48,556 nucleotides of DNA from an uncultured Mucilaginibacter sp. Its GTDB lineage: Bacteria; Bacteroidota; Bacteroidia; Sphingobacteriales; Sphingobacteriaceae. The notes beneath the pieces were generated by a model. It did no database searches. It saw only the letters and a list, made by a program, of their open reading frames with translations, and was not told the origin of the DNA. A program made the position numbers and the translations under genes. Below are positions 1 through 48,556 of the stretch, one piece after another (the stretch's first letter is position 1; every line of letters begins with the position of its first letter). The DNA lies in NCBI RefSeq assembly GCF_937859865.1, contig NZ_CALMAT010000076.1, positions 1 to 48,556 of the forward strand. Reading direction: 5' to 3'.

Positions 1-381
1 TTGTTGGATGGCGCTTACCAAAGTTTGATTAAGCATGGCGCAAAGGAAGAAAACATCATTACTTATCCGGTTGCGGGAAGTTTTGAGTTGATTTCGGGGG
101 CTGATTTGCTGTTGAAAAACAAAGATTTGGATGCCGTGATTTGTTTAGGTTGTGTGATCCAGGGCGAAACGCGGCATTTTGATTTTATTTGCAATGCCGT
201 AGCAAACGGGATTGGCAATGTGGGCATTAAATACACCAAGCCAGTTATTTTTGGTGTATTAACAACCGACAACCAGCAACAAGCTTTAGACCGCGCAGGC
301 GGAAAACACGGCAACAAAGGCGATGAGGCAGCCATCACAGCGATAAAAATGGCTGAAATGGCTGAAACCTTGAGCAGATAA
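1..381 (+). CDS. ribH: 6,7-dimethyl-8-ribityllumazine synthase, 5'-truncated
   Basis: Penultimate enzyme of riboflavin synthesis: it condenses 5-amino-6-ribitylaminouracil with 3,4-dihydroxybutanone phosphate in the cytoplasm, usually as an icosahedral or pentameric assembly. Family signatures visible are PVAGSFEL near residue 23, the substrate-loop sequence CLGCVIQGETRHFDFIC near 48-64 and VIFGVLTTDNQQQALDR near 82-98. About 126 residues are present; the family usually has about 150-165, so the window edge cuts off the N-terminus and the TTG at base 1 is an internal codon. It ends at TAA 379-381 and is followed by a small lipoprotein gene on the same strand. Identity is secure. Confidence 0.95.
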   Translation: MLDGAYQSLIKHGAKEENIITYPVAGSFELISGADLLLKNKDLDAVICLGCVIQGETRHFDFICNAVANGIGNVGIKYTKPVIFGVLTTDNQQQALDRAGGKHGNKGDEAAITAIKMAEMAETLSR

Positions 382-428
382 AGAGAGTATATCAGTTAAA
401 AAAAAGATTGTAAAAACAAACTACCACA

Positions 429-536
429 ATGAGAAAATTTATCCTGATGGCCGCTTTGGCCGCTGCTTTAACCGGTTCTTTGTCGTCTTGCGGATCAAAA
501 CTTTGCCCGGCTTACGGCAATACGCACCACCGCTAA
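429..536 (+). CDS. Small lipoprotein, 35 aa
   Basis: A 35-residue frame starting MRKFILMAALAAALTG and ending GNTHHR. It has a basic N-terminus, a hydrophobic stretch and a lipobox (LSSC, Cys at about residue 21), followed by GSKLCPAYG. After signal peptidase II cleavage only about 15 residues would remain, so this would be a tiny lipid-anchored peptide. I recall similar short Cys-Pro-Ala-Tyr-Gly lipoproteins in Bacteroidetes but know no function. It lies 47 bp after ribH and 73 bp before ytxJ on the same strand. The lipobox and clean start-stop support a real gene despite its size. Confidence 0.65.
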   Translation: MRKFILMAALAAALTGSLSSCGSKLCPAYGNTHHR

Positions 537-564
537 ATCATCGGCACACTGTCAATTAAAAAAA

Positions 565-589
565 TATTTAAGGCGATAAAAGAAGTATC
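565..589 (+). repeat. Single AAAAGAAGTAT motif, intergenic
   Basis: Half-site ATTTAAGGCGATAAAAGAAG followed by TATC, between the small lipoprotein gene and ytxJ. It matches the dispersed motif (GRTAAAAGAAGYAT preceded by a TTTA/TAAA box). A -7-like TAATTTCG at about 594-601 lies between it and ytxJ. Confidence 0.7.
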
Positions 590-609
590 GTTGTAATTTC
601 GTCCCTCAA

Positions 610-936
610 ATGAATTGGATAAATATTACTGCCTCGCAACAGATTGATGATATTAAAGCTGCTACCGGCTACAGCATCATCTTTAAACATAGTACCCGCT
701 GCCCCATCAGCATGATGGCGAAAAGAAAATTTGAACTGGACGAGAAATTATTTGACGGCATCACGCCGCTTTATTTTCTCGACCTGATAAAATTTCGCGA
801 CCTTTCTAAAGCCGTTGCCGAAACTTTTAACGTTCAGCACGAATCCCCTCAATTGCTTTTAATTAAAGATGGCGAATGCGTTTTAGACCAATCCCACTCT
901 TCCATCTCTGCCGAAGAAGTAGTTGAAGTGATGTAG
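610..936 (+). CDS. ytxJ: Bacillithiol system redox-active protein YtxJ
   Basis: A 108-residue thioredoxin-fold protein (DUF2847). The signature is FKHSTRCPISMMAK at residues 25-38, with a single active-site-like Cys31 (monothiol) where a thioredoxin would carry CxxC. The downstream stretch ESPQLLLIKDGECVLDQSH is typical of the family. YtxJ is linked by phylogenomics to bacillithiol metabolism and proposed to act in de-bacillithiolation, which implies the host makes bacillithiol; this role is inference. It follows the small lipoprotein and is probably cotranscribed with or just downstream of ribH. Confidence 0.9.
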   Translation: MNWINITASQQIDDIKAATGYSIIFKHSTRCPISMMAKRKFELDEKLFDGITPLYFLDLIKFRDLSKAVAETFNVQHESPQLLLIKDGECVLDQSHSSISAEEVVEVM

Positions 937-1027
937 TTGATGGCTCATGGTTAATGGTGCATAGCTGATTGCCAATAGTTGATAGCCGTTTGTTCATGGC
1001 TGATGGCTGACAGCCGATAGCTAACAC
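937..1027. repeat. Degenerate TGATRGCYGA-type short tandem repeat
   Basis: The gap between ytxJ and the convergent osmC-type gene is a chain of imperfect 7-10-nt words such as TGATGGCT, TGATAGCC and GCTGACAGCC. The same repeat type reappears near 42.65-42.73 kb and, strikingly, inside ispG (36311-36390). It looks like microsatellite-derived filler with no coding capacity. Confidence 0.6.
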
Positions 1028-1435
1028 CTACCAGCCGAAATCAACCGTTTTTTTAATATCGGGATGAAGGCTTAAATAAACAGGACAAGTTAATGCTGCT
1101 TTTTCGAGTATTTTCTTGTCCTTTTCTGTATAATTTGTTTCCGGAAATTTCAGGTTAACGATAATTTCCCCAACACGCCTCGGTGGTTCGGCAGCCATAA
1201 TTTTGGTGATGGAACAAGTGGTGTTATCAATATTAAGCTGATGTTGTTTGGCGGCGATGCCCATGATCGTCAGCATACAGCTTCCCAAAGCTGCGGCCAG
1301 CAAATCTGTCGGCGAAAATGCCTCTCCCTTTCCCTGGTTATCTACCGGCGCATCGGTCAAAATTGCTGTGCCTGATTGTATGTGTGTTGCTTGCGTTCTT
1401 AGTGTTCCCTGGTAAACCGTTTCTATCGTTGCCAT
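1028..1435 (-). CDS. OsmC family protein (thiol peroxidase fold)
   Basis: A 135-residue OsmC/Ohr-fold protein. The two conserved cysteines expected for peroxidatic and resolving roles are visible: Cys53 in AAALGSCMLTIMGIAA and Cys117 in EKAALTCPVYLSLHP. Length is typical for the shorter YhfA-like OsmC group (about 135-140 aa). The family reduces organic hydroperoxides, but the specific substrate cannot be told from sequence. The gene is convergent with ytxJ and divergent from lipA, with a large composite repeat in the divergent region. Confidence 0.88.
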   Translation of the reverse strand: MATIETVYQGTLRTQATHIQSGTAILTDAPVDNQGKGEAFSPTDLLAAALGSCMLTIMGIAAKQHQLNIDNTTCSITKIMAAEPPRRVGEIIVNLKFPETNYTEKDKKILEKAALTCPVYLSLHPDIKKTVDFGW

Positions 1436-1464
1436 CTTAAAAAATTAATTTCGGCAATTATAAG

Positions 1465-1625
1465 AACCTGTTTAAATTAATACAAGTAAAAACGAATGCT
1501 TCTTTTACCACCTAAAAATTGGTGGTTTATAGCTATCTAAATAAAACCAAAAATCAAAACGCTTACCAAATTTTAGGTGGTAAAAGAAGCATCAAAAATA
1601 AATTGGACAAAACTTTAAACAGGCT
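1465..1625. repeat. Composite inverted-repeat element 1
   Basis: About 160 bp between osmC and lipA. Outer arms are ACCTGTTTAAAT (1466-1477) and TTTAAACAGGCT (1614-1625). Inner arms are ATGCTTCTTTTACCACCTAA (from 1496) and the complementary TTAGGTGGTAAAAGAAGCAT (to 1592), about 97 bp end to end. The centre also contains TTGGTGG-type and ACCAA words. The arms would form a long cruciform or RNA hairpin. It is the best-preserved member of the family described in the findings. Confidence 0.85.
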
Positions 1626-1714
1626 TTAAATAAATTGCCGTCAGTTAACCGTCATTAACCTTTTAGCCCTTTGGTATTTTCGCTTAATAAACCATAATTA
1701 TTTAGTTTTGTGCT

Positions 1715-2593
1715 ATGATTGAATTACCAGTTGTTCCTGCCATTCAGCCGCAGCGCAAACCGGATTGGTTAAGGGTGAAGCTGCCTGTTGGCAAAGAATA
1801 TGCGCACGTTAGAGGTTTGGTAGATACACACAAACTGCACACCATTTGCGAAAGCGGCAATTGCCCGAACATGGGCGAATGCTGGGGCGCAGGTACGGCC
1901 ACTTTCATGATTTTGGGGAATATTTGCACGCGCTCTTGCTCTTTTTGTGCCGTTGCAACCGGAAGGCCCTTAGCGGTTGACCTAAACGAGCCGGAACGTG
2001 TGGCCAGTTCAGTCAAGTTGATGCAGGTAAAACACTGTGTAATTACCTCGGTTGACCGCGATGATTTGAAAGACGGCGGTTCTACCATTTGGGCCGAAAC
2101 GATCAATGCCATCCGCAGGGAAAGCCCGGAAACTACTTTAGAAACCTTGATCCCTGATTTTCGTGGGATTTGGGACAATTTAGAACGTGTTTTAGCTGTT
2201 CGGCCGGAAGTGGTTTCGCACAATTTGGAAACGGTGCGCGAGTTGACAAAAGAAGTACGCATCCAGGCAAAATACGACCGTAGTTTAGAATGTCTGAAAC
2301 GTATTTCTGTGGCAGGTTTACGTACAAAATCCGGTATTATGCTGGGTTTGGGCGAAAGGGAAGACCAGGTTTTGCAAGCGATGGACGATTTGCTGGAAGC
2401 GGGCGTGCATATCCTTACTTTAGGGCAATACCTGCAACCAACTAAAAACCATCATCCGGTTTTGGATTGGATTCATCCCGATCAATTTATGTTTTACAAA
2501 ACAATAGGGTTAGAGAAGGGTTTTAGGTACGTGGAAAGCGGCCCGTTGGTGCGGTCTTCTTATCACGCAGAAAAACACCTATTTGAATTTTAG
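1715..2593 (+). CDS. lipA: Lipoyl synthase
   Basis: Radical SAM enzyme that inserts two sulfurs into protein-bound octanoyl groups to make lipoate. Both iron-sulfur motifs are intact: the auxiliary cluster CxxxxCxxxxxC at Cys45, Cys50 and Cys56, and the radical SAM CxxxCxxC at Cys71, Cys75 and Cys78. The terminal RSSYHAEK, containing the conserved RSSY cluster-ligand motif, is present. At 292 aa it is full length. The ATG at 1715 is preceded 4 nt upstream by TAGTTTTG (1703-1710), which fits the -7 box but would place transcription start at or next to the ATG. Confidence 0.97.
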
Positions 2594-2624
2594 TATTCAT
2601 ACTACTACATAACCACCTGATTCC

Positions 2625-3176
2625 TTGACCAAGAAGCGTAAAATATCACTTTCTGAGGAAGAACTTATTGTAGCGCTGCGGCAACGAGAAAAAGTAGCTG
2701 CCGAGGCATTATACGACATGTACTCAGCGTCGCTGTTTGGCGTGATTATCCGAATTGTACAAAACAATGAGCTTGCAGAAGACCTGTTGCAGGAAACCTT
2801 TGTAAAAATCTGGAATTCTTTTTCATCCTACAGCCCCGATAAAGGACGGCTGTTTACCTGGATGGTCAATATCGCCCGTAACCTTTCTATTGATAAAATA
2901 AGGTCAAAGGATTTTAAAAACCAGATCAAAAACCATGAATTTGATTTAAACGTAACTTCTATTGATGCCAGCAGGAACACAAGCTACAAACCGGAACTTT
3001 TGGGTGTTAAAGATTTGGTGGACAAGCTACGCCCTGAACAAAAAATAATTTTGGACCTGGTTTATTTTAAAGGCTATACACATTTGGAAGCAGCCGATGA
3101 GTTGAGTATTCCTCTGGGTACTATAAAAACCCGTTTAAGGATGGCTATATTACAATTGAGGAAATATTTTAATTAG
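2625..3176 (+). CDS. ECF-type RNA polymerase sigma factor
   Basis: A 183-aa two-domain sigma-70-family protein. Region 2 contains LAEDLLQETFVKIWNSFSSY and GRLFTWMVNIARNLSIDKIR (residues about 50-100). Region 4 contains the helix-turn-helix LEAADELSIPLGTIKTRLR near the C-terminus. The start is TTG at 2625, since no in-frame ATG lies upstream of region 2. The next gene, one base after the stop, encodes a membrane anti-sigma factor, so the pair forms a regulatory module. The inducing signal is not evident. Confidence 0.92.
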   Translation: MTKKRKISLSEEELIVALRQREKVAAEALYDMYSASLFGVIIRIVQNNELAEDLLQETFVKIWNSFSSYSPDKGRLFTWMVNIARNLSIDKIRSKDFKNQIKNHEFDLNVTSIDASRNTSYKPELLGVKDLVDKLRPEQKIILDLVYFKGYTHLEAADELSIPLGTIKTRLRMAILQLRKYFN

Positions 3177-3177
3177 C

Positions 3178-4209
3178 GTGGAAGACATTAAACTATATAT
3201 TGAATCCGGGATACTTGAACTTTATGTTCTGGGCGATCTTACTTCAGCCGAAAGGTTGAATGTTGAAGATATGGCCCGAAATTATCCCGAAGTTCAGAAA
3301 GAGTTGAACGAAATTGCGGCTACGATGGAACAATTTGCCGTAGAAAATGCAATCGAACCGCACGATAATTTAAGGTCGGAAATTTTAGGCCAGTTAGAAT
3401 ATACCCGTACAAACCCGATTACTTCACAACAGGCAACTACCGATACTAAAGTAGTTTCGTTACAACCCGCTCGTCAAACAAATTTTTATAAGTATGCTTT
3501 TGCCGCCAGTGTAGCTTTGTTTTTGGCGAGTTTGGTTGCTTTGTTTAACACCTATAACCAATTGCAGGAATCACGCCAGCAATTGGTCAGTTTGCAGCAA
3601 CAAAACCAAAGTTTTGCAAACCGCGTTAATTTTCAGGAAAACCAACTCAACCAATACAAGCAACAATTAAGCAATAAAGCCAATTCATTGGTTCCGGGTG
3701 CCGATAGTGTCCGCTCAACTGTCAACAATGAACAACAATTGATTGCTTTGCAGCAGCAAAACCAAAACTTTTCGAAACGTTTGGCTTTGCAGGCCGGCGA
3801 ACTTAAAAATTCTAAAAGGAAGCTGGCTGTTTTAGAATCACAAAGCAATAATATTGTATCTATTCTTTCAGATTCAACAAGCCGTTTTATCAGGTTGAAA
3901 GGCTTGCCTTTTTCACCGAAATCTAATTTGATGATAGCCTGGAACCCGGAGAAAAACGAATTATGGATCAACAAAAGGGCATCTACTTTGCCGGCCAACG
4001 ATCCTGAACACCAGTATCAATTATGGGCCATTACTAAGTTAAAACCGGTTAGTTTAGGTGTTTTTGACATTACCAAAAAAGATTCTATCTTACAAAAAAT
4101 GACTTCTGTTGAAGGTGCAACCGCCTTTGCCGTAACCCTTGAACCACGTGGCGGCAGCGAAAAACCAACTTTAAAACAAATGGTGGTGATGGGGCTTGCC
4201 CATAAATAA
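3178..4209 (+). CDS. RskA-like anti-sigma factor, membrane-anchored
   Basis: A 343-aa protein starting at GTG 3178, one base after the sigma stop codon, which implies translational coupling. The cytoplasmic N-terminal about 75 residues resemble the anti-sigma domain (IESGILELYVLGDLTSAE). One membrane segment (YAFAASVALFLASLVALF, about residues 104-121) follows, then a Gln/Asn-rich predicted coiled coil (about 125-220). The C-terminal RskA-type domain contains LWAITKLKPVSLGVFD and TAFAVTLEPRGGSEKPT. It is expected to sequester the partner sigma factor until a periplasmic signal triggers proteolysis (family knowledge). Confidence 0.88.
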   Translation: MEDIKLYIESGILELYVLGDLTSAERLNVEDMARNYPEVQKELNEIAATMEQFAVENAIEPHDNLRSEILGQLEYTRTNPITSQQATTDTKVVSLQPARQTNFYKYAFAASVALFLASLVALFNTYNQLQESRQQLVSLQQQNQSFANRVNFQENQLNQYKQQLSNKANSLVPGADSVRSTVNNEQQLIALQQQNQNFSKRLALQAGELKNSKRKLAVLESQSNNIVSILSDSTSRFIRLKGLPFSPKSNLMIAWNPEKNELWINKRASTLPANDPEHQYQLWAITKLKPVSLGVFDITKKDSILQKMTSVEGATAFAVTLEPRGGSEKPTLKQMVVMGLAHK

Positions 4210-4229
4210 GCTTGAAAACATATTAATTT

Positions 4230-4262
4230 AAAACGGCTGAATTGATTTTCAGCCGTTTTTTT
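4230..4262. terminator. Bidirectional terminator hairpin between anti-sigma and nnr
   Basis: Stem AAAACGGCTGAA / TTCAGCCGTTTT with a 5-6-nt loop, flanked by A and T tracts on either side. It serves both convergent genes. Its right arm overlaps the last codons and TGA stop of nnr on the minus strand, so coding and termination share bases. Confidence 0.8.
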
Positions 4263-5757
4263 GTGCCATTAATTTTCCTAAAGTTAGGGGGATTTGTTTT
4301 GCAACCTGCTCTGGCAAAACAACGGCTAAGTTGTTGGCAAAAGCCAGTTCATCACCAGCTTTTCCGTGCAAAAAAACACCGATAAAAGCAGCATCTTTTG
4401 GTTGATAACCTTGTGCCAACAATCCGGTAATAATTCCGGTCAAAACATCGCCCATACCGCCCGTGCCCATCGCCGGGTTTCCGGTTGGATTGAAGTAAAG
4501 CTGGCCATCGGGCGTGGCAATGATGGTGTATTGGTTCTTTAAAACAATCACGATCTTTTTTTCAACCGCTTGCTGCTTGGCCGTTTCCAGCCTTTGCCAC
4601 CAAGAGTTGTGCTCGCCAAACAGCCGGTCAAACTCTTTCATGTGCGGGGTTATGATCGAGTTTTCAGGGATCTGTTTCCACCAATTTGGGTTTTCGGAAA
4701 GCATGTTTAAAGCATCTGCATCTAAAACAAGTGTTTTTTTATAATTGGACAACAGTGCTTCCAACAATTGCACCGCATCTTTTCCTAATCCCGGCCCGGC
4801 GGCAATTACCGTAAACTTTTCCCATTCAATTTCCGGCAATTGCTTTTCCTCTCTCAAAAGAGCCATAATGTCAGGCATATAAGCGTTCAAAGCTGTTAAA
4901 CCAGGCGCCGGAATACAAGCCGTAGTTAAACCTGCGCCAACATAAACGGCAGCCGAAGAACAAAGCAAAGCCGCGCCCATGGTTTTTGCCTGTCCGGCAA
5001 TCAGCAAAGCATGGCCAAATGTTCCTTTATGTTGAAATTTTTTGCGTGGCGATACTGTTTTTACCACATCTTTTTCTTCAATCAAAAAGTAATTACTTTT
5101 GGCATTGCTTAGGAAATTTTCATCCAAACCAATATCAAGCACCACAAAATCAGCCATAAAAGAAGCAGATTCGGGTAACAAAAAATTAATTTTTGGCAAC
5201 TGGAAAGTGATAACCAAATCAGCTTTTAAAACTATAGAATTTGGGTCAACCACGCCTTCTGTAAAAAAACCAGTCGGCACATCTACGGCAATTACTTGTT
5301 TTTTGATTTGGTTTAAATGATTGACGAGATCAGCATAAGCACCACTTAACGGTTTGTTCAAGCCGCTGCCAAGCAAAGCATCAATCAAAATATCGGCATT
5401 TTCCTGCGGAAAATTTCCTGCTTCTAATTCGATAAAAGGAACTGATGCTTCTTTTAGCCTATTAAAATTGGTGTCGAAATCCGAAGTTGAACGATCTGAA
5501 AAACGCGCAATTTTCACAGCCAAATGCTGGTACTGTTCGGCTTTCAATAACCGCGCAATGGCCAAACCATCGCCGCCGTTGTTTCCCGTTCCGCAGTAAA
5601 TCGCAATCCGATTGTTTTTATCAGGAAAATGATTGCAAAAGAAGTTAACGAAAGCTTTACAGGCGCGCTCCATCAGATCAACAGAAGTGATGAGTTCTGT
5701 TTGGATGGTTTGCGCATCTGCCTCGTGCATTTGTGCGGCGGTAAGAAGTTTGAGCAT
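4249..5757 (-). CDS. nnr: Bifunctional NAD(P)H-hydrate epimerase / ADP-dependent dehydratase
   Basis: Repairs damaged, hydrated NADH and NADPH. The N-terminal YjeF epimerase domain (about residues 1-215) has GTGNNGGDGLAIARLL and the later FQLPKINFLLPES. The C-terminal ribokinase-like dehydratase domain (about 225-495) has AAGPGLGKDAVQ, VLDADALNML, ITPHMKEFDRLFG and the GNPAMGTGGMGDVLTG catalytic segment. The 502-aa length matches the fused bacterial form. Two copies of the dispersed motif lie inside the gene, at 5152-5166 (encoding part of SASFMAD) and 5445-5470 (encoding NRLKEASV). Confidence 0.95.
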   Translation of the reverse strand: MLKLLTAAQMHEADAQTIQTELITSVDLMERACKAFVNFFCNHFPDKNNRIAIYCGTGNNGGDGLAIARLLKAEQYQHLAVKIARFSDRSTSDFDTNFNRLKEASVPFIELEAGNFPQENADILIDALLGSGLNKPLSGAYADLVNHLNQIKKQVIAVDVPTGFFTEGVVDPNSIVLKADLVITFQLPKINFLLPESASFMADFVVLDIGLDENFLSNAKSNYFLIEEKDVVKTVSPRKKFQHKGTFGHALLIAGQAKTMGAALLCSSAAVYVGAGLTTACIPAPGLTALNAYMPDIMALLREEKQLPEIEWEKFTVIAAGPGLGKDAVQLLEALLSNYKKTLVLDADALNMLSENPNWWKQIPENSIITPHMKEFDRLFGEHNSWWQRLETAKQQAVEKKIVIVLKNQYTIIATPDGQLYFNPTGNPAMGTGGMGDVLTGIITGLLAQGYQPKDAAFIGVFLHGKAGDELAFANNLAVVLPEQVAKQIPLTLGKLMAQKNG

Positions 5758-5803
5758 AAATTGCTAACATCAATTATCGTGTCAATGTTTATCAAAAAAG
5801 CTG

Positions 5804-5826
5804 ATGCTTCTTTTATCGGCATAAAT
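5804..5826 (-). repeat. Single ATGCTTCTTTTATC motif, intergenic
   Basis: A full-length single copy, ATGCTTCTTTTATCGGCATA then AAT, upstream of nnr (minus strand). It carries the extended consensus, the core followed by CGGCATAAA. The rest of the 195-bp nnr-uvrA gap shows no gene. Confidence 0.8.
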
Positions 5827-5952
5827 TAAGTGCCGTAAGCAAATTTTGCAGCAATGGGTTTTGGCCCCATTAAAATTAAAAATGCTAACCGCTTTTTCCA
5901 ACGGAATAAATTCCGTTGCTACAACATGTGCCGAGGCTACGCCTCTTCCAAA

Positions 5953-8802
5953 TCAAACCGCCAAACCCATCTCTTTTTTCAAAAATTTCCCCGTAAAACT
6001 TTCCTTCACCTTGCACAAACCTTCCGGCGTACCAGAATATAGAATTCTGCCGCCGCCAGAACCGCCTTCCGGGCCTAAGTCAATCACATGGTCGGCAACT
6101 TTGATCACGTCCAAATTATGTTCGATCACCAAAACAGTGTTGCCTTTATCCACCAATAAATTTAAAACGCCAAGCAGCACATTGATATCTTCAAAATGCA
6201 AACCGGTTGTTGGTTCATCCAGAATATAAAAGGTGTTGCCGGTATCTTTTTTGGAAAGTTCTGTCGCCAGTTTTACACGCTGCGCCTCGCCTCCGGAAAG
6301 CGTGGTAGAAGATTGGCCAAGCGTGATATAGCCCAACCCAACGTCTTGCAACGTTTTGATTTTGCGGTAGATAGAAGGAATCGGCTCGAAAAACGCACAA
6401 GCATCTTCAATGCTCATATCCAAAACATCGCTGATGGATTTGCCGCGATAACGCACTTCCAACGTTTCGCGGTTGTACCTTCTGCCGCCGCACTCTTCGC
6501 AAGGAACCTGCACATCGGGCAAAAAATTCATCTCGATCAGCTTTACACCTGCTCCCTGACAAGTTTCACATCTTCCGCCTTTTACGTTGAAGGAAAAACG
6601 TCCGGGTTTGTAACCGCGGATTCGTGCTTCGGGCAAACCCACAAACAAATTTCTAATATCCGAAAAAACGCTGGTATAAGTTGCCGGATTGGAGCGCGGC
6701 GTGCGGCCAATTGGCGTTTGGTCAATCTCGATTACTTTATCAATATGTTCCAAACCTTCAATTTTGCCGTAAGCCAAAGGTTGTTTTTTGGCACGGAAGA
6801 AATGATGGTTTAAGATGGGATATAAAGTTTCAGTAATCAAACTGGATTTGCCGCTGCCGGAAACGCCGGTAATACCAATCAATTTTCCCAACGGAAAATC
6901 AACCGAAACATTTTTAAGGTTGTGGCCCGATGCTTTTTTTACCGATACAAATTTGCCGTTGCCCGCCCGCCGCTTTTCCGGGATCGTAATTTCCTTGCTG
7001 CCATTTAAGTAGGAAGTGGTTAGCGTTTGCTGCAACATCAATTCTTGCGGTGTGCCTTGTGCCACCACCGTTCCACCGTGAACGCCTGCTGCCGGTCCCA
7101 TATCAATTACGTAATCGGCTTCCAAAATCATCTCTTTATCGTGCTCCACCACCAAAACAGTGTTGCCCAAATCGCGCAGGTTTTTTAACGCATGGATTAA
7201 ACGGTCGTTATCGCGCTGGTGCAAACCGATGCTGGGTTCGTCCAAAATATACATCACGTTCATCAACTGCGAACCAATTTGCGTAGCTAAACGGATGCGC
7301 TGCGCTTCTCCGCCCGAAAGTGTGCGAGCCGTACGATCCAACGTTAGATAACTTAAACCAACATCCAGCAAAAAGCCGATGCGGGCACGTATTTCTTTTA
7401 AAATTTCTTTGGCAATGATGTTTTGCCGCTCGCTTAAACGGCCTTCGATTCCAACAAACCAATCACTCAAAGCAACAATATCCATGTTGGCCAGCTCGAA
7501 AATGTTTTTGCCGTCAACCTTAAAGTTCAGCGACTCTTTTTTCAAACGTGCGCCGTTACATTCCGGGCAAATCTTGACGGTTCGGTAATTGTCCAGATCG
7601 TCGCCCTGGTCTTCGGTTTTGCGTTCCTGCTGCTCTTCCAGCATTTTGATGATGCCGTCAAAATTGATCTGGTAATTCTGGACGTTGTATTTATTGTATT
7701 CCACCGGAACGGTGATCATATCCGGAGAACCGTTTAAAATGATCTTCAGGATTTCGGGAGAAAGCTTTTCGATCGGCGTAGCTAAAGAAAACTCGTACTT
7801 TTTGCCCAACGCTTTTAAAACCTGGAACATCCAGGTTTCGCGGTATTCGCCCAACGGAGCCAAACCGCCGTTTAAAATACTGAGTTTTTTATCCGGGATA
7901 ACAGAATCCTCATCCACTTCGGAAATGTAACCCAAACCATCGCAGCGCGGACAAGCGCCATAAGGCGAGTTGAACGAGAAAGTGTTAGGCTGAGGTTCGT
8001 CATAAGAAATTCCGGAAACCGGATCCATCAAAAACTTGCTGAAATAGGAAACCTGGTTTTGCTGATCGGCAACGCGGATAATGCCTTTAGCTACTTTTAA
8101 GGCCGTTTGGATGGAAGTATGCAGCCGTTTTTCGTCTTTTTCGGTGATCACTAAACGGTCAACTACAATATCAATATCGTGGATTTTGTAGCGGTCTACC
8201 TGCATTTTCGGCTCCACGTCCTGGATCGCGCCATCTACCCAAACTTTCAAATAACCTTGCTTGCGTATCTGCTCAAACAGTTCGCGGTAATGGCCTTTTC
8301 TTGCTTTGATAACCGGCGCTAAAATGTTGATCGGCTGGCCGTTGTAACGCTCGAAAATAGTTTTGTAAATCTGGTCTTCCGATAAACGCTCCATCTTTTC
8401 GCCGGTAACATACGAATACGCATCGCCGGTACGGGCAAAAAGCAAACGCATAAAATCGTAAATCTCGGTAATGGTGCCAACGGTAGAGCGTGGGTTTTTG
8501 CTGGTGGTTTTTTGTTCGATGGCGATAACTGGGCTTAAACCCGAAACTTTATCTACATCCGGCCGCTCCATGCCGCCCATAAACTGGCGCGAATAAGCGG
8601 AAAAGGTTTCCATATAACGGCGTTGTCCTTCGGCATAAATCGTATCAAAAGCTAAGGAAGATTTGCCGCTGCCGCTCAATCCGGTAATCACAACGAGTTG
8701 GTTGCGCGGAAAAGAAATATCAATATTTTTTAGATTATGTACCCGGGCACCGTAAACTTCCACCTCACTTTGCTCGCCCAGATCAATCGTTTTTTCAGCC
8801 AT
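5953..8802 (-). CDS. uvrA: Excinuclease ABC subunit A
   Basis: ATP-dependent DNA damage sensor of nucleotide excision repair, loading UvrB onto lesions. Two ABC modules are intact. Walker A motifs GLSGSGKSS (residues 41-49) and GVSGSGKSS are present, as are two signature motifs LSGGEAQR. Zinc-binding cysteines occur as CPRCDGLG, CPECNGARL, CETCQGAG and CEECGGRRYN. The 949-aa length is normal. No copy of the dispersed AAAAGAAGCAT motif lies within this 2.85-kb conserved gene, in contrast to less conserved genes in the window. Confidence 0.98.
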   Translation of the reverse strand: MAEKTIDLGEQSEVEVYGARVHNLKNIDISFPRNQLVVITGLSGSGKSSLAFDTIYAEGQRRYMETFSAYSRQFMGGMERPDVDKVSGLSPVIAIEQKTTSKNPRSTVGTITEIYDFMRLLFARTGDAYSYVTGEKMERLSEDQIYKTIFERYNGQPINILAPVIKARKGHYRELFEQIRKQGYLKVWVDGAIQDVEPKMQVDRYKIHDIDIVVDRLVITEKDEKRLHTSIQTALKVAKGIIRVADQQNQVSYFSKFLMDPVSGISYDEPQPNTFSFNSPYGACPRCDGLGYISEVDEDSVIPDKKLSILNGGLAPLGEYRETWMFQVLKALGKKYEFSLATPIEKLSPEILKIILNGSPDMITVPVEYNKYNVQNYQINFDGIIKMLEEQQERKTEDQGDDLDNYRTVKICPECNGARLKKESLNFKVDGKNIFELANMDIVALSDWFVGIEGRLSERQNIIAKEILKEIRARIGFLLDVGLSYLTLDRTARTLSGGEAQRIRLATQIGSQLMNVMYILDEPSIGLHQRDNDRLIHALKNLRDLGNTVLVVEHDKEMILEADYVIDMGPAAGVHGGTVVAQGTPQELMLQQTLTTSYLNGSKEITIPEKRRAGNGKFVSVKKASGHNLKNVSVDFPLGKLIGITGVSGSGKSSLITETLYPILNHHFFRAKKQPLAYGKIEGLEHIDKVIEIDQTPIGRTPRSNPATYTSVFSDIRNLFVGLPEARIRGYKPGRFSFNVKGGRCETCQGAGVKLIEMNFLPDVQVPCEECGGRRYNRETLEVRYRGKSISDVLDMSIEDACAFFEPIPSIYRKIKTLQDVGLGYITLGQSSTTLSGGEAQRVKLATELSKKDTGNTFYILDEPTTGLHFEDINVLLGVLNLLVDKGNTVLVIEHNLDVIKVADHVIDLGPEGGSGGGRILYSGTPEGLCKVKESFTGKFLKKEMGLAV

Positions 8803-8862
8803 GTTTAATTTTAGAAATTGATTTTATTAAAAGCTTTTTGCGAACCTTGTTTGATGAAACAG

Positions 8863-8906
8863 ATGCTTCTTTTACCACCCAAAATTTATAGTGCTAAAAG
8901 AAGCAT
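8863..8906. repeat. Compact inverted pair of the dispersed motif (element 2)
   Basis: ATGCTTCTTTTACCACCCAA at the left and GTGCTAAAAGAAGCAT at the right, only 44 bp end to end, just upstream of uvrA on the minus strand. The inner arms can fold into a compact hairpin. Outer GCCTGTTTAAAT arms are missing or badly decayed (CCTTGTTTGAT at about 8845). Confidence 0.8.
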
Positions 8907-8968
8907 TCGAAAACCATAACAAATTTTGCCTTAATAAATTTTTGTTTAACGGCTGCAAAAATAAGCAA

Positions 8969-9004
8969 AAAAGGCCGTCCCTTTTTTTGGGGACAGCCTT
9001 TTTT
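8969..9004 (-). terminator. Rho-independent terminator of the lytic transglycosylase gene
   Basis: Stem AAGGCTGTCCC / GGGACGGCCTT (minus-strand sense, one G-U pair) with an A/T-rich loop and runs of A and T on each side. It lies 25-60 bp past the stop of the minus-strand gene at 9028. Confidence 0.8.
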
Positions 9005-9027
9005 GCTTTGTGCTCCTTGTGGGTTTT

Positions 9028-9783
9028 TTAATTGAATGCGACGTAGTCCGGATCAGTGTATTTGTATCCGTACTCGTTCGGCCTGGTGATGATTTGCTTT
9101 ACGGCAACCAAATCATAAATGTAATGGCCGGTTTCGTGGTTTAAGTGCATCCGAAAATAATTCCGCTTTTTTTGCACGCGCATTTGCTTGGCCAGCTTAA
9201 TCGAACCGGTGTTGTAAGCGGCGGCAACCAGCGTCCAGTTATGAAACTCGTCATACAGTTCGCGTAAGTAAATACAAGCAGCTACCGTAGATTTTTTGAG
9301 GTTTAGGCGTTCATCTTTGGAAGAACTCACTTTCAAACCATAAGTACGCGCCGTGCCGGGCATAAACTGCCATAAACCTTTTGCGCCTTTTGGCGAAACG
9401 CCTTGTTCCAGGCTCGATTCTACCACCGGGATGTATTTAAAATCATCCGGGATGCCGTACACTTTCAGGATTGGCTCGATTACTTTAAATAGTTTTGCTG
9501 CGCGGAAATGCAGCAGGTTGGTTTGAAGCTTTTTAAAGCTGTGTTCTTTTAGCGAATGTTTCAATTTTACGGCCACTTTCGGATCTTTCACCGGTACGGC
9601 CTCATTGGCAAAATTTAATCCATTCGAAGCTTCGGAAACATCGGCAGCAACTACATCATTGTCGCCTTTTGGTTCTGCTTTTGCTACTGTTTTTTTTAGC
9701 GTTGTACTGTAGATAAACAACTTTGACATGACAAACAGCACCACGATTACGGAGCACGTAATTAAGTGTTTTTTGTACATCAT
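9028..9783 (-). CDS. Membrane-anchored lytic transglycosylase (SLT/MltD-like)
   Basis: Cleaves peptidoglycan glycan strands, releasing 1,6-anhydro-muropeptides (family knowledge). One N-terminal hydrophobic segment (about residues 8-26) serves as anchor or signal. A linker leads to an SLT goose-lysozyme domain (about 100-245). The catalytic Glu is likely E122 in IPVVESSLEQGVSPKGAKGL, followed by LWQFMPGTARTYGL and the AAYNTG motif. There is no LysM repeat, unlike full MltD, so at 251 aa this is a minimal form. It has its own terminator and is divergent from the rluB-like gene. Confidence 0.9.
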   Translation of the reverse strand: MMYKKHLITCSVIVVLFVMSKLFIYSTTLKKTVAKAEPKGDNDVVAADVSEASNGLNFANEAVPVKDPKVAVKLKHSLKEHSFKKLQTNLLHFRAAKLFKVIEPILKVYGIPDDFKYIPVVESSLEQGVSPKGAKGLWQFMPGTARTYGLKVSSSKDERLNLKKSTVAACIYLRELYDEFHNWTLVAAAYNTGSIKLAKQMRVQKKRNYFRMHLNHETGHYIYDLVAVKQIITRPNEYGYKYTDPDYVAFN

Positions 9784-9945
9784 TCTTTTTGGTTTTAGTT
9801 ATAAAATACGGGTTAACGCCGGCAAAGATAGAGATATAATTCAGATTGTCAAACACTTACAAAACAGCCTCCAAAATTCGCTGTAATTATAGCGGAAAAT
9901 ATGGCTTCAAAACCACCGATAAATACCTGTAACAAAACCGATTGA

Positions 9946-9977
9946 TTTGCCGGAACAGGCTGAATAAGCTACCTTTG
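9946..9977 (+). promoter_or_regulatory. Bacteroidetes-type promoter for the rluB-like gene
   Basis: TTTG at 9946-9949 and TACCTTTG at 9970-9977, 20 bp apart, match the -33 TTTG / -7 TAnnTTTG consensus. Transcription would begin near 9982-9984. This excludes the upstream in-frame ATG at 9942 and supports translation from ATG 10011. Confidence 0.65.
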
Positions 9978-10010
9978 TTGCCCGGTAAAAAACCGGATAA
10001 TCAACAACAA

Positions 10011-11330
10011 ATGGCTTACAAAAAACAAGGGAACAGTCGTGATGACAAATCCGCCGGATCGAGCAAAAGGACACGCACAAGCGGTGGCTTTTCATCTTCG
10101 GCAAAAAATGAAAGACCGGCAACAGAAGGCAGTTTCCGAAAAAAACCATCGGCTTTTGGCGCACCGCAAAAATCTTTTGGCGTAAAAGAAGCACCGTCCG
10201 AAAAACGCTTTGGCCGTCCAGCCGAAGAAAACAACCGCTTTAAAAGCCGCAGCGAAGGCAATGCTTCTTTTACTGGCAAAAAATCAGCAGAAGACAAACC
10301 TTTCCGCAAAAGCAATACCGAAGGCAAACCGTTTGAAAAGCGCAGTTTTTCTTCATCAAAACCTTCTTTTGCGCCGCGCGGCGACAAACCTTTTAAAAGC
10401 AGGAATGCAGAAGGTTTTAACGAAGGAAGACCAGGAGACCGGCCGTACAAAAGCAGTAATTCTGACGGCAGGCCATATCAAAAAGATTTTGCAGGAAAAG
10501 AAAAACGTTACGTAAGAAATGACAGTGCCATCGGCGGGGCCGATGATAAAAAAATCATGCGTTCGCGCAACAAACCGGCCGAAGGAAGCAGGAGCAGCAA
10601 TAATAAAGATAATGGGTTGATCCGTTTGAACCGTTACATCGCCAACGCGGGCATTTGTTCCCGACGGAAAGCGGATGAATTGATTGAAGCCGGCGTGGTT
10701 TCGGTAAACGGTGAAGTGGTATCAGAACTGGGCGCTAAAATTGACCCGATAAAAGACGTAATCCGTTACAACGGCGAAACGTTAAAGCGCGAAAAAAATG
10801 TTTATGTGCTGCTGAACAAACCAAAAGATTATATTACCACAACGGATGATCCGCAGGAACGAAGAACGGTAATGCACCTGGTGGAAAAAGCAAGCCGCGA
10901 ACGCATTTATCCGGTTGGCCGCTTGGACCGGAACACGACCGGACTTTTGCTGATGACCAATGACGGCGAACTGGCCGATAAATTGTCGCACCCGCGCAAC
11001 AGCATCACCAAAATTTATAATGTTGAGTTAGACAAAAGCTTAACGCAAGGCGACCTGAACAAGATCGCTTTTGGTTTGGAACTGGAAGACGGTTTGATCA
11101 AACCTGATACTGTAAGTTATGTAACCGGCGGTAGCAAACGCGAAGTGGGCATCCAGATACACAGCGGAAAAAACCGTATTGTGCGTCGTATTTTTGAGCA
11201 TTTGGGCTACGAGATTGTGAAGCTGGACCGTGTGATTTATGGCAACCTCACCAAAAAAGATTTGACCCGCGGCCGCTGGCGTTACTTGGAAGAAAAAGAA
11301 ATCATTCAGCTAAAACACCTCATCAAATAA
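10011..11330 (+). CDS. RluB-type 23S rRNA pseudouridine synthase with long disordered N-terminus
   Basis: The C-terminal part has an S4 RNA-binding domain (LIRLNRYIANAGICSRRKADELI, about residues 202-240) and the RsuA/RluB catalytic domain with VGRLDRNTTGLLLMTNDGELA, the Asp being catalytic. This matches enzymes that modify the 23S peptidyl-transferase region or 16S rRNA. The first about 190 residues are low complexity, rich in Lys, Arg, Ser, Phe and Gly with GKPF/RPF-like repeats. Such basic tails are common in Bacteroidetes RluB but are not needed for catalysis. Start ATG 10011 follows the promoter; a longer frame from 9942 would begin upstream of transcription. Two dispersed motifs lie in the tail at 10179-10193 (GVKEAP) and 10261-10285 (ASFTGKK). 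Confidence 0.88.
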   Translation: MAYKKQGNSRDDKSAGSSKRTRTSGGFSSSAKNERPATEGSFRKKPSAFGAPQKSFGVKEAPSEKRFGRPAEENNRFKSRSEGNASFTGKKSAEDKPFRKSNTEGKPFEKRSFSSSKPSFAPRGDKPFKSRNAEGFNEGRPGDRPYKSSNSDGRPYQKDFAGKEKRYVRNDSAIGGADDKKIMRSRNKPAEGSRSSNNKDNGLIRLNRYIANAGICSRRKADELIEAGVVSVNGEVVSELGAKIDPIKDVIRYNGETLKREKNVYVLLNKPKDYITTTDDPQERRTVMHLVEKASRERIYPVGRLDRNTTGLLLMTNDGELADKLSHPRNSITKIYNVELDKSLTQGDLNKIAFGLELEDGLIKPDTVSYVTGGSKREVGIQIHSGKNRIVRRIFEHLGYEIVKLDRVIYGNLTKKDLTRGRWRYLEEKEIIQLKHLIK

Positions 11331-11337
11331 AAATACC

Positions 11338-11372
11338 AGCCGCTTCTGTTCAAACCAAAGCGGCTTTTTTTA
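11338..11372 (+). terminator. Terminator after the rluB-like gene
   Basis: Stem AGCCGCTT (11338-11345) / AAGCGGCT (11358-11365) with a 12-nt loop and a run of seven T, immediately after the stop at 11330. Confidence 0.85.
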
Positions 11373-11374
11373 TG

Positions 11375-11382
11375 TATGTTTG
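11375..11382 (+). promoter_or_regulatory. -7 box for the lactonase gene
   Basis: TATGTTTG matches TAnnTTTG; no clear TTTG lies at the -33 position. It overlaps an alternative ATG at 11376, so the start at 11406 (29 nt downstream) is preferred. Confidence 0.45.
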
Positions 11383-11405
11383 GCTATCAACCTTTTATTT
11401 TCAAC

Positions 11406-12563
11406 ATGAAACCAAAACCAACAACGCCTTTATTTGCCTTAATGCTTGCTTTGTTAATGCCGCTTTTTTTGCAGGCACAAAAGAAGCAAGGCCCACGCTA
11501 TTACCATTTGCTTATTGGCACTTATACCAACGGCACCAGCAAAGGCATTTATGTTTACAAGTTTGATACGGAAACCGGCAAAGTTGCTTTGGAACAGGTT
11601 GCAGAAGGCGTAAAAGATCCGTCGTACCTTGCTGTTTCTGCCAACAAAAAGTTTGTTTACGCGGTGAACGAAAGCCACAACCCGAAAGGCGACAGCGTAA
11701 GTGCTTTTAAATTTGATGACCATACCGGCAAGCTTACTTTTATCAATGCGTTACCGTCTTACGGAACTGATCCATGTTATGTAAGTGTGGATAAAAATAA
11801 CAAGAACTTGTTTGTGGCCAATTATTCCAGTGGAAATTTGACTGCTTATCGTTTGAAAGCTGATGGCGGCATTGCCGATAGTTTACAAACCATCCAGCAT
11901 ACAGGAGGCAGTGTTGATGCCACGCGCCAGAAAACCCCGCATGTTCACGCTGTAGTCCTTTCTCCGGATGAAAAGTATTTAATTTCCGATGATTTGGGCA
12001 CGGATAAAGTTTACGAGTACACGTATCAACCAAACGCCAAACGGCCTTTAAAACCTGCGGCACAAGCTACGGTTACGGTTGACCCGGCCAGCGGGCCAAG
12101 GCATTTGGTATTTACTAAAAATGCGAAACATGCTTATCTGGCGCAAGAAATAAGCGCGAAGATCAGGGTTTTTAATTATGCCAGCGGAAAATTGGTTTCG
12201 ATACAAAACATTGAAATGGAAACACCGGATTTTAAAGGCGTAAACGGGGCAGCAGATATCCATCTATCGCCGGATGAAAACTTTTTATACGCTTCCAACC
12301 GCGGCGAAGCAAACGATTTGGTGGTTTACAAAGTGGACAAGGCAACAGGGAAATTGAGTTTTGTTCAGCGGCAATCCACATTTGGCAATGCGCCACGAAA
12401 CTTTGCCATAGACCCGACCGGAAATTTTTTACTGGCAGCCAATCAAAATACCGATGATATTTATACTTTCAAGATCAACAAAACGACCGGAAAATTAAGC
12501 CGCATTGGCGAAAAATTGGCAATTAGCCACCCAGTTTGTTTAAAGTTTGTGGCGATTAGGTAA
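11406..12563 (+). CDS. Secreted lactonase family protein (6-phosphogluconolactonase YbhE-like beta-propeller)
   Basis: A 385-aa seven-bladed beta-propeller of the Pgl/YbhE lactonase family. Repeating blades are seen as LIGTYTNGTSKGIYVY, YLAVSANKKFVYAVNE, HVHAVVLSPDEKYLISDDLG, DIHLSPDENFLYASNRGE and NFAIDPTGNFLLAANQNTD. The N-terminus MKPKPTTPLFALMLALLMPLFLQA is a signal peptide, so the protein acts outside the cytoplasm and is unlikely to be the pentose-phosphate enzyme itself. The substrate is unknown. The signal peptide and upstream -7 box decide the start. A dispersed motif and a strong terminator follow. Confidence 0.85.
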   Translation: MKPKPTTPLFALMLALLMPLFLQAQKKQGPRYYHLLIGTYTNGTSKGIYVYKFDTETGKVALEQVAEGVKDPSYLAVSANKKFVYAVNESHNPKGDSVSAFKFDDHTGKLTFINALPSYGTDPCYVSVDKNNKNLFVANYSSGNLTAYRLKADGGIADSLQTIQHTGGSVDATRQKTPHVHAVVLSPDEKYLISDDLGTDKVYEYTYQPNAKRPLKPAAQATVTVDPASGPRHLVFTKNAKHAYLAQEISAKIRVFNYASGKLVSIQNIEMETPDFKGVNGAADIHLSPDENFLYASNRGEANDLVVYKVDKATGKLSFVQRQSTFGNAPRNFAIDPTGNFLLAANQNTDDIYTFKINKTTGKLSRIGEKLAISHPVCLKFVAIR

Positions 12564-12576
12564 GACACTGATTTTT

Positions 12577-12594
12577 ACCCGGTAAAAGAAGCAT
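12577..12594 (+). repeat. Single GGTAAAAGAAGCAT motif, intergenic
   Basis: ACCCGGTAAAAGAAGCAT, 14 bp after the lactonase stop and just before its terminator hairpin. Confidence 0.7.
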
Positions 12595-12601
12595 TTGGGG
12601 A

Positions 12602-12650
12602 AAAGGCCCGGATGATTGCGGAAGGTTTTCCTCAATCGTCCGGGCCTTTT
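12602..12650 (+). terminator. Strong terminator after the lactonase gene
   Basis: A 16-bp stem, AAGGCCCGGATGATTG / CAATCGTCCGGGCCTT with one G-U pair, and a T run. It covers the ATG at 12612 of the longest reading frame for the next gene, arguing that the next gene starts further downstream. Confidence 0.85.
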
Positions 12651-12725
12651 TGTTTCATTATTGCTTCAGCTTGCTGCAAAAATCAATTGGCGCAATTATG
12701 GCAAGGCAGCAGTAAACCGAAAAAA

Positions 12726-13331
12726 TTGAAAACAAATGATCAGGGGATTTCCAACACAGCCAGTTTAAACGAAAACTGTTTTTGGGAACTCGATTTGTAC
12801 ACCGGCCTGCTGCATTGGTCGGACGGGATGTGCCAGTTGCTCGGCCTCCAAAAACCGTACACGCCAACTTTAGCGCAACTGATGCAGTATTTCGGGCCGG
12901 AACAAAACATCCGCACCGCTTTTAGCCGCGCCATTCATCAGGGAACTCCTTTCCAACTGCAACTGCCTTCGCTTACGGTCCATGATAAAGTGATTTTGGT
13001 TTGCACCACCGGTTTTCCGGTTTATGATGATTACGGAAAATGTATCGCCATAAAAGGGGCTTTGGAAACGGAAACACCAGCGGAAAACCAATCAAACCCT
13101 TTGCAAATTGCAGCCGAAGAAACGGAAGCACAACAAATGGTGCTGGACAATTTTGCCCGAATTGTTTCGCACAACCTGCGTTCGCATACGGCAAACCTGC
13201 AAATGGTGATTGAATCTGTTCAGCAAAAAACCGTTTGCGGCGATATGCAGGAGTTGATCGGCAGCATCAAAACCATCAGCCAAAACCTTAACCAAACTGT
13301 TGGCTACCTTAATACGCTGACTAAAATTTAA
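12726..13331 (+). CDS. PAS/HisKA protein lacking an ATPase domain
   Basis: From TTG 12726 the protein has 201 aa. Residues 15-115 resemble a PAS sensor fold (ENCFWELDLYTGLLHWSDGMCQLLG). Residues 138-200 resemble a dimerisation/phosphoacceptor helix pair, with FARIVSHNLRSHTANLQMV giving candidate phospho-His149. The frame stops right after this region, so the HATPase catalytic domain of a normal histidine kinase is absent. The start is uncertain: ATG 12612 lies inside the previous gene's terminator, and TTG 12687 or 12726 are alternatives. A single-domain response regulator follows 32 bp downstream, so this may be a phosphotransfer partner, a dominant-negative sensor or a truncated kinase. Confidence 0.7.
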   Translation: MKTNDQGISNTASLNENCFWELDLYTGLLHWSDGMCQLLGLQKPYTPTLAQLMQYFGPEQNIRTAFSRAIHQGTPFQLQLPSLTVHDKVILVCTTGFPVYDDYGKCIAIKGALETETPAENQSNPLQIAAEETEAQQMVLDNFARIVSHNLRSHTANLQMVIESVQQKTVCGDMQELIGSIKTISQNLNQTVGYLNTLTKI

Positions 13332-13337
13332 ACCGAC

Positions 13338-13360
13338 ATACTTCTTTTATCTGCCTAAAA
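13338..13360 (-). repeat. Single ATACTTCTTTTATC motif, intergenic
   Basis: ATACTTCTTTTATCTGCCTA then AAA fills the 32-bp gap between the PAS/HisKA gene and the response regulator. Confidence 0.75.
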
Positions 13361-13363
13361 TCA

Positions 13364-13753
13364 ATGCCGAACCTTAAAACCATTGCTGTTGTTGATGATG
13401 ACCCGATTTATATCCAAGCCTTAAAAAATTTGTTTACAAGCTGGAAAATCCTTAATCCGGTTTTATTTTTTGAGAACGGAAAAGAAGTCCTAGATTTTAT
13501 ACGGGTAAAAGAAGCACCGGCCTTGCCGGATATTTTATTGCTGGATTTGAACATGCCGGTGATGAACGGCTGGGCTTTTATGGAAAACTTTGCACCGATT
13601 GCAACGCAACTCAACAAAAACATCAGCATTTATCTGGTTACTTCTTCCATTTGGGAGGAAGACAGCAAGCGCGCCGAAAAAAACCCGCACATCAAAGAAT
13701 TGATCGTTAAACCCATCCTGCAAAAAAAGTTCAGGGAGATTTTGGCGGGTTAA
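13364..13753 (+). CDS. Single-domain response regulator (CheY-like)
   Basis: A 129-aa receiver domain with no output domain. Acidic pocket Asp11-Asp13 (VVDDDP), phosphoacceptor Asp61 (LLLDLNMPVMNGW), switch Thr93/Ser94 and conserved Lys116 (IVKPI) are all present, so it should be phosphorylatable. It pairs with the ATPase-less HisKA protein just upstream. Single-domain receivers of this kind are common in Sphingobacteria and usually act by protein contact. A dispersed motif inside (13502-13516) encodes RVKEAP. A second copy (about 13747-13763) supplies the TAA stop codon itself (13751-13753). Confidence 0.93.
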   Translation: MPNLKTIAVVDDDPIYIQALKNLFTSWKILNPVLFFENGKEVLDFIRVKEAPALPDILLLDLNMPVMNGWAFMENFAPIATQLNKNISIYLVTSSIWEEDSKRAEKNPHIKELIVKPILQKKFREILAG

Positions 13754-13828
13754 AAGAAGCATTGCCCGAAATGCAGCTTTTAAACCGCTGTTGTTTTAAA
13801 AGCAGATTTGTTACTTTTGATGCTGTTT

Positions 13829-14329
13829 ATGAACCAACATCCGAAGCTTCTTTTACCGGTATTTTTTTTGCTGATGTCTTGTTGTGCTTTTTATTCCTGC
13901 AAAAAAGACAATCAAAGTTCGGTCAGTTCGTTTTTGACGCAAAGCACGTGGAACCTGGCTTTAACGCAGCGTTTTAAATATGTTAACCAGGCATTGATCA
14001 AAACGGACACAGTCAACATCGGTTGTGCCTTAGACCAAAAACTGACTTTTCGCAAAGACAATACTTTTACTTTTACCAACTACAATTGCAAAACCGGAAA
14101 CCTTAACGGCAACTGGAGTTTTAGCCCGGACATGTTGTTTTTGAATACCGATCAAAGCATCACCAAAAACTCAAAAGGCATACAAAACCCGGCGCACTTC
14201 ATCAACCTTGGCCAGTATTCTTTAATTTTTGATGCCGGCGATGTTTACGTTTACGGAAACGAAAACACTTATTATAAAAAAACCGATACGGTTGTGGTTT
14301 ACCGGTATGGTTTTATACACAGCAAGTAA
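13829..14329 (+). CDS. Lipocalin-like lipoprotein, function unknown
   Basis: A 166-aa lipoprotein. The N-terminus MNQHPKLLLPVFFLLMSCC is a signal sequence leading to a lipobox at AFYSC followed by KKDNQ. The mature part has a W-N-L segment and a beta-strand-rich pattern (FLTQSTWNLAL, LTFRKDNTFTFTNYNCKTG, LNGNWSFSPDMLFL), as in Bacteroidetes lipocalin-like or DUF5004-type proteins; the assignment is tentative. ATG 13829 is preferred over 13808 because it begins the signal peptide. A dispersed motif lies in the signal-peptide codons (about 13845-13868, LLLPVFF). It precedes purN by 19 bp. Confidence 0.75.
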   Translation: MNQHPKLLLPVFFLLMSCCAFYSCKKDNQSSVSSFLTQSTWNLALTQRFKYVNQALIKTDTVNIGCALDQKLTFRKDNTFTFTNYNCKTGNLNGNWSFSPDMLFLNTDQSITKNSKGIQNPAHFINLGQYSLIFDAGDVYVYGNENTYYKKTDTVVVYRYGFIHSK

Positions 14330-14348
14330 ATTGCACAACCCCAAAACA

Positions 14349-14954
14349 ATGGCTGCAACAACCGACCCTGCCCCCACCGTTAAAAAGCGCATTGCCATTT
14401 TTGCTTCCGGTTCCGGCTCCAACGCCCAAAAAATTATGGAGCATTTTAAAAAGAATGCACTGGCCGAAGTAACGCTGGTTTTGACCAACAACCCCGAAGC
14501 TTACGTGTTGCAGCGTGCCGATAATTTTGAAATCCCGGCGCATGTTTTTAACCGGAGAACTTTTTATCAGAGTGATGAAATATTGAAACTGCTGCAAAGT
14601 TTAAACATTGATTTGGTTGTGCTGGCCGGTTTTCTGTGGCTGGTGCCGCAAAATTTATTGGAAGCTTTTCCAAACCGCATCATCAATATCCACCCGGCTT
14701 TGTTGCCCGCTTTTGGCGGAAAAGGGATGTACGGCGATTACGTGCACCAAGCGGTTTTGCTGGCCGGCGAAAAAGAATCGGGCATTACCATCCATTACGT
14801 AAACGAACATTTTGACAAAGGCGAGATCATCCAGCAGTTCCGTTTTAAAATTGAACCGAACGACCAGTTGGAAAATATCCGTTTTAAAATCCAGCAGTTG
14901 GAGCATCAACATTACCCCAAAGTGATTGAGCAGGTGCTGAAGAAGCTGAAGTGA
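14349..14954 (+). CDS. purN: Phosphoribosylglycinamide formyltransferase (GART)
   Basis: Third step of purine synthesis, transferring formyl from 10-formyl-THF to GAR in the cytoplasm. Motifs: FASGSGSNAQKIM (residues 18-30, phosphate binding) and NIHPALLPAFGGKGMYG (113-129, catalytic Asn113/His115). The second loop with Asp156 in NEHFDKGEI is also present. ATG 14349 gives the expected 201 aa; the longer frame from 14229 overlaps the preceding gene and adds 40 non-homologous residues. The 3' end (from 14863) is repeated twice downstream around toxin-antitoxin modules; this copy is the functional one. Confidence 0.95.
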   Translation: MAATTDPAPTVKKRIAIFASGSGSNAQKIMEHFKKNALAEVTLVLTNNPEAYVLQRADNFEIPAHVFNRRTFYQSDEILKLLQSLNIDLVVLAGFLWLVPQNLLEAFPNRIINIHPALLPAFGGKGMYGDYVHQAVLLAGEKESGITIHYVNEHFDKGEIIQQFRFKIEPNDQLENIRFKIQQLEHQHYPKVIEQVLKKLK

Positions 14955-15010
14955 ACCGATACTATTTTTAGGGTGATAAAAACAGTATGGAGGGGAAAAT
15001 TATTTCGGCA
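14863..15010 (+). repeat. purN 3'-end direct repeat, copy 1 (functional), with 30-bp hairpin
   Basis: From ACCAGTTGGAAAATATCC through the purN TGA (14952-14954) and the hairpin ATACTATTTTTAGGG / TGATAAAAACAGTAT (14959-14988), into GGAGGGGAAAATTATTT. Copies recur at about 15630 and 16637. The hairpin has near-perfect 12-bp arms of the ACAGTAT variant of the dispersed motif and probably terminates purN. Confidence 0.9.
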
Positions 15011-15049
15011 GGTTTGAGTAAATTTGGATTAGAAAACCCTATCAACATT

Positions 15050-15259
15050 ATGAAAGTTTTAGTAGAAATTCCGGATGAAGAAGCTTCTTTTGGCATGAAA
15101 GTATTGCAAAGCCTTTCTTTTGTCAAAAGAGCAAAGCCGATGTCTGCCGCTAAAGTGGCGCTTTGGGAAGATTTAAAAGTAGCCGCGGAAGAAGTGCGTT
15201 TGCACAAACAAGGAAAAATCAAACTAAAAACTGCCCAAGAGCTTTTGGATGAGTTATAG
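15050..15259 (+). CDS. Antitoxin of a RelE-type toxin-antitoxin pair
   Basis: A 69-aa acidic/helical protein (MKVLVEIPDEEASFGMKVL to KTAQELLDEL) encoded immediately before, and overlapping by 11 nt, a RelE-like toxin gene. Small size, overlap and the C-terminal AQELLDEL helix fit an antitoxin, but I do not recognise the DNA-binding fold. ATG 15050 is preferred; an in-frame ATG at 14987 overlaps the purN hairpin and would add 21 residues. Part of the dispersed motif (AAGCTTCTTTTGG, 15079) lies within EEASFG. Confidence 0.75.
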   Translation: MKVLVEIPDEEASFGMKVLQSLSFVKRAKPMSAAKVALWEDLKVAAEEVRLHKQGKIKLKTAQELLDEL

Positions 15260-15584
15260 TATTATCCCGACGAACGGCTTTGAAAAAGAACTTAAACGAT
15301 TGGTCAAAAAGTTTCCTTCCTTAAAAAACGAATATGCCGAATTGATTTTTCAAATTTTGCAAAACCCAGAATATGGTATTTTTTTAGGCAATAACTGCTA
15401 TAAAATCAGATTAGCTATCAGCAGCAAAGGAAAAGGTAAAAGCGGTGGCGCAAGGGTAATTACTTATTTATACATTGCAACGGAAACAGTTTATTTGCTT
15501 ACCATCTATGACAAAGGCGAGAAAGCTGATTTAAAACCTAACGAACTTAAAGAAATGGTTGAAAGTTTAGAGTTGGATGTTTAA
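15249..15584 (+). CDS. RelE/HigB-like toxin
   Basis: A 111-aa protein of the RelE/ParE mRNA-interferase superfamily. The typical core is seen as CYKIRLAISSKGKGKSGGARVITYLYI and TVYLLTIYDKGEKADL. The first residues (MSYSIIPTNGFEKELKRLVKKFPSLKNE) match the helical entry of the fold. It overlaps its antitoxin gene by 11 nt, suggesting translational coupling. The toxin is expected to cleave mRNA at ribosomes when free of antitoxin (family knowledge). The module sits between purN 3'-end copies 1 and 2. Confidence 0.85.
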   Translation: MSYSIIPTNGFEKELKRLVKKFPSLKNEYAELIFQILQNPEYGIFLGNNCYKIRLAISSKGKGKSGGARVITYLYIATETVYLLTIYDKGEKADLKPNELKEMVESLELDV

Positions 15585-15629
15585 AAGAATTTAACGTTTG
15601 CATTCACCTATCTCGTTTCCTATTAATCA

Positions 15630-15768
15630 TTTGGAAAATATCTGTTTTAAAATCCAGCAGTTGGAGCATCAACATTACCCCAAAGTGATTGAGCAGGTGC
15701 TGAAGAAGCTGAAGTGAATCCATACTGTTTTTATAGGGGTAAAAACAGTATTTGCAAGGAAAAGGATT
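15630..15768 (+). repeat. purN 3'-end direct repeat, copy 2, with 30-bp hairpin
   Basis: TTGGAAAATATCTG onward repeats the last about 80 bp of purN almost perfectly, including the TGA stop, then the perfect hairpin ATACTGTTTTTATAG / GGGTAAAAACAGTAT (15722-15751). It has no upstream purN body, so it is a non-functional fragment. It separates the two toxin-antitoxin modules. Confidence 0.9.
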
Positions 15769-15815
15769 TTGCTGTTTAGTTTCAAAAATTCATTCTCCCG
15801 TACGGCAATTCTACG

Positions 15816-15823
15816 TACATTTG
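15816..15823 (+). promoter_or_regulatory. -7 box for the tacAT-like module
   Basis: TACATTTG matches TAnnTTTG, 23 bp before the antitoxin ATG. No clear -33 TTTG is present. Confidence 0.45.
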
Positions 15824-15846
15824 CATAATCAATAAAACTAATTAAA

Positions 15847-16146
15847 ATGGCAGTAACAGTTAACGACCGGATTGATGTTCGGATTAGCAAAGAACAAAAA
15901 GAACTGTTTAAATATGCGTCCGAACTTCGTGGCTTTAAAAGCTTAAGCGAGTTTGTGGTTTTTTGCATCAGATCCGAAGCCAATAAAATTATCAATGACA
16001 ATAATGAGCTGATAAAAAGCCTGGAAGATAAAAAGGTTTTTGTTGATGCCTTGTTAAACCCGCCTGCCCCTAACGATAAGCTGAAAAAGGCACAGCTAAC
16101 CTTTAACCAGTTTACCAAAGATGGCATTATCAATAGAGCTTCTTAA
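15847..16146 (+). CDS. DUF1778/TacA-like antitoxin
   Basis: A 99-aa ribbon-helix-helix-type antitoxin. The N-terminus VTVNDRIDVRISKEQKELFKYASELRGFKSLSEFVVFCIRSEA matches the RHH DNA-binding region of DUF1778 proteins, normally paired with GNAT toxins. The C-terminal tail (KAQLTFNQFTKDGII) would wrap the toxin. It overlaps the toxin gene by 26 nt. The module is probably autoregulated through this RHH domain. Confidence 0.88.
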   Translation: MAVTVNDRIDVRISKEQKELFKYASELRGFKSLSEFVVFCIRSEANKIINDNNELIKSLEDKKVFVDALLNPPAPNDKLKKAQLTFNQFTKDGIINRAS

Positions 16147-16627
16147 CAAAACGCATATTAAAAGTAGTTTTGAGTGTGGTTATCCATCTTTAAACAATTA
16201 CATAAAAACCCAAGCCAGCCAGGATGTAAAACGGAATATTTCCGTTTGTTATGTGTTGAGTGATAACCCGGATAAAACAGTGGCTGGTTATTACACGCTT
16301 TCCAGTCATGCTGTTTCTTTGGAAGATTTGCCGGAAGACCTAAGAAAAAAACTGCCAACAAGTTATCCGGTTGTACCAACTGCACTTTTGGGCAGATTGG
16401 CAGTAAATAAAGCTTACCAAGGAAAAAGACTGGGCGAAATGCTACTTTTAGATGCGCTAAACCGTTGTGCAAATTTAGCAGAAAGCATTGGCACAATGGC
16501 CGTAATAGTTGACCCGATTGATGAAAAAGCAATGGGATTTTACAAAGCTTACGGTTTTATCAGTTTGCCAAAAAGCATAAGGCTGTTTATGTCGGTTAAA
16601 ACTATAAAAACTTTGCAAGGTGAATAG
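16121..16627 (+). CDS. GNAT-family acetyltransferase toxin (TacT-like)
   Basis: A 168-aa GNAT protein. Family knowledge: TacT-type toxins acetylate the amino acid on charged tRNAs and stop translation. Visible motifs are the N-terminal FECGYPSLNNYIKTQASQD (the characteristic FDCG-like start of these toxins), AGYYTLSSHAV, and the acetyl-CoA loop LLGRLAVNKAYQGKRLGEMLL. The C-terminal DEKAMGFYKAYGF contains the likely catalytic Tyr. It overlaps the antitoxin by 26 nt and is followed by purN 3'-end copy 3. Confidence 0.9.
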   Translation: MALSIELLNKTHIKSSFECGYPSLNNYIKTQASQDVKRNISVCYVLSDNPDKTVAGYYTLSSHAVSLEDLPEDLRKKLPTSYPVVPTALLGRLAVNKAYQGKRLGEMLLLDALNRCANLAESIGTMAVIVDPIDEKAMGFYKAYGFISLPKSIRLFMSVKTIKTLQGE

Positions 16628-16636
16628 CATTTGGCA

Positions 16637-16779
16637 ACCAGTTGGAAAATATCCGTTTTAAAATCCAGCAGTTGGAGCATCAACATTACCCCAAAGTAAT
16701 TGAGCAGGTGCTGAAGAAGCTGATACTATTTTTAGGGTGGTAAAAACAGTATGGATGGGGAAAATGATTTTGGCAATTT
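16637..16779 (+). repeat. purN 3'-end direct repeat, copy 3, with 30-bp hairpin
   Basis: ACCAGTTGGAAAATATCC onward matches copy 1 more closely than copy 2 does, including the hairpin ATACTATTTTTAGGG / TGGTAAAAACAGTAT (16723-16752) and the following GGATGGGGAAAATGATTT. A 10-bp deletion (relative to AGTGAACCGA) has removed the purN stop codon, so this copy is a decayed fragment. Confidence 0.9.
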
Positions 16780-16783
16780 TAGG

Positions 16784-16928
16784 TGCTTGTTTAATTTTTA
16801 TTCAGAAAAAAAGCCGATACTTCTTTTACCACATAAAATTTGGTGTTGGTGTTCAGTTTTTGTAAACCAAAAACTAAATGTTTGCTAATTTTTAGGTGGT
16901 AAAAGAAGTATTGAAAATTTAAACAGAA
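16784..16928. repeat. Composite inverted-repeat element 3
   Basis: Outer left arm TGCTTGTTTAATTTT (degenerate, about 16784) and right arm ATTTAAACAGA (about 16917). Inner arms are ATACTTCTTTTACCACATAA (from 16817) and TTTAGGTGGTAAAAGAAGTA then T (to 16911). With purN copy 3 and the tetR control region it accounts for the 396-bp gap 16628-17023. Confidence 0.8.
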
Positions 16929-16979
16929 TTTTTCAAATGAAATGACAAAAGAATGAAATGCAATAACCAATCTTCATTG

Positions 16980-17002
16980 TACCTTTGTTTAACACTGTTA
17001 AA
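16980..17002 (+). promoter_or_regulatory. tetR promoter (-7 box) with overlapping operator
   Basis: TACCTTTG (16980-16987) is followed directly by the inverted repeat TTTAAC-ACT-GTTAAA (16988-17002), where transcription should start. The same TTTAAC-N3-GTTAAA core recurs at 17660-17674 before the efflux operon. This fits autorepression by the TetR protein. Confidence 0.65.
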
Positions 17003-17023
17003 TAATTTAGTGTTGTAAAATAA

Positions 17024-17626
17024 ATGGGAAGCAAAGACAGGATATTGCGTTTAAAAGAAGAAACCAGGATTAACATTTTGGATGCTGCCCTTCAAATTGT
17101 AAAAGACGAAGGATGGCAGGCTTTAAGCATGCGCAAAATTGCTGACGTGATTGAATACACGGCGCCTATCATTTATGAATATTTTTCGAGCAAAGACGCG
17201 ATATTGCTGGAACTGACCCGAAAAGGTTATTTACTGTTGTCAAGAGAGTTGCAGGAAGCAAAGGGCAAGTATCAGTTACCGGCTGAGCAACTTGAAGCCA
17301 TGTGGCTGGCTTATTGGAATTTCGCTTTTGCAAACAAAGAACTTTACCAGTTGATGTTTGGTGTTTCTACAAACTGCTGTTGCCAGTTATCCAATAAACT
17401 GGACGAGGCTGATTTGCCTTGGAGCCTTTTTACCAAAGTAATTGGCGATCTGATGAAGATAGAAGACATGAAATCAGACGTGATTTGCACGAAATATTAC
17501 ACTTTTTGGTCTATCGTTCATGGCCTTGTTTCTATTAATTTACTTGGTCGAAATTCGTCTGAAGACATCAACCGACAGGTACTTAAAGATGCTATTACCG
17601 GTGTTATAAATTCGATAACAGCATAA
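17024..17626 (+). CDS. TetR/AcrR family transcriptional repressor
   Basis: A 200-aa regulator. The N-terminal TetR helix-turn-helix spans residues about 12-58 (INILDAALQIVKDEGWQALS, MRKIADVIEYTAPIIYEYF, SSKDAILLEL). The rest is a helical ligand-binding/dimerisation domain with a Cys pair (STNCCCQLS) that could be redox or metal sensitive (speculative). It is transcribed in the same direction as, and just upstream of, an RND efflux operon and is the likely repressor. Matching palindromes flank the gene. Confidence 0.92.
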   Translation: MGSKDRILRLKEETRINILDAALQIVKDEGWQALSMRKIADVIEYTAPIIYEYFSSKDAILLELTRKGYLLLSRELQEAKGKYQLPAEQLEAMWLAYWNFAFANKELYQLMFGVSTNCCCQLSNKLDEADLPWSLFTKVIGDLMKIEDMKSDVICTKYYTFWSIVHGLVSINLLGRNSSEDINRQVLKDAITGVINSITA

Positions 17627-17650
17627 TCTTTTTAATTTTTAAATTACACA

Positions 17651-17683
17651 GTTAGATTGTTTAACGTTGTTAAACAATCTAAC
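17651..17683. promoter_or_regulatory. Perfect palindrome, likely TetR operator of the efflux operon
   Basis: GTTAGATTGTTTAAC - GTT - GTTAAACAATCTAAC: perfect 15-bp arms with a 3-bp centre, no T tail. It contains the TTTAAC-N3-GTTAAA core also found at the tetR promoter. It lies 22 bp before the first small ORF of the efflux operon. A terminator role is less likely because no T run follows. Confidence 0.7.
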
Positions 17684-17704
17684 TTATAGAAAATAAATAA
17701 TACA

Positions 17705-17842
17705 ATGAAAACAAACATCCAGCACTTGTACGATGTACTTAACGCTGTTAGAAAATTTAATGATCTTAAAATGGCTTTTTGGTATATTACTACCATTGGC
17801 ACTTTTTTAATCATCAAGATCATGCGCCTACTTAATTATTAA
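17705..17842 (+). CDS. Small membrane peptide, 45 aa, leader of the efflux operon
   Basis: A 45-residue frame, MKTNIQHLYDVLNAVRKF then NDLKMAFWYITTIGTFLIIK, ending MRLLNY. It has one predicted transmembrane helix (about residues 24-40) and basic flanks. It lies between the operator palindrome and the adaptor gene, on the same strand, 41 bp before the adaptor ATG. It could be a small RND accessory peptide comparable in position to YajC/AcrZ-like helpers, or a spurious frame. I know no homologue. Confidence 0.45.
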   Translation: MKTNIQHLYDVLNAVRKFNDLKMAFWYITTIGTFLIIKIMRLLNY

Positions 17843-17883
17843 CCTCATTTCAATTTCAAGCTACACTTATAAACTCTACTACC

Positions 17884-19038
17884 ATGGCAAAAGTAATCAT
17901 CATGAAAAACCTCGTTTTAGCACTTGTTGCACTTACCTTATATAGCTGTTCTTCAAAACCACCCACTGCCGCCGCACCGCCGCCGCCTTCTTTGCCGGTA
18001 GCAAGCGTTGTATCCGGGACCCAAACCACTTACCAGGAATATCCTGCTGCTGTGGAAGGAACAATTAATGTAGAAGTACGCCCGCAGGTAAGCGGAGCCC
18101 TGGATAAAGTATTTGTTGACGAAGGCGCTTTTGTAAAAGCCGGGCAACCCCTTTTTAAAATCAACGAACAGCCTTACCGTGCAGCCTTAAATAATGCCTT
18201 GGCCAGTTTACACGCAGCCGAAGCGGCACAAGGCAACGCACAAATTGAAGTTGACAAACTTACGCCGCTTGTGGCAAACAAGGTAGTATCAGCCTACCAG
18301 TTAAAAACGGCAAAAGCCGCTTTTCAGGTTGCAAAAGCGAATATAGAATCGGCAAAAGCGAATGTGTCAACCGCACAAATCAATCTGGGTTATACTTTGA
18401 TCAAAGCCCCCGTAAGCGGTTACATCGGCCGCTTGTTAAAAAAACAGGGAAGCTTAGTTGCCCCACAGGATGTTGATGCTTTAACTCAATTATCGGACGT
18501 GCATAACGTGCATGTTTACTTTTCTTTGGGCGAAAAGGATTTTGTATCCTTTAAAGAACAATACCCGGGCGAAACCTTGAAAGACAAGCTGAAACGGTTG
18601 CCGCCCGTATCATTATTACTGGCTGATGGCAGCGAATATGTCAGACAAGGAAAAATTGATGTAATTGATGGCCAATTTGATAAAACAACCGGCGCGATTA
18701 CAGTCAGGGCCAGTTTCTCCAATCCGCAGGGTTTGCTTCGATCTGGTAACACGGGCAAAGTGCGTTTAAGCCTTCAGCATACAGATGCTATCATCATACC
18801 CGAATCTGCCACAATCGAAATGCAGGACAAAGTATTTGTTTTTGCCCTGGCCGATAGCAATAAGGTTAAAAAACTACCGATTACCATTGTTGGCAAAAGC
18901 GGCACCAATTACTTAGTTAAAGATGGTATTAAAGCTGGCGACCAGATCGTATTAAGCGGCATTGACCACCTACAGGAAGGAACTGTTATCCACCCGGAAA
19001 AAGCTACTGACAAGGTTGCAGTGGTAGCAAAAAATTAA
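17884..19038 (+). CDS. RND efflux periplasmic adaptor (membrane fusion protein)
   Basis: A 384-aa lipid-anchored adaptor linking an inner-membrane RND pump to an outer-membrane channel. Signal peptide MKNLVLALVALTLYSC has the lipobox Cys; MKNLV (ATG 17902) is an alternative start. Domains in order: beta-barrel/lipoyl half (RPQVSGALDKVFVDEGAFVKAGQPLFKI), alpha-hairpin rich in Ala/Lys (about 95-165), lipoyl half (LGYTLIKAPVSGYIGRLLKKQGSLV), then beta-barrel and membrane-proximal domains. It matches the AcrA/MexA type. It is the first large gene of the tetR-controlled operon. Confidence 0.93.
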   Translation: MAKVIIMKNLVLALVALTLYSCSSKPPTAAAPPPPSLPVASVVSGTQTTYQEYPAAVEGTINVEVRPQVSGALDKVFVDEGAFVKAGQPLFKINEQPYRAALNNALASLHAAEAAQGNAQIEVDKLTPLVANKVVSAYQLKTAKAAFQVAKANIESAKANVSTAQINLGYTLIKAPVSGYIGRLLKKQGSLVAPQDVDALTQLSDVHNVHVYFSLGEKDFVSFKEQYPGETLKDKLKRLPPVSLLLADGSEYVRQGKIDVIDGQFDKTTGAITVRASFSNPQGLLRSGNTGKVRLSLQHTDAIIIPESATIEMQDKVFVFALADSNKVKKLPITIVGKSGTNYLVKDGIKAGDQIVLSGIDHLQEGTVIHPEKATDKVAVVAKN

Positions 19039-19061
19039 TACACCCAATAAACTTTCACGTT

Positions 19062-22000
19062 ATGTTTCAGAAATTTATAGAAAGGCCCGTACTTTCCACT
19101 GTGATCTCCATATTATTGGTGATCCTGGGCGTACTTGGCCTAACCAAACTTCCTTTACAACAATTCCCGGACATTGCACCACCAGCGGTACTGGTTGCTG
19201 CGGTTTATCCCGGTGCAAATGCCGAAACCGTATTGCGCTCGGTTGCGCCATCGCTTGAAGAATCTATTAACGGTGTAGAAAACATGAGCTACATGAGCTC
19301 AACTGCCAGTAATGACGGGACATTAGCCATTACGGTTTACTTCAAACAAGGCACCAATCCTGACCAGGCTGCGGTAAACGTACAAAACCGGGTAACCCAG
19401 GCTACCAGCCAATTGCCCGCGGAAGTGGTACAACAAGGCATCACAACTACCAAGCAACAAAACAGTTTTATCGGGGCAATCGGGATATACACGGAAGACC
19501 CTAAAAAATATGATGAAACCTTTGTGGCCAATTATGCACAGATCAATATTATCCCCGAAATAAAACGTATCCCGGGGATTGGTTCGGCAAGTATTTTTGG
19601 CGGTGTTAAAGATTATTCGATGCGTGTTTGGCTTAACCCCGGCCAAATGGCAGCTTATAAAATAACCCCAGCCGAAGTGATGGCTGCGATACAGGACAAA
19701 AACCTGGAAGCAGCGCCCGGTAAATTAGGCGAAAGAAGCAAAGAGGTTTTTGAATACGTAATTAAATACAAAGGCAAATTAACCAAACCTGAGGAATATG
19801 AAAACATTGCTATCCGCGCCAATGCGGATGGATCGGTGCTGCATTTAAAGGATGTGGCACGAGTTGAACTTGGCTCCTACTCCTACACCAGCAGCACCCA
19901 TTTGAATGGCAAAGATGGTATTGCTATAGGATTGATACAACTGGCAGGATCTAATGCCAACGAAATCCAGATAGCGGTAGATAAGGTAATGGAAAAAGCA
20001 TCGAAAGATTTCCCGGCCGGTGTTAAATACAATCAGTTTTACCGTACCAAAACCGCTTTGGACGAATCTATAACTCAGGTTGAGCATACGCTGATCGAAG
20101 CCTTTATACTGGTGTTTATTGTGGTGTTTGTTTTTTTACAGGATTTTCGGTCAACTTTAATTCCGGCCATTGCAGTTCCGGTAGCTATTTTAGGCACCTT
20201 CTTTTTTATGAACCTGTTCGGCTTCTCCATTAACTTACTCACGCTGTTTGCCCTGGTGCTTGCCATTGGTATTGTGGTGGATGATGCCATTGTAGTTGTA
20301 GAGGCCGTGCATGCTAAAATGGAGCATGAACACCTGGTGCCAAAAGCAGCCACAACCAAAGCGATGCACGAAATTACCGGTGCCATTATATCCATTACGA
20401 TGGTGATGGCAGCAGTGTTTTTACCGGTAGGTTTTATGACCGGTTCTACCGGGATATTTTACAGACAGTTTGCCTTTACCATGTCAATAGCTATCGTTAT
20501 TTCGGCAGTAAACGCATTAACTTTAAGTCCGGCACTGGCGGCATTGTTTCTGAAAAGCAATCATCCCAAAGAAGGCGAAGCTGTAGCTAAAAAAAGCTTT
20601 AAAGAAAAATTTTATGCCGGCTTCAACAGCAGTTTCAATACGATTACCAACAGGTATGCAGGCGGGTTAAAATTCCTGATCCGGCACAGATGGATTAGCA
20701 TGGGCGGCCTTGCCTTAATCGTTGTTGCTACTGTTTATCTGGTCAGCACAACCAAATCTGGCTTTATACCAACGGAAGACCAGGGTTTTGTGGCCATTTC
20801 CGTTTCCACACCTTCCGGAACTTCACTGGATGGCACCACAAAAATACTTAACCGGGCCGAAACTGAACTCGAAGCACTTCCATCAGCAAGGTTTGTTACG
20901 GCTATCTCCGGCTTTAACTTGTTAACCGCGTCCAACAGCCCTTCATCGGCAGTAATTTTTGTATTGTTAAAACCCAATGAAGACCGGGGCGCAGTAAAAG
21001 ACATTAATGCCATACAAGATATAATCCGGGGGAAATTAGGCGCGATCACCCAGGGCAGTTTCTTTGTGTTCAGCTTTCCAACTGTTCCCGGTTTTAGCAA
21101 TGTTGAAGCATTGGACGTGGTATTGCAAGACAAAACAGGCGGCAAGCTGGATAAATTCAGCGGAGTGGCCAACAACTTTATTGGCAAGCTGATGGCCAAA
21201 CCGGCAATTGCTTATGCCTTTACTTCTTTTAAGGCAGATTATCCGCAGTTGCAATTAGACGTTGATGATGAAAAGGCCAATCAATTAGGCGTAAGTGTTA
21301 AAGACATCTTATCAACCATGCAAGCCTATTTCGGTAGTGCCCAGGCATCGGATTTTAACCGTTTTGGCAAATATTACCGGGTGGTGGTTCAGGCAGATAT
21401 TGCTGACCGAACCGACCCGGCTTCTATTGACCGTGTGTTTGTAAAAAACAAAACAGGCGAAATGGTTCCCATCAACACGCTGGTAAAGCTGACCAGGGTT
21501 TATGGTTCAGAAACAGCTTCCCGCTACAACCTGTTCAACTCTATCGAAATAAATGCGATCCCTAAACCGGGCTACAGTTCTGGCGATGCCATTAAAGCGA
21601 TTGAGGAAACAGCCAAAGAGCAACTGCCGTCCGGTTTTGCCTATGAGTTTTCCGGCCAAACGCGTGAGGAAATTTCATCCGGCGGGCAATCGGCCATTGT
21701 GTTTATGTTATGTCTGGTATTTGTTTACTTCTTATTATCAGCACAGTACGAAAGCTACCTGTTGCCTTTAGCAGTTATCCTGTCTATTCCTACGGGTATT
21801 TTCGGCGTGTTTGCCGTATTAGGCTTAACCGGAATAGAAAACAACATTTATGTACAGGTAGCCCTAATCATGCTGATTGGACTGCTTGCTAAAAATGCTA
21901 TTTTGATCGTTGAATTTGCCGTTCAGCGGCGCAAAGCAGGCAACGGATTGGTTGATTCGGCCATTGAAGCAGCAAGGTTAAGGTTGCGCCCGATCATCAT

Positions 22001-22271
22001 GACTTCCCTCGCATTCGTTTTCGGTTTATTCCCGATGAGCATTGCAACTGGCCCATCGGCCCAAGGCAACCACTCTATCAGTATTGGTGCCGCCGGCGGG
22101 ATGGTTTCCGGCGTAGTGTTGGGTTTGTTCATCATCCCGGTGCTGTTTGTGATCTTCCAGGGATTGCAGGAAAAAATCACCGGTTTACCGTTAGCCGTTT
22201 TGAACAGGGACGATCAGCATGACCATCAACAGAAAGTTGACAACCAGGAACTTGAACTACAGAATAATTAA
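19062..22271 (+). CDS. RND multidrug efflux permease (AcrB/HAE-1 type)
   Basis: A 1069-aa inner-membrane proton/drug antiporter. It has a 12-helix RND layout with two large periplasmic loops. Landmarks are FIERPVLSTVISILLVILG at the N-terminus, PVAILGTFFFMNLFGFSINLLTLFA in TM3-4, IVVDDAIVVVEAV with the proton-relay DD pair, and the second-half IMLIGLLAKNAILIVEFA. The large hydrophobic family is HAE-1 (drugs, detergents, bile-like compounds); actual substrates are unknown. Composition matches its neighbours. No dispersed motif occurs in its 3.2 kb. Confidence 0.96.
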   Translation: MFQKFIERPVLSTVISILLVILGVLGLTKLPLQQFPDIAPPAVLVAAVYPGANAETVLRSVAPSLEESINGVENMSYMSSTASNDGTLAITVYFKQGTNPDQAAVNVQNRVTQATSQLPAEVVQQGITTTKQQNSFIGAIGIYTEDPKKYDETFVANYAQINIIPEIKRIPGIGSASIFGGVKDYSMRVWLNPGQMAAYKITPAEVMAAIQDKNLEAAPGKLGERSKEVFEYVIKYKGKLTKPEEYENIAIRANADGSVLHLKDVARVELGSYSYTSSTHLNGKDGIAIGLIQLAGSNANEIQIAVDKVMEKASKDFPAGVKYNQFYRTKTALDESITQVEHTLIEAFILVFIVVFVFLQDFRSTLIPAIAVPVAILGTFFFMNLFGFSINLLTLFALVLAIGIVVDDAIVVVEAVHAKMEHEHLVPKAATTKAMHEITGAIISITMVMAAVFLPVGFMTGSTGIFYRQFAFTMSIAIVISAVNALTLSPALAALFLKSNHPKEGEAVAKKSFKEKFYAGFNSSFNTITNRYAGGLKFLIRHRWISMGGLALIVVATVYLVSTTKSGFIPTEDQGFVAISVSTPSGTSLDGTTKILNRAETELEALPSARFVTAISGFNLLTASNSPSSAVIFVLLKPNEDRGAVKDINAIQDIIRGKLGAITQGSFFVFSFPTVPGFSNVEALDVVLQDKTGGKLDKFSGVANNFIGKLMAKPAIAYAFTSFKADYPQLQLDVDDEKANQLGVSVKDILSTMQAYFGSAQASDFNRFGKYYRVVVQADIADRTDPASIDRVFVKNKTGEMVPINTLVKLTRVYGSETASRYNLFNSIEINAIPKPGYSSGDAIKAIEETAKEQLPSGFAYEFSGQTREEISSGGQSAIVFMLCLVFVYFLLSAQYESYLLPLAVILSIPTGIFGVFAVLGLTGIENNIYVQVALIMLIGLLAKNAILIVEFAVQRRKAGNGLVDSAIEAARLRLRPIIMTSLAFVFGLFPMSIATGPSAQGNHSISIGAAGGMVSGVVLGLFIIPVLFVIFQGLQEKITGLPLAVLNRDDQHDHQQKVDNQELELQNN

Positions 22272-22308
22272 TCAAAAGCTGGTTTAAATTCTTGTTCAAC
22301 TTATCTCG

Positions 22309-22380
22309 ATGCTTCTTTTATCCACCTAAAATCATGTTGATAAGTGTTGGACACCAATTTTACAGGCATAAAAGAAGCAT
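22309..22380. repeat. Inverted pair of the dispersed motif (element 4)
   Basis: Left ATGCTTCTTTTATCCACCTA, right TACAGGCATAAAAGAAGCAT, 72 bp end to end. A degenerate outer arm CTGGTTTAAATT is at 22279. It lies between the pump gene and the outer-membrane factor gene. Confidence 0.85.
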
Positions 22381-22408
22381 CATCAATATTTATAAAAATC
22401 AATTCAGG

Positions 22409-22588
22409 GCCTGTTTAAATCAATATCAGATCCTTTGACAAGTTCAGGATTAATAATTACAATGCTTCTTTTATCCTATAAAAATTGGTGTCCGCATCAA
22501 TTTTTATAGATCAAAAAACTAATTACTTATCACTTTTTAGGTGATAAAAGAAGCATCATCAATACTTATAAAATTAGTTTAAACAAGC
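22409..22588. repeat. Composite inverted-repeat element 5
   Basis: Outer arms GCCTGTTTAAAT (22409-22420) and AGTTTAAACAAGC (22576-22588). Inner arms ATGCTTCTTTTATCCTATAA (from 22462) and TTAGGTGATAAAAGAAGCAT (to 22556). The centre has AAATTGGTGTCC and AATTTTTATAG words shared with element 4. Two elements in tandem fill the 346-bp gap 22272-22617 inside the efflux operon, so they may attenuate expression of the outer-membrane gene. Confidence 0.85.
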
Positions 22589-22617
22589 GCCAAGCTCAGC
22601 CATAAACAATTAACAAA

Positions 22618-24042
22618 ATGAAACGATCTATAATTTATTACACTTTTGCATTACTGCTTGCCATTTTGAGTGCCTGCAAAGTATCAAAAGATGTGGCTAT
22701 ACCAAAAGCGGAACTGCCCGAAAATTTCAGGAACGCCGCCACAACAACCCCTGCTGACACGGCCAGCGTGGCCGATATCCAATGGAAAAATTTTTTTACC
22801 GATACTGTTTTGCAAAAGCTGATTGACAGTGCGGTCATCCGGAATTACGACATGCTCATTGCCGTAAAAAATATAGATGAGGCACAGCTGCTGTTTAAAC
22901 AGGTAAAATGGAACTATGTGCCTGCGGTTAACTTAAATGTTACCGCCAACAGCAACCGCCCTTCCAACAACAGTTTGACCGGGCTGAGCATCGCGCAATA
23001 CAATATTGGCACCAAACATATCGAAGATTATTCTGCCAACGCCGCGCTTTCATGGGAGGCAGATATTTGGGGCAGGATCAGAAACCAGCAAAAAGGCGCG
23101 CTGGCGGCATATTTGCAAACTACGGAAGCTAAAAAACTGATCCAAACCAATATTGTGGCCAATGTATCGCAAGGTTATTACAACCTGCTGATGCTGGATG
23201 CACAGTTGGACATTGCACAAAAAAATGTGCGGCTGAACGATAGCACGCTGACCATAATTAAGTTGCAGTACGATGCCGGGCAGGTTACTTTATTAGCTGT
23301 GCAGCAGGCGGAAGCACAAAAATTAGTTGCTGCAGAATTGATCCCGCAGTTTGAAAAAAACATTACCGTGCAGGAAAACGCTTTGCGCATTTTAACCGGC
23401 AGGCTGCCTGATCAAATTGTTAGAAATTCAAAACTCGACCAAATAGCTTTGCCTCAAAACATCGGGACGGGCCTGCCATCGGCCATCCTAAGCCGCAGGC
23501 CTGATGTTAAAAGTGCGGAACTTGCTTTGGCAATTGCCAACAGCAACGTCGGGATCAGCAAAGCAGCCATGTACCCGGCCTTGCAAATAACGGCAAGCGG
23601 CGGCATCAATTCTTTTAGGGCCAGCAACTGGTTTAATGTGCCGGCCTCCTTGTTTGGAATAGTTGCCGGAGGTGTGGCGCAACCGCTTTTAGATCATAAA
23701 AGATTGAAAACGGATTACCTCGTTGCGAAAGTGGACAGGGAAAAAACTGTATTGCAGTTCCGGCAATCTGTGTTAAATGCTGTTGGCGAAGTCTCAGATG
23801 CACTGGTAGCAATTGATAAACTAAAATCACAACAAACCATTGCCATGAGCAGGGTGAACACGCTGCAGCAGGCAACTAAAAATGCCAACCTGTTATTTAA
23901 AAACGGGCTGGCAACATACCTCGAAGTGATTACCGCACAAGGAAATGTGCTGCAAAGCGAGCTGGAACTGGCTTCGATAAAACGCGACGAACTGAATGCA
24001 GTTTCCGATCTTTACCGGTCATTAGGCGGTGGTTGGAGATAG
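22618..24042 (+). CDS. Outer-membrane efflux lipoprotein (TolC/NodT-like)
   Basis: A 474-aa outer-membrane channel subunit of the tripartite pump. The signal peptide ends in a lipobox (AILSACKVSK). Paired OEP repeats follow: VADIQWKNFFTDTVLQKLIDSAVIRNYDMLIAVKNI and LSWEADIWGRIRNQQKGALAAYLQ in the first half. The second half has LPSAILSRRPDVKSAELALAIANSNVGISKAAMYPALQ, typical of the NodT group (RxPD motif). It completes adaptor-permease-channel order with tetR upstream. Confidence 0.94.
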   Translation: MKRSIIYYTFALLLAILSACKVSKDVAIPKAELPENFRNAATTTPADTASVADIQWKNFFTDTVLQKLIDSAVIRNYDMLIAVKNIDEAQLLFKQVKWNYVPAVNLNVTANSNRPSNNSLTGLSIAQYNIGTKHIEDYSANAALSWEADIWGRIRNQQKGALAAYLQTTEAKKLIQTNIVANVSQGYYNLLMLDAQLDIAQKNVRLNDSTLTIIKLQYDAGQVTLLAVQQAEAQKLVAAELIPQFEKNITVQENALRILTGRLPDQIVRNSKLDQIALPQNIGTGLPSAILSRRPDVKSAELALAIANSNVGISKAAMYPALQITASGGINSFRASNWFNVPASLFGIVAGGVAQPLLDHKRLKTDYLVAKVDREKTVLQFRQSVLNAVGEVSDALVAIDKLKSQQTIAMSRVNTLQQATKNANLLFKNGLATYLEVITAQGNVLQSELELASIKRDELNAVSDLYRSLGGGWR

Positions 24043-24074
24043 TTAAGTGTTGGGTGAAAACCTTGTAATTCTGG

Positions 24075-24199
24075 GCCTGTTTAATATTTTATCAGATAAA
24101 GTTTCCATGCTTCTTTTATCACCTAAAAATTGGCATTGCCTGGTTTTTGGTTTGTTTAAGCTGATATAAACACCAATTTTTATAGGGTAAAAGAAGCAT
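24075..24199. repeat. Composite inverted-repeat element 6
   Basis: Outer left arm GCCTGTTTAAT (24075). Inner arms ATGCTTCTTTTATCACCTAA (from 24107) and TTTATAGGGTAAAAGAAGCA then T (to 24199), with AAATTGG and CCAATTTT words near the centre. It follows the efflux operon. The outer right arm is not clear. The gap 24043-24395 holds this element, the single motif at 24324 and the purH promoter. Confidence 0.82.
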
Positions 24200-24323
24200 T
24201 AACGTTTTTTTATAAGTTCAATTAACTAATTTTTTTAATTCGATACCCTTCTGATTTCGTCTTTTGAACTTAACGTTTTTAATCCTATTACAAATTAAAA
24301 AAATCAAATACCTTTGTTTGCCC

Positions 24324-24347
24324 ATACTTCTTTTATCACCCTAAAAC
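24324..24347 (-). repeat. Single ATACTTCTTTTATC motif, intergenic
   Basis: ATACTTCTTTTATCACCCTA then AAAC, upstream of purH and about 15 bp after a second -7-like TACCTTTG (about 24309-24316). Confidence 0.75.
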
Positions 24348-24369
24348 CTTGAAAAAACATTAAAATTTC

Positions 24370-24377
24370 TACCTTTG
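24370..24377 (+). promoter_or_regulatory. purH -7 promoter box
   Basis: TACCTTTG, 18 bp before ATG 24396, with a weak -33-like CTTG about 20 bp upstream. It overlaps a possible TTG start at 24375, which is therefore rejected. Confidence 0.55.
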
Positions 24378-24395
24378 CGGCTCATTTTACTGTTC

Positions 24396-25922
24396 ATGAG
24401 TCAGCCTGTTAAAATTAAAAATGCGTTAATTTCTGTTTATTATAAAGATAACCTCGAACCAATTATCCATGAATTAAACCGGTTGAATGTACAAATTTAC
24501 AGCACCGGCGGCACAGAAACTTTTATCCGAAACTTAGGTGTTAGCGTTGTTCCGGTTGAAGATTTAACTTCTTATCCTTCCATTCTCGGCGGACGCGTGA
24601 AAACATTGCACCCTAAAATTTTTGGCGGTATTTTAACCCGGCGCGAACACGAAGGCGACCAGCAGCAAATCGCAGAATACGAAATACCGGAGATTGATCT
24701 AGTTATTGTTGATCTGTATCCTTTTGAAGAAACCGTTGCTTCCGGCGCTGCTGAGGAAGATGTTGTGGAAAAGATTGACATCGGCGGCATTTCCCTCATC
24801 CGCGCAGCCGCAAAAAACTTTAAAGACGTAACGATCATGGCTTCAAAAAACGATTACAACGAACTTGAAAATATCCTGAAAACACAAAACGGAGAAACTA
24901 CTTTGGCACAACGTAAAGCGTTTGCACGTAAGGCTTTCCATATTTCTTCGCATTACGATTCGGCCATTTTTAACTACTTTAACCGCGAAGAACCACTGCA
25001 AATTTTTAAACAAAGCATCGAACCGGCGCAAACGCTGCGTTATGGCGAAAACCCACACCAGCAAGGTATTTTTTATGGTGATTTGAACCAGCTTTTTGAT
25101 AAGTTAGGCGGAAAAGAACTTTCGTACAACAATTTGGTGGATGTGGATGCCGCCGTTGCTTTGATTGATGAGTTTGAAGAACCAACCGTTGCCATTTTAA
25201 AACACACCAACGCCTGCGGAATTGCCAGTAAAAACAGCATTTCCGAAGCTTGGGAAGCTGCATTGGCCTGCGATCCGGTTTCTGCTTTTGGCGGCGTGAT
25301 TATTACCAACGGCGAAGTGGATGCGGCAACGGCAACAGAAATCAGCAAATTATTTTTTGAAGTTTTAATTGCGCCAGCATACCAGGAAGACGCGGTTAAA
25401 ATCTTAACTTCAAAAAAAAATAGGATTATTTTGCTGCGTAAACCAATTGGGCTTCCGTCTAAATTATTTAAAACACTTTTAAATGGCGTAATCGAGCAGG
25501 ACAAAGATTTGGTGATTGAAGGCCCGCAACAAATGCAAACCGTTACCGAAGTAAAACCGACGGAACAAGAGTTAAAAGATTTATTTTTTGCCAATAAAGT
25601 TGTAAAACATACCAAATCAAACACAATTGTACTGGCTAAAAACAGTATGCTGATTGCCAGCGGTGTTGGCCAGACTTCGCGTGTTGACGCTTTAAAACAA
25701 GCCATTGTGAAGGCTGAAACTTTTGGTTTTGATTTACAAAGTTCTGTGATGGCTTCGGATGCGTTTTTTCCTTTTCCGGATTGTGTGGAAATTGCAGCCG
25801 ATGCAGGGATTTCGGCCATTTTACAACCCGGCGGCTCTATCAAAGACCAGGATTCGATTCAAATGGCCAATCAAAAGCACATTGCAATGGTAACTACCGG
25901 CGTACGTCATTTTAAACATTAA
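24396..25922 (+). CDS. purH: Bifunctional AICAR transformylase / IMP cyclohydrolase
   Basis: Last two steps of purine synthesis to IMP. The N-terminal MGS-like cyclohydrolase domain has QIYSTGGTETFIRNLG, EDLTSYPSILGGRVKTLHPKIFGGIL and DLYPFEETV. The C-terminal transformylase has LRYGENPHQQGIFYG, AILKHTNACGIA, SAFGGVIITNGEVD and SDAFFPFPDCVEIAADAGISAILQPGGS. It has 508 aa from ATG 24396, and the TTG at 24375 lies inside the promoter. The window also holds purN, but 10 kb away. Confidence 0.97.
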   Translation: MSQPVKIKNALISVYYKDNLEPIIHELNRLNVQIYSTGGTETFIRNLGVSVVPVEDLTSYPSILGGRVKTLHPKIFGGILTRREHEGDQQQIAEYEIPEIDLVIVDLYPFEETVASGAAEEDVVEKIDIGGISLIRAAAKNFKDVTIMASKNDYNELENILKTQNGETTLAQRKAFARKAFHISSHYDSAIFNYFNREEPLQIFKQSIEPAQTLRYGENPHQQGIFYGDLNQLFDKLGGKELSYNNLVDVDAAVALIDEFEEPTVAILKHTNACGIASKNSISEAWEAALACDPVSAFGGVIITNGEVDAATATEISKLFFEVLIAPAYQEDAVKILTSKKNRIILLRKPIGLPSKLFKTLLNGVIEQDKDLVIEGPQQMQTVTEVKPTEQELKDLFFANKVVKHTKSNTIVLAKNSMLIASGVGQTSRVDALKQAIVKAETFGFDLQSSVMASDAFFPFPDCVEIAADAGISAILQPGGSIKDQDSIQMANQKHIAMVTTGVRHFKH

Positions 25923-26003
25923 TCTCCGCGATAAAACTGTCCGCACATTCTTTTATAGAACATTTTTTCGTAAACTTTGCAGCTAATACTGATTTAAAAA
26001 CAA

Positions 26004-27026
26004 ATGGGTCTATTTAACTTTTTTACGCAGGAAATTGCCATTGATTTGGGCACTGCAAATACCCTGATTATACACAATGATAAAGTGGTGGTGGATGAAC
26101 CTTCCATCGTGGCTTTTGATCGAACCACAAATAAAATAATTGCCATTGGGCGCCAGGCCATGCAAATGGAAGGCAAAACCCACGATAATATCCGCACTGT
26201 CCGCCCGCTAAAAGATGGTGTAATCGCTGATTTTAATGCTTCGGAACACATGATCCGCGGTATGATCAAGATGATTAACAAAGGCAAAGGCTGGTTTTTT
26301 CCTTCACTGCGGATGGTAATCTGTATTCCTTCGGGCATTACCGAAGTAGAAAAACGTGCCGTTCGCGACTCTGCTGAAATTGCAGGGGCAAAAGAAGTAT
26401 ACCTGATTTACGAACCCATGGCCGCAGCCGTAGGGATTGGGATTGACGTGGAAGAACCGATGGGCAATATGATTATTGATATTGGCGGCGGAACGACAGA
26501 AATTGCCGTGATTGCGCTTTCGGGTATTGTTTGCGACCAATCCATCCGCGTTGCCGGGGATAATTTTGATTCAGACATCGTTCAATACATCCGCCGCCAG
26601 CATAACATTATGATTGGCGATCGCACAGCAGAAAAAATCAAGATTGAAGTTGGCGCTGCTTTGCCAGAACTGGCAGATCCGCCGGCGGACTTTGCAGTAC
26701 AAGGCCGGGATTTAATGACGGGCGTTCCGAAACAAATTACGGTTTCTTACACCGAAATTGCACATTGCCTGGATAAATCAATTTCTAAAATTGAAGAAGC
26801 AATTTTAAAAGCGTTAGAAATTACGCCGCCCGAACTTTCAGCAGATATTTACCAAACCGGCATTTATTTAACTGGCGGTGGTGCTTTGCTCCGCGGTTTG
26901 GACAAACGTGTGGCCGCCAAAACAAAATTGCCGGTACACGTTGCCGAAGACCCGTTGCGAGCCGTAGTCCGCGGAACAGGTACGGCTTTAAAAAATATTG
27001 GAAGTTTTAAATTTTTAATGCAATAA
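26004..27026 (+). CDS. mreB: Rod-shape-determining actin homologue MreB
   Basis: A 340-aa cytoskeletal actin-fold ATPase that guides lateral wall synthesis. Phosphate 1 loop AIDLGTANTLI, phosphate 2 loop MIIDIGGGTTEIAVI and adenosine motif ILTGGGALL-like YLTGGGALLRGLD are all present. It heads mreB-mreC-mreD-mrdA-rodA, a complete elongasome set, implying a rod-shaped cell. A TAAACTTTG sequence about 25 bp upstream is a near-match to the -7 box. Confidence 0.98.
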   Translation: MGLFNFFTQEIAIDLGTANTLIIHNDKVVVDEPSIVAFDRTTNKIIAIGRQAMQMEGKTHDNIRTVRPLKDGVIADFNASEHMIRGMIKMINKGKGWFFPSLRMVICIPSGITEVEKRAVRDSAEIAGAKEVYLIYEPMAAAVGIGIDVEEPMGNMIIDIGGGTTEIAVIALSGIVCDQSIRVAGDNFDSDIVQYIRRQHNIMIGDRTAEKIKIEVGAALPELADPPADFAVQGRDLMTGVPKQITVSYTEIAHCLDKSISKIEEAILKALEITPPELSADIYQTGIYLTGGGALLRGLDKRVAAKTKLPVHVAEDPLRAVVRGTGTALKNIGSFKFLMQ

Positions 27027-27035
27027 AAGAAGTTA

Positions 27036-27091
27036 TCGGTTGCCAGTTACCAGTTTTGAGTTACCGGCAACCGGCAACCGGCAACTTAAAA
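27036..27091. repeat. CGGCAAC heptamer tandem repeat inside an inverted repeat
   Basis: The mreB-mreC gap contains three CGGCAAC units in tandem, flanked by CAGTTTTGAGTT and AACTTAAAACTG, which are near-complementary. It could form a hairpin with the heptamers in the loop. Its role is unknown. Confidence 0.6.
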
Positions 27092-27095
27092 CTGT

Positions 27096-27923
27096 ATGCG
27101 TAACCTCCTGATTTTTATTTCGAAGTACAACGCATTTTTTTTGTTTATCATTTTTGAAGTTTCTTCCCTGGTTATTTTTGTAAAGTACAACAACTTTCAA
27201 AAAGCTACTTTTATCAGTTCATCAAATGAAGTAATCGGCAATATTTACCTTAAAGCAGACCAAATTACCGATTACTTTAAACTCGGCATCACCAATGATA
27301 GTTTGGCCAGGGAAAACGCCCGTTTGCGCAACCAGTTGAAGTCTTCTTTTTATGTTGATTCTTCCTCGGTAAAAACAGTAACGGATACCATTTACAAACA
27401 GCAGTACACTTACATTGCAGCCAGGGTTATCAACAATTCTTTTAACCGGAGGAACAATTACCTCACCATCAACCGTGGCAGCAATGCCGGAATCACCAAA
27501 GGGATGGGCGTGATTTCCAGTTCGGGCGTGGTTGGCATCGTTATCAATACCGGCCCTAATTTATCAACCGTGCAATCACTGCTGCACGAAAATACCCGCA
27601 TCAGTGCCATGCTTGCCGATTCTAACAATGTTGGTTCTTTAATTTGGGACAATAACCTCGACCCTACCAAAGCCATGCTGATTAACATCATGAAGCAGGT
27701 TAAAATTAAAGTGGGGATGCCTGTGGTTACGTCCGGTTACTCGCTTTTCCCGGAAGGGACGATGCTTGGTCATATCAGCCGTTTGGATGCCAAAAACAGC
27801 AGCAACGTAACCGGTTTTGAGGTCAACCTTTCCGTCAATTTTAGCAACCTGCAATACATTTATGTGGTTACTAACAAATTGGCACAAGAACAAGAAGCAT
27901 TGGAGGCGCAGGAAAAGCAATGA
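27096..27923 (+). CDS. mreC: Rod-shape-determining protein MreC
   Basis: A 275-aa bitopic membrane protein of the elongasome. One N-terminal transmembrane helix (about residues 8-30) is followed by a coiled-coil (NDSLARENARLRNQLKSS). The beta-rich MreC domain contains NYLTINRGSNAGITKGMGVIS, GVVGIVINTGPNLSTVQSLL and KVGMPVVTSGYSLFPEG. It contacts PBP2 in the periplasm (family knowledge). The stop overlaps the mreD start by 4 nt. Confidence 0.95.
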   Translation: MRNLLIFISKYNAFFLFIIFEVSSLVIFVKYNNFQKATFISSSNEVIGNIYLKADQITDYFKLGITNDSLARENARLRNQLKSSFYVDSSSVKTVTDTIYKQQYTYIAARVINNSFNRRNNYLTINRGSNAGITKGMGVISSSGVVGIVINTGPNLSTVQSLLHENTRISAMLADSNNVGSLIWDNNLDPTKAMLINIMKQVKIKVGMPVVTSGYSLFPEGTMLGHISRLDAKNSSNVTGFEVNLSVNFSNLQYIYVVTNKLAQEQEALEAQEKQ

Positions 27924-28435
27924 GCAGGACGATTATTTACAACCTGCTGCGTTTTATCGTGCTGGTGTTTATACAGGTTTTTTTGCTGAAAAACATATCG
28001 CTTTACCAGGTGGTAACGCCCTATTTTTATATTTTGTTCATACTTCTTTTACCGTTCAATATTCCAAACTTTCTATTGTATGCGCTCGCTTTTATATTGG
28101 GCATTACTATTGATGCTTTTTACGATACGCCAGGTTTGCATGCGGCTTCTTGTGTGCTTCTGGCTTATGTCCGTATCATTTTTATCAGTATTACCGTACA
28201 AAAAGAAGGTTTTGACAACGAGCCGGAACCAACTTTAGGCTTGATGGGTTTCCGTTGGTTTTTTCTATATGCTTTGATCCTGACGTTTTTGCACCACTTT
28301 TTTCTGCTTAACCTCGAATCTTTCCGTTTCTCGCAAATCCTGTTTACGCTGACCAGGGTTGTTTTCAGTACAATATTTACGGTACTTTTAATGTTAATAT
28401 CCGGTTTAATGTTTTTCAAAAAGAAAGTACGTTAA
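27920..28435 (+). CDS. mreD: Rod-shape-determining protein MreD
   Basis: A 171-aa polytopic inner-membrane protein with about five hydrophobic segments and the LPFNIPNFLLYALAFILGITIDAFYDTPGLHAAS region typical of Bacteroidetes MreD. It overlaps mreC by 4 nt (ATGA) and is followed 2 bp later by mrdA. The dispersed motif at 28040-28060 encodes ILLLPFN. Confidence 0.9.
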   Translation: MSRTIIYNLLRFIVLVFIQVFLLKNISLYQVVTPYFYILFILLLPFNIPNFLLYALAFILGITIDAFYDTPGLHAASCVLLAYVRIIFISITVQKEGFDNEPEPTLGLMGFRWFFLYALILTFLHHFFLLNLESFRFSQILFTLTRVVFSTIFTVLLMLISGLMFFKKKVR

Positions 28436-28437
28436 TA

Positions 28438-30432
28438 ATGAATAGTTTTTTCGAAAGGCGCTATGTAATTATGAGTATCTTCATTGTCATCATGCTCATG
28501 CTGATTGGACGCTTGTTTTATATACAAATTGTAGATGACAAATATTTGGCCTTTGCACAGAATAATGTTATCCGAAGGATTATAAAGTTTCCCGAACGCG
28601 GAGTTATACTTGATAGACACAATAAAATTTTAGTGCGAAACGAACATGTTTACGATATTCTCGTCACTCCAAAATTAGTACATGATTTTGATACTGTACT
28701 ATTTTGTCGATTATTACAAATTGATAAAAAGGGCTTTGATCAGCGTTTTGAAAAAGCAAAAAGTTTTTCTTATTTCCGTGCATCTCCATTTGAAAAACAG
28801 GTTTCTGCACGACTCTACAATTCCTTTCAAGAACACCTATTTGAATTTCCTGGTTTTTCTGTACAACCACGTTCGGTACGTACTTATCCCGATTCATGCG
28901 CCGCACAATTTTTAGGATATATTAGTGAGGTAAATGATAAGATTATAGAAAAATCTAATGGATATTATAGTCCGGGCGATTACGTAGGAATTAGTGGCGT
29001 TGAAAAAGCTTACGAAACTGTGTTACGAGGACAAAGGGGTGTTGAAAACTCATTGGTTGATTCGCGTAATATCCCGAAAGGAAAATATTTAAACGGTCAG
29101 TACGATACAGCAGCGGTAGCCGGAGAGCGCTTAATTTCTTCTCTGGATATCCGTATCCAAAAGCTTGGCGAAAAACTGATGCAAAACAAAGTAGGGAGTA
29201 TTGTTGCGATTGAACCGTCAACCGGAGAAATCCTGGCTTTTGTAAGCAGCCCGACTTATGACCCAAACGAATTGGTTGGCCATGAACGGGGAAACAACAT
29301 TTCGGCGATGTACAAAAACCCGTATAATCCACTTTTTATACGTCCAATTCAGGCTTATTATCCGCCAGGTTCTTCTTTTAAGCCGTTAGATGCACTTATT
29401 GCCATACAAGAAGGCATTATCACCCCACAAACTACCTACAATTGCCCAGGATATTATGTCGCTGGTAACCGACGTATACCCTGTTTCCATGGAGAGCGGC
29501 ATGGTTTGGTCAATCTAAGTAGCGCCGTTGCTGAATCATGCAATGGTTATTTTGATATGGTATTTGAAAAACTTATCAATCAGTACGGATCAAAAAATAC
29601 AGATACTTCATTTACAATGTGGCGTAATAAGGTTATCAAATTTGGTTTGGCCCATAAACTTAATATTGATTTGCCGGGTGAAAATCGCGGCCTTTTAGCT
29701 ACAGCAAAACGTTATGACAACATGTACCACCGTGGGGGATGGCGTTCAAGTACAGTAATATCTTTAGGTATTGGTCAAAGTGAAATGTTAGCTACACCTC
29801 TACAACTGGCAAATATCGAAGCTATTATTGCTAACCATGGTTTTTATTATAGACCCCACCTTATAAAAGGAATAGGTGAAAAGGATATAATAAAAAAAGA
29901 GTACACCGAAAAAAATTATGTTGGGATAGATTCGATTTATTTTGACCCTGTAATTAATGGTATGCAAGCAGTTGTTGAACGCGGTACTGCGGCCGCTTCA
30001 CGTATACCGGGTATTGTAATGTGCGGTAAAACAGGTACGGCACAAACTGGCCATGGTGAAGACAATTCCGTATTTGTTGCCTTCGCTCCACGCGATAATC
30101 CCAAAATAGCAATTGCTGTGGTGGTTGAACATGGTGGCCAAGGTGCTTCCTGGGCTGCGCCGATTGCTTCTTTTATCGTAGAAAAATACCTGACAGATAC
30201 ACTCAGCCGCCGCCCTTCCGGCATCAACCCTAAAAAATACATGGAAGCTAGCTTAATGCCCCCGCTTCCTGGCACTTCACCTAAGCCAACTAATAAATTG
30301 TTGCCCAAAGATTCGCTGAAAAAGAACCAGCTTGACAGCAATAAAAAAAGCATGAAACGCGACAGCGGCAAAAAACCGTTGCCAAAAATCCATTTAGCCG
30401 CTCTAACCATCAAAAGAAAGGAAAATGAATAA
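28438..30432 (+). CDS. mrdA: Penicillin-binding protein 2, elongasome transpeptidase
   Basis: A 664-aa class B PBP that crosslinks lateral-wall peptidoglycan together with RodA. One N-terminal transmembrane helix (about 10-30), a dimerisation/pedestal domain, then the transpeptidase. Active-site triad: SxxK at Ser312 (PPGSSFKP), SxN at Ser367 (ESCNGYF) and KTG at Lys531 (CGKTGTAQTG). A Lys/Pro-rich tail of about 45 residues follows residue 610. Codon use and GC look different from the flanking genes over roughly 28440-29130 and 29340-30160 (see findings). It overlaps rodA by 8 nt. Confidence 0.96.
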   Translation: MNSFFERRYVIMSIFIVIMLMLIGRLFYIQIVDDKYLAFAQNNVIRRIIKFPERGVILDRHNKILVRNEHVYDILVTPKLVHDFDTVLFCRLLQIDKKGFDQRFEKAKSFSYFRASPFEKQVSARLYNSFQEHLFEFPGFSVQPRSVRTYPDSCAAQFLGYISEVNDKIIEKSNGYYSPGDYVGISGVEKAYETVLRGQRGVENSLVDSRNIPKGKYLNGQYDTAAVAGERLISSLDIRIQKLGEKLMQNKVGSIVAIEPSTGEILAFVSSPTYDPNELVGHERGNNISAMYKNPYNPLFIRPIQAYYPPGSSFKPLDALIAIQEGIITPQTTYNCPGYYVAGNRRIPCFHGERHGLVNLSSAVAESCNGYFDMVFEKLINQYGSKNTDTSFTMWRNKVIKFGLAHKLNIDLPGENRGLLATAKRYDNMYHRGGWRSSTVISLGIGQSEMLATPLQLANIEAIIANHGFYYRPHLIKGIGEKDIIKKEYTEKNYVGIDSIYFDPVINGMQAVVERGTAAASRIPGIVMCGKTGTAQTGHGEDNSVFVAFAPRDNPKIAIAVVVEHGGQGASWAAPIASFIVEKYLTDTLSRRPSGINPKKYMEASLMPPLPGTSPKPTNKLLPKDSLKKNQLDSNKKSMKRDSGKKPLPKIHLAALTIKRKENE

Positions 30433-31687
30433 CCAGCGCAGCTTTTTTTTCAATGTGGATTGGTTCACCATTTTCCTTTACCTTATCCTTTGCATCATTG
30501 GCTGGTTTAATATCCATTCGGCCATTTTTGATGAAACACATCCCAGCATTGTTGACCTAAGCACCAATTACGGCAAACAGTTTATTTACATTATTTCAGC
30601 GCTGGTTCTCGCAACCGTTATTTTATTAATGGAAAGCCGCTTTTTTAGCGCCCTGGCTCCGGCCGTTTATGGCATTGTTGTGCTGTTGCTTGTTTTGGTT
30701 TTGGTGATCGGAAGAAATGTGGGTGGTAACCAGGCCTGGATTTCTTTAGGCGGAGGTTTCCGTTTACAGCCTTCCGAATTTGCAAAATTTGCGACTTGTT
30801 TGTTGCTGGCTCGTTATTTAAGCGGAACCAATATCCGCGTAACCGATATCAAATCATTTTTTGTTGCTGCCGCAATTATTCTTTTCCCAATGGTGCTCAT
30901 CATCCTTCAACCTGATGCAGGTTCAACACTTGTTTTCTGCTCCTTAATTTTTGTGCTGTACCGCGAAGGTGTTTCGCCGCTTTTTTTGATAACTGCCGGA
31001 CTGGTTATTGCTTTGTTTATCCTTACTTTATTGGTCAGCCCCACTTATTTAATCGGCGTTTTGGTCATCATTGCCGCTTTTTTGATTTATTTTTTTAAGC
31101 GCAACCAAACCATGATTATTACTGTTGCCGTCGGTTTTGTGCTATCGGTTGTTTTGATTTTCAGTGTCAATTTTTTGTATCATCATGTACTAAAACCACA
31201 CCAAACGGTTCGGATTGACGAGTGGCTGGGCATCACAACCGATTTGCGCGGCATTGGCTACAACGTAAACCAATCAAAAATTGCCATAGGTTCGGGCAAA
31301 TTGTGGGGAAAAGGCTATTTAAAAGGCACGCAAACCAAGTTTTCCTTTGTTCCTGAGCAAAGTACCGATTTTATTTTTTGCACTGTTGGCGAAGAATGGG
31401 GTTTCGCCGGAACGCTTACCGTTTTGCTGATCTACCTCACTTTACTTTTTCGGATTATTTTTATTGCCGAACGGCAACGGTCTAACTTTTCCCGGATTTA
31501 TGGCTACGGCGTGGCATCCATCATTTTTTTTCATGTATTCATCAATGTTGGGATGACAATTGGCTTGGTTCCGGTCATCGGGATTCCTTTGCCATTAATC
31601 AGTTACGGCGGTTCATCTTTATGGAGTTTTACCATCCTGATCTTCATCCTGCTCAAACTGGACGCCAACCGAATGGGAATTATCTAA
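30425..31687 (+). CDS. rodA: RodA peptidoglycan polymerase (SEDS family)
   Basis: A 420-aa SEDS glycosyltransferase with about ten transmembrane helices that polymerises lipid II with PBP2. Family motifs: GGNQAWISLGGGFRLQPSEFAK, the loop DEWLGITTDLRGIGYNVNQSKIAIGSG, and the C-terminal NVGMTIGLVPVIGIPLPLISYGGSSL. The ATG overlaps the last codons of mrdA, consistent with coupled translation. Confidence 0.97.
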   Translation: MNNQRSFFFNVDWFTIFLYLILCIIGWFNIHSAIFDETHPSIVDLSTNYGKQFIYIISALVLATVILLMESRFFSALAPAVYGIVVLLLVLVLVIGRNVGGNQAWISLGGGFRLQPSEFAKFATCLLLARYLSGTNIRVTDIKSFFVAAAIILFPMVLIILQPDAGSTLVFCSLIFVLYREGVSPLFLITAGLVIALFILTLLVSPTYLIGVLVIIAAFLIYFFKRNQTMIITVAVGFVLSVVLIFSVNFLYHHVLKPHQTVRIDEWLGITTDLRGIGYNVNQSKIAIGSGKLWGKGYLKGTQTKFSFVPEQSTDFIFCTVGEEWGFAGTLTVLLIYLTLLFRIIFIAERQRSNFSRIYGYGVASIIFFHVFINVGMTIGLVPVIGIPLPLISYGGSSLWSFTILIFILLKLDANRMGII

Positions 31688-31692
31688 TTTTT

Positions 31693-31712
31693 GCCCGATA
31701 AAAGAAGCATTG
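31693..31712 (+). repeat. Single GATAAAAGAAGCAT motif between convergent genes
   Basis: TGCCCGATAAAAGAAGCATT, directly after rodA and before the end of the convergent minus-strand gene. Confidence 0.75.
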
Positions 31713-31726
31713 CTTTTTAAAATTTT

Positions 31727-32701
31727 TTACGAAAACCTTTTCCGCAACAAATCATAAAACCTTTCCGAAGTTGCAGGTTTGTCTTTCCAGTTGTTTTTTG
31801 TGGCATAGTTTGCTTTCAAAAACTGCTCGGCCTGCTCAAAGTTTGTGTAACGGTTTAAAATGTTGATGGCTTCGGAATAAGCCAAATTGTAGCCGTTAAA
31901 CAATTCCTTTATAAAAAGCAATTTATCGTTCAGCGAAATTAAGGATAGCGAATCTTGGGTTGATTTTCCTGCAACAGCTGCTTTTGCTGTTGGTTGTTCT
32001 AAACCTTTTTGGGCCGCAATCCGCTGGTTTAAAGTTAAAACTGGTTCCGGTTCCGGCTTTACAGGTTCTGGTTTGATAAACACTTGCGGTATCGGTTCCG
32101 GTTTTACAGGCTCCGGTTTTGCTTCTTCCACAAAAAACAATTCAGGTTTTGGGCTTTCCTGATGTTCAATTTCCGGTTGGGTTTCAACCGGCTCAACTTC
32201 GGCTTCTGCAAAAATATGTTCAGCTTCTTCCGTTTCGGGCGATACTGATTTTTGTGCGGTAAAAGAAGTATCAGCAATCATAAAAGGCGCAGGTTCTTCC
32301 ATTTCCGGTTGGGCTTCCGGCGCAAAAAAAGTTTCGTCCGGTTCTGGTTCTGATGGCGCCTGCTCCTGCCCTGCTTCTTTTATCGGCGAAAAATCGTTTA
32401 ATTTTTTCACTAACGGGTCATCCGCAAAAGGCAAATGCGCTTCTTCGCTAAAATAATCCAGGATGATAGGTTTTGTCGGATATAATCTTTCCGGCGTTTC
32501 AACAATTGCCGCAGCAGGTTTTGCCTGAACGTGTATCTTTTTCAAAATTTCAATATGGTCAGTCAAAAAATTGGCATTGGCCATAAAAAGTTCCAGTTCC
32601 AAATCGTTAAAACTGCTGCCGTTTGCTTCGAGGTAGGTGTGCTGCTCTTTCAACTCAGCAATAATCCCACCTATTTTTCTTAATATTTCCTGCTGTTTCA
32701 T
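31727..32701 (-). CDS. Glu/Pro-rich hypothetical protein with conserved C-terminal helical domain
   Basis: A 324-aa protein, not assigned to a function. The N-terminal about 70 residues are helical. The middle (about 90-220) is disordered, dominated by Glu and Pro with repeated EPVKPEP units. The C-terminal about 95 residues (SLISLNDKLLFIKELFNGYNLAYSEAINILNRYTNFEQAEQFLKANYATKNNW) form a compact-looking domain I associate with uncharacterised Bacteroidetes proteins. No signal peptide. Two dispersed motifs lie in the disordered part (32254-32271, DTSFTAQ; 32371-32392, SPIKEAGQ), where sequence is free to vary. Confidence 0.8.
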   Translation of the reverse strand: MKQQEILRKIGGIIAELKEQHTYLEANGSSFNDLELELFMANANFLTDHIEILKKIHVQAKPAAAIVETPERLYPTKPIILDYFSEEAHLPFADDPLVKKLNDFSPIKEAGQEQAPSEPEPDETFFAPEAQPEMEEPAPFMIADTSFTAQKSVSPETEEAEHIFAEAEVEPVETQPEIEHQESPKPELFFVEEAKPEPVKPEPIPQVFIKPEPVKPEPEPVLTLNQRIAAQKGLEQPTAKAAVAGKSTQDSLSLISLNDKLLFIKELFNGYNLAYSEAINILNRYTNFEQAEQFLKANYATKNNWKDKPATSERFYDLLRKRFS

Positions 32702-32786
32702 CGTCCGGATTCCATGAAGATGTTGATAAATCGACGTTCAAAAATAGGATTAAATTCTGATATTGGGTGCCCAAGTAAAGCGGCAG

Positions 32787-33377
32787 ATGTTATTCAACGA
32801 AGATGTTTTTAAACGAAAAAGCGAACACGGCGGCAGCATTGAAGTGATATGCGGCTCGATGTTTTCGGGAAAAACGGAAGAACTGATCAGAAGGCTGAAA
32901 CGTGGTCAGATTGCCAAACTTTCCATCGAAATTTTTAAACCGAAAAAAGACACACGTTATGATGAAACAGCGATTGTATCGCACGATGCCAATTCGATCA
33001 AATCAACACCGGTAGAAAATTCTTCGTCTATTTTACTTTTAGGAAGCAATGCAGCTATTGTTGGCATTGATGAAGCACAATTTTTTGACGAAGAACTACC
33101 CGACGTTTGCACCAAATTGGCCAACAAAGGCATCCGTGTAATTGTGGCCGGTTTGGATATGGATTATACCGGCAAACCTTTTGGGCCGCTGCCTGCAATT
33201 ATGGCTATGGCCGAATCGGTAACGAAAGTACACGCCGTTTGTGTAATTTGCGGAAACCCCGCTTTGTATTCGTACCGTTTAATTGAAAACGACACCCAGA
33301 TTTTGTTGGGCGAAAAAGAAAGCTACGAACCGCGCTGCCGTAGGTGCTTCCGTTTAGGTAAAAGTGTAAGTGCTTAA
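32787..33377 (+). CDS. tdk: Thymidine kinase
   Basis: A 196-aa type II thymidine kinase of the dTTP salvage pathway. P-loop [11 protein letters not shown] (residues 23-33), catalytic base Glu96 in [12 protein letters not shown], and the lasso/zinc site with Cys152/Cys155 (CVICG) and Cys184/Cys187 (CRRC). ATG 32787 gives the usual MLFNEDVF start; the frame extends to TTG 32763, which is less likely. It is divergent from the Glu/Pro-rich gene. Confidence 0.95.
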
Positions 33378-33409
33378 AATCGGTTTAAAGTTCTGCTTTA
33401 AAATCCATA

Positions 33410-33486
33410 ATGCTTCTTTTATGCCTATAAATTCTGTTTTGATAAAACACAATCAGCCAATGATTTTTATGCGGTAAAAGAAGCAT
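33410..33486. repeat. Inverted pair of the dispersed motif (element 7)
   Basis: ATGCTTCTTTTATGCCTATA at the left and TTTATGCGGTAAAAGAAGCA then T at the right, 77 bp end to end, between the convergent tdk and DUF2383 genes. It is placed as a shared terminator would be. Outer arms are decayed (GGTTTAAAG / CCTTAAACTTT). Confidence 0.82.
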
Positions 33487-33521
33487 TGAATGATTTCCAA
33501 GCAAAACCTTAAACTTTACGG

Positions 33522-33971
33522 TTATTTTTCCTGTAAATAAAGTTCCAGGTTTTTCAAGTCGGATTGAATGGCTTCTAAATGATCCGTTAACAATTTACGT
33601 AGGTCATGCGGCAGGTTGTCTTCTTTCAAAATATCCTGATAAGCTTCAATGGCAGACTTATCGCCACCAACACAACTGGAAACAACTACCGTATCGCTTC
33701 GGTTAGAGAGCGTTCCTTTTATATCCAGCCAGGCCCGGTGCAATGCGCCACCAAAACCGCCTTCGTGTTCTGGCTTTGCCACACCATTTTCGCTCAGGTA
33801 ATTTCTAATGGCTTCTGCCTGGATGTTCCGGCTGGTGGCAGCTTGTTCAAATTCTGTCAGCAGGTTTTTGCTGCTCACCATTTCTGCGGCTTTGGTATAA
33901 CCTTCTTCCCCATCTACACCAATGGTAACCAAATGTTGTAAACTGCCAATTAACTTTTGATCTAAACTCAT
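33522..33971 (-). CDS. DUF2383 / PA2169-family four-helix-bundle protein
   Basis: A 149-aa helical protein resembling ferritin-like PA2169/DUF2383 proteins (LIGSLQHLVTIGVDGEEGYTKAAEMV, HRAWLDIKGTLSNRSDTVVVSSCVGGDKSAIEAYQDIL). Acidic and His residues at helix faces are compatible with metal binding, but function is unknown. It is often stress-associated in other bacteria. Confidence 0.85.
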   Translation of the reverse strand: MSLDQKLIGSLQHLVTIGVDGEEGYTKAAEMVSSKNLLTEFEQAATSRNIQAEAIRNYLSENGVAKPEHEGGFGGALHRAWLDIKGTLSNRSDTVVVSSCVGGDKSAIEAYQDILKEDNLPHDLRKLLTDHLEAIQSDLKNLELYLQEK

Positions 33972-34048
33972 AATTTTTTATGCTGATAATGCTTACAATA
34001 ATCTAACAAGATTCCTCTTCGTTCCAAATTTAAACTTTTTTGAATAAG

Positions 34049-34208
34049 AGCCTGTTTTAATTTTGTTCAATATGTTTCCTATGCTTCTTTTAGCACCTAA
34101 AAATCATTGTTCTTTTGTAATATTTTGTACCGGTACAATATTAAACACAAAATTTATGGGCATAAAAGAAGCATTATAAATTTTTACGGCACAAGTTTAA
34201 ACAGGCTC
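34049..34208. repeat. Composite inverted-repeat element 8
   Basis: Outer arms GAGCCTGTTTTAAT (from 34049) and TTTAAACAGGCTC (34196-34208), complementary apart from one base. Inner arms ATGCTTCTTTTAGCACCTAA (from 34081) and TTTATGGGCATAAAAGAAGC then AT (to 34174). The centre has the palindrome TTGTACCGGTACAA. The right edge abuts a truncated gene remnant. Confidence 0.87.
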
Positions 34209-34224
34209 TATATATAGAACCCTA

Positions 34225-34347
34225 TGCGGCTTTTGGAGTGTTTTGCTGGCCACGCCTTTAGTTGCTATTGCGATGATTTTGGTAAACGAACTATATGTTA
34301 AAAAACAAATTTATCATAATACCCCGCAGCATAAACAAGTGTTGTAA
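34225..34347 (+). pseudogene. 3' remnant resembling an AI-2E/PerM-family transporter
   Basis: An open stretch ending in TAA 34345-34347 translates to CGFWSVLLATPLVAIAM then ILVNELYVKKQIYHNTPQHKQ and VL. This closely resembles the C-terminus of AI-2E-family (UPF0118/PerM) transporters, whose last helix reads GxLLATPLxAxxMVLV followed by a short tail. Nothing else of the gene remains: upstream sequence is composite element 8, whose outer arm ends at 34208. It looks like a deletion remnant. The family assignment is from memory of the motif. Confidence 0.5.
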
Positions 34348-34365
34348 AAATTACGAGTAGTTTAG

Positions 34366-34494
34366 ACCTGTTTAAATTTATATCATAAAAATTTTACAAT
34401 GCTTCTTTTATGCCTATAAACTTGGTATATCCGAATATTTTAAGGGCACAAAAACCACAAAAAGACAATGATTTTTATGTGGTAAAAGAAGCAT
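34366..34494. repeat. Composite inverted-repeat element 9
   Basis: Outer left arm ACCTGTTTAAAT (34366-34377). Inner arms ATGCTTCTTTTATGCCTATA (from 34399) and TTTATGTGGTAAAAGAAGCA then T (to 34494). It lies just upstream of the Uma2 gene and, read in frame, would falsely extend that gene (MPINLVY...VVKEALV). Elements 8 and 9 bracket the transporter remnant. Confidence 0.83.
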
Positions 34495-34541
34495 TAGTTT
34501 CTTTAATTTTAATGTTATTTTTGGTTGATAAAGAACTTGCT

Positions 34542-35132
34542 ATGCAACTAAGCGACCTCGATTTTGATAAAACCTACACTTACGCCGATTACCTGACTTG
34601 GACTTTTGATGAACGGCTGGAGATTTTAAAAGGCAAATTGTTTAAGATGACGCCTGCGCCAAATAGGTATCATCAGCGATTATCCGGTATTATTTTTAAT
34701 CAACTTTCTAACTTTTTAAAAGGAAAACCCTGTCATGTTTATTCAGCACCTTTCGATGTACGGCTTTCGCGGAAAAATGCTGCCGATGAAACCGTTACCA
34801 CAGTTTTTCAGCCGGATATATGTGTGGTTTGTGATCTGGAAAAGCTGGATGACCGTGGCTGCGTTGGCGCGCCGGATATTGTGGTTGAAATCCTTTCGCC
34901 CGGCAACAACAAAAAAGAATTGCGCAACAAGTTTGAGATTTATGAGGAAGCAGGAATTAAAGAATATTGGGTTGTTTGGCCTCTTTCGCAAACGTTTTTA
35001 AAATATACTTTGAATGAAGCCGAGAAATATGTTCCGTCCCGCATTTTAACCAGTGGCGATTTAGTTACTACGCCCGTTTTACCAGGTTTTGTGTTAGATT
35101 TGGAAGAGGTTTTTGAAGAAGCAAATTCATAA
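34542..35132 (+). CDS. Uma2-family (DUF820) restriction-endonuclease-fold protein
   Basis: A 196-aa Uma2/DUF820 protein with a PD-(D/E)xK-like core: QPDICVVCDLEKLDDRGCVGAPDIVVEILSPGNNKKELRNKFEIYEEAGIKEYWVVWP. The D of PDI, the E of VEILSP and the K of the following helix are the candidate active-site residues. Members are abundant in cyanobacteria and Bacteroidetes; substrates are unclear. ATG 34542 (MQLSDLDFDKTYTYADY) is chosen because the upstream 132 in-frame bases are repeat element 9. Confidence 0.85.
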   Translation: MQLSDLDFDKTYTYADYLTWTFDERLEILKGKLFKMTPAPNRYHQRLSGIIFNQLSNFLKGKPCHVYSAPFDVRLSRKNAADETVTTVFQPDICVVCDLEKLDDRGCVGAPDIVVEILSPGNNKKELRNKFEIYEEAGIKEYWVVWPLSQTFLKYTLNEAEKYVPSRILTSGDLVTTPVLPGFVLDLEEVFEEANS

Positions 35133-35141
35133 AATTACGTT

Positions 35142-35795
35142 ATGGAAAACCAACCAATAGTTCGTTTAAACTTCACCTGCAACCGCAACTGGGAAGATAT
35201 GCAACCAGTTGAAAACGGCCGTTTTTGCAACGATTGCCAGAAAAAAGTTGTTGATTTTACCGATAAAACGAACGAGGAAATTGCTGCTTATTTGATAAGT
35301 AGTGCCACTTTAGTTTGCGGCCGTTTTCAAAATACACAACTTGCTCCTGCTGCTCCAAAACCTATTTGGAAACGCTGGTTTTCTACCGCTGCCATGTTTG
35401 TTGCTGTTTTTATAGGGGTAAAAGAAGCATCGGCACAGCAACAAATACCAATAAAAAGTGCAGATTCTGTTAAAGCACCTACACGTGTGGTTATGGGTGA
35501 AGTGGCTGTAATAAGTAAAAACGCCCAGTTTCCCGGTGGCGAAGTAGCGCTTCGAAGCTACTTGGATAAAAACGTTCGTTCTGTTAATAATGTAAAGGGA
35601 AAAGTTGTAACTACGTTTATTGTAGAAAAAGATGGCTCTTTAACAGATATTAAAGTTATCGAGGGGCTTAGTAAAGAAGCTGATGAGGAAGCGATAAGGG
35701 TTTTGAAAGAAAGCCCTAAATGGCTTCCTATGGTTCTATATAATGGTGTTGCGGTAAGGCACGGTTATACCTTGCCAATTAGTTTTTCAAAGTAA
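35142..35795 (+). CDS. TonB C-terminal domain protein with zinc-finger-like N-terminus
   Basis: A 217-aa protein. The N-terminus has CNRNWEDMQPVENGRFCNDCQKKVVDFTDKTNEEI, a Cys-rich segment (CNDC) seen in many Bacteroidetes TonB-like membrane proteins. One transmembrane segment lies at about 77-97 (WFSTAAMFVAVFIGVKEASAQ). The C-terminal about 95 residues are a TonB-type domain (AQFPGGEVALRSYLDKNV, GKVVTTFIVEKDGSLTDIKVIEGLSKEADEEAIRVLKESPKW). It probably couples inner-membrane energy or signals to an outer-membrane partner. The dispersed motif at 35411-35431 encodes IGVKEAS at the membrane exit. Confidence 0.85.
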   Translation: MENQPIVRLNFTCNRNWEDMQPVENGRFCNDCQKKVVDFTDKTNEEIAAYLISSATLVCGRFQNTQLAPAAPKPIWKRWFSTAAMFVAVFIGVKEASAQQQIPIKSADSVKAPTRVVMGEVAVISKNAQFPGGEVALRSYLDKNVRSVNNVKGKVVTTFIVEKDGSLTDIKVIEGLSKEADEEAIRVLKESPKWLPMVLYNGVAVRHGYTLPISFSK

Positions 35796-35810
35796 ATAAC
35801 AGCAAACTTT

Positions 35811-37946
35811 CTAAACAGCGGCCTCCGGCTCCAACCAATTCCCATCCGTTTTAATAATCCCAATCAATTCATCCAAAGCCAAAGCAGAAGAAACGTTTTT
35901 CTTCACCACTTCTTTGCCGCGGTAAAGGGTAATTTTATCCGGGCCTGCACCTACATAACCATAATCCGCATCCGCCATTTCGCCCGGGCCGTTTACAATA
36001 CAGCCCATGATCCCGATTTTTAAACCTTTGAGATGCGAAGTGCGGCTGCGGATCATTTGCGTGGTGATTTGCAGATCAAACAAAGTACGGCCACAGCTTG
36101 GGCACGAAATATATTCGGTTTTGGAAATCCGCGAACGCGTAGCCTGCAAAATTCCAAAAGCGGTGGAAGTGATTGTTTTGGAAGGGATTTCCGGCGCATC
36201 AATCCAAATGCCATCACCAAAACCATCTACCAATAAAGCACCTAAATCAGTGGCGGCGTAAAGCTGGAGGAGGGTAGTAGGATCAGAAGATTGGTGAACG
36301 GGGTGCGAGGCCGAAAGCTGATAGCTGATAGCTGATAGTTCATTGCCGATTGCCAATGGCTGATAGCTGATAGCTGATAGCTGATAGCTCCTCCGCACAA
36401 TCACCGGCACGTCAATACCATTTTTTTGCAGGTAAAAGAAGCATGCACGCTGATCGGCCATGCCATGGTTTTCGTTTGTTTCCAAAATAAAAACTAAGGT
36501 TTGATCAGCTGCAATTTGTTCAAAAGCTTCGGTTTGCAAATCGCTGTTTTTGATCCTGACTAAATTTAGCGCCGCATCTTTTTCTGCAGAAACATGGTAT
36601 TCATCCAATGTAAAAACCGGATGGCAATTCTTATTATCGGTTAAAAACTGCCAGGTTTTATAATTGTATAACTGTTTGAGATTGCCAGGAAAAGCAAAAG
36701 AAGGCAGTTCGTCAGCCAGATAAACAAAATCTACCGACTGATCGGCCATGTTGTATTTATCCAGTAACGGAGAATATAAATAGCCTGCATCTGCCAAAAT
36801 AGAAGGGTCTTTTAAGTTTCTGGCCGAAAGATCAAGCACCACGCGCGGCACCATGTGTCCGCCGATAAAAGCATTGGCTTCGTAGGTTTCGCGTTTTTTG
36901 TATTCGTAGGGAGAGTGAGAAAAGTGCGGAGAAGATAGAGCGGAGAGCGGATTTGCAAGTTCAATCTTATGGCTGCGCTCCTCGTTCTTTGCTCCAAATG
37001 CTGTGTTTGCTTTTCCTAGCTCCTCTTTCCCCGCTCCCCGCTCCAAATACCGCTGAACAAGTGCTATCGCAACCGGCGCTTCAAATTCCGGTTCTTCGGT
37101 TAACGAAACGCGAACGGTATCACCCAAACCATCTTCCAGCAAAGTACCAATGCCAACGGCAGATTTAATGCGTCCGTCTTCGCCGTCGCCGGCTTCGGTT
37201 ACGCCCAAATGCAGCGGGTAGTTCATGCCTTCGGCCACCATTGTTTCTACCAGCATCCGGTAAGCCTGCACCATCACCTGCGGGTTGCTGGATTTCATGG
37301 AGATCACCAAATTGTAGTAATTCAGACTTTCGCACATGCGGATAAATTCCATGGCCGATTCCACCATGCCGCGTGGCGTATCGCCGTACTGGCTCATAAT
37401 CCGGTCCGAAAGCGAACCGTGGTTGGTGCCGATGCGCATTGCCGTGCCGTATTCTTTGCAGATGTTTACCAGCGGCGTAAACTTTTTGAAGATGCGTTCC
37501 AGTTCATTCTGATATTCTGCCTGCGTATAAACCAGTTCGTCAAAGCGTTTTTTATCGGCATAATTTCCGGGGTTAATGCGCACTTTTTCTACAATGCGCG
37601 CCGCAACTTCGGCCGCATTTGGGGTAAAGTGGATATCAGCCACCAAAGGCACGTTGTAACCTTTTTGGCGCAACTGCTTTTTTATTTCGGCCAGGTTTTG
37701 TGCTTCTTTAACGCTTGGCGCGGTGATGCGGACGTATTCGCAGCCGGCTTCTACCATACGGATGGTTTGCGCTACAGTTCCGGCAGTGTCCATCGTATCG
37801 GTAGTGGTCATGCTTTGGATACGGATCGGATTGTTACCACCCATCGGCACATCACCAATCGTTACTTCGCGGGTTAACCAGCGGGAATACGTGTTTAAAG
37901 AATTGCAATAGCGGCCAGGCAAAGCTTTGATGGTTTCAGCGTTCAT
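35811..37946 (-). CDS. ispG: (E)-4-hydroxy-3-methylbut-2-enyl-diphosphate synthase, insert-containing, with repeat-derived segments
   Basis: MEP-pathway iron-sulfur enzyme converting MEcPP to HMBPP. The N-terminal TIM barrel has VTIGDVPMGGNNPIRIQSMTTTDTMDT and VADIHFTPNAA. A large central insert (about residues 300-570) is typical of the long Bacteroidetes/plant/Chlamydia form. The C-terminal cluster domain has CPSCGRTLFDLQ and IGIMGCIVNGPGEMADADYG. At 711 aa it is longer than I would expect for the family. Two stretches are unusual: 36262-36400 encodes repeated SYQLSAI units from a DNA microsatellite, and 36890-37050 encodes a low-complexity Ser/Ala/Glu segment. The frame stays open. A dispersed motif is at 36428-36444. 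Confidence 0.95.
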   Translation of the reverse strand: MNAETIKALPGRYCNSLNTYSRWLTREVTIGDVPMGGNNPIRIQSMTTTDTMDTAGTVAQTIRMVEAGCEYVRITAPSVKEAQNLAEIKKQLRQKGYNVPLVADIHFTPNAAEVAARIVEKVRINPGNYADKKRFDELVYTQAEYQNELERIFKKFTPLVNICKEYGTAMRIGTNHGSLSDRIMSQYGDTPRGMVESAMEFIRMCESLNYYNLVISMKSSNPQVMVQAYRMLVETMVAEGMNYPLHLGVTEAGDGEDGRIKSAVGIGTLLEDGLGDTVRVSLTEEPEFEAPVAIALVQRYLERGAGKEELGKANTAFGAKNEERSHKIELANPLSALSSPHFSHSPYEYKKRETYEANAFIGGHMVPRVVLDLSARNLKDPSILADAGYLYSPLLDKYNMADQSVDFVYLADELPSFAFPGNLKQLYNYKTWQFLTDNKNCHPVFTLDEYHVSAEKDAALNLVRIKNSDLQTEAFEQIAADQTLVFILETNENHGMADQRACFFYLQKNGIDVPVIVRRSYQLSAISYQPLAIGNELSAISYQLSASHPVHQSSDPTTLLQLYAATDLGALLVDGFGDGIWIDAPEIPSKTITSTAFGILQATRSRISKTEYISCPSCGRTLFDLQITTQMIRSRTSHLKGLKIGIMGCIVNGPGEMADADYGYVGAGPDKITLYRGKEVVKKNVSSALALDELIGIIKTDGNWLEPEAAV
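36311..36390. repeat. TGATAGC heptamer-type tandem repeat inside ispG
   Basis: Runs of CTGATAG/TAGCTGA (seven-base period) around 36317-36338 and 36358-36388, with an intervening GATTGCCAATGGC. The same words occur in the intergenic stretch 937-1027. On the coding strand they give repeated SYQLSAI peptides. Confidence 0.85.
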
Positions 37947-37992
37947 GCTTCAAGATAAATGTTACAAAAGTAAGCATTATACGGGCAACGCG

Positions 37993-38018
37993 AATTTTTG
38001 GGTGGTAAAAGAAGTATC
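37993..38018 (+). repeat. Single GGTAAAAGAAGTAT motif, intergenic
   Basis: AATTTTTGGGTGGTAAAAGA then AGTATC, between the divergent ispG and toxin-antitoxin module 3. Confidence 0.75.
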
Positions 38019-38049
38019 AAATAATTTCGGAATGATTTAATTTAAAAAG

Positions 38050-38057
38050 TAAATTTG
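38050..38057 (+). promoter_or_regulatory. -7 box of toxin-antitoxin module 3
   Basis: TAAATTTG matches TAnnTTTG and ends 4 nt before ATG 38062, which would give a leaderless or nearly leaderless mRNA. TTTC at 38025 is a possible -33 element. Confidence 0.4.
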
Positions 38058-38061
38058 AATT

Positions 38062-38277
38062 ATGGCAACTCAATTTATTGTAAACGAGAAAGGCGAAAAA
38101 ACAGGCGTGGTGCTTTCTTTGGAAGATTACGAAATCCTGCTGAACAGAGGGAACATCAATTTTGAACTATCAGACGAATATAAAACCATGATAGACAACA
38201 TGACCAGGCAGGAAGAAAATGGCAAAGCCGAATACAAAACTTTGAAGGAAATACAAACCCGGTTTTTAAACCGATAG
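38062..38277 (+). CDS. Antitoxin, Phd/YefM-like or related, module 3
   Basis: A 71-aa protein: MATQFIVNEKGEKTGVVLSLEDYEILL resembles the N-terminus of small antitoxins that precede RelE/ParE toxins (the GVVLSLEDYEILL segment is like the Phd-type VLISLEDYE). The C-terminal part is charged and helical. It ends 2 bp before the toxin ATG. No DNA-binding motif is certain. Confidence 0.78.
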   Translation: MATQFIVNEKGEKTGVVLSLEDYEILLNRGNINFELSDEYKTMIDNMTRQEENGKAEYKTLKEIQTRFLNR

Positions 38278-38279
38278 GC

Positions 38280-38558
38280 ATGTATGAAATTCGTTTTCGG
38301 CTTGAGGCTTACGTAGATTTGGAAGAAATAGAATCCTATTACAGCGAAATTTCTTTGTCTATTGTAAGTATGTTTTTCAAAGAGTTTTCTAAAACATTAA
38401 ACTTTATTGAGCGGCAACCAAATATTTTTCAAGAACGATATAGAAAAATAAGAATTGCTCATTTATATAAATTTCCTTACGGAATACATTACAAAATCAC
38501 AGGCAATGTAGTTAGCGTTTACAGAATTTTGCACACGAAAAGGTATTTTAAGCAATGA
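38280..38558 (+). CDS. RelE/ParE-family toxin, module 3
   Basis: A 92-aa protein with the ParE/RelE layout: MYEIRFRLEAYVDLEEIESYYSEIS at the start, FIERQPNIFQERYRKIRIAHLYKFPYGIHYKITGNVVSVYRILHTKR at the end (the RxxxxxxFPYxIxY core and terminal VYRILHTKR). Whether it poisons gyrase or cleaves mRNA cannot be told. It is unrelated in sequence to the RelE-like toxin at 15249. Confidence 0.87.
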   Translation: MYEIRFRLEAYVDLEEIESYYSEISLSIVSMFFKEFSKTLNFIERQPNIFQERYRKIRIAHLYKFPYGIHYKITGNVVSVYRILHTKRYFKQ

Positions 38559-38580
38559 CAATTTCAGGATGAATACTTAT

Positions 38581-38603
38581 TTTATGCCGATAAAAGAAGC
38601 ATC
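38581..38603 (+). repeat. Single GATAAAAGAAGCAT motif, intergenic
   Basis: TTTATGCCGATAAAAGAAGC then ATC, between the toxin stop and the convergent histidine kinase. It is nearly identical over 22 bp to the intragenic copy at 44723-44747. Confidence 0.82.
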
Positions 38604-38616
38604 AGGCTGATTATGC

Positions 38617-39819
38617 TTACTTCCGGATCGTAAACTGAAAAGTAGTGCCTTCGTTTAAAGCAGATTCAACACAAATTTGTCCGCCTAAACTATCCACCAA
38701 ATTTTTTACAGTAGATAAGCCAATGCCCGAACCTCTTTTGTTGTAACGATCACGGCTGTTCAGCGTGGTCATCGGTTCAAAAATCCGCACATAATTTTTT
38801 TGCTCGATGCCAACGCCGTTATCGCTGATTCTGAATTGGTAGCAATCGGCTTTTTCTTCAAAAGTTAAACGGATAAAACCGGCATCTTTATCATTGTAAC
38901 GCACGGCATTGTTAAGCAAATTGATCAGGATTTGCTCCAAAGCAATGGCCGAAGTACGGATGTACAGTAAATCCTTGGGCGTTTCTACCCGAAAAGAATC
39001 CGGGATAGAAACCAATTTTAAAACCTCTTGGATCAGGTCGTTCAAACAAATCTCATCTTTTTTTTGCGCCAATGTTTTGTACGATTTGGAATACTCCAGC
39101 ATCTGGTTTAAAAACTTGAGCAAACTGCTGGCCGAACTGTTTACAATATCGAGCATTTGGTTGCCTTTCTCGTCCAATTGGCTGTGGTACTTGGCTTTAA
39201 GCAACTGTCCGGTCAGCATAATGCTGGTCAGCGGGCTTTTAATATCGTGCGAGGCCATCAGCGCAAAACGCTCTAAATACTCGTTAGATTTTTGTAGTTC
39301 TAAAGCAAGCGTGTTCAGTTCTTTTACTTTAAGGCGTAATTCTAACTGGGCCATCACCTGGTTGGCCAAAGTTTTTAAAGCATCAATCTGGTTAGCGGTT
39401 AATTCTTTTGGCTTGTTATCAATCACACATAATGTGCCTAAAGCATGGCCTTCCTGGTTTACCAAAGGCACGCCGGTATAAAAAACCACTTTCGGGTGGC
39501 CAGTGGTTAAAGGGTTATTTTGAAAACGCTTATCTTTTGTGGCATCATGCACCACAAAAACTTTATCAGGTTCTAAAATGGCGTGTGCACAAAAAGCGTA
39601 TTCTTTTGGTGTCTCAGTTGCATCTAATCCAAAGCGCGATTTAAACCATTGCCTTTCCGCATCTACAAAACTAATTAAGGAAATCGGTGTGTTGCAAATC
39701 TCGGAAGCCAGGCGGGTGATATCATCATAATCCTTTTGTGGTAAACTATCCAGAATTTCGTAAGAGTCGAGCGCTTTTAAACGGTCTTCCTCATTTTCTG
39801 TTAAATGTGCTACCATCAT
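38617..39819 (-). CDS. GAF-domain sensor histidine kinase
   Basis: A 400-aa soluble kinase with no membrane segment. Residues about 15-165 form a GAF domain (ITRLASEICNTPISLISFVDAERQWFKSRFG, YAFCAHAI, TLCVIDNKP). A short coiled coil leads to HisKA with phospho-His191 (LMASHDIKSPLTS), then HATPase_c with N-box LINLLNNAVRY and G-boxes ISDNGVGIEQ and GSGIGLSTVKNLVD. The cognate regulator is not adjacent. Alternative Met codons at 39840 and 39816 leave the start slightly uncertain. Confidence 0.92.
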   Translation of the reverse strand: MMVAHLTENEEDRLKALDSYEILDSLPQKDYDDITRLASEICNTPISLISFVDAERQWFKSRFGLDATETPKEYAFCAHAILEPDKVFVVHDATKDKRFQNNPLTTGHPKVVFYTGVPLVNQEGHALGTLCVIDNKPKELTANQIDALKTLANQVMAQLELRLKVKELNTLALELQKSNEYLERFALMASHDIKSPLTSIMLTGQLLKAKYHSQLDEKGNQMLDIVNSSASSLLKFLNQMLEYSKSYKTLAQKKDEICLNDLIQEVLKLVSIPDSFRVETPKDLLYIRTSAIALEQILINLLNNAVRYNDKDAGFIRLTFEEKADCYQFRISDNGVGIEQKNYVRIFEPMTTLNSRDRYNKRGSGIGLSTVKNLVDSLGGQICVESALNEGTTFQFTIRK

Positions 39820-39889
39820 AAAATTAAAAATTTGATGCAATAATAGTACATAAAATATGTGTAAATTGTAAACTTTATAATACTAAGTT

Positions 39890-39910
39890 TTATGCGGTAA
39901 AAACAGTACC
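39890..39910 (+). repeat. Single GGTAAAAACAGTA motif (ACAGTAT variant), intergenic
   Basis: TTTTATGCGGTAAAAACAGT then A, between the kinase and DUF4159 genes. Confidence 0.65.
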
Positions 39911-39927
39911 ACGGTTATTTAAAATAT

Positions 39928-40551
39928 TCAGGCGCCCATCGCATACAAAACAATGTTTACCCCGAACTTGGTATTGTCTTCTGCCAGAAAACGCTTGTTG
40001 CGGAAATCGTAGTCCCACTCGCAGCCGTAATCTTTATTGCTGTACAAAACGGCAATCCGTCCGTTAATTTCAATGGCTTTTAAATAATCGTGGATGAGGT
40101 CATCGCCCCAGCCGTTCAACTCAAAAGAAGTGTTGGGCGGGCCTTTTTCAAACTTAAAAAAAGAAGAATAAATGGGATGTGTGGCCGGAATTTTCTTTAA
40201 AGCATGTGCGCCAAACAGTGCCGACATTTGTGCTTCAAAAGAACGCGCAAAAAGCCCGTCAATATCGTGGTTGCAGTCATCCGCAAAAACAAAACCGCCG
40301 TTTTGCACATACTGCTTAAAATTGGTTCTTTCTGCGGAGTTGAATTGCACTAATTTATGTCCGCTGAGGTAACAAAAAGGCGAGGCAAAAATTTCGTTGC
40401 TGCTTAAATCAATGATTTTTTCCTGTGTGTTGATGGGAATGGTAGTGTATTCGAGCAGCGAATTGAGGATATTGGAAGGCATCCGTTGGTCAGTGTCCCA
40501 ATCTCCCGACGTATATCTTAAACGGGTAAAAGTAAATTTGGCCGCATTCAT
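39928..40551 (-). CDS. DUF4159 domain protein
   Basis: A 207-aa cytoplasmic protein matching DUF4159: FTFTRLRYTSGDWDTDQRMPSNILNSLLEYTTI at the start, then FASPFCYLSGHKLVQFNSAERTNFKQYVQNGGFVFADDCNHDIDG, a glutamine-amidotransferase-like flavodoxin core. The partner operon of moxR, DUF58 and BatA-like genes lies divergently next to it. DUF4159 proteins commonly occur with that set, so a shared envelope-related role is likely, though unknown. Confidence 0.88.
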   Translation of the reverse strand: MNAAKFTFTRLRYTSGDWDTDQRMPSNILNSLLEYTTIPINTQEKIIDLSSNEIFASPFCYLSGHKLVQFNSAERTNFKQYVQNGGFVFADDCNHDIDGLFARSFEAQMSALFGAHALKKIPATHPIYSSFFKFEKGPPNTSFELNGWGDDLIHDYLKAIEINGRIAVLYSNKDYGCEWDYDFRNKRFLAEDNTKFGVNIVLYAMGA

Positions 40552-40579
40552 CGCCCTAAATTATTGTAAAAATTGCGCA

Positions 40580-40602
40580 ATGCTTCTTTTATCGGCATAA
40601 AT
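40580..40602 (-). repeat. Single ATGCTTCTTTTATC motif in the divergent DUF4159/moxR region
   Basis: ATGCTTCTTTTATCGGCATA then AAT, essentially identical to the copy at 5804. Confidence 0.8.
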
Positions 40603-40710
40603 CCTGTAAAGTTTCTGCTACGGTTTAATACTTTTCTAAATTCCCACATTTTATTTTTACTTTTCTCGAAACAACAAATTCAATTTTGCTCATTTTAATT
40701 ACCAAACGTT

Positions 40711-41709
40711 TTGGAGACTACAGAAAGTACCGTAAAAAACCTGCTTGTCCAGCTTTCATCGCTTAAAAAGGAAATACAAAAAGTAATTATCGGGCAAGAC
40801 CAGGTGTTGGATGAAATTTTGGTCGCTTTATTAGCCGGCGGACATTGCCTGCTAGAAGGCGTTCCCGGACTGGCCAAAACGTTGATGGTGCGCACGTTAT
40901 CGCAGGCTTTGCATTTGTCGTTCCGCCGCATCCAGTTTACGCCGGATTTAATGCCGACAGATATTGTAGGCACCGAAATTTTGGAAGAAGACCACGTAAC
41001 CGGCAAACGTTTTTTTAAGTTTAACAAAGGCCCGCTTTTCGCCAATATTGTTTTGGCCGATGAAATTAACCGCACGCCGCCAAAAACACAATCGGCTTTG
41101 CTGGAAGCAATGCAGGAATTTGAGGTAACTTACGGCGGACAAACCTATCCTTTAGACCGTCCGTTTTTCATCCTCGCCACCCAAAATCCAATCGAACAAG
41201 CCGGAACTTACCCGCTGCCCGAAGCCCAGTTAGACCGTTTTTTGTTGTATGTAAAAATTGGTTATCCAACCGCGCAGGAAGAATTTGGCGTTTTAAACAG
41301 CACCACCGGCAGCAAAAAAGTAACTGTAAACCCGGTTTTGGGCGGAGAAGAAATCAGGCAATTGCAGGCTTTGGTGCGCGATGTTACGATTAACGATGAT
41401 TTGGTGCATTACGTCAGCAGCATCATCCGCGCAACCCGACCTGATACCACCACCGTTCCTTACGTAAAAGAATGGGTTCGTTGGGGAGCTGGCCCGCGCG
41501 CCGGCCAGGCATTGATTTTAACGGCAAAAGCGCGTGCTTTATTTAAAGGTAGATATGCGGTTTTGATGGAAGACATCCACAACATGGCTTTCCCGGTTTT
41601 GCGCCATCGCATTTTGATGAATTTTAAAGCAGAAGCAGAAAATGTAAGTTCGGATATGGTTGCTGCGGAATTGATCAAGGCGATAGAACGGCCGAAAGTG
41701 ATAGTTTAA
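40711..41709 (+). CDS. MoxR-family AAA+ ATPase
   Basis: A 332-aa AAA+ chaperone-like ATPase. Walker A GVPGLAKT (residues 50-57), Walker B NIVLADEINR (112-121), sensor 1 ILATQNPIEQAGTYPLPEAQLDRF and the C-terminal lid with TARALFKGR. TTG at 40711 is the only start that keeps the usual N-terminal helix (VKNLLVQLSSLKKEIQKVIIGQD). MoxR proteins are thought to mature metal or VWA-protein complexes; here the client is probably the DUF58/BatA-like products downstream. Confidence 0.94.
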   Translation: METTESTVKNLLVQLSSLKKEIQKVIIGQDQVLDEILVALLAGGHCLLEGVPGLAKTLMVRTLSQALHLSFRRIQFTPDLMPTDIVGTEILEEDHVTGKRFFKFNKGPLFANIVLADEINRTPPKTQSALLEAMQEFEVTYGGQTYPLDRPFFILATQNPIEQAGTYPLPEAQLDRFLLYVKIGYPTAQEEFGVLNSTTGSKKVTVNPVLGGEEIRQLQALVRDVTINDDLVHYVSSIIRATRPDTTTVPYVKEWVRWGAGPRAGQALILTAKARALFKGRYAVLMEDIHNMAFPVLRHRILMNFKAEAENVSSDMVAAELIKAIERPKVIV

Positions 41710-41711
41710 CA

Positions 41712-41734
41712 ATACTGTTTTTATCGGTATAAAT
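41712..41734 (-). repeat. Single ATACTGTTTTTATC motif (ACAGTAT variant) between moxR and DUF58
   Basis: ATACTGTTTTTATCGGTATA then AAT. It fills most of the 35-bp gap and has the same architecture as the ATGCTTCTTTTATC-CGGCATAAAT copies, with the core changed. Confidence 0.72.
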
Positions 41735-41744
41735 TTATATTTCT

Positions 41745-42629
41745 ATGTCTTCGCTCCTCGATCCTAAAACCGTTATGTCCATCAAAAGCCTGCAATTAGC
41801 TGCCAAAACAGTAATTGACGGTTTTTTAAGCGGCGTAAACAAAAGCACCATCAAAGGGCCAGGCATGGAATTTTCTCAATACAGAAGTTATCAGCCGGGC
41901 GATGATTTGCGTTCATTGGATTGGAAAATGTTTGCCCGTTCTGATCGCTATTACATCCGCGAATCGGAAGTGGAAACCAGTATTTCCGTCCGTTTTTTGG
42001 TGGATGCCAGCGCTTCCATGAACCACGAAGATGCCGGTTTTAAAAAGATTACCTACGCCGCTTATCTTACGGCTTCGCTGGCTTATCTGGCCAATTTGCA
42101 AAGCGATGCAACCGGTTTGTTTGTGCTGCAAAACGGTGGTTTGTTTTCGTTGGTGCCAAGGCAAAGCGTGCAGCATTTAAACCGTTTGTTTTATCAGTTG
42201 GAAAACCTCGATCCTGCAGGAAAACTAACCGAACCCGTAGCTTACAAAGAACTTTTTGCCGGAACCGGAAAACGTGAACTGCTAATTTTTGTAACCGATT
42301 TTTACGAAGAAAACAACGAGATTTTAGCACTGCTCGACAAGCTTTCTACCTTAAAACATGAAATCATCGTCTTTCAGATTATCGGGAAAAACGAACTGGA
42401 ACTGGATTTTGCCGGTTACTCGACTTTAGAAGATTTGGAAACCGGAGAAACCATCCAAATCAACGCCACGCAAGCCCGAAAAATGTATAAACAAAAATTA
42501 CAGGAACGCTTAACTTACATCAAAACGCAACTATTGGACAGAAACATTTTTTACCGTTTAATCAGCATGGATCAACCTTTGAATTTGGCTTTGCGCGATT
42601 TTTTGAACCAGCGGATGAAAGGGTTTTAG
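41745..42629 (+). CDS. DUF58 domain protein
   Basis: A 294-aa protein with the DUF58 signature GPGMEFSQYRSYQPGDDLRSLDWKMFARSDRYYIRESE (residues 38-75) and a VWA-like MIDAS start VDASASM (Asp87). The C-terminal half retains the VWA fold (GKRELLIFVTDFYEEN). It has no membrane segment. It belongs to the MoxR operon and is a typical MoxR client (family knowledge). Confidence 0.93.
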   Translation: MSSLLDPKTVMSIKSLQLAAKTVIDGFLSGVNKSTIKGPGMEFSQYRSYQPGDDLRSLDWKMFARSDRYYIRESEVETSISVRFLVDASASMNHEDAGFKKITYAAYLTASLAYLANLQSDATGLFVLQNGGLFSLVPRQSVQHLNRLFYQLENLDPAGKLTEPVAYKELFAGTGKRELLIFVTDFYEENNEILALLDKLSTLKHEIIVFQIIGKNELELDFAGYSTLEDLETGETIQINATQARKMYKQKLQERLTYIKTQLLDRNIFYRLISMDQPLNLALRDFLNQRMKGF

Positions 42630-42727
42630 GCGAAAGGATGAAAGGTGAAAGGAAAAAGGTTTATGGCTGAGAAAATAACAAACCTGAAAAGCGCTGACAG
42701 CCGATTGCTGAAAGCTAAAAGCTAATT
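42630..42727. repeat. Degenerate short repeats between DUF58 and BatA-like genes
   Basis: GGATGAAAGGTGAAAGGAAA and then GCTGACAGCCGATTGCTGAA resemble the words seen at 937-1027. No gene is evident. Confidence 0.5.
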
Positions 42728-44260
42728 ATGCTCCAACTATTAAACCCTTTATGGCTTTGGGCGATGGCCGCAATCAGCATCGCGGTGCTTATCCATTTGT
42801 GGCATATCAAAACCGGCAAAACGCTTAGAATCGGCAGTATTGCTTTGCTGGGCGAAAGTGCACGGCAAAGTTCGCGCAGTTTCCGCATCAACGATTGGCT
42901 GCTGCTGCTTTTACGCTGCCTTTTATTGATCGTGCTTTCACTTTTACTCACGCAACCTTTCTGGCAAGAACAAGCGCAGCAAACTAAAGCAAAAGGTTGG
43001 ATTTTAGTCGAAAAAGAACCGATAAAAGAAGTATATGCACATTTTAAAACGCAAATAGATTCGTTGCTGAAAGCCGGTTACCAGTTGCACCAGTTGGATA
43101 CTTCTTTTAAGGCCATTAATTTGCAACAGGTTTTGAACGATACTTCTAAAACAGCAAAAAGCTACACAAAACCCCGCTCCTACTGGCCGTTGCTAACCTT
43201 ATTGGAACAGCAAATCCCTCAAAAAACGCCAACATACTTATTTACCTCAAACCAGTTGCAACATTTCCGCGGTGCAAAACCAGCGTTAAATTCAGATTTG
43301 CATTGGAAAACTTACACGCCTGCCGATTCTGTTGCTACCTGGATCCAAAACGCCTTTTTAACTTCCAAAGACAGCATTCGGTTAATTTTGGGCGAAAGCA
43401 AACCTGCCGGTACTTCTTTTAGCACCATAAATTTGCAATCCACAGATCGTGGAAATTCTCGTTTTAACGTTTCGTTTGAGGAAGGAAAACCGGTTGTTTC
43501 TTTAAAAAACAAGCCGCAAAATTTGGTTTTGGTGGATACTTCAACCTTAAAAATTACGGTTTATCAAAACCAGAATCCAACTGATGCCGCTTATTTAAAC
43601 GCTGCGCTACAATCGGTAAAAAGGTTTACGGGCAGGAAAATGAAGATCACAACGGCCAGCAGTTTCAACCAAATCCCAGAAAATCAGAATTGGATTTTCT
43701 GGTTATCCAGCCAAAGTTTTCCTTTAAATTCTTCCAAATTAGTTGCTGGCGGAAGTGTTTTTGAATATGAAAACGGCAAAACGCAAGCCATCAATTCCTG
43801 GATTAATAATGAAAACCTGAACGATCCGATCAATTTGTATCAACAAATTTTACCTGATAAAAGAAGCATTGCTGCAACAACAGAAAATGTTTGGCAAAAC
43901 GGTTTTGGACAATCAGTTTTAAGCAGACAAAACGTTGGAAACAAAAACATTTATCGCTTTTACAGTCGCTTTAACTTAGGTTGGAACGATTTGGTTTGGA
44001 GCAGCGATTTCCCGAAACTGATCTTAAATTTACTGTTGAAAAGCTATCCGCAGCGTAATTTTGAAGCTTTTGATAAGCGGAAAATTGCAGCAAATCAGCA
44101 GCAAATTGTAACGGCAACAAATGAAAACCCGGCAAAGCAAATCAGTCAGCCAAAAGATTTAACAGATTTAAAACACGCCTTTTGGATCGCGTTATTCATC
44201 GTGTTTTTGTTGGAAAGAATCCTTGCGTTGCAAACAAAAAAAGAATCGAATTATGCCTGA
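42728..44260 (+). CDS. BatA N-terminal-domain membrane protein
   Basis: A 510-aa protein. The first about 85 residues (LLNPLWLWAMAAISIAVLIHLWHIKTGKTLRIGSIALL, then INDWLLLLLRCLLLIVLSLLLTQPFW) match the aerotolerance BatA N-terminal domain with two membrane helices. A long periplasmic region follows, then a final helix near the C-terminus (HAFWIALFIVFLLERILAL). Four dispersed motifs are inside: 43018 (EPIKEVY), 43099 (DTSFKAI), 43410 (GTSFSTI) and 43848 (LPDKRSI). Role: envelope stress or periplasmic complex of the MoxR operon (inferred). Confidence 0.87.
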   Translation: MLQLLNPLWLWAMAAISIAVLIHLWHIKTGKTLRIGSIALLGESARQSSRSFRINDWLLLLLRCLLLIVLSLLLTQPFWQEQAQQTKAKGWILVEKEPIKEVYAHFKTQIDSLLKAGYQLHQLDTSFKAINLQQVLNDTSKTAKSYTKPRSYWPLLTLLEQQIPQKTPTYLFTSNQLQHFRGAKPALNSDLHWKTYTPADSVATWIQNAFLTSKDSIRLILGESKPAGTSFSTINLQSTDRGNSRFNVSFEEGKPVVSLKNKPQNLVLVDTSTLKITVYQNQNPTDAAYLNAALQSVKRFTGRKMKITTASSFNQIPENQNWIFWLSSQSFPLNSSKLVAGGSVFEYENGKTQAINSWINNENLNDPINLYQQILPDKRSIAATTENVWQNGFGQSVLSRQNVGNKNIYRFYSRFNLGWNDLVWSSDFPKLILNLLLKSYPQRNFEAFDKRKIAANQQQIVTATNENPAKQISQPKDLTDLKHAFWIALFIVFLLERILALQTKKESNYA

Positions 44261-46406
44261 AGCGAACGGAAAATACATCATCAGCAACTGGCAAAAAAAG
44301 TGGGCGCGCAGCAATTTGTTTGCGCTTGTTTTGCTGGCTTTATCGGCGGCACTGTTTTTAACCACACTTTTTCACGTTGTTTTTTCGGCGCCGTTTTGGC
44401 TCGTAATTCCGCTGTTTTTATTGCTGGTTTCGGTTTTGTTTTTTACGGGTTCTTTGTGGAAAATCAGCATTCCAAATGTAGCGCGTTTCCTCAATTCGTA
44501 TTTTCCGGAGTTGGAAGAAAGCAGCGAATTGACGCTAAAACCAACCGAATCGCTTAATTTGTTAGAACGTTTGCAGCGGCAAAAAGTAGAACATATTTTG
44601 CCGGAATTGCCTCAACCTAAAGAATTTGACAGGCGGTTAAAAACAGCTTCCGTCATCTTTTTAATTTCGTTAATCATCAGTTTTTTGCTGGCGAAATTGC
44701 CGTTCAGTTTTCGGCGCGCGCATTTTATGCCGATAAAAGAAGCATTCAACGGAACGAAATCTTCTGCCAAACCGGAAGTGATTTTGCCGGAAATCGAACG
44801 TTTCATCCTAAAAATTACGCCTCCTGCTTACACCGGAAAAGGCAATCGCGAGCAGGAAAAGTTTACCATCTCGGCAGAAGACGGCGCAACCGTAAGCTGG
44901 GAAATCAACACGAATAAAGCGGTAAAACAGGTGAGTTTGATTTTTAACGATCATGAAAAATTAGACTTAAAAGCAGCAAATGTAGAACATACTTTATGGA
45001 AAATTGCAAAAGAAATCCACAATCCTGGCTTTTATCAGGTGAATCTGGACGGCAAAATTTCGGAGTTATACCAGGTTGAAGTGATTAAAGATTTGCCTCC
45101 TGTCATTCGCATACAATCGCCCAAACCAAGTACCGTAATTGATTTTGGCGAGCCACAAAAAACCCTGCTAAAAACAGCATTGAGCGACGATTACGGCATC
45201 AGCGAAGCGTATATCAACGCCACGATTGCCAGCGGAAGTGGCGAAGCAGTAAAATTTAAAGAGCAAAAAATCAGTTTTGAGGCGGCTTTTAACGGACATC
45301 AAACGCAATATCAACTGCAAAAAACGCTGGATTTAAAGGCTTTGGGGATGCAACCGGGCGACGAACTGTATTTTTATATCCAAGCAACCGATAACCATCG
45401 GCAGGAAACGCGCTCGGAAGTTTACATCGTTTCCATCGCTGATACGGCTAAACTGATGCAAATGGAAGGTATGGCAAACAGTTTGGATGTGAAGCCGGAA
45501 TTGTTCAGGAGCGAGCGGCAAATCATCATCGAAACCGAACAATTGCTGCACGAAAAAGACACGATCAAGGTGGAAGAATTTAAAAAACGAAGCAACAATT
45601 TGGGTTTCGACCAAAAGTTGCTGCGGCTGCGTTACGGCAAGTTTTTGGGCGAAGAAAATGAATCGAACATCGGCGACCCGGAAGCGGAAGGGGAAACTTC
45701 TTTATCCAACCCAAAAGATTTCAGCAATGCCGCCAAAATTTTGGATGCTTACACCGACAAGCACGACAATGCCGAAGATGCCGGTTTTTTAACCCCGGAA
45801 ACCAAAAACCAGTTGAAAGCAACGCTGAACGAAATGTGGAGCGCCGAGCTTCGTTTGCGCACGTACAAACCACAGGAAGCTTTGCCTTTTGCCTACAAAG
45901 CGTTGCGTTTGCTGAAGGATTTGCAGCAAAAATCGCGTGCTTACGTGGCCAAAACCAGCGCGAAAATTGCGCCTTTAAAACCGGCAGAAAAAAGGCTGAC
46001 CGGCGATCTGACCAAAATTATTGATCCGGTAAACCAGCAGGATTTTAAAAAACCAACCGATCCAAATTTAGCTTTGCGGCAATCAGCTACGTTGTTGCAT
46101 CAGCTTAAAAACGGAACTGGTTTGGGCGCAAGCTCGCAGCAAATTTTAAGGCAAACTAACTTGCAATTAAGCAGCAAAGCGGCGGCGCAACCTTCGGTTT
46201 ATTTGTCGGCGGTAACTGCTTTTCGTAAGATTTTGGCGCAAATCAATCAGCCAAAAAACATTCGCGAAAAAGATATTTTGACAGTCGAAAAAGCGATACA
46301 AAAAATGCTGCCGCCTGTTGCCAAACTGCCGCAACCAACCACAACCAACCTGGATTTAGGTTTGGCCAGCTCCTATTTTAAAAACTTAAACCGCACAAAC
46401 CAATAA
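44253..46406 (+). CDS. Large membrane-anchored protein, DUF4175-like
   Basis: A 717-aa protein with two N-terminal membrane helices (about 20-65), a third at about 130-150 and a long periplasmic part. The latter has beta-rich segments (ERFILKITPPAYTGKG, PPVIRIQSPKPSTVIDFGEPQKTLLKTALSDDYGISEAYI) and helical, charged segments. The SDDYGI-type repeat is like that of DUF4175 proteins; the assignment is tentative. ATG 44253 overlaps the previous stop (ATGCCTGA) and is preferred over 44223. One dispersed motif (44723-44747) encodes FMPIKEAFN, just after a membrane helix. Confidence 0.8.
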   Translation: MPEANGKYIISNWQKKWARSNLFALVLLALSAALFLTTLFHVVFSAPFWLVIPLFLLLVSVLFFTGSLWKISIPNVARFLNSYFPELEESSELTLKPTESLNLLERLQRQKVEHILPELPQPKEFDRRLKTASVIFLISLIISFLLAKLPFSFRRAHFMPIKEAFNGTKSSAKPEVILPEIERFILKITPPAYTGKGNREQEKFTISAEDGATVSWEINTNKAVKQVSLIFNDHEKLDLKAANVEHTLWKIAKEIHNPGFYQVNLDGKISELYQVEVIKDLPPVIRIQSPKPSTVIDFGEPQKTLLKTALSDDYGISEAYINATIASGSGEAVKFKEQKISFEAAFNGHQTQYQLQKTLDLKALGMQPGDELYFYIQATDNHRQETRSEVYIVSIADTAKLMQMEGMANSLDVKPELFRSERQIIIETEQLLHEKDTIKVEEFKKRSNNLGFDQKLLRLRYGKFLGEENESNIGDPEAEGETSLSNPKDFSNAAKILDAYTDKHDNAEDAGFLTPETKNQLKATLNEMWSAELRLRTYKPQEALPFAYKALRLLKDLQQKSRAYVAKTSAKIAPLKPAEKRLTGDLTKIIDPVNQQDFKKPTDPNLALRQSATLLHQLKNGTGLGASSQQILRQTNLQLSSKAAAQPSVYLSAVTAFRKILAQINQPKNIREKDILTVEKAIQKMLPPVAKLPQPTTTNLDLGLASSYFKNLNRTNQ

Positions 46407-46408
46407 CG

Positions 46409-48199
46409 ATGGCCTGGAATATTGCGGTAATTGCCATTTCTGTTTTGCTGCTGGCTTTTTTGCTTTGGAAAGAGATCGGCCGGAAAAATAAAGCGCATTT
46501 AATTTGGCGTTTAGCGGCTTCGGTTTTGGCAGTTGTTAGTTTGGTTTGTTTGGCCATTCCGCCATTTTATCATGGTAAAAGAAGCATCAATACAAACCAG
46601 GAAATTGTGTTGCTGACAGAAGGTTTTAACCAAGACAGTTTGAACAAATACCAAAGTTTTGCTCCGGTTTTTACGGCTGAACCGGCGATTTATCAAACGT
46701 TAAAATCTTCCAAAATTCGCTTTTTAACAGATTTGGATTTAAATGAAAGTGCATCTCTCAGAAATAAAACTTTACATATTTTAGGTTTTGGTTTGAAGGA
46801 AGACGAACTGAAAGAACTTCAAAATTTCCCAATCAGTTTTAATCCGAATGAATTACCTGCCGGCATCCAAAAAATCAATTGGACAAACCGCTTGAAAGCC
46901 GGTGAAAGTTTTCGGGTCCAGGGAAATTTTCTCAACAAAAGCAATGGCGAAATCAAACTAATTTTAAAAGGTTTGAATACCAGTTTGGATTCCATAAAAA
47001 TTGGTGCTAAAAGAAGCATGTCGTTTTCGTTTCAAACAATTCCGAAAGAAAGCGGACGAGCCGTTTTTGAGTTGCTGGTGCTTGCGGGAAAAGATACGGT
47101 GGAAAACGAAGCATTGCCGCTGGCGATTGAACCGCAGGAAAAACTGAAAGTATTAATGCTTTCGGCTGCGCCGGATTTTGAAAGCCGCTTTTTAAAAAAC
47201 TGGCTGGCCGAAAATGCTTATGAAGTTGCGGCAAGAAGCACCATCAGCAAGAATAAAAACACAACCGGTTTTGCGAATTTGGAAAAGTTTCCGTTGGAGA
47301 AAATCACGTCTTCGCTGCTTCAAAAATTTGATGTTTTGGTTACCGATGCCATTGAATTTGGCAATTTAAGCAAACCGGAAACTTCCGCAATTTTAACGCA
47401 GGTGAATGCAAAAGGAATGGGTTTAATTATCCGTGCCGACAGTGTTAACAATGCTTCTTTTATCGGTAAAAATTTTGCCTTGTACCAGCCAAACAATCCG
47501 CCAAAAGAACTGCATTTGAAGCTGAATGATGTTGTGGGAACGCGTTTAAAAATCCAAAGCGAGCATCCGGCTTTTATCCGAAATCAACCTAACACACAAA
47601 ATTTAGTGCAAGACGAAGCGGCGCACGTGTTGGTCAGCAGCAAGTTGTACGGTTCGGGCAAGCTGGTTTTATCAACTTTAAATAATACTTTTAGCTGGCA
47701 GCTTTCGGGCAAACAAAAGGATTACAGTGCGTTTTGGTCGGAGTTGTTATCCAAAGCGGCGCAAAAAACCAGCCGAAAGGAAAATGTTTATACTGAAATT
47801 TATGCCGATAAAAACAGTATGACGAAAGTTTACCTGGAAACTGCCGACCGGAACTTAACGCTAAAAGTGAACGGGCAAACACTGCTGCTCAGTCAAAATC
47901 CTTCAATTCCGTTTTTGCAGGAAGCTACGTTTTGGCCGGAACGTTCGGGCTGGTTTCCAATCTCCACCCAAAACAACACGACCGACTGGGTTTATATTTT
48001 TGAAAACATGAGTTGGAAAACTGTAAAAGCTGCGGAGAAAATCAGAAGAACGCGGCAATACGCGCGGCAATTTTCGGCAAAGCAGCAAAACAGCCAACAT
48101 CAGCAAAAAGAAGAGCTGGTTTTTGTTCCGCCTCTGTGGTTTTACCTGTTGTTTTTACTTTCCTGCACTTTTTTGTGGGTTGAAACAAAATTGTTATAA
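46409..48199 (+). CDS. Membrane protein of the MoxR/BatA operon, unknown function
   Basis: A 596-aa protein with two N-terminal membrane helices (NIAVIAISVLLLAFLLW and IWRLAASVLAVVSLVCLAI), a large periplasmic region and one C-terminal helix (WFYLLFLLSCTFLWVETKLL). The topology is like the BatA-like protein two genes upstream. It starts 2 bp after the previous stop. Four dispersed motifs are in frame: 46566 (HGKRSIN), 46994 (IGAKRSMS), 47451 (NASFIGKN) and the ACAGTAT variant 47800 (YADKNSM). Not recognised beyond the context. Confidence 0.78.
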   Translation: MAWNIAVIAISVLLLAFLLWKEIGRKNKAHLIWRLAASVLAVVSLVCLAIPPFYHGKRSINTNQEIVLLTEGFNQDSLNKYQSFAPVFTAEPAIYQTLKSSKIRFLTDLDLNESASLRNKTLHILGFGLKEDELKELQNFPISFNPNELPAGIQKINWTNRLKAGESFRVQGNFLNKSNGEIKLILKGLNTSLDSIKIGAKRSMSFSFQTIPKESGRAVFELLVLAGKDTVENEALPLAIEPQEKLKVLMLSAAPDFESRFLKNWLAENAYEVAARSTISKNKNTTGFANLEKFPLEKITSSLLQKFDVLVTDAIEFGNLSKPETSAILTQVNAKGMGLIIRADSVNNASFIGKNFALYQPNNPPKELHLKLNDVVGTRLKIQSEHPAFIRNQPNTQNLVQDEAAHVLVSSKLYGSGKLVLSTLNNTFSWQLSGKQKDYSAFWSELLSKAAQKTSRKENVYTEIYADKNSMTKVYLETADRNLTLKVNGQTLLLSQNPSIPFLQEATFWPERSGWFPISTQNNTTDWVYIFENMSWKTVKAAEKIRRTRQYARQFSAKQQNSQHQQKEELVFVPPLWFYLLFLLSCTFLWVETKLL

Positions 48200-48266
48200 A
48201 CATTTTTGTTTCAACCTTAACTAAAAAGCACTAAATTGGAACTTTTAATAAATCAAACTTAATTCT

Positions 48267-48271
48267 GGAGG
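48267..48271 (+). promoter_or_regulatory. Shine-Dalgarno GGAGG deciding a TTG start
   Basis: GGAGG, 8 nt before TTG 48280. Strong Shine-Dalgarno sites are uncommon in this window, which makes this one informative. Confidence 0.6.
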
Positions 48272-48279
48272 ATAATTAA

Positions 48280-48556
48280 TTGAAAAGAAGCGACTTTCTT
48301 TACCTTTCGGGCTTGGGCCTCGGCTCGATGATGCTACCCGGCCTGGGTGCCTTTGCCCGTCCGATTGATCCGATGGCTGCTTTGTATGACGGCATCGACG
48401 TAAAACTGAAAAAACAATTGGCCGATGTGGCGCTGAATGCAGCGAAATCCAAAGGCGCCAGTTATGCCGATGTGCGCATTGGCCGTTACTTGAACCAAGC
48501 TGTAATTACCCGAGAAAACCGGGTGCAAAATATTGCCAATACCGAATCGCAGGGCG
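48280..48556 (+). CDS. TldD/PmbA-family metallopeptidase, 3'-truncated
   Basis: The first about 92 residues are present: MKRSDFLYLSGLGLGSMMLP gives a Tat-like or hydrophobic signal region, then LADVALNAAKSKGASYADVRIGRYLNQAVITRENRVQNI, the TldD/PmbA N-terminal domain. In this family TldD carries the HExxxH zinc site further on, beyond the window. Start TTG 48280 is supported by GGAGG. Exported TldD-like proteins with such leaders are common in Bacteroidetes. Confidence 0.85.
   Translation, partial: MKRSDFLYLSGLGLGSMMLPGLGAFARPIDPMAALYDGIDVKLKKQLADVALNAAKSKGASYADVRIGRYLNQAVITRENRVQNIANTESQG

Follow-up and report, generated by a model that had tools for sequence, protein, structure and literature searches.

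A 24-bp block, ATTTTATGCCGATAAAAGAAGCAT, which is present in identical form in a gene and in an intergenic gap of the analyzed window (the whole stretch of 48,556 nucleotides from an uncultured Mucilaginibacter sp.), represents two copies of a genus-specific DNA signal that, by analogy with the USS and DUS of other bacteria, is probably a DNA uptake sequence.

The matching pair belongs to a dispersed motif family

Direct comparison of both copies placed the identical block at 44722-44745 (+; core 44734-44745) and at 38579-38602 (+; core 38591-38602). The former encodes HFMPIKEAF in a DUF4175-family gene (44223-46406, +; PF13779, E=3.2e-11), and the latter is flanked by ORF calls at 38280-38558 (+) and 38617-39840 (-). 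The first-pass annotation had assigned the copies to a DUF4175-like gene and a non-coding gap, and both positions were confirmed, as was the identity of the copies, while the reported length of 22 bp fell short of the actual 24 bp. The pair is not special, and its members are two among thousands of copies.

The copies of this dispersed family share the core TAAAAGAAGCAT, which is preceded by an A/T tract. An alignment of 56 sites on [TC]AAAAGAAG[CT] showed this tract at about -13 to -7, a G at -2, the core at 0 to +11, and little signal beyond, and the 365 sites of a 447-kb host sample had the same architecture. As is evident from the sequence itself, the motif is non-palindromic. The 19-mer TTTATGCCGATAAAAGAAG was found in the window in 4 exact copies and 19 times at up to three mismatches, with an expectation of 0.09 in 100 dinucleotide shuffles; exact copies detected by this 19-mer search lie at 5807-5825 (-) and 40583-40601 (-).

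The core TAAAAGAAG[CT] has 50 copies in the window. A BatA-domain gene carries the core at 43023-43034 (+, EPIKEVY), 43098-43109 (-), 43410-43421 (-, GTSFS), and 43858-43869 (+, PDKRSI, in a gappy loop), and a 596-aa gene carries it at 46576-46587 (+, with the core not kept in the congener G001), 47008-47019 (+, GAKRSM), and 47451-47462 (-, NASFI). At 36433-36444 (+), the core lies antisense in a GcpE-family gene (ACFFYL), at a site that was gapless in 6/6 outgroup alignments. The remaining core copies start at 577+, 5157+, 5445-, 10183+, 10261-, 12583+, 13338-, 13506+, 13751+, 13844-, 21220-, 24324-, 27024+, 28040-, 30164-, 31699+, 32260+, 32371-, 35419+, and 38006+.

The signal is abundant in one genus

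The host genome holds 2,624 copies of the pattern TAAAAGAAGYAT (1,331 + 1,293 by strand), compared to 5 (3 + 2) for a reversed-pattern control. Two other genomes of the genus contain 2,321 and 1,644 copies, and the reversed pattern was found 2-5 times in the genus genomes. The maximum was 17 copies among 148 other genomes of the family and 27 among 394 further genomes from a phylum sample of 395, in which the control reaches 20; the family and phylum samples overlap, as ten family genomes are in both. Among the genomes searched, the pattern is thus abundant only in the three genomes of the host's genus (3/3). As other loci named Mucilaginibacter contain 0-2 core copies each, the signal marks a clade inside the NCBI-named Mucilaginibacter. 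The copies are spaced no more evenly than random (CV 0.92, 0.97, and 1.66). A chance origin of the motif was ruled out by the window shuffles, the reversed control, and the synonymous shuffles described below, and a viral origin was rejected, with 0 exact matches of an extended pattern in the viral contigs.

Motif-poor stretches were also inspected. In contig C1 of the congener G002, the region 59.6-119 kb contains 2 copies (both versions of the motif counted) in 59 kb, compared to 184 in the other 207 kb, which is the part of this contig stretch outside a wider motif-poor block of 72.5 kb. Ten proteins scanned from this block included a TrwC relaxase, two integrases, ArdC, HsdM, and a lanthipeptide dehydratase. 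As a side aspect, G002:C1 at about 48-120 kb (L182-L186) is a mobile island with relaxase, integrase, ArdC, HsdM, and lanthipeptide genes. The scarcity of DUS in integrated mobile elements has been reported (PMC7371117). Of the three long motif-free gaps examined in G001, one corresponds to the core gene sprA and the other two to a polysaccharide and a type III restriction locus, so that a lack of motif copies does not point to foreign DNA alone.

Motif copies in genes follow the DNA and not the peptide

Motif copies occur in both orientations and in genes as well as gaps, with a higher density in gaps: of the 365 host copies, 207 are intergenic, 138 fall within ORF calls, and 20 straddle an ORF boundary, with the crude ORF calls covering 87% of the bases in this sample. 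The coding copies use five of the six gene frames, on both strands, and in the sixth the motif would read a stop. In 100 synonymous shuffles, 15.8±3.9 coding copies (maximum 25) were obtained in place of the 138 observed, and the reversed pattern gave 7.

Orthologues were compared for 175 host genes against 1.46 Mb of G001 and for 124 against 0.52 Mb of G002, both of which are partial samples. G001 appears to be Mucilaginibacter arboris HMF7410 (the genome of locus L010), and G002 appears to be a lichen metagenome genome (that of locus L009), as the coordinates of their matches agree with those in the genomes of these loci. In G001, the core was kept in 58 of 80 coding copies, not kept in 21, and unaligned in 1, and in G002, it was kept in 40 of 51, not kept in 8, and unaligned in 3. 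Where the residue was the same, 248/265 core codons were identical in G001, compared to an expectation of 180.5 derived from these codons elsewhere, and same-residue codon identity outside the core was 59.8%; the corresponding values for G002 were 162/170, 117.3, and 60.7%. By position, given where enough codons were counted, synonymous identity in G001 was 0.85-1.0 at -12 to -8 and 0.82-1.0 at 0 to +10, dropping to about 0.75 at -5 to -3, with a background of 0.63. This synonymous footprint of about -13 to +12, with its dip, fits a bipartite DNA signal. Due to the excess over synonymous shuffles and the identity of core codons between species, the conclusion that the DNA of the motif is held constant is well supported by these sequence comparisons.

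The first-pass annotation had drawn the same conclusion from the pair. The orthologue comparison that it had suggested at the 44722 site showed TAAAAGAAGCATT exact in both congeners, with differing flanking codons; the peptides read HFMPIKEAF in the window, HFTSIKEAL in L009, and HFNPVKEAF in L010. As K-E-A is also retained, this single site cannot separate DNA from peptide, and the claim that the DNA itself stays constant is therefore supported by the motif family and not by one pair. The opposite pattern of a kept peptide with varying DNA was not observed, in view of the 248/265 identical core codons in G001.

Regardless of whether the core was kept, 75/79 aligned coding copies in G001 had no gap within 10 residues. 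At nine sites (36-48 kb of the window), the exact core was never found in outgroup orthologues that were scored without a core gap. Six of these sites were mostly gapless within 8 residues (6/6, 33/37, 32/37, 24/38, 29/35, and 29/36 outgroup alignments), whereas three were gappy, with 0/38, 10/57, and 2/34 alignments gapless within 8 residues. The 10/57 refers to the 44722 site, which lies in a variable loop with gaps in relatives outside the genus. As the outgroup lacks the exact core and six of nine sites are mostly gapless, several coding copies look like the product of point substitutions in existing codons, and others, including the 44722 copy, are located in permissive loops. DUS and USS have likewise been reported in permissive regions (PMC2397512).

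The signal has altered the proteins of the genus. The tetrapeptide VKEA was found 25 times in the host sample, compared to 2.8 expected by composition (8.9x), 66 times in the G001 sample compared to 8.0 (8.3x), and 21 times in the G002 sample compared to 3.1 (6.9x), whereas two outgroup samples had 2 compared to 3.3 (0.6x) and 2 compared to 2.4 (0.8x). KEA, KRS, and ASF are also enriched in proteins of the genus.

A second version of the motif coexists with the first

A second version, TAAAAACAGYAT, coexists in the host genome with 856 copies, giving 3,480 copies of both versions together in 3.98 Mb. The pattern TAAAAACAG[CT]AT has 856, 714, and 786 copies in the three genus genomes and at most 25 in the 57 other genomes searched. 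With the looser pattern TAAAAACAG[CT]A, 596 copies were found in 2.43 Mb, with the same upstream architecture as the first version. The 13 window copies of this pattern lie at 5052-5063 (-), 14977-14988 (+), 15722-15733 (-), 15740-15751 (+), 16741-16752 (+), 25229-25240 (+), 25637-25648 (+), 27370-27381 (+), 35401-35412 (-), 39898-39909 (+), 41712-41723 (-), 45169-45180 (+, in the DUF4175 gene), and 47809-47820 (+).

The bases at +5/+6 were GA in 1,326 cases, AC in 432, AA in 91, and GC in 36. Intermediates are thus rare, as independence of the two positions gives expectations of 393 for AA and 338 for GC. The upstream architecture was present at 49% of AA sites, compared to a background of 5%, and AA intermediates may therefore be partly functional. 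Direct swaps of one version for the other were seen in six orthologue comparisons (4 with G001 and 2 with G002, possibly representing fewer distinct sites). Host copies of the second version comprise 84 coding, 44 intergenic, and 7 partial cases, which is opposite to the placement of the first version. Conservation of the second version looks lower (30/53 and 19/36), counted with a looser pattern.

Uptake of self-DNA as the preferred reading

If the motif is an uptake sequence, naturally competent cells would carry a receptor, at the surface or in the periplasm, that binds double-stranded DNA via the core T-AAAA-GA/AC-AG-Y-AT and via the A/T tract, which lies upstream by about one turn. Signal-bearing DNA would be taken up more often, pass ComEC, and be recombined by DprA/RecA, and uptake bias together with recombination would accumulate and preserve copies wherever proteins tolerate them. 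We infer that the genus is competent and prefers signal-bearing DNA for uptake, and likewise which protein may read the signal. In favor of this reading are the abundance of the motif, its restriction to the genus, its near-equal use of both strands, the excess and conservation of the coding copies, their apparent origin by substitution, the VKEA enrichment, the low copy number in the one mobile island, and the presence of ComEC, DprA, and HHH proteins.

The two known systems resemble the present one in several aspects. The USS of Pasteurellaceae, such as Haemophilus influenzae, also have a core with flanking A/T tracts, a similar density, and copies on both strands in coding and intergenic regions (PMC7811141, PMC1939737), but they are unrelated in sequence and phylum; moreover, in the genus studied here T2SSE stays below the cut-off, the A/T tract is mainly upstream, and uptake is putative. 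The density of 3,480 copies in 3.98 Mb is on the order of that in H. influenzae and N. meningitidis, for which 1,465 and 1,892 signal copies were reported (PMC7811141). The DUS of Neisseriaceae share genus-level specificity and strong conservation in permissive regions (PMC2397512). They also share the existence of dialects, two of which are held at once by Simonsiella muelleri, and the many dyad pairs, with paired signals being numerous in Neisseriaceae as well (PMC3630211). They differ in sequence, their receptor ComP is a pilin, and the versions described here differ by two adjacent bases with rare intermediates.

Within the Bacteroidota, Riemerella provides a precedent. R. columbina favors self-DNA (PMC7965970), ComEC and DprA are essential in R. 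anatipestifer (PMC7965970, PMC8459023), and transformation was reported to depend on ComEC, DprA, an HHH protein, and outer-membrane factors, with no pilus factor among the essential genes named in that report (PMC8459023). According to these reports (PMC8459023, PMC7965970), a pilus-independent uptake route thus exists in this phylum. Riemerella differs in that the putative signals described there are only A/T-rich short k-mers (PMC7965970), and the three genus genomes all lack DUF5689, a domain found in a surface factor that Riemerella requires for transformation.

ComEC, DprA, and HHH_3 (ComEA-like) proteins are encoded in all three genus genomes and are equally common in motif-free relatives, so that nothing found singles out the genus as receptor-bearing. 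T2SSE, the ATPase of type II secretion and type IV pilus systems and the only pilus component profiled, had no match above the cut-off in the three genomes; a sub-threshold match in G002 falls within the TrwC helicase. The genus therefore seems to lack the pilus-based route that both known systems use. Further points against uptake are that the copies are spaced no more evenly than random, that the motif-free gaps include sprA, and that many intergenic copies belong to MITE-like doublets.

In 9/9 loci examined, a protein of about 680 residues is encoded beside comEC. A profile search against solved structures matched the N-terminal part of this protein to ComEA (8dss, E=0.0013), while the copy of the host genus alone gave a non-significant ComEA match (E=0.099) and no Pfam match. 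The idea that the genus has no comEC-adjacent helix-hairpin-helix protein was wrong, as the protein is present under the Pfam cut-off. The remainder of the protein has no stretch resembling a transmembrane helix, contains 18% aromatic residues, ends with Phe in 9/9 cases, and shows a weak two-residue periodicity (0.307 compared to 0.269±0.020), which makes a beta-barrel a reasonable guess for this part.

Some further observations were made at these loci. At L206:9717-13888, the neighbor of comEC encodes an HHH protein that is ComEA-like and has a C-terminal part resembling a barrel. At L209:6658-7455 and its orthologues, a protein of about 265 residues without a Pfam match is encoded beside the HHH gene in 5/6 outgroup loci examined, and it had no match in the three genus loci. 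The three genus genomes (G000-G002) lack the HHH_3 match that is strongest in most relatives, where it lies in frames of about 710-780 residues.

Taken as a whole, the fuller picture, which we propose only tentatively, would be a pilus-independent Bacteroidota uptake system with its own uptake sequence in two coexisting dialects (GA/AC at +5/+6), possibly read by the comEC-adjacent outer-membrane protein with its ComEA-like HHH part and predicted beta-barrel; its signal would have arisen within one genus and rewritten the proteome (VKEA about 7-9x). A function for the motif was not found in the literature among the matches listed. A crude 9-mer scan of outgroup loci for other dialects flagged L013, L021, L047, L050, L054, and L068, of which the first five were inspected. 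L021 and L054 have 8-9 scattered copies in which an extended motif was not clear. The other three show local or tandem repeats, namely clustered palindromic repeats in L013, tandem TTCGTAATT units in L047, and a CRISPR-like array in L050.

Alternative explanations

Instead of being recognized during uptake, the motif could act inside the cell as a binding site of a nucleoid, repair, recombination, or self-recognition protein, comparable to Chi or HIP1, with copies gained by mutation and kept by selection. This is the strongest of the alternatives, if an unlikely one, as any strong drive at the DNA level gives the same abundance, conservation, and footprint, and as neither a pilus ATPase nor a genus-specific uptake gene was found. 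However, by strand totals and not by replichore, the strands are used near-equally (1,331/1,293 in the genome and 120/134, without bias, along one 397-kb contig), which looks unlike the orientation-dependent Chi and KOPS. Known Chi sites are also smaller than a 12-bp core plus an A/T tract, a signal that occurs here at 0.9 per kb. HIP1 of cyanobacteria is likewise very abundant, located in coding regions, and described as unsettled in its role, but it is an 8-bp palindrome tied to methyltransferases (PMC4390886), whereas the present motif is non-palindromic and has an A/T tract.

The paired arrangement of many copies raises the question of a mobile element of the MITE or REPIN type, with the motif as its terminal repeats and single copies as its remains. 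Outward-facing inverted doublets 28-100 bp apart were found 43, 101, and 19 times in samples of the three genus genomes (163 in total), with a spacing of often 80-84 bp in the host. In the window, inverted doublets lie in intergenic positions at 1496-1592, 16817-16911, 22309-22380, 22462-22556, 24107-24199, 33410-33486, and 34081-34174, as well as at 8863-8906 with a 32-bp spacing and at 34399-34494 with the right copy inside an ORF call. With the motif masked, 89/163 doublets still matched another doublet. The doublet end sequence TTTAAACAGGCTY occurs 88 times in the host, 18 and 14 times in the congeners, and 0-13 times elsewhere, and some doublets are missing as a whole block from syntenic gaps. 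From these three aspects, a MITE-like element appears to carry part of the intergenic copies, and inverted doublets of about 94 bp with a common outer sequence, as known from MITEs and REPINs, make up a subset here. The coding copies, in contrast, are single and mostly in gapless alignments: 75/79 had no gap within 10 residues in G001, outgroup alignments were mostly gapless at 6/9 sites, and the coding footprint stops at about -13 and +12. A mobile element is therefore refuted for the gapless coding copies, retained for some doublets, and improbable as the whole explanation.

Even less probable is a role as transcription terminator, promoter, or RNA signal. Copies are indeed densest in convergent gaps (6.0 per kb, compared to 3.8 in co-directional and 2.6 in divergent gaps), and hairpins could form from some of the close inverted pairs, but neither orientation with respect to genes prevails (58 same and 69 opposite in co-directional gaps; 77 and 61 within genes), 138/365 copies are inside genes, and Rfam gave no window match at gathering thresholds. 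Finally, peptide-level selection or codon bias, with K-E-A, K-R-S, and A-S-F coded alike, would agree with the enrichment of KEA, KRS, and ASF, but it is refuted by the synonymous shuffles and the codon-matched conservation, as well as by the use of five reading frames on both strands and the 207/365 copies in gaps, and retains a negligible probability.

Meaning of the signal for the genus

Sequence-specific uptake of self-DNA has been described for two proteobacterial families (PMC7811141). If our preferred reading as an uptake sequence is true, the present signal would be a third origin, located in a phylum whose transformation involves no recognizable pilus genes, and it would provide an independent test of how uptake signals arise, how recombination spreads them, and how they reshape proteins. 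As a public genome exists for the named strain M. arboris HMF7410, the uptake idea is directly testable. Even if uptake turned out to be wrong, one genus still carries some 3,500 copies of a complex signal, put there by a strong drive at the DNA level.
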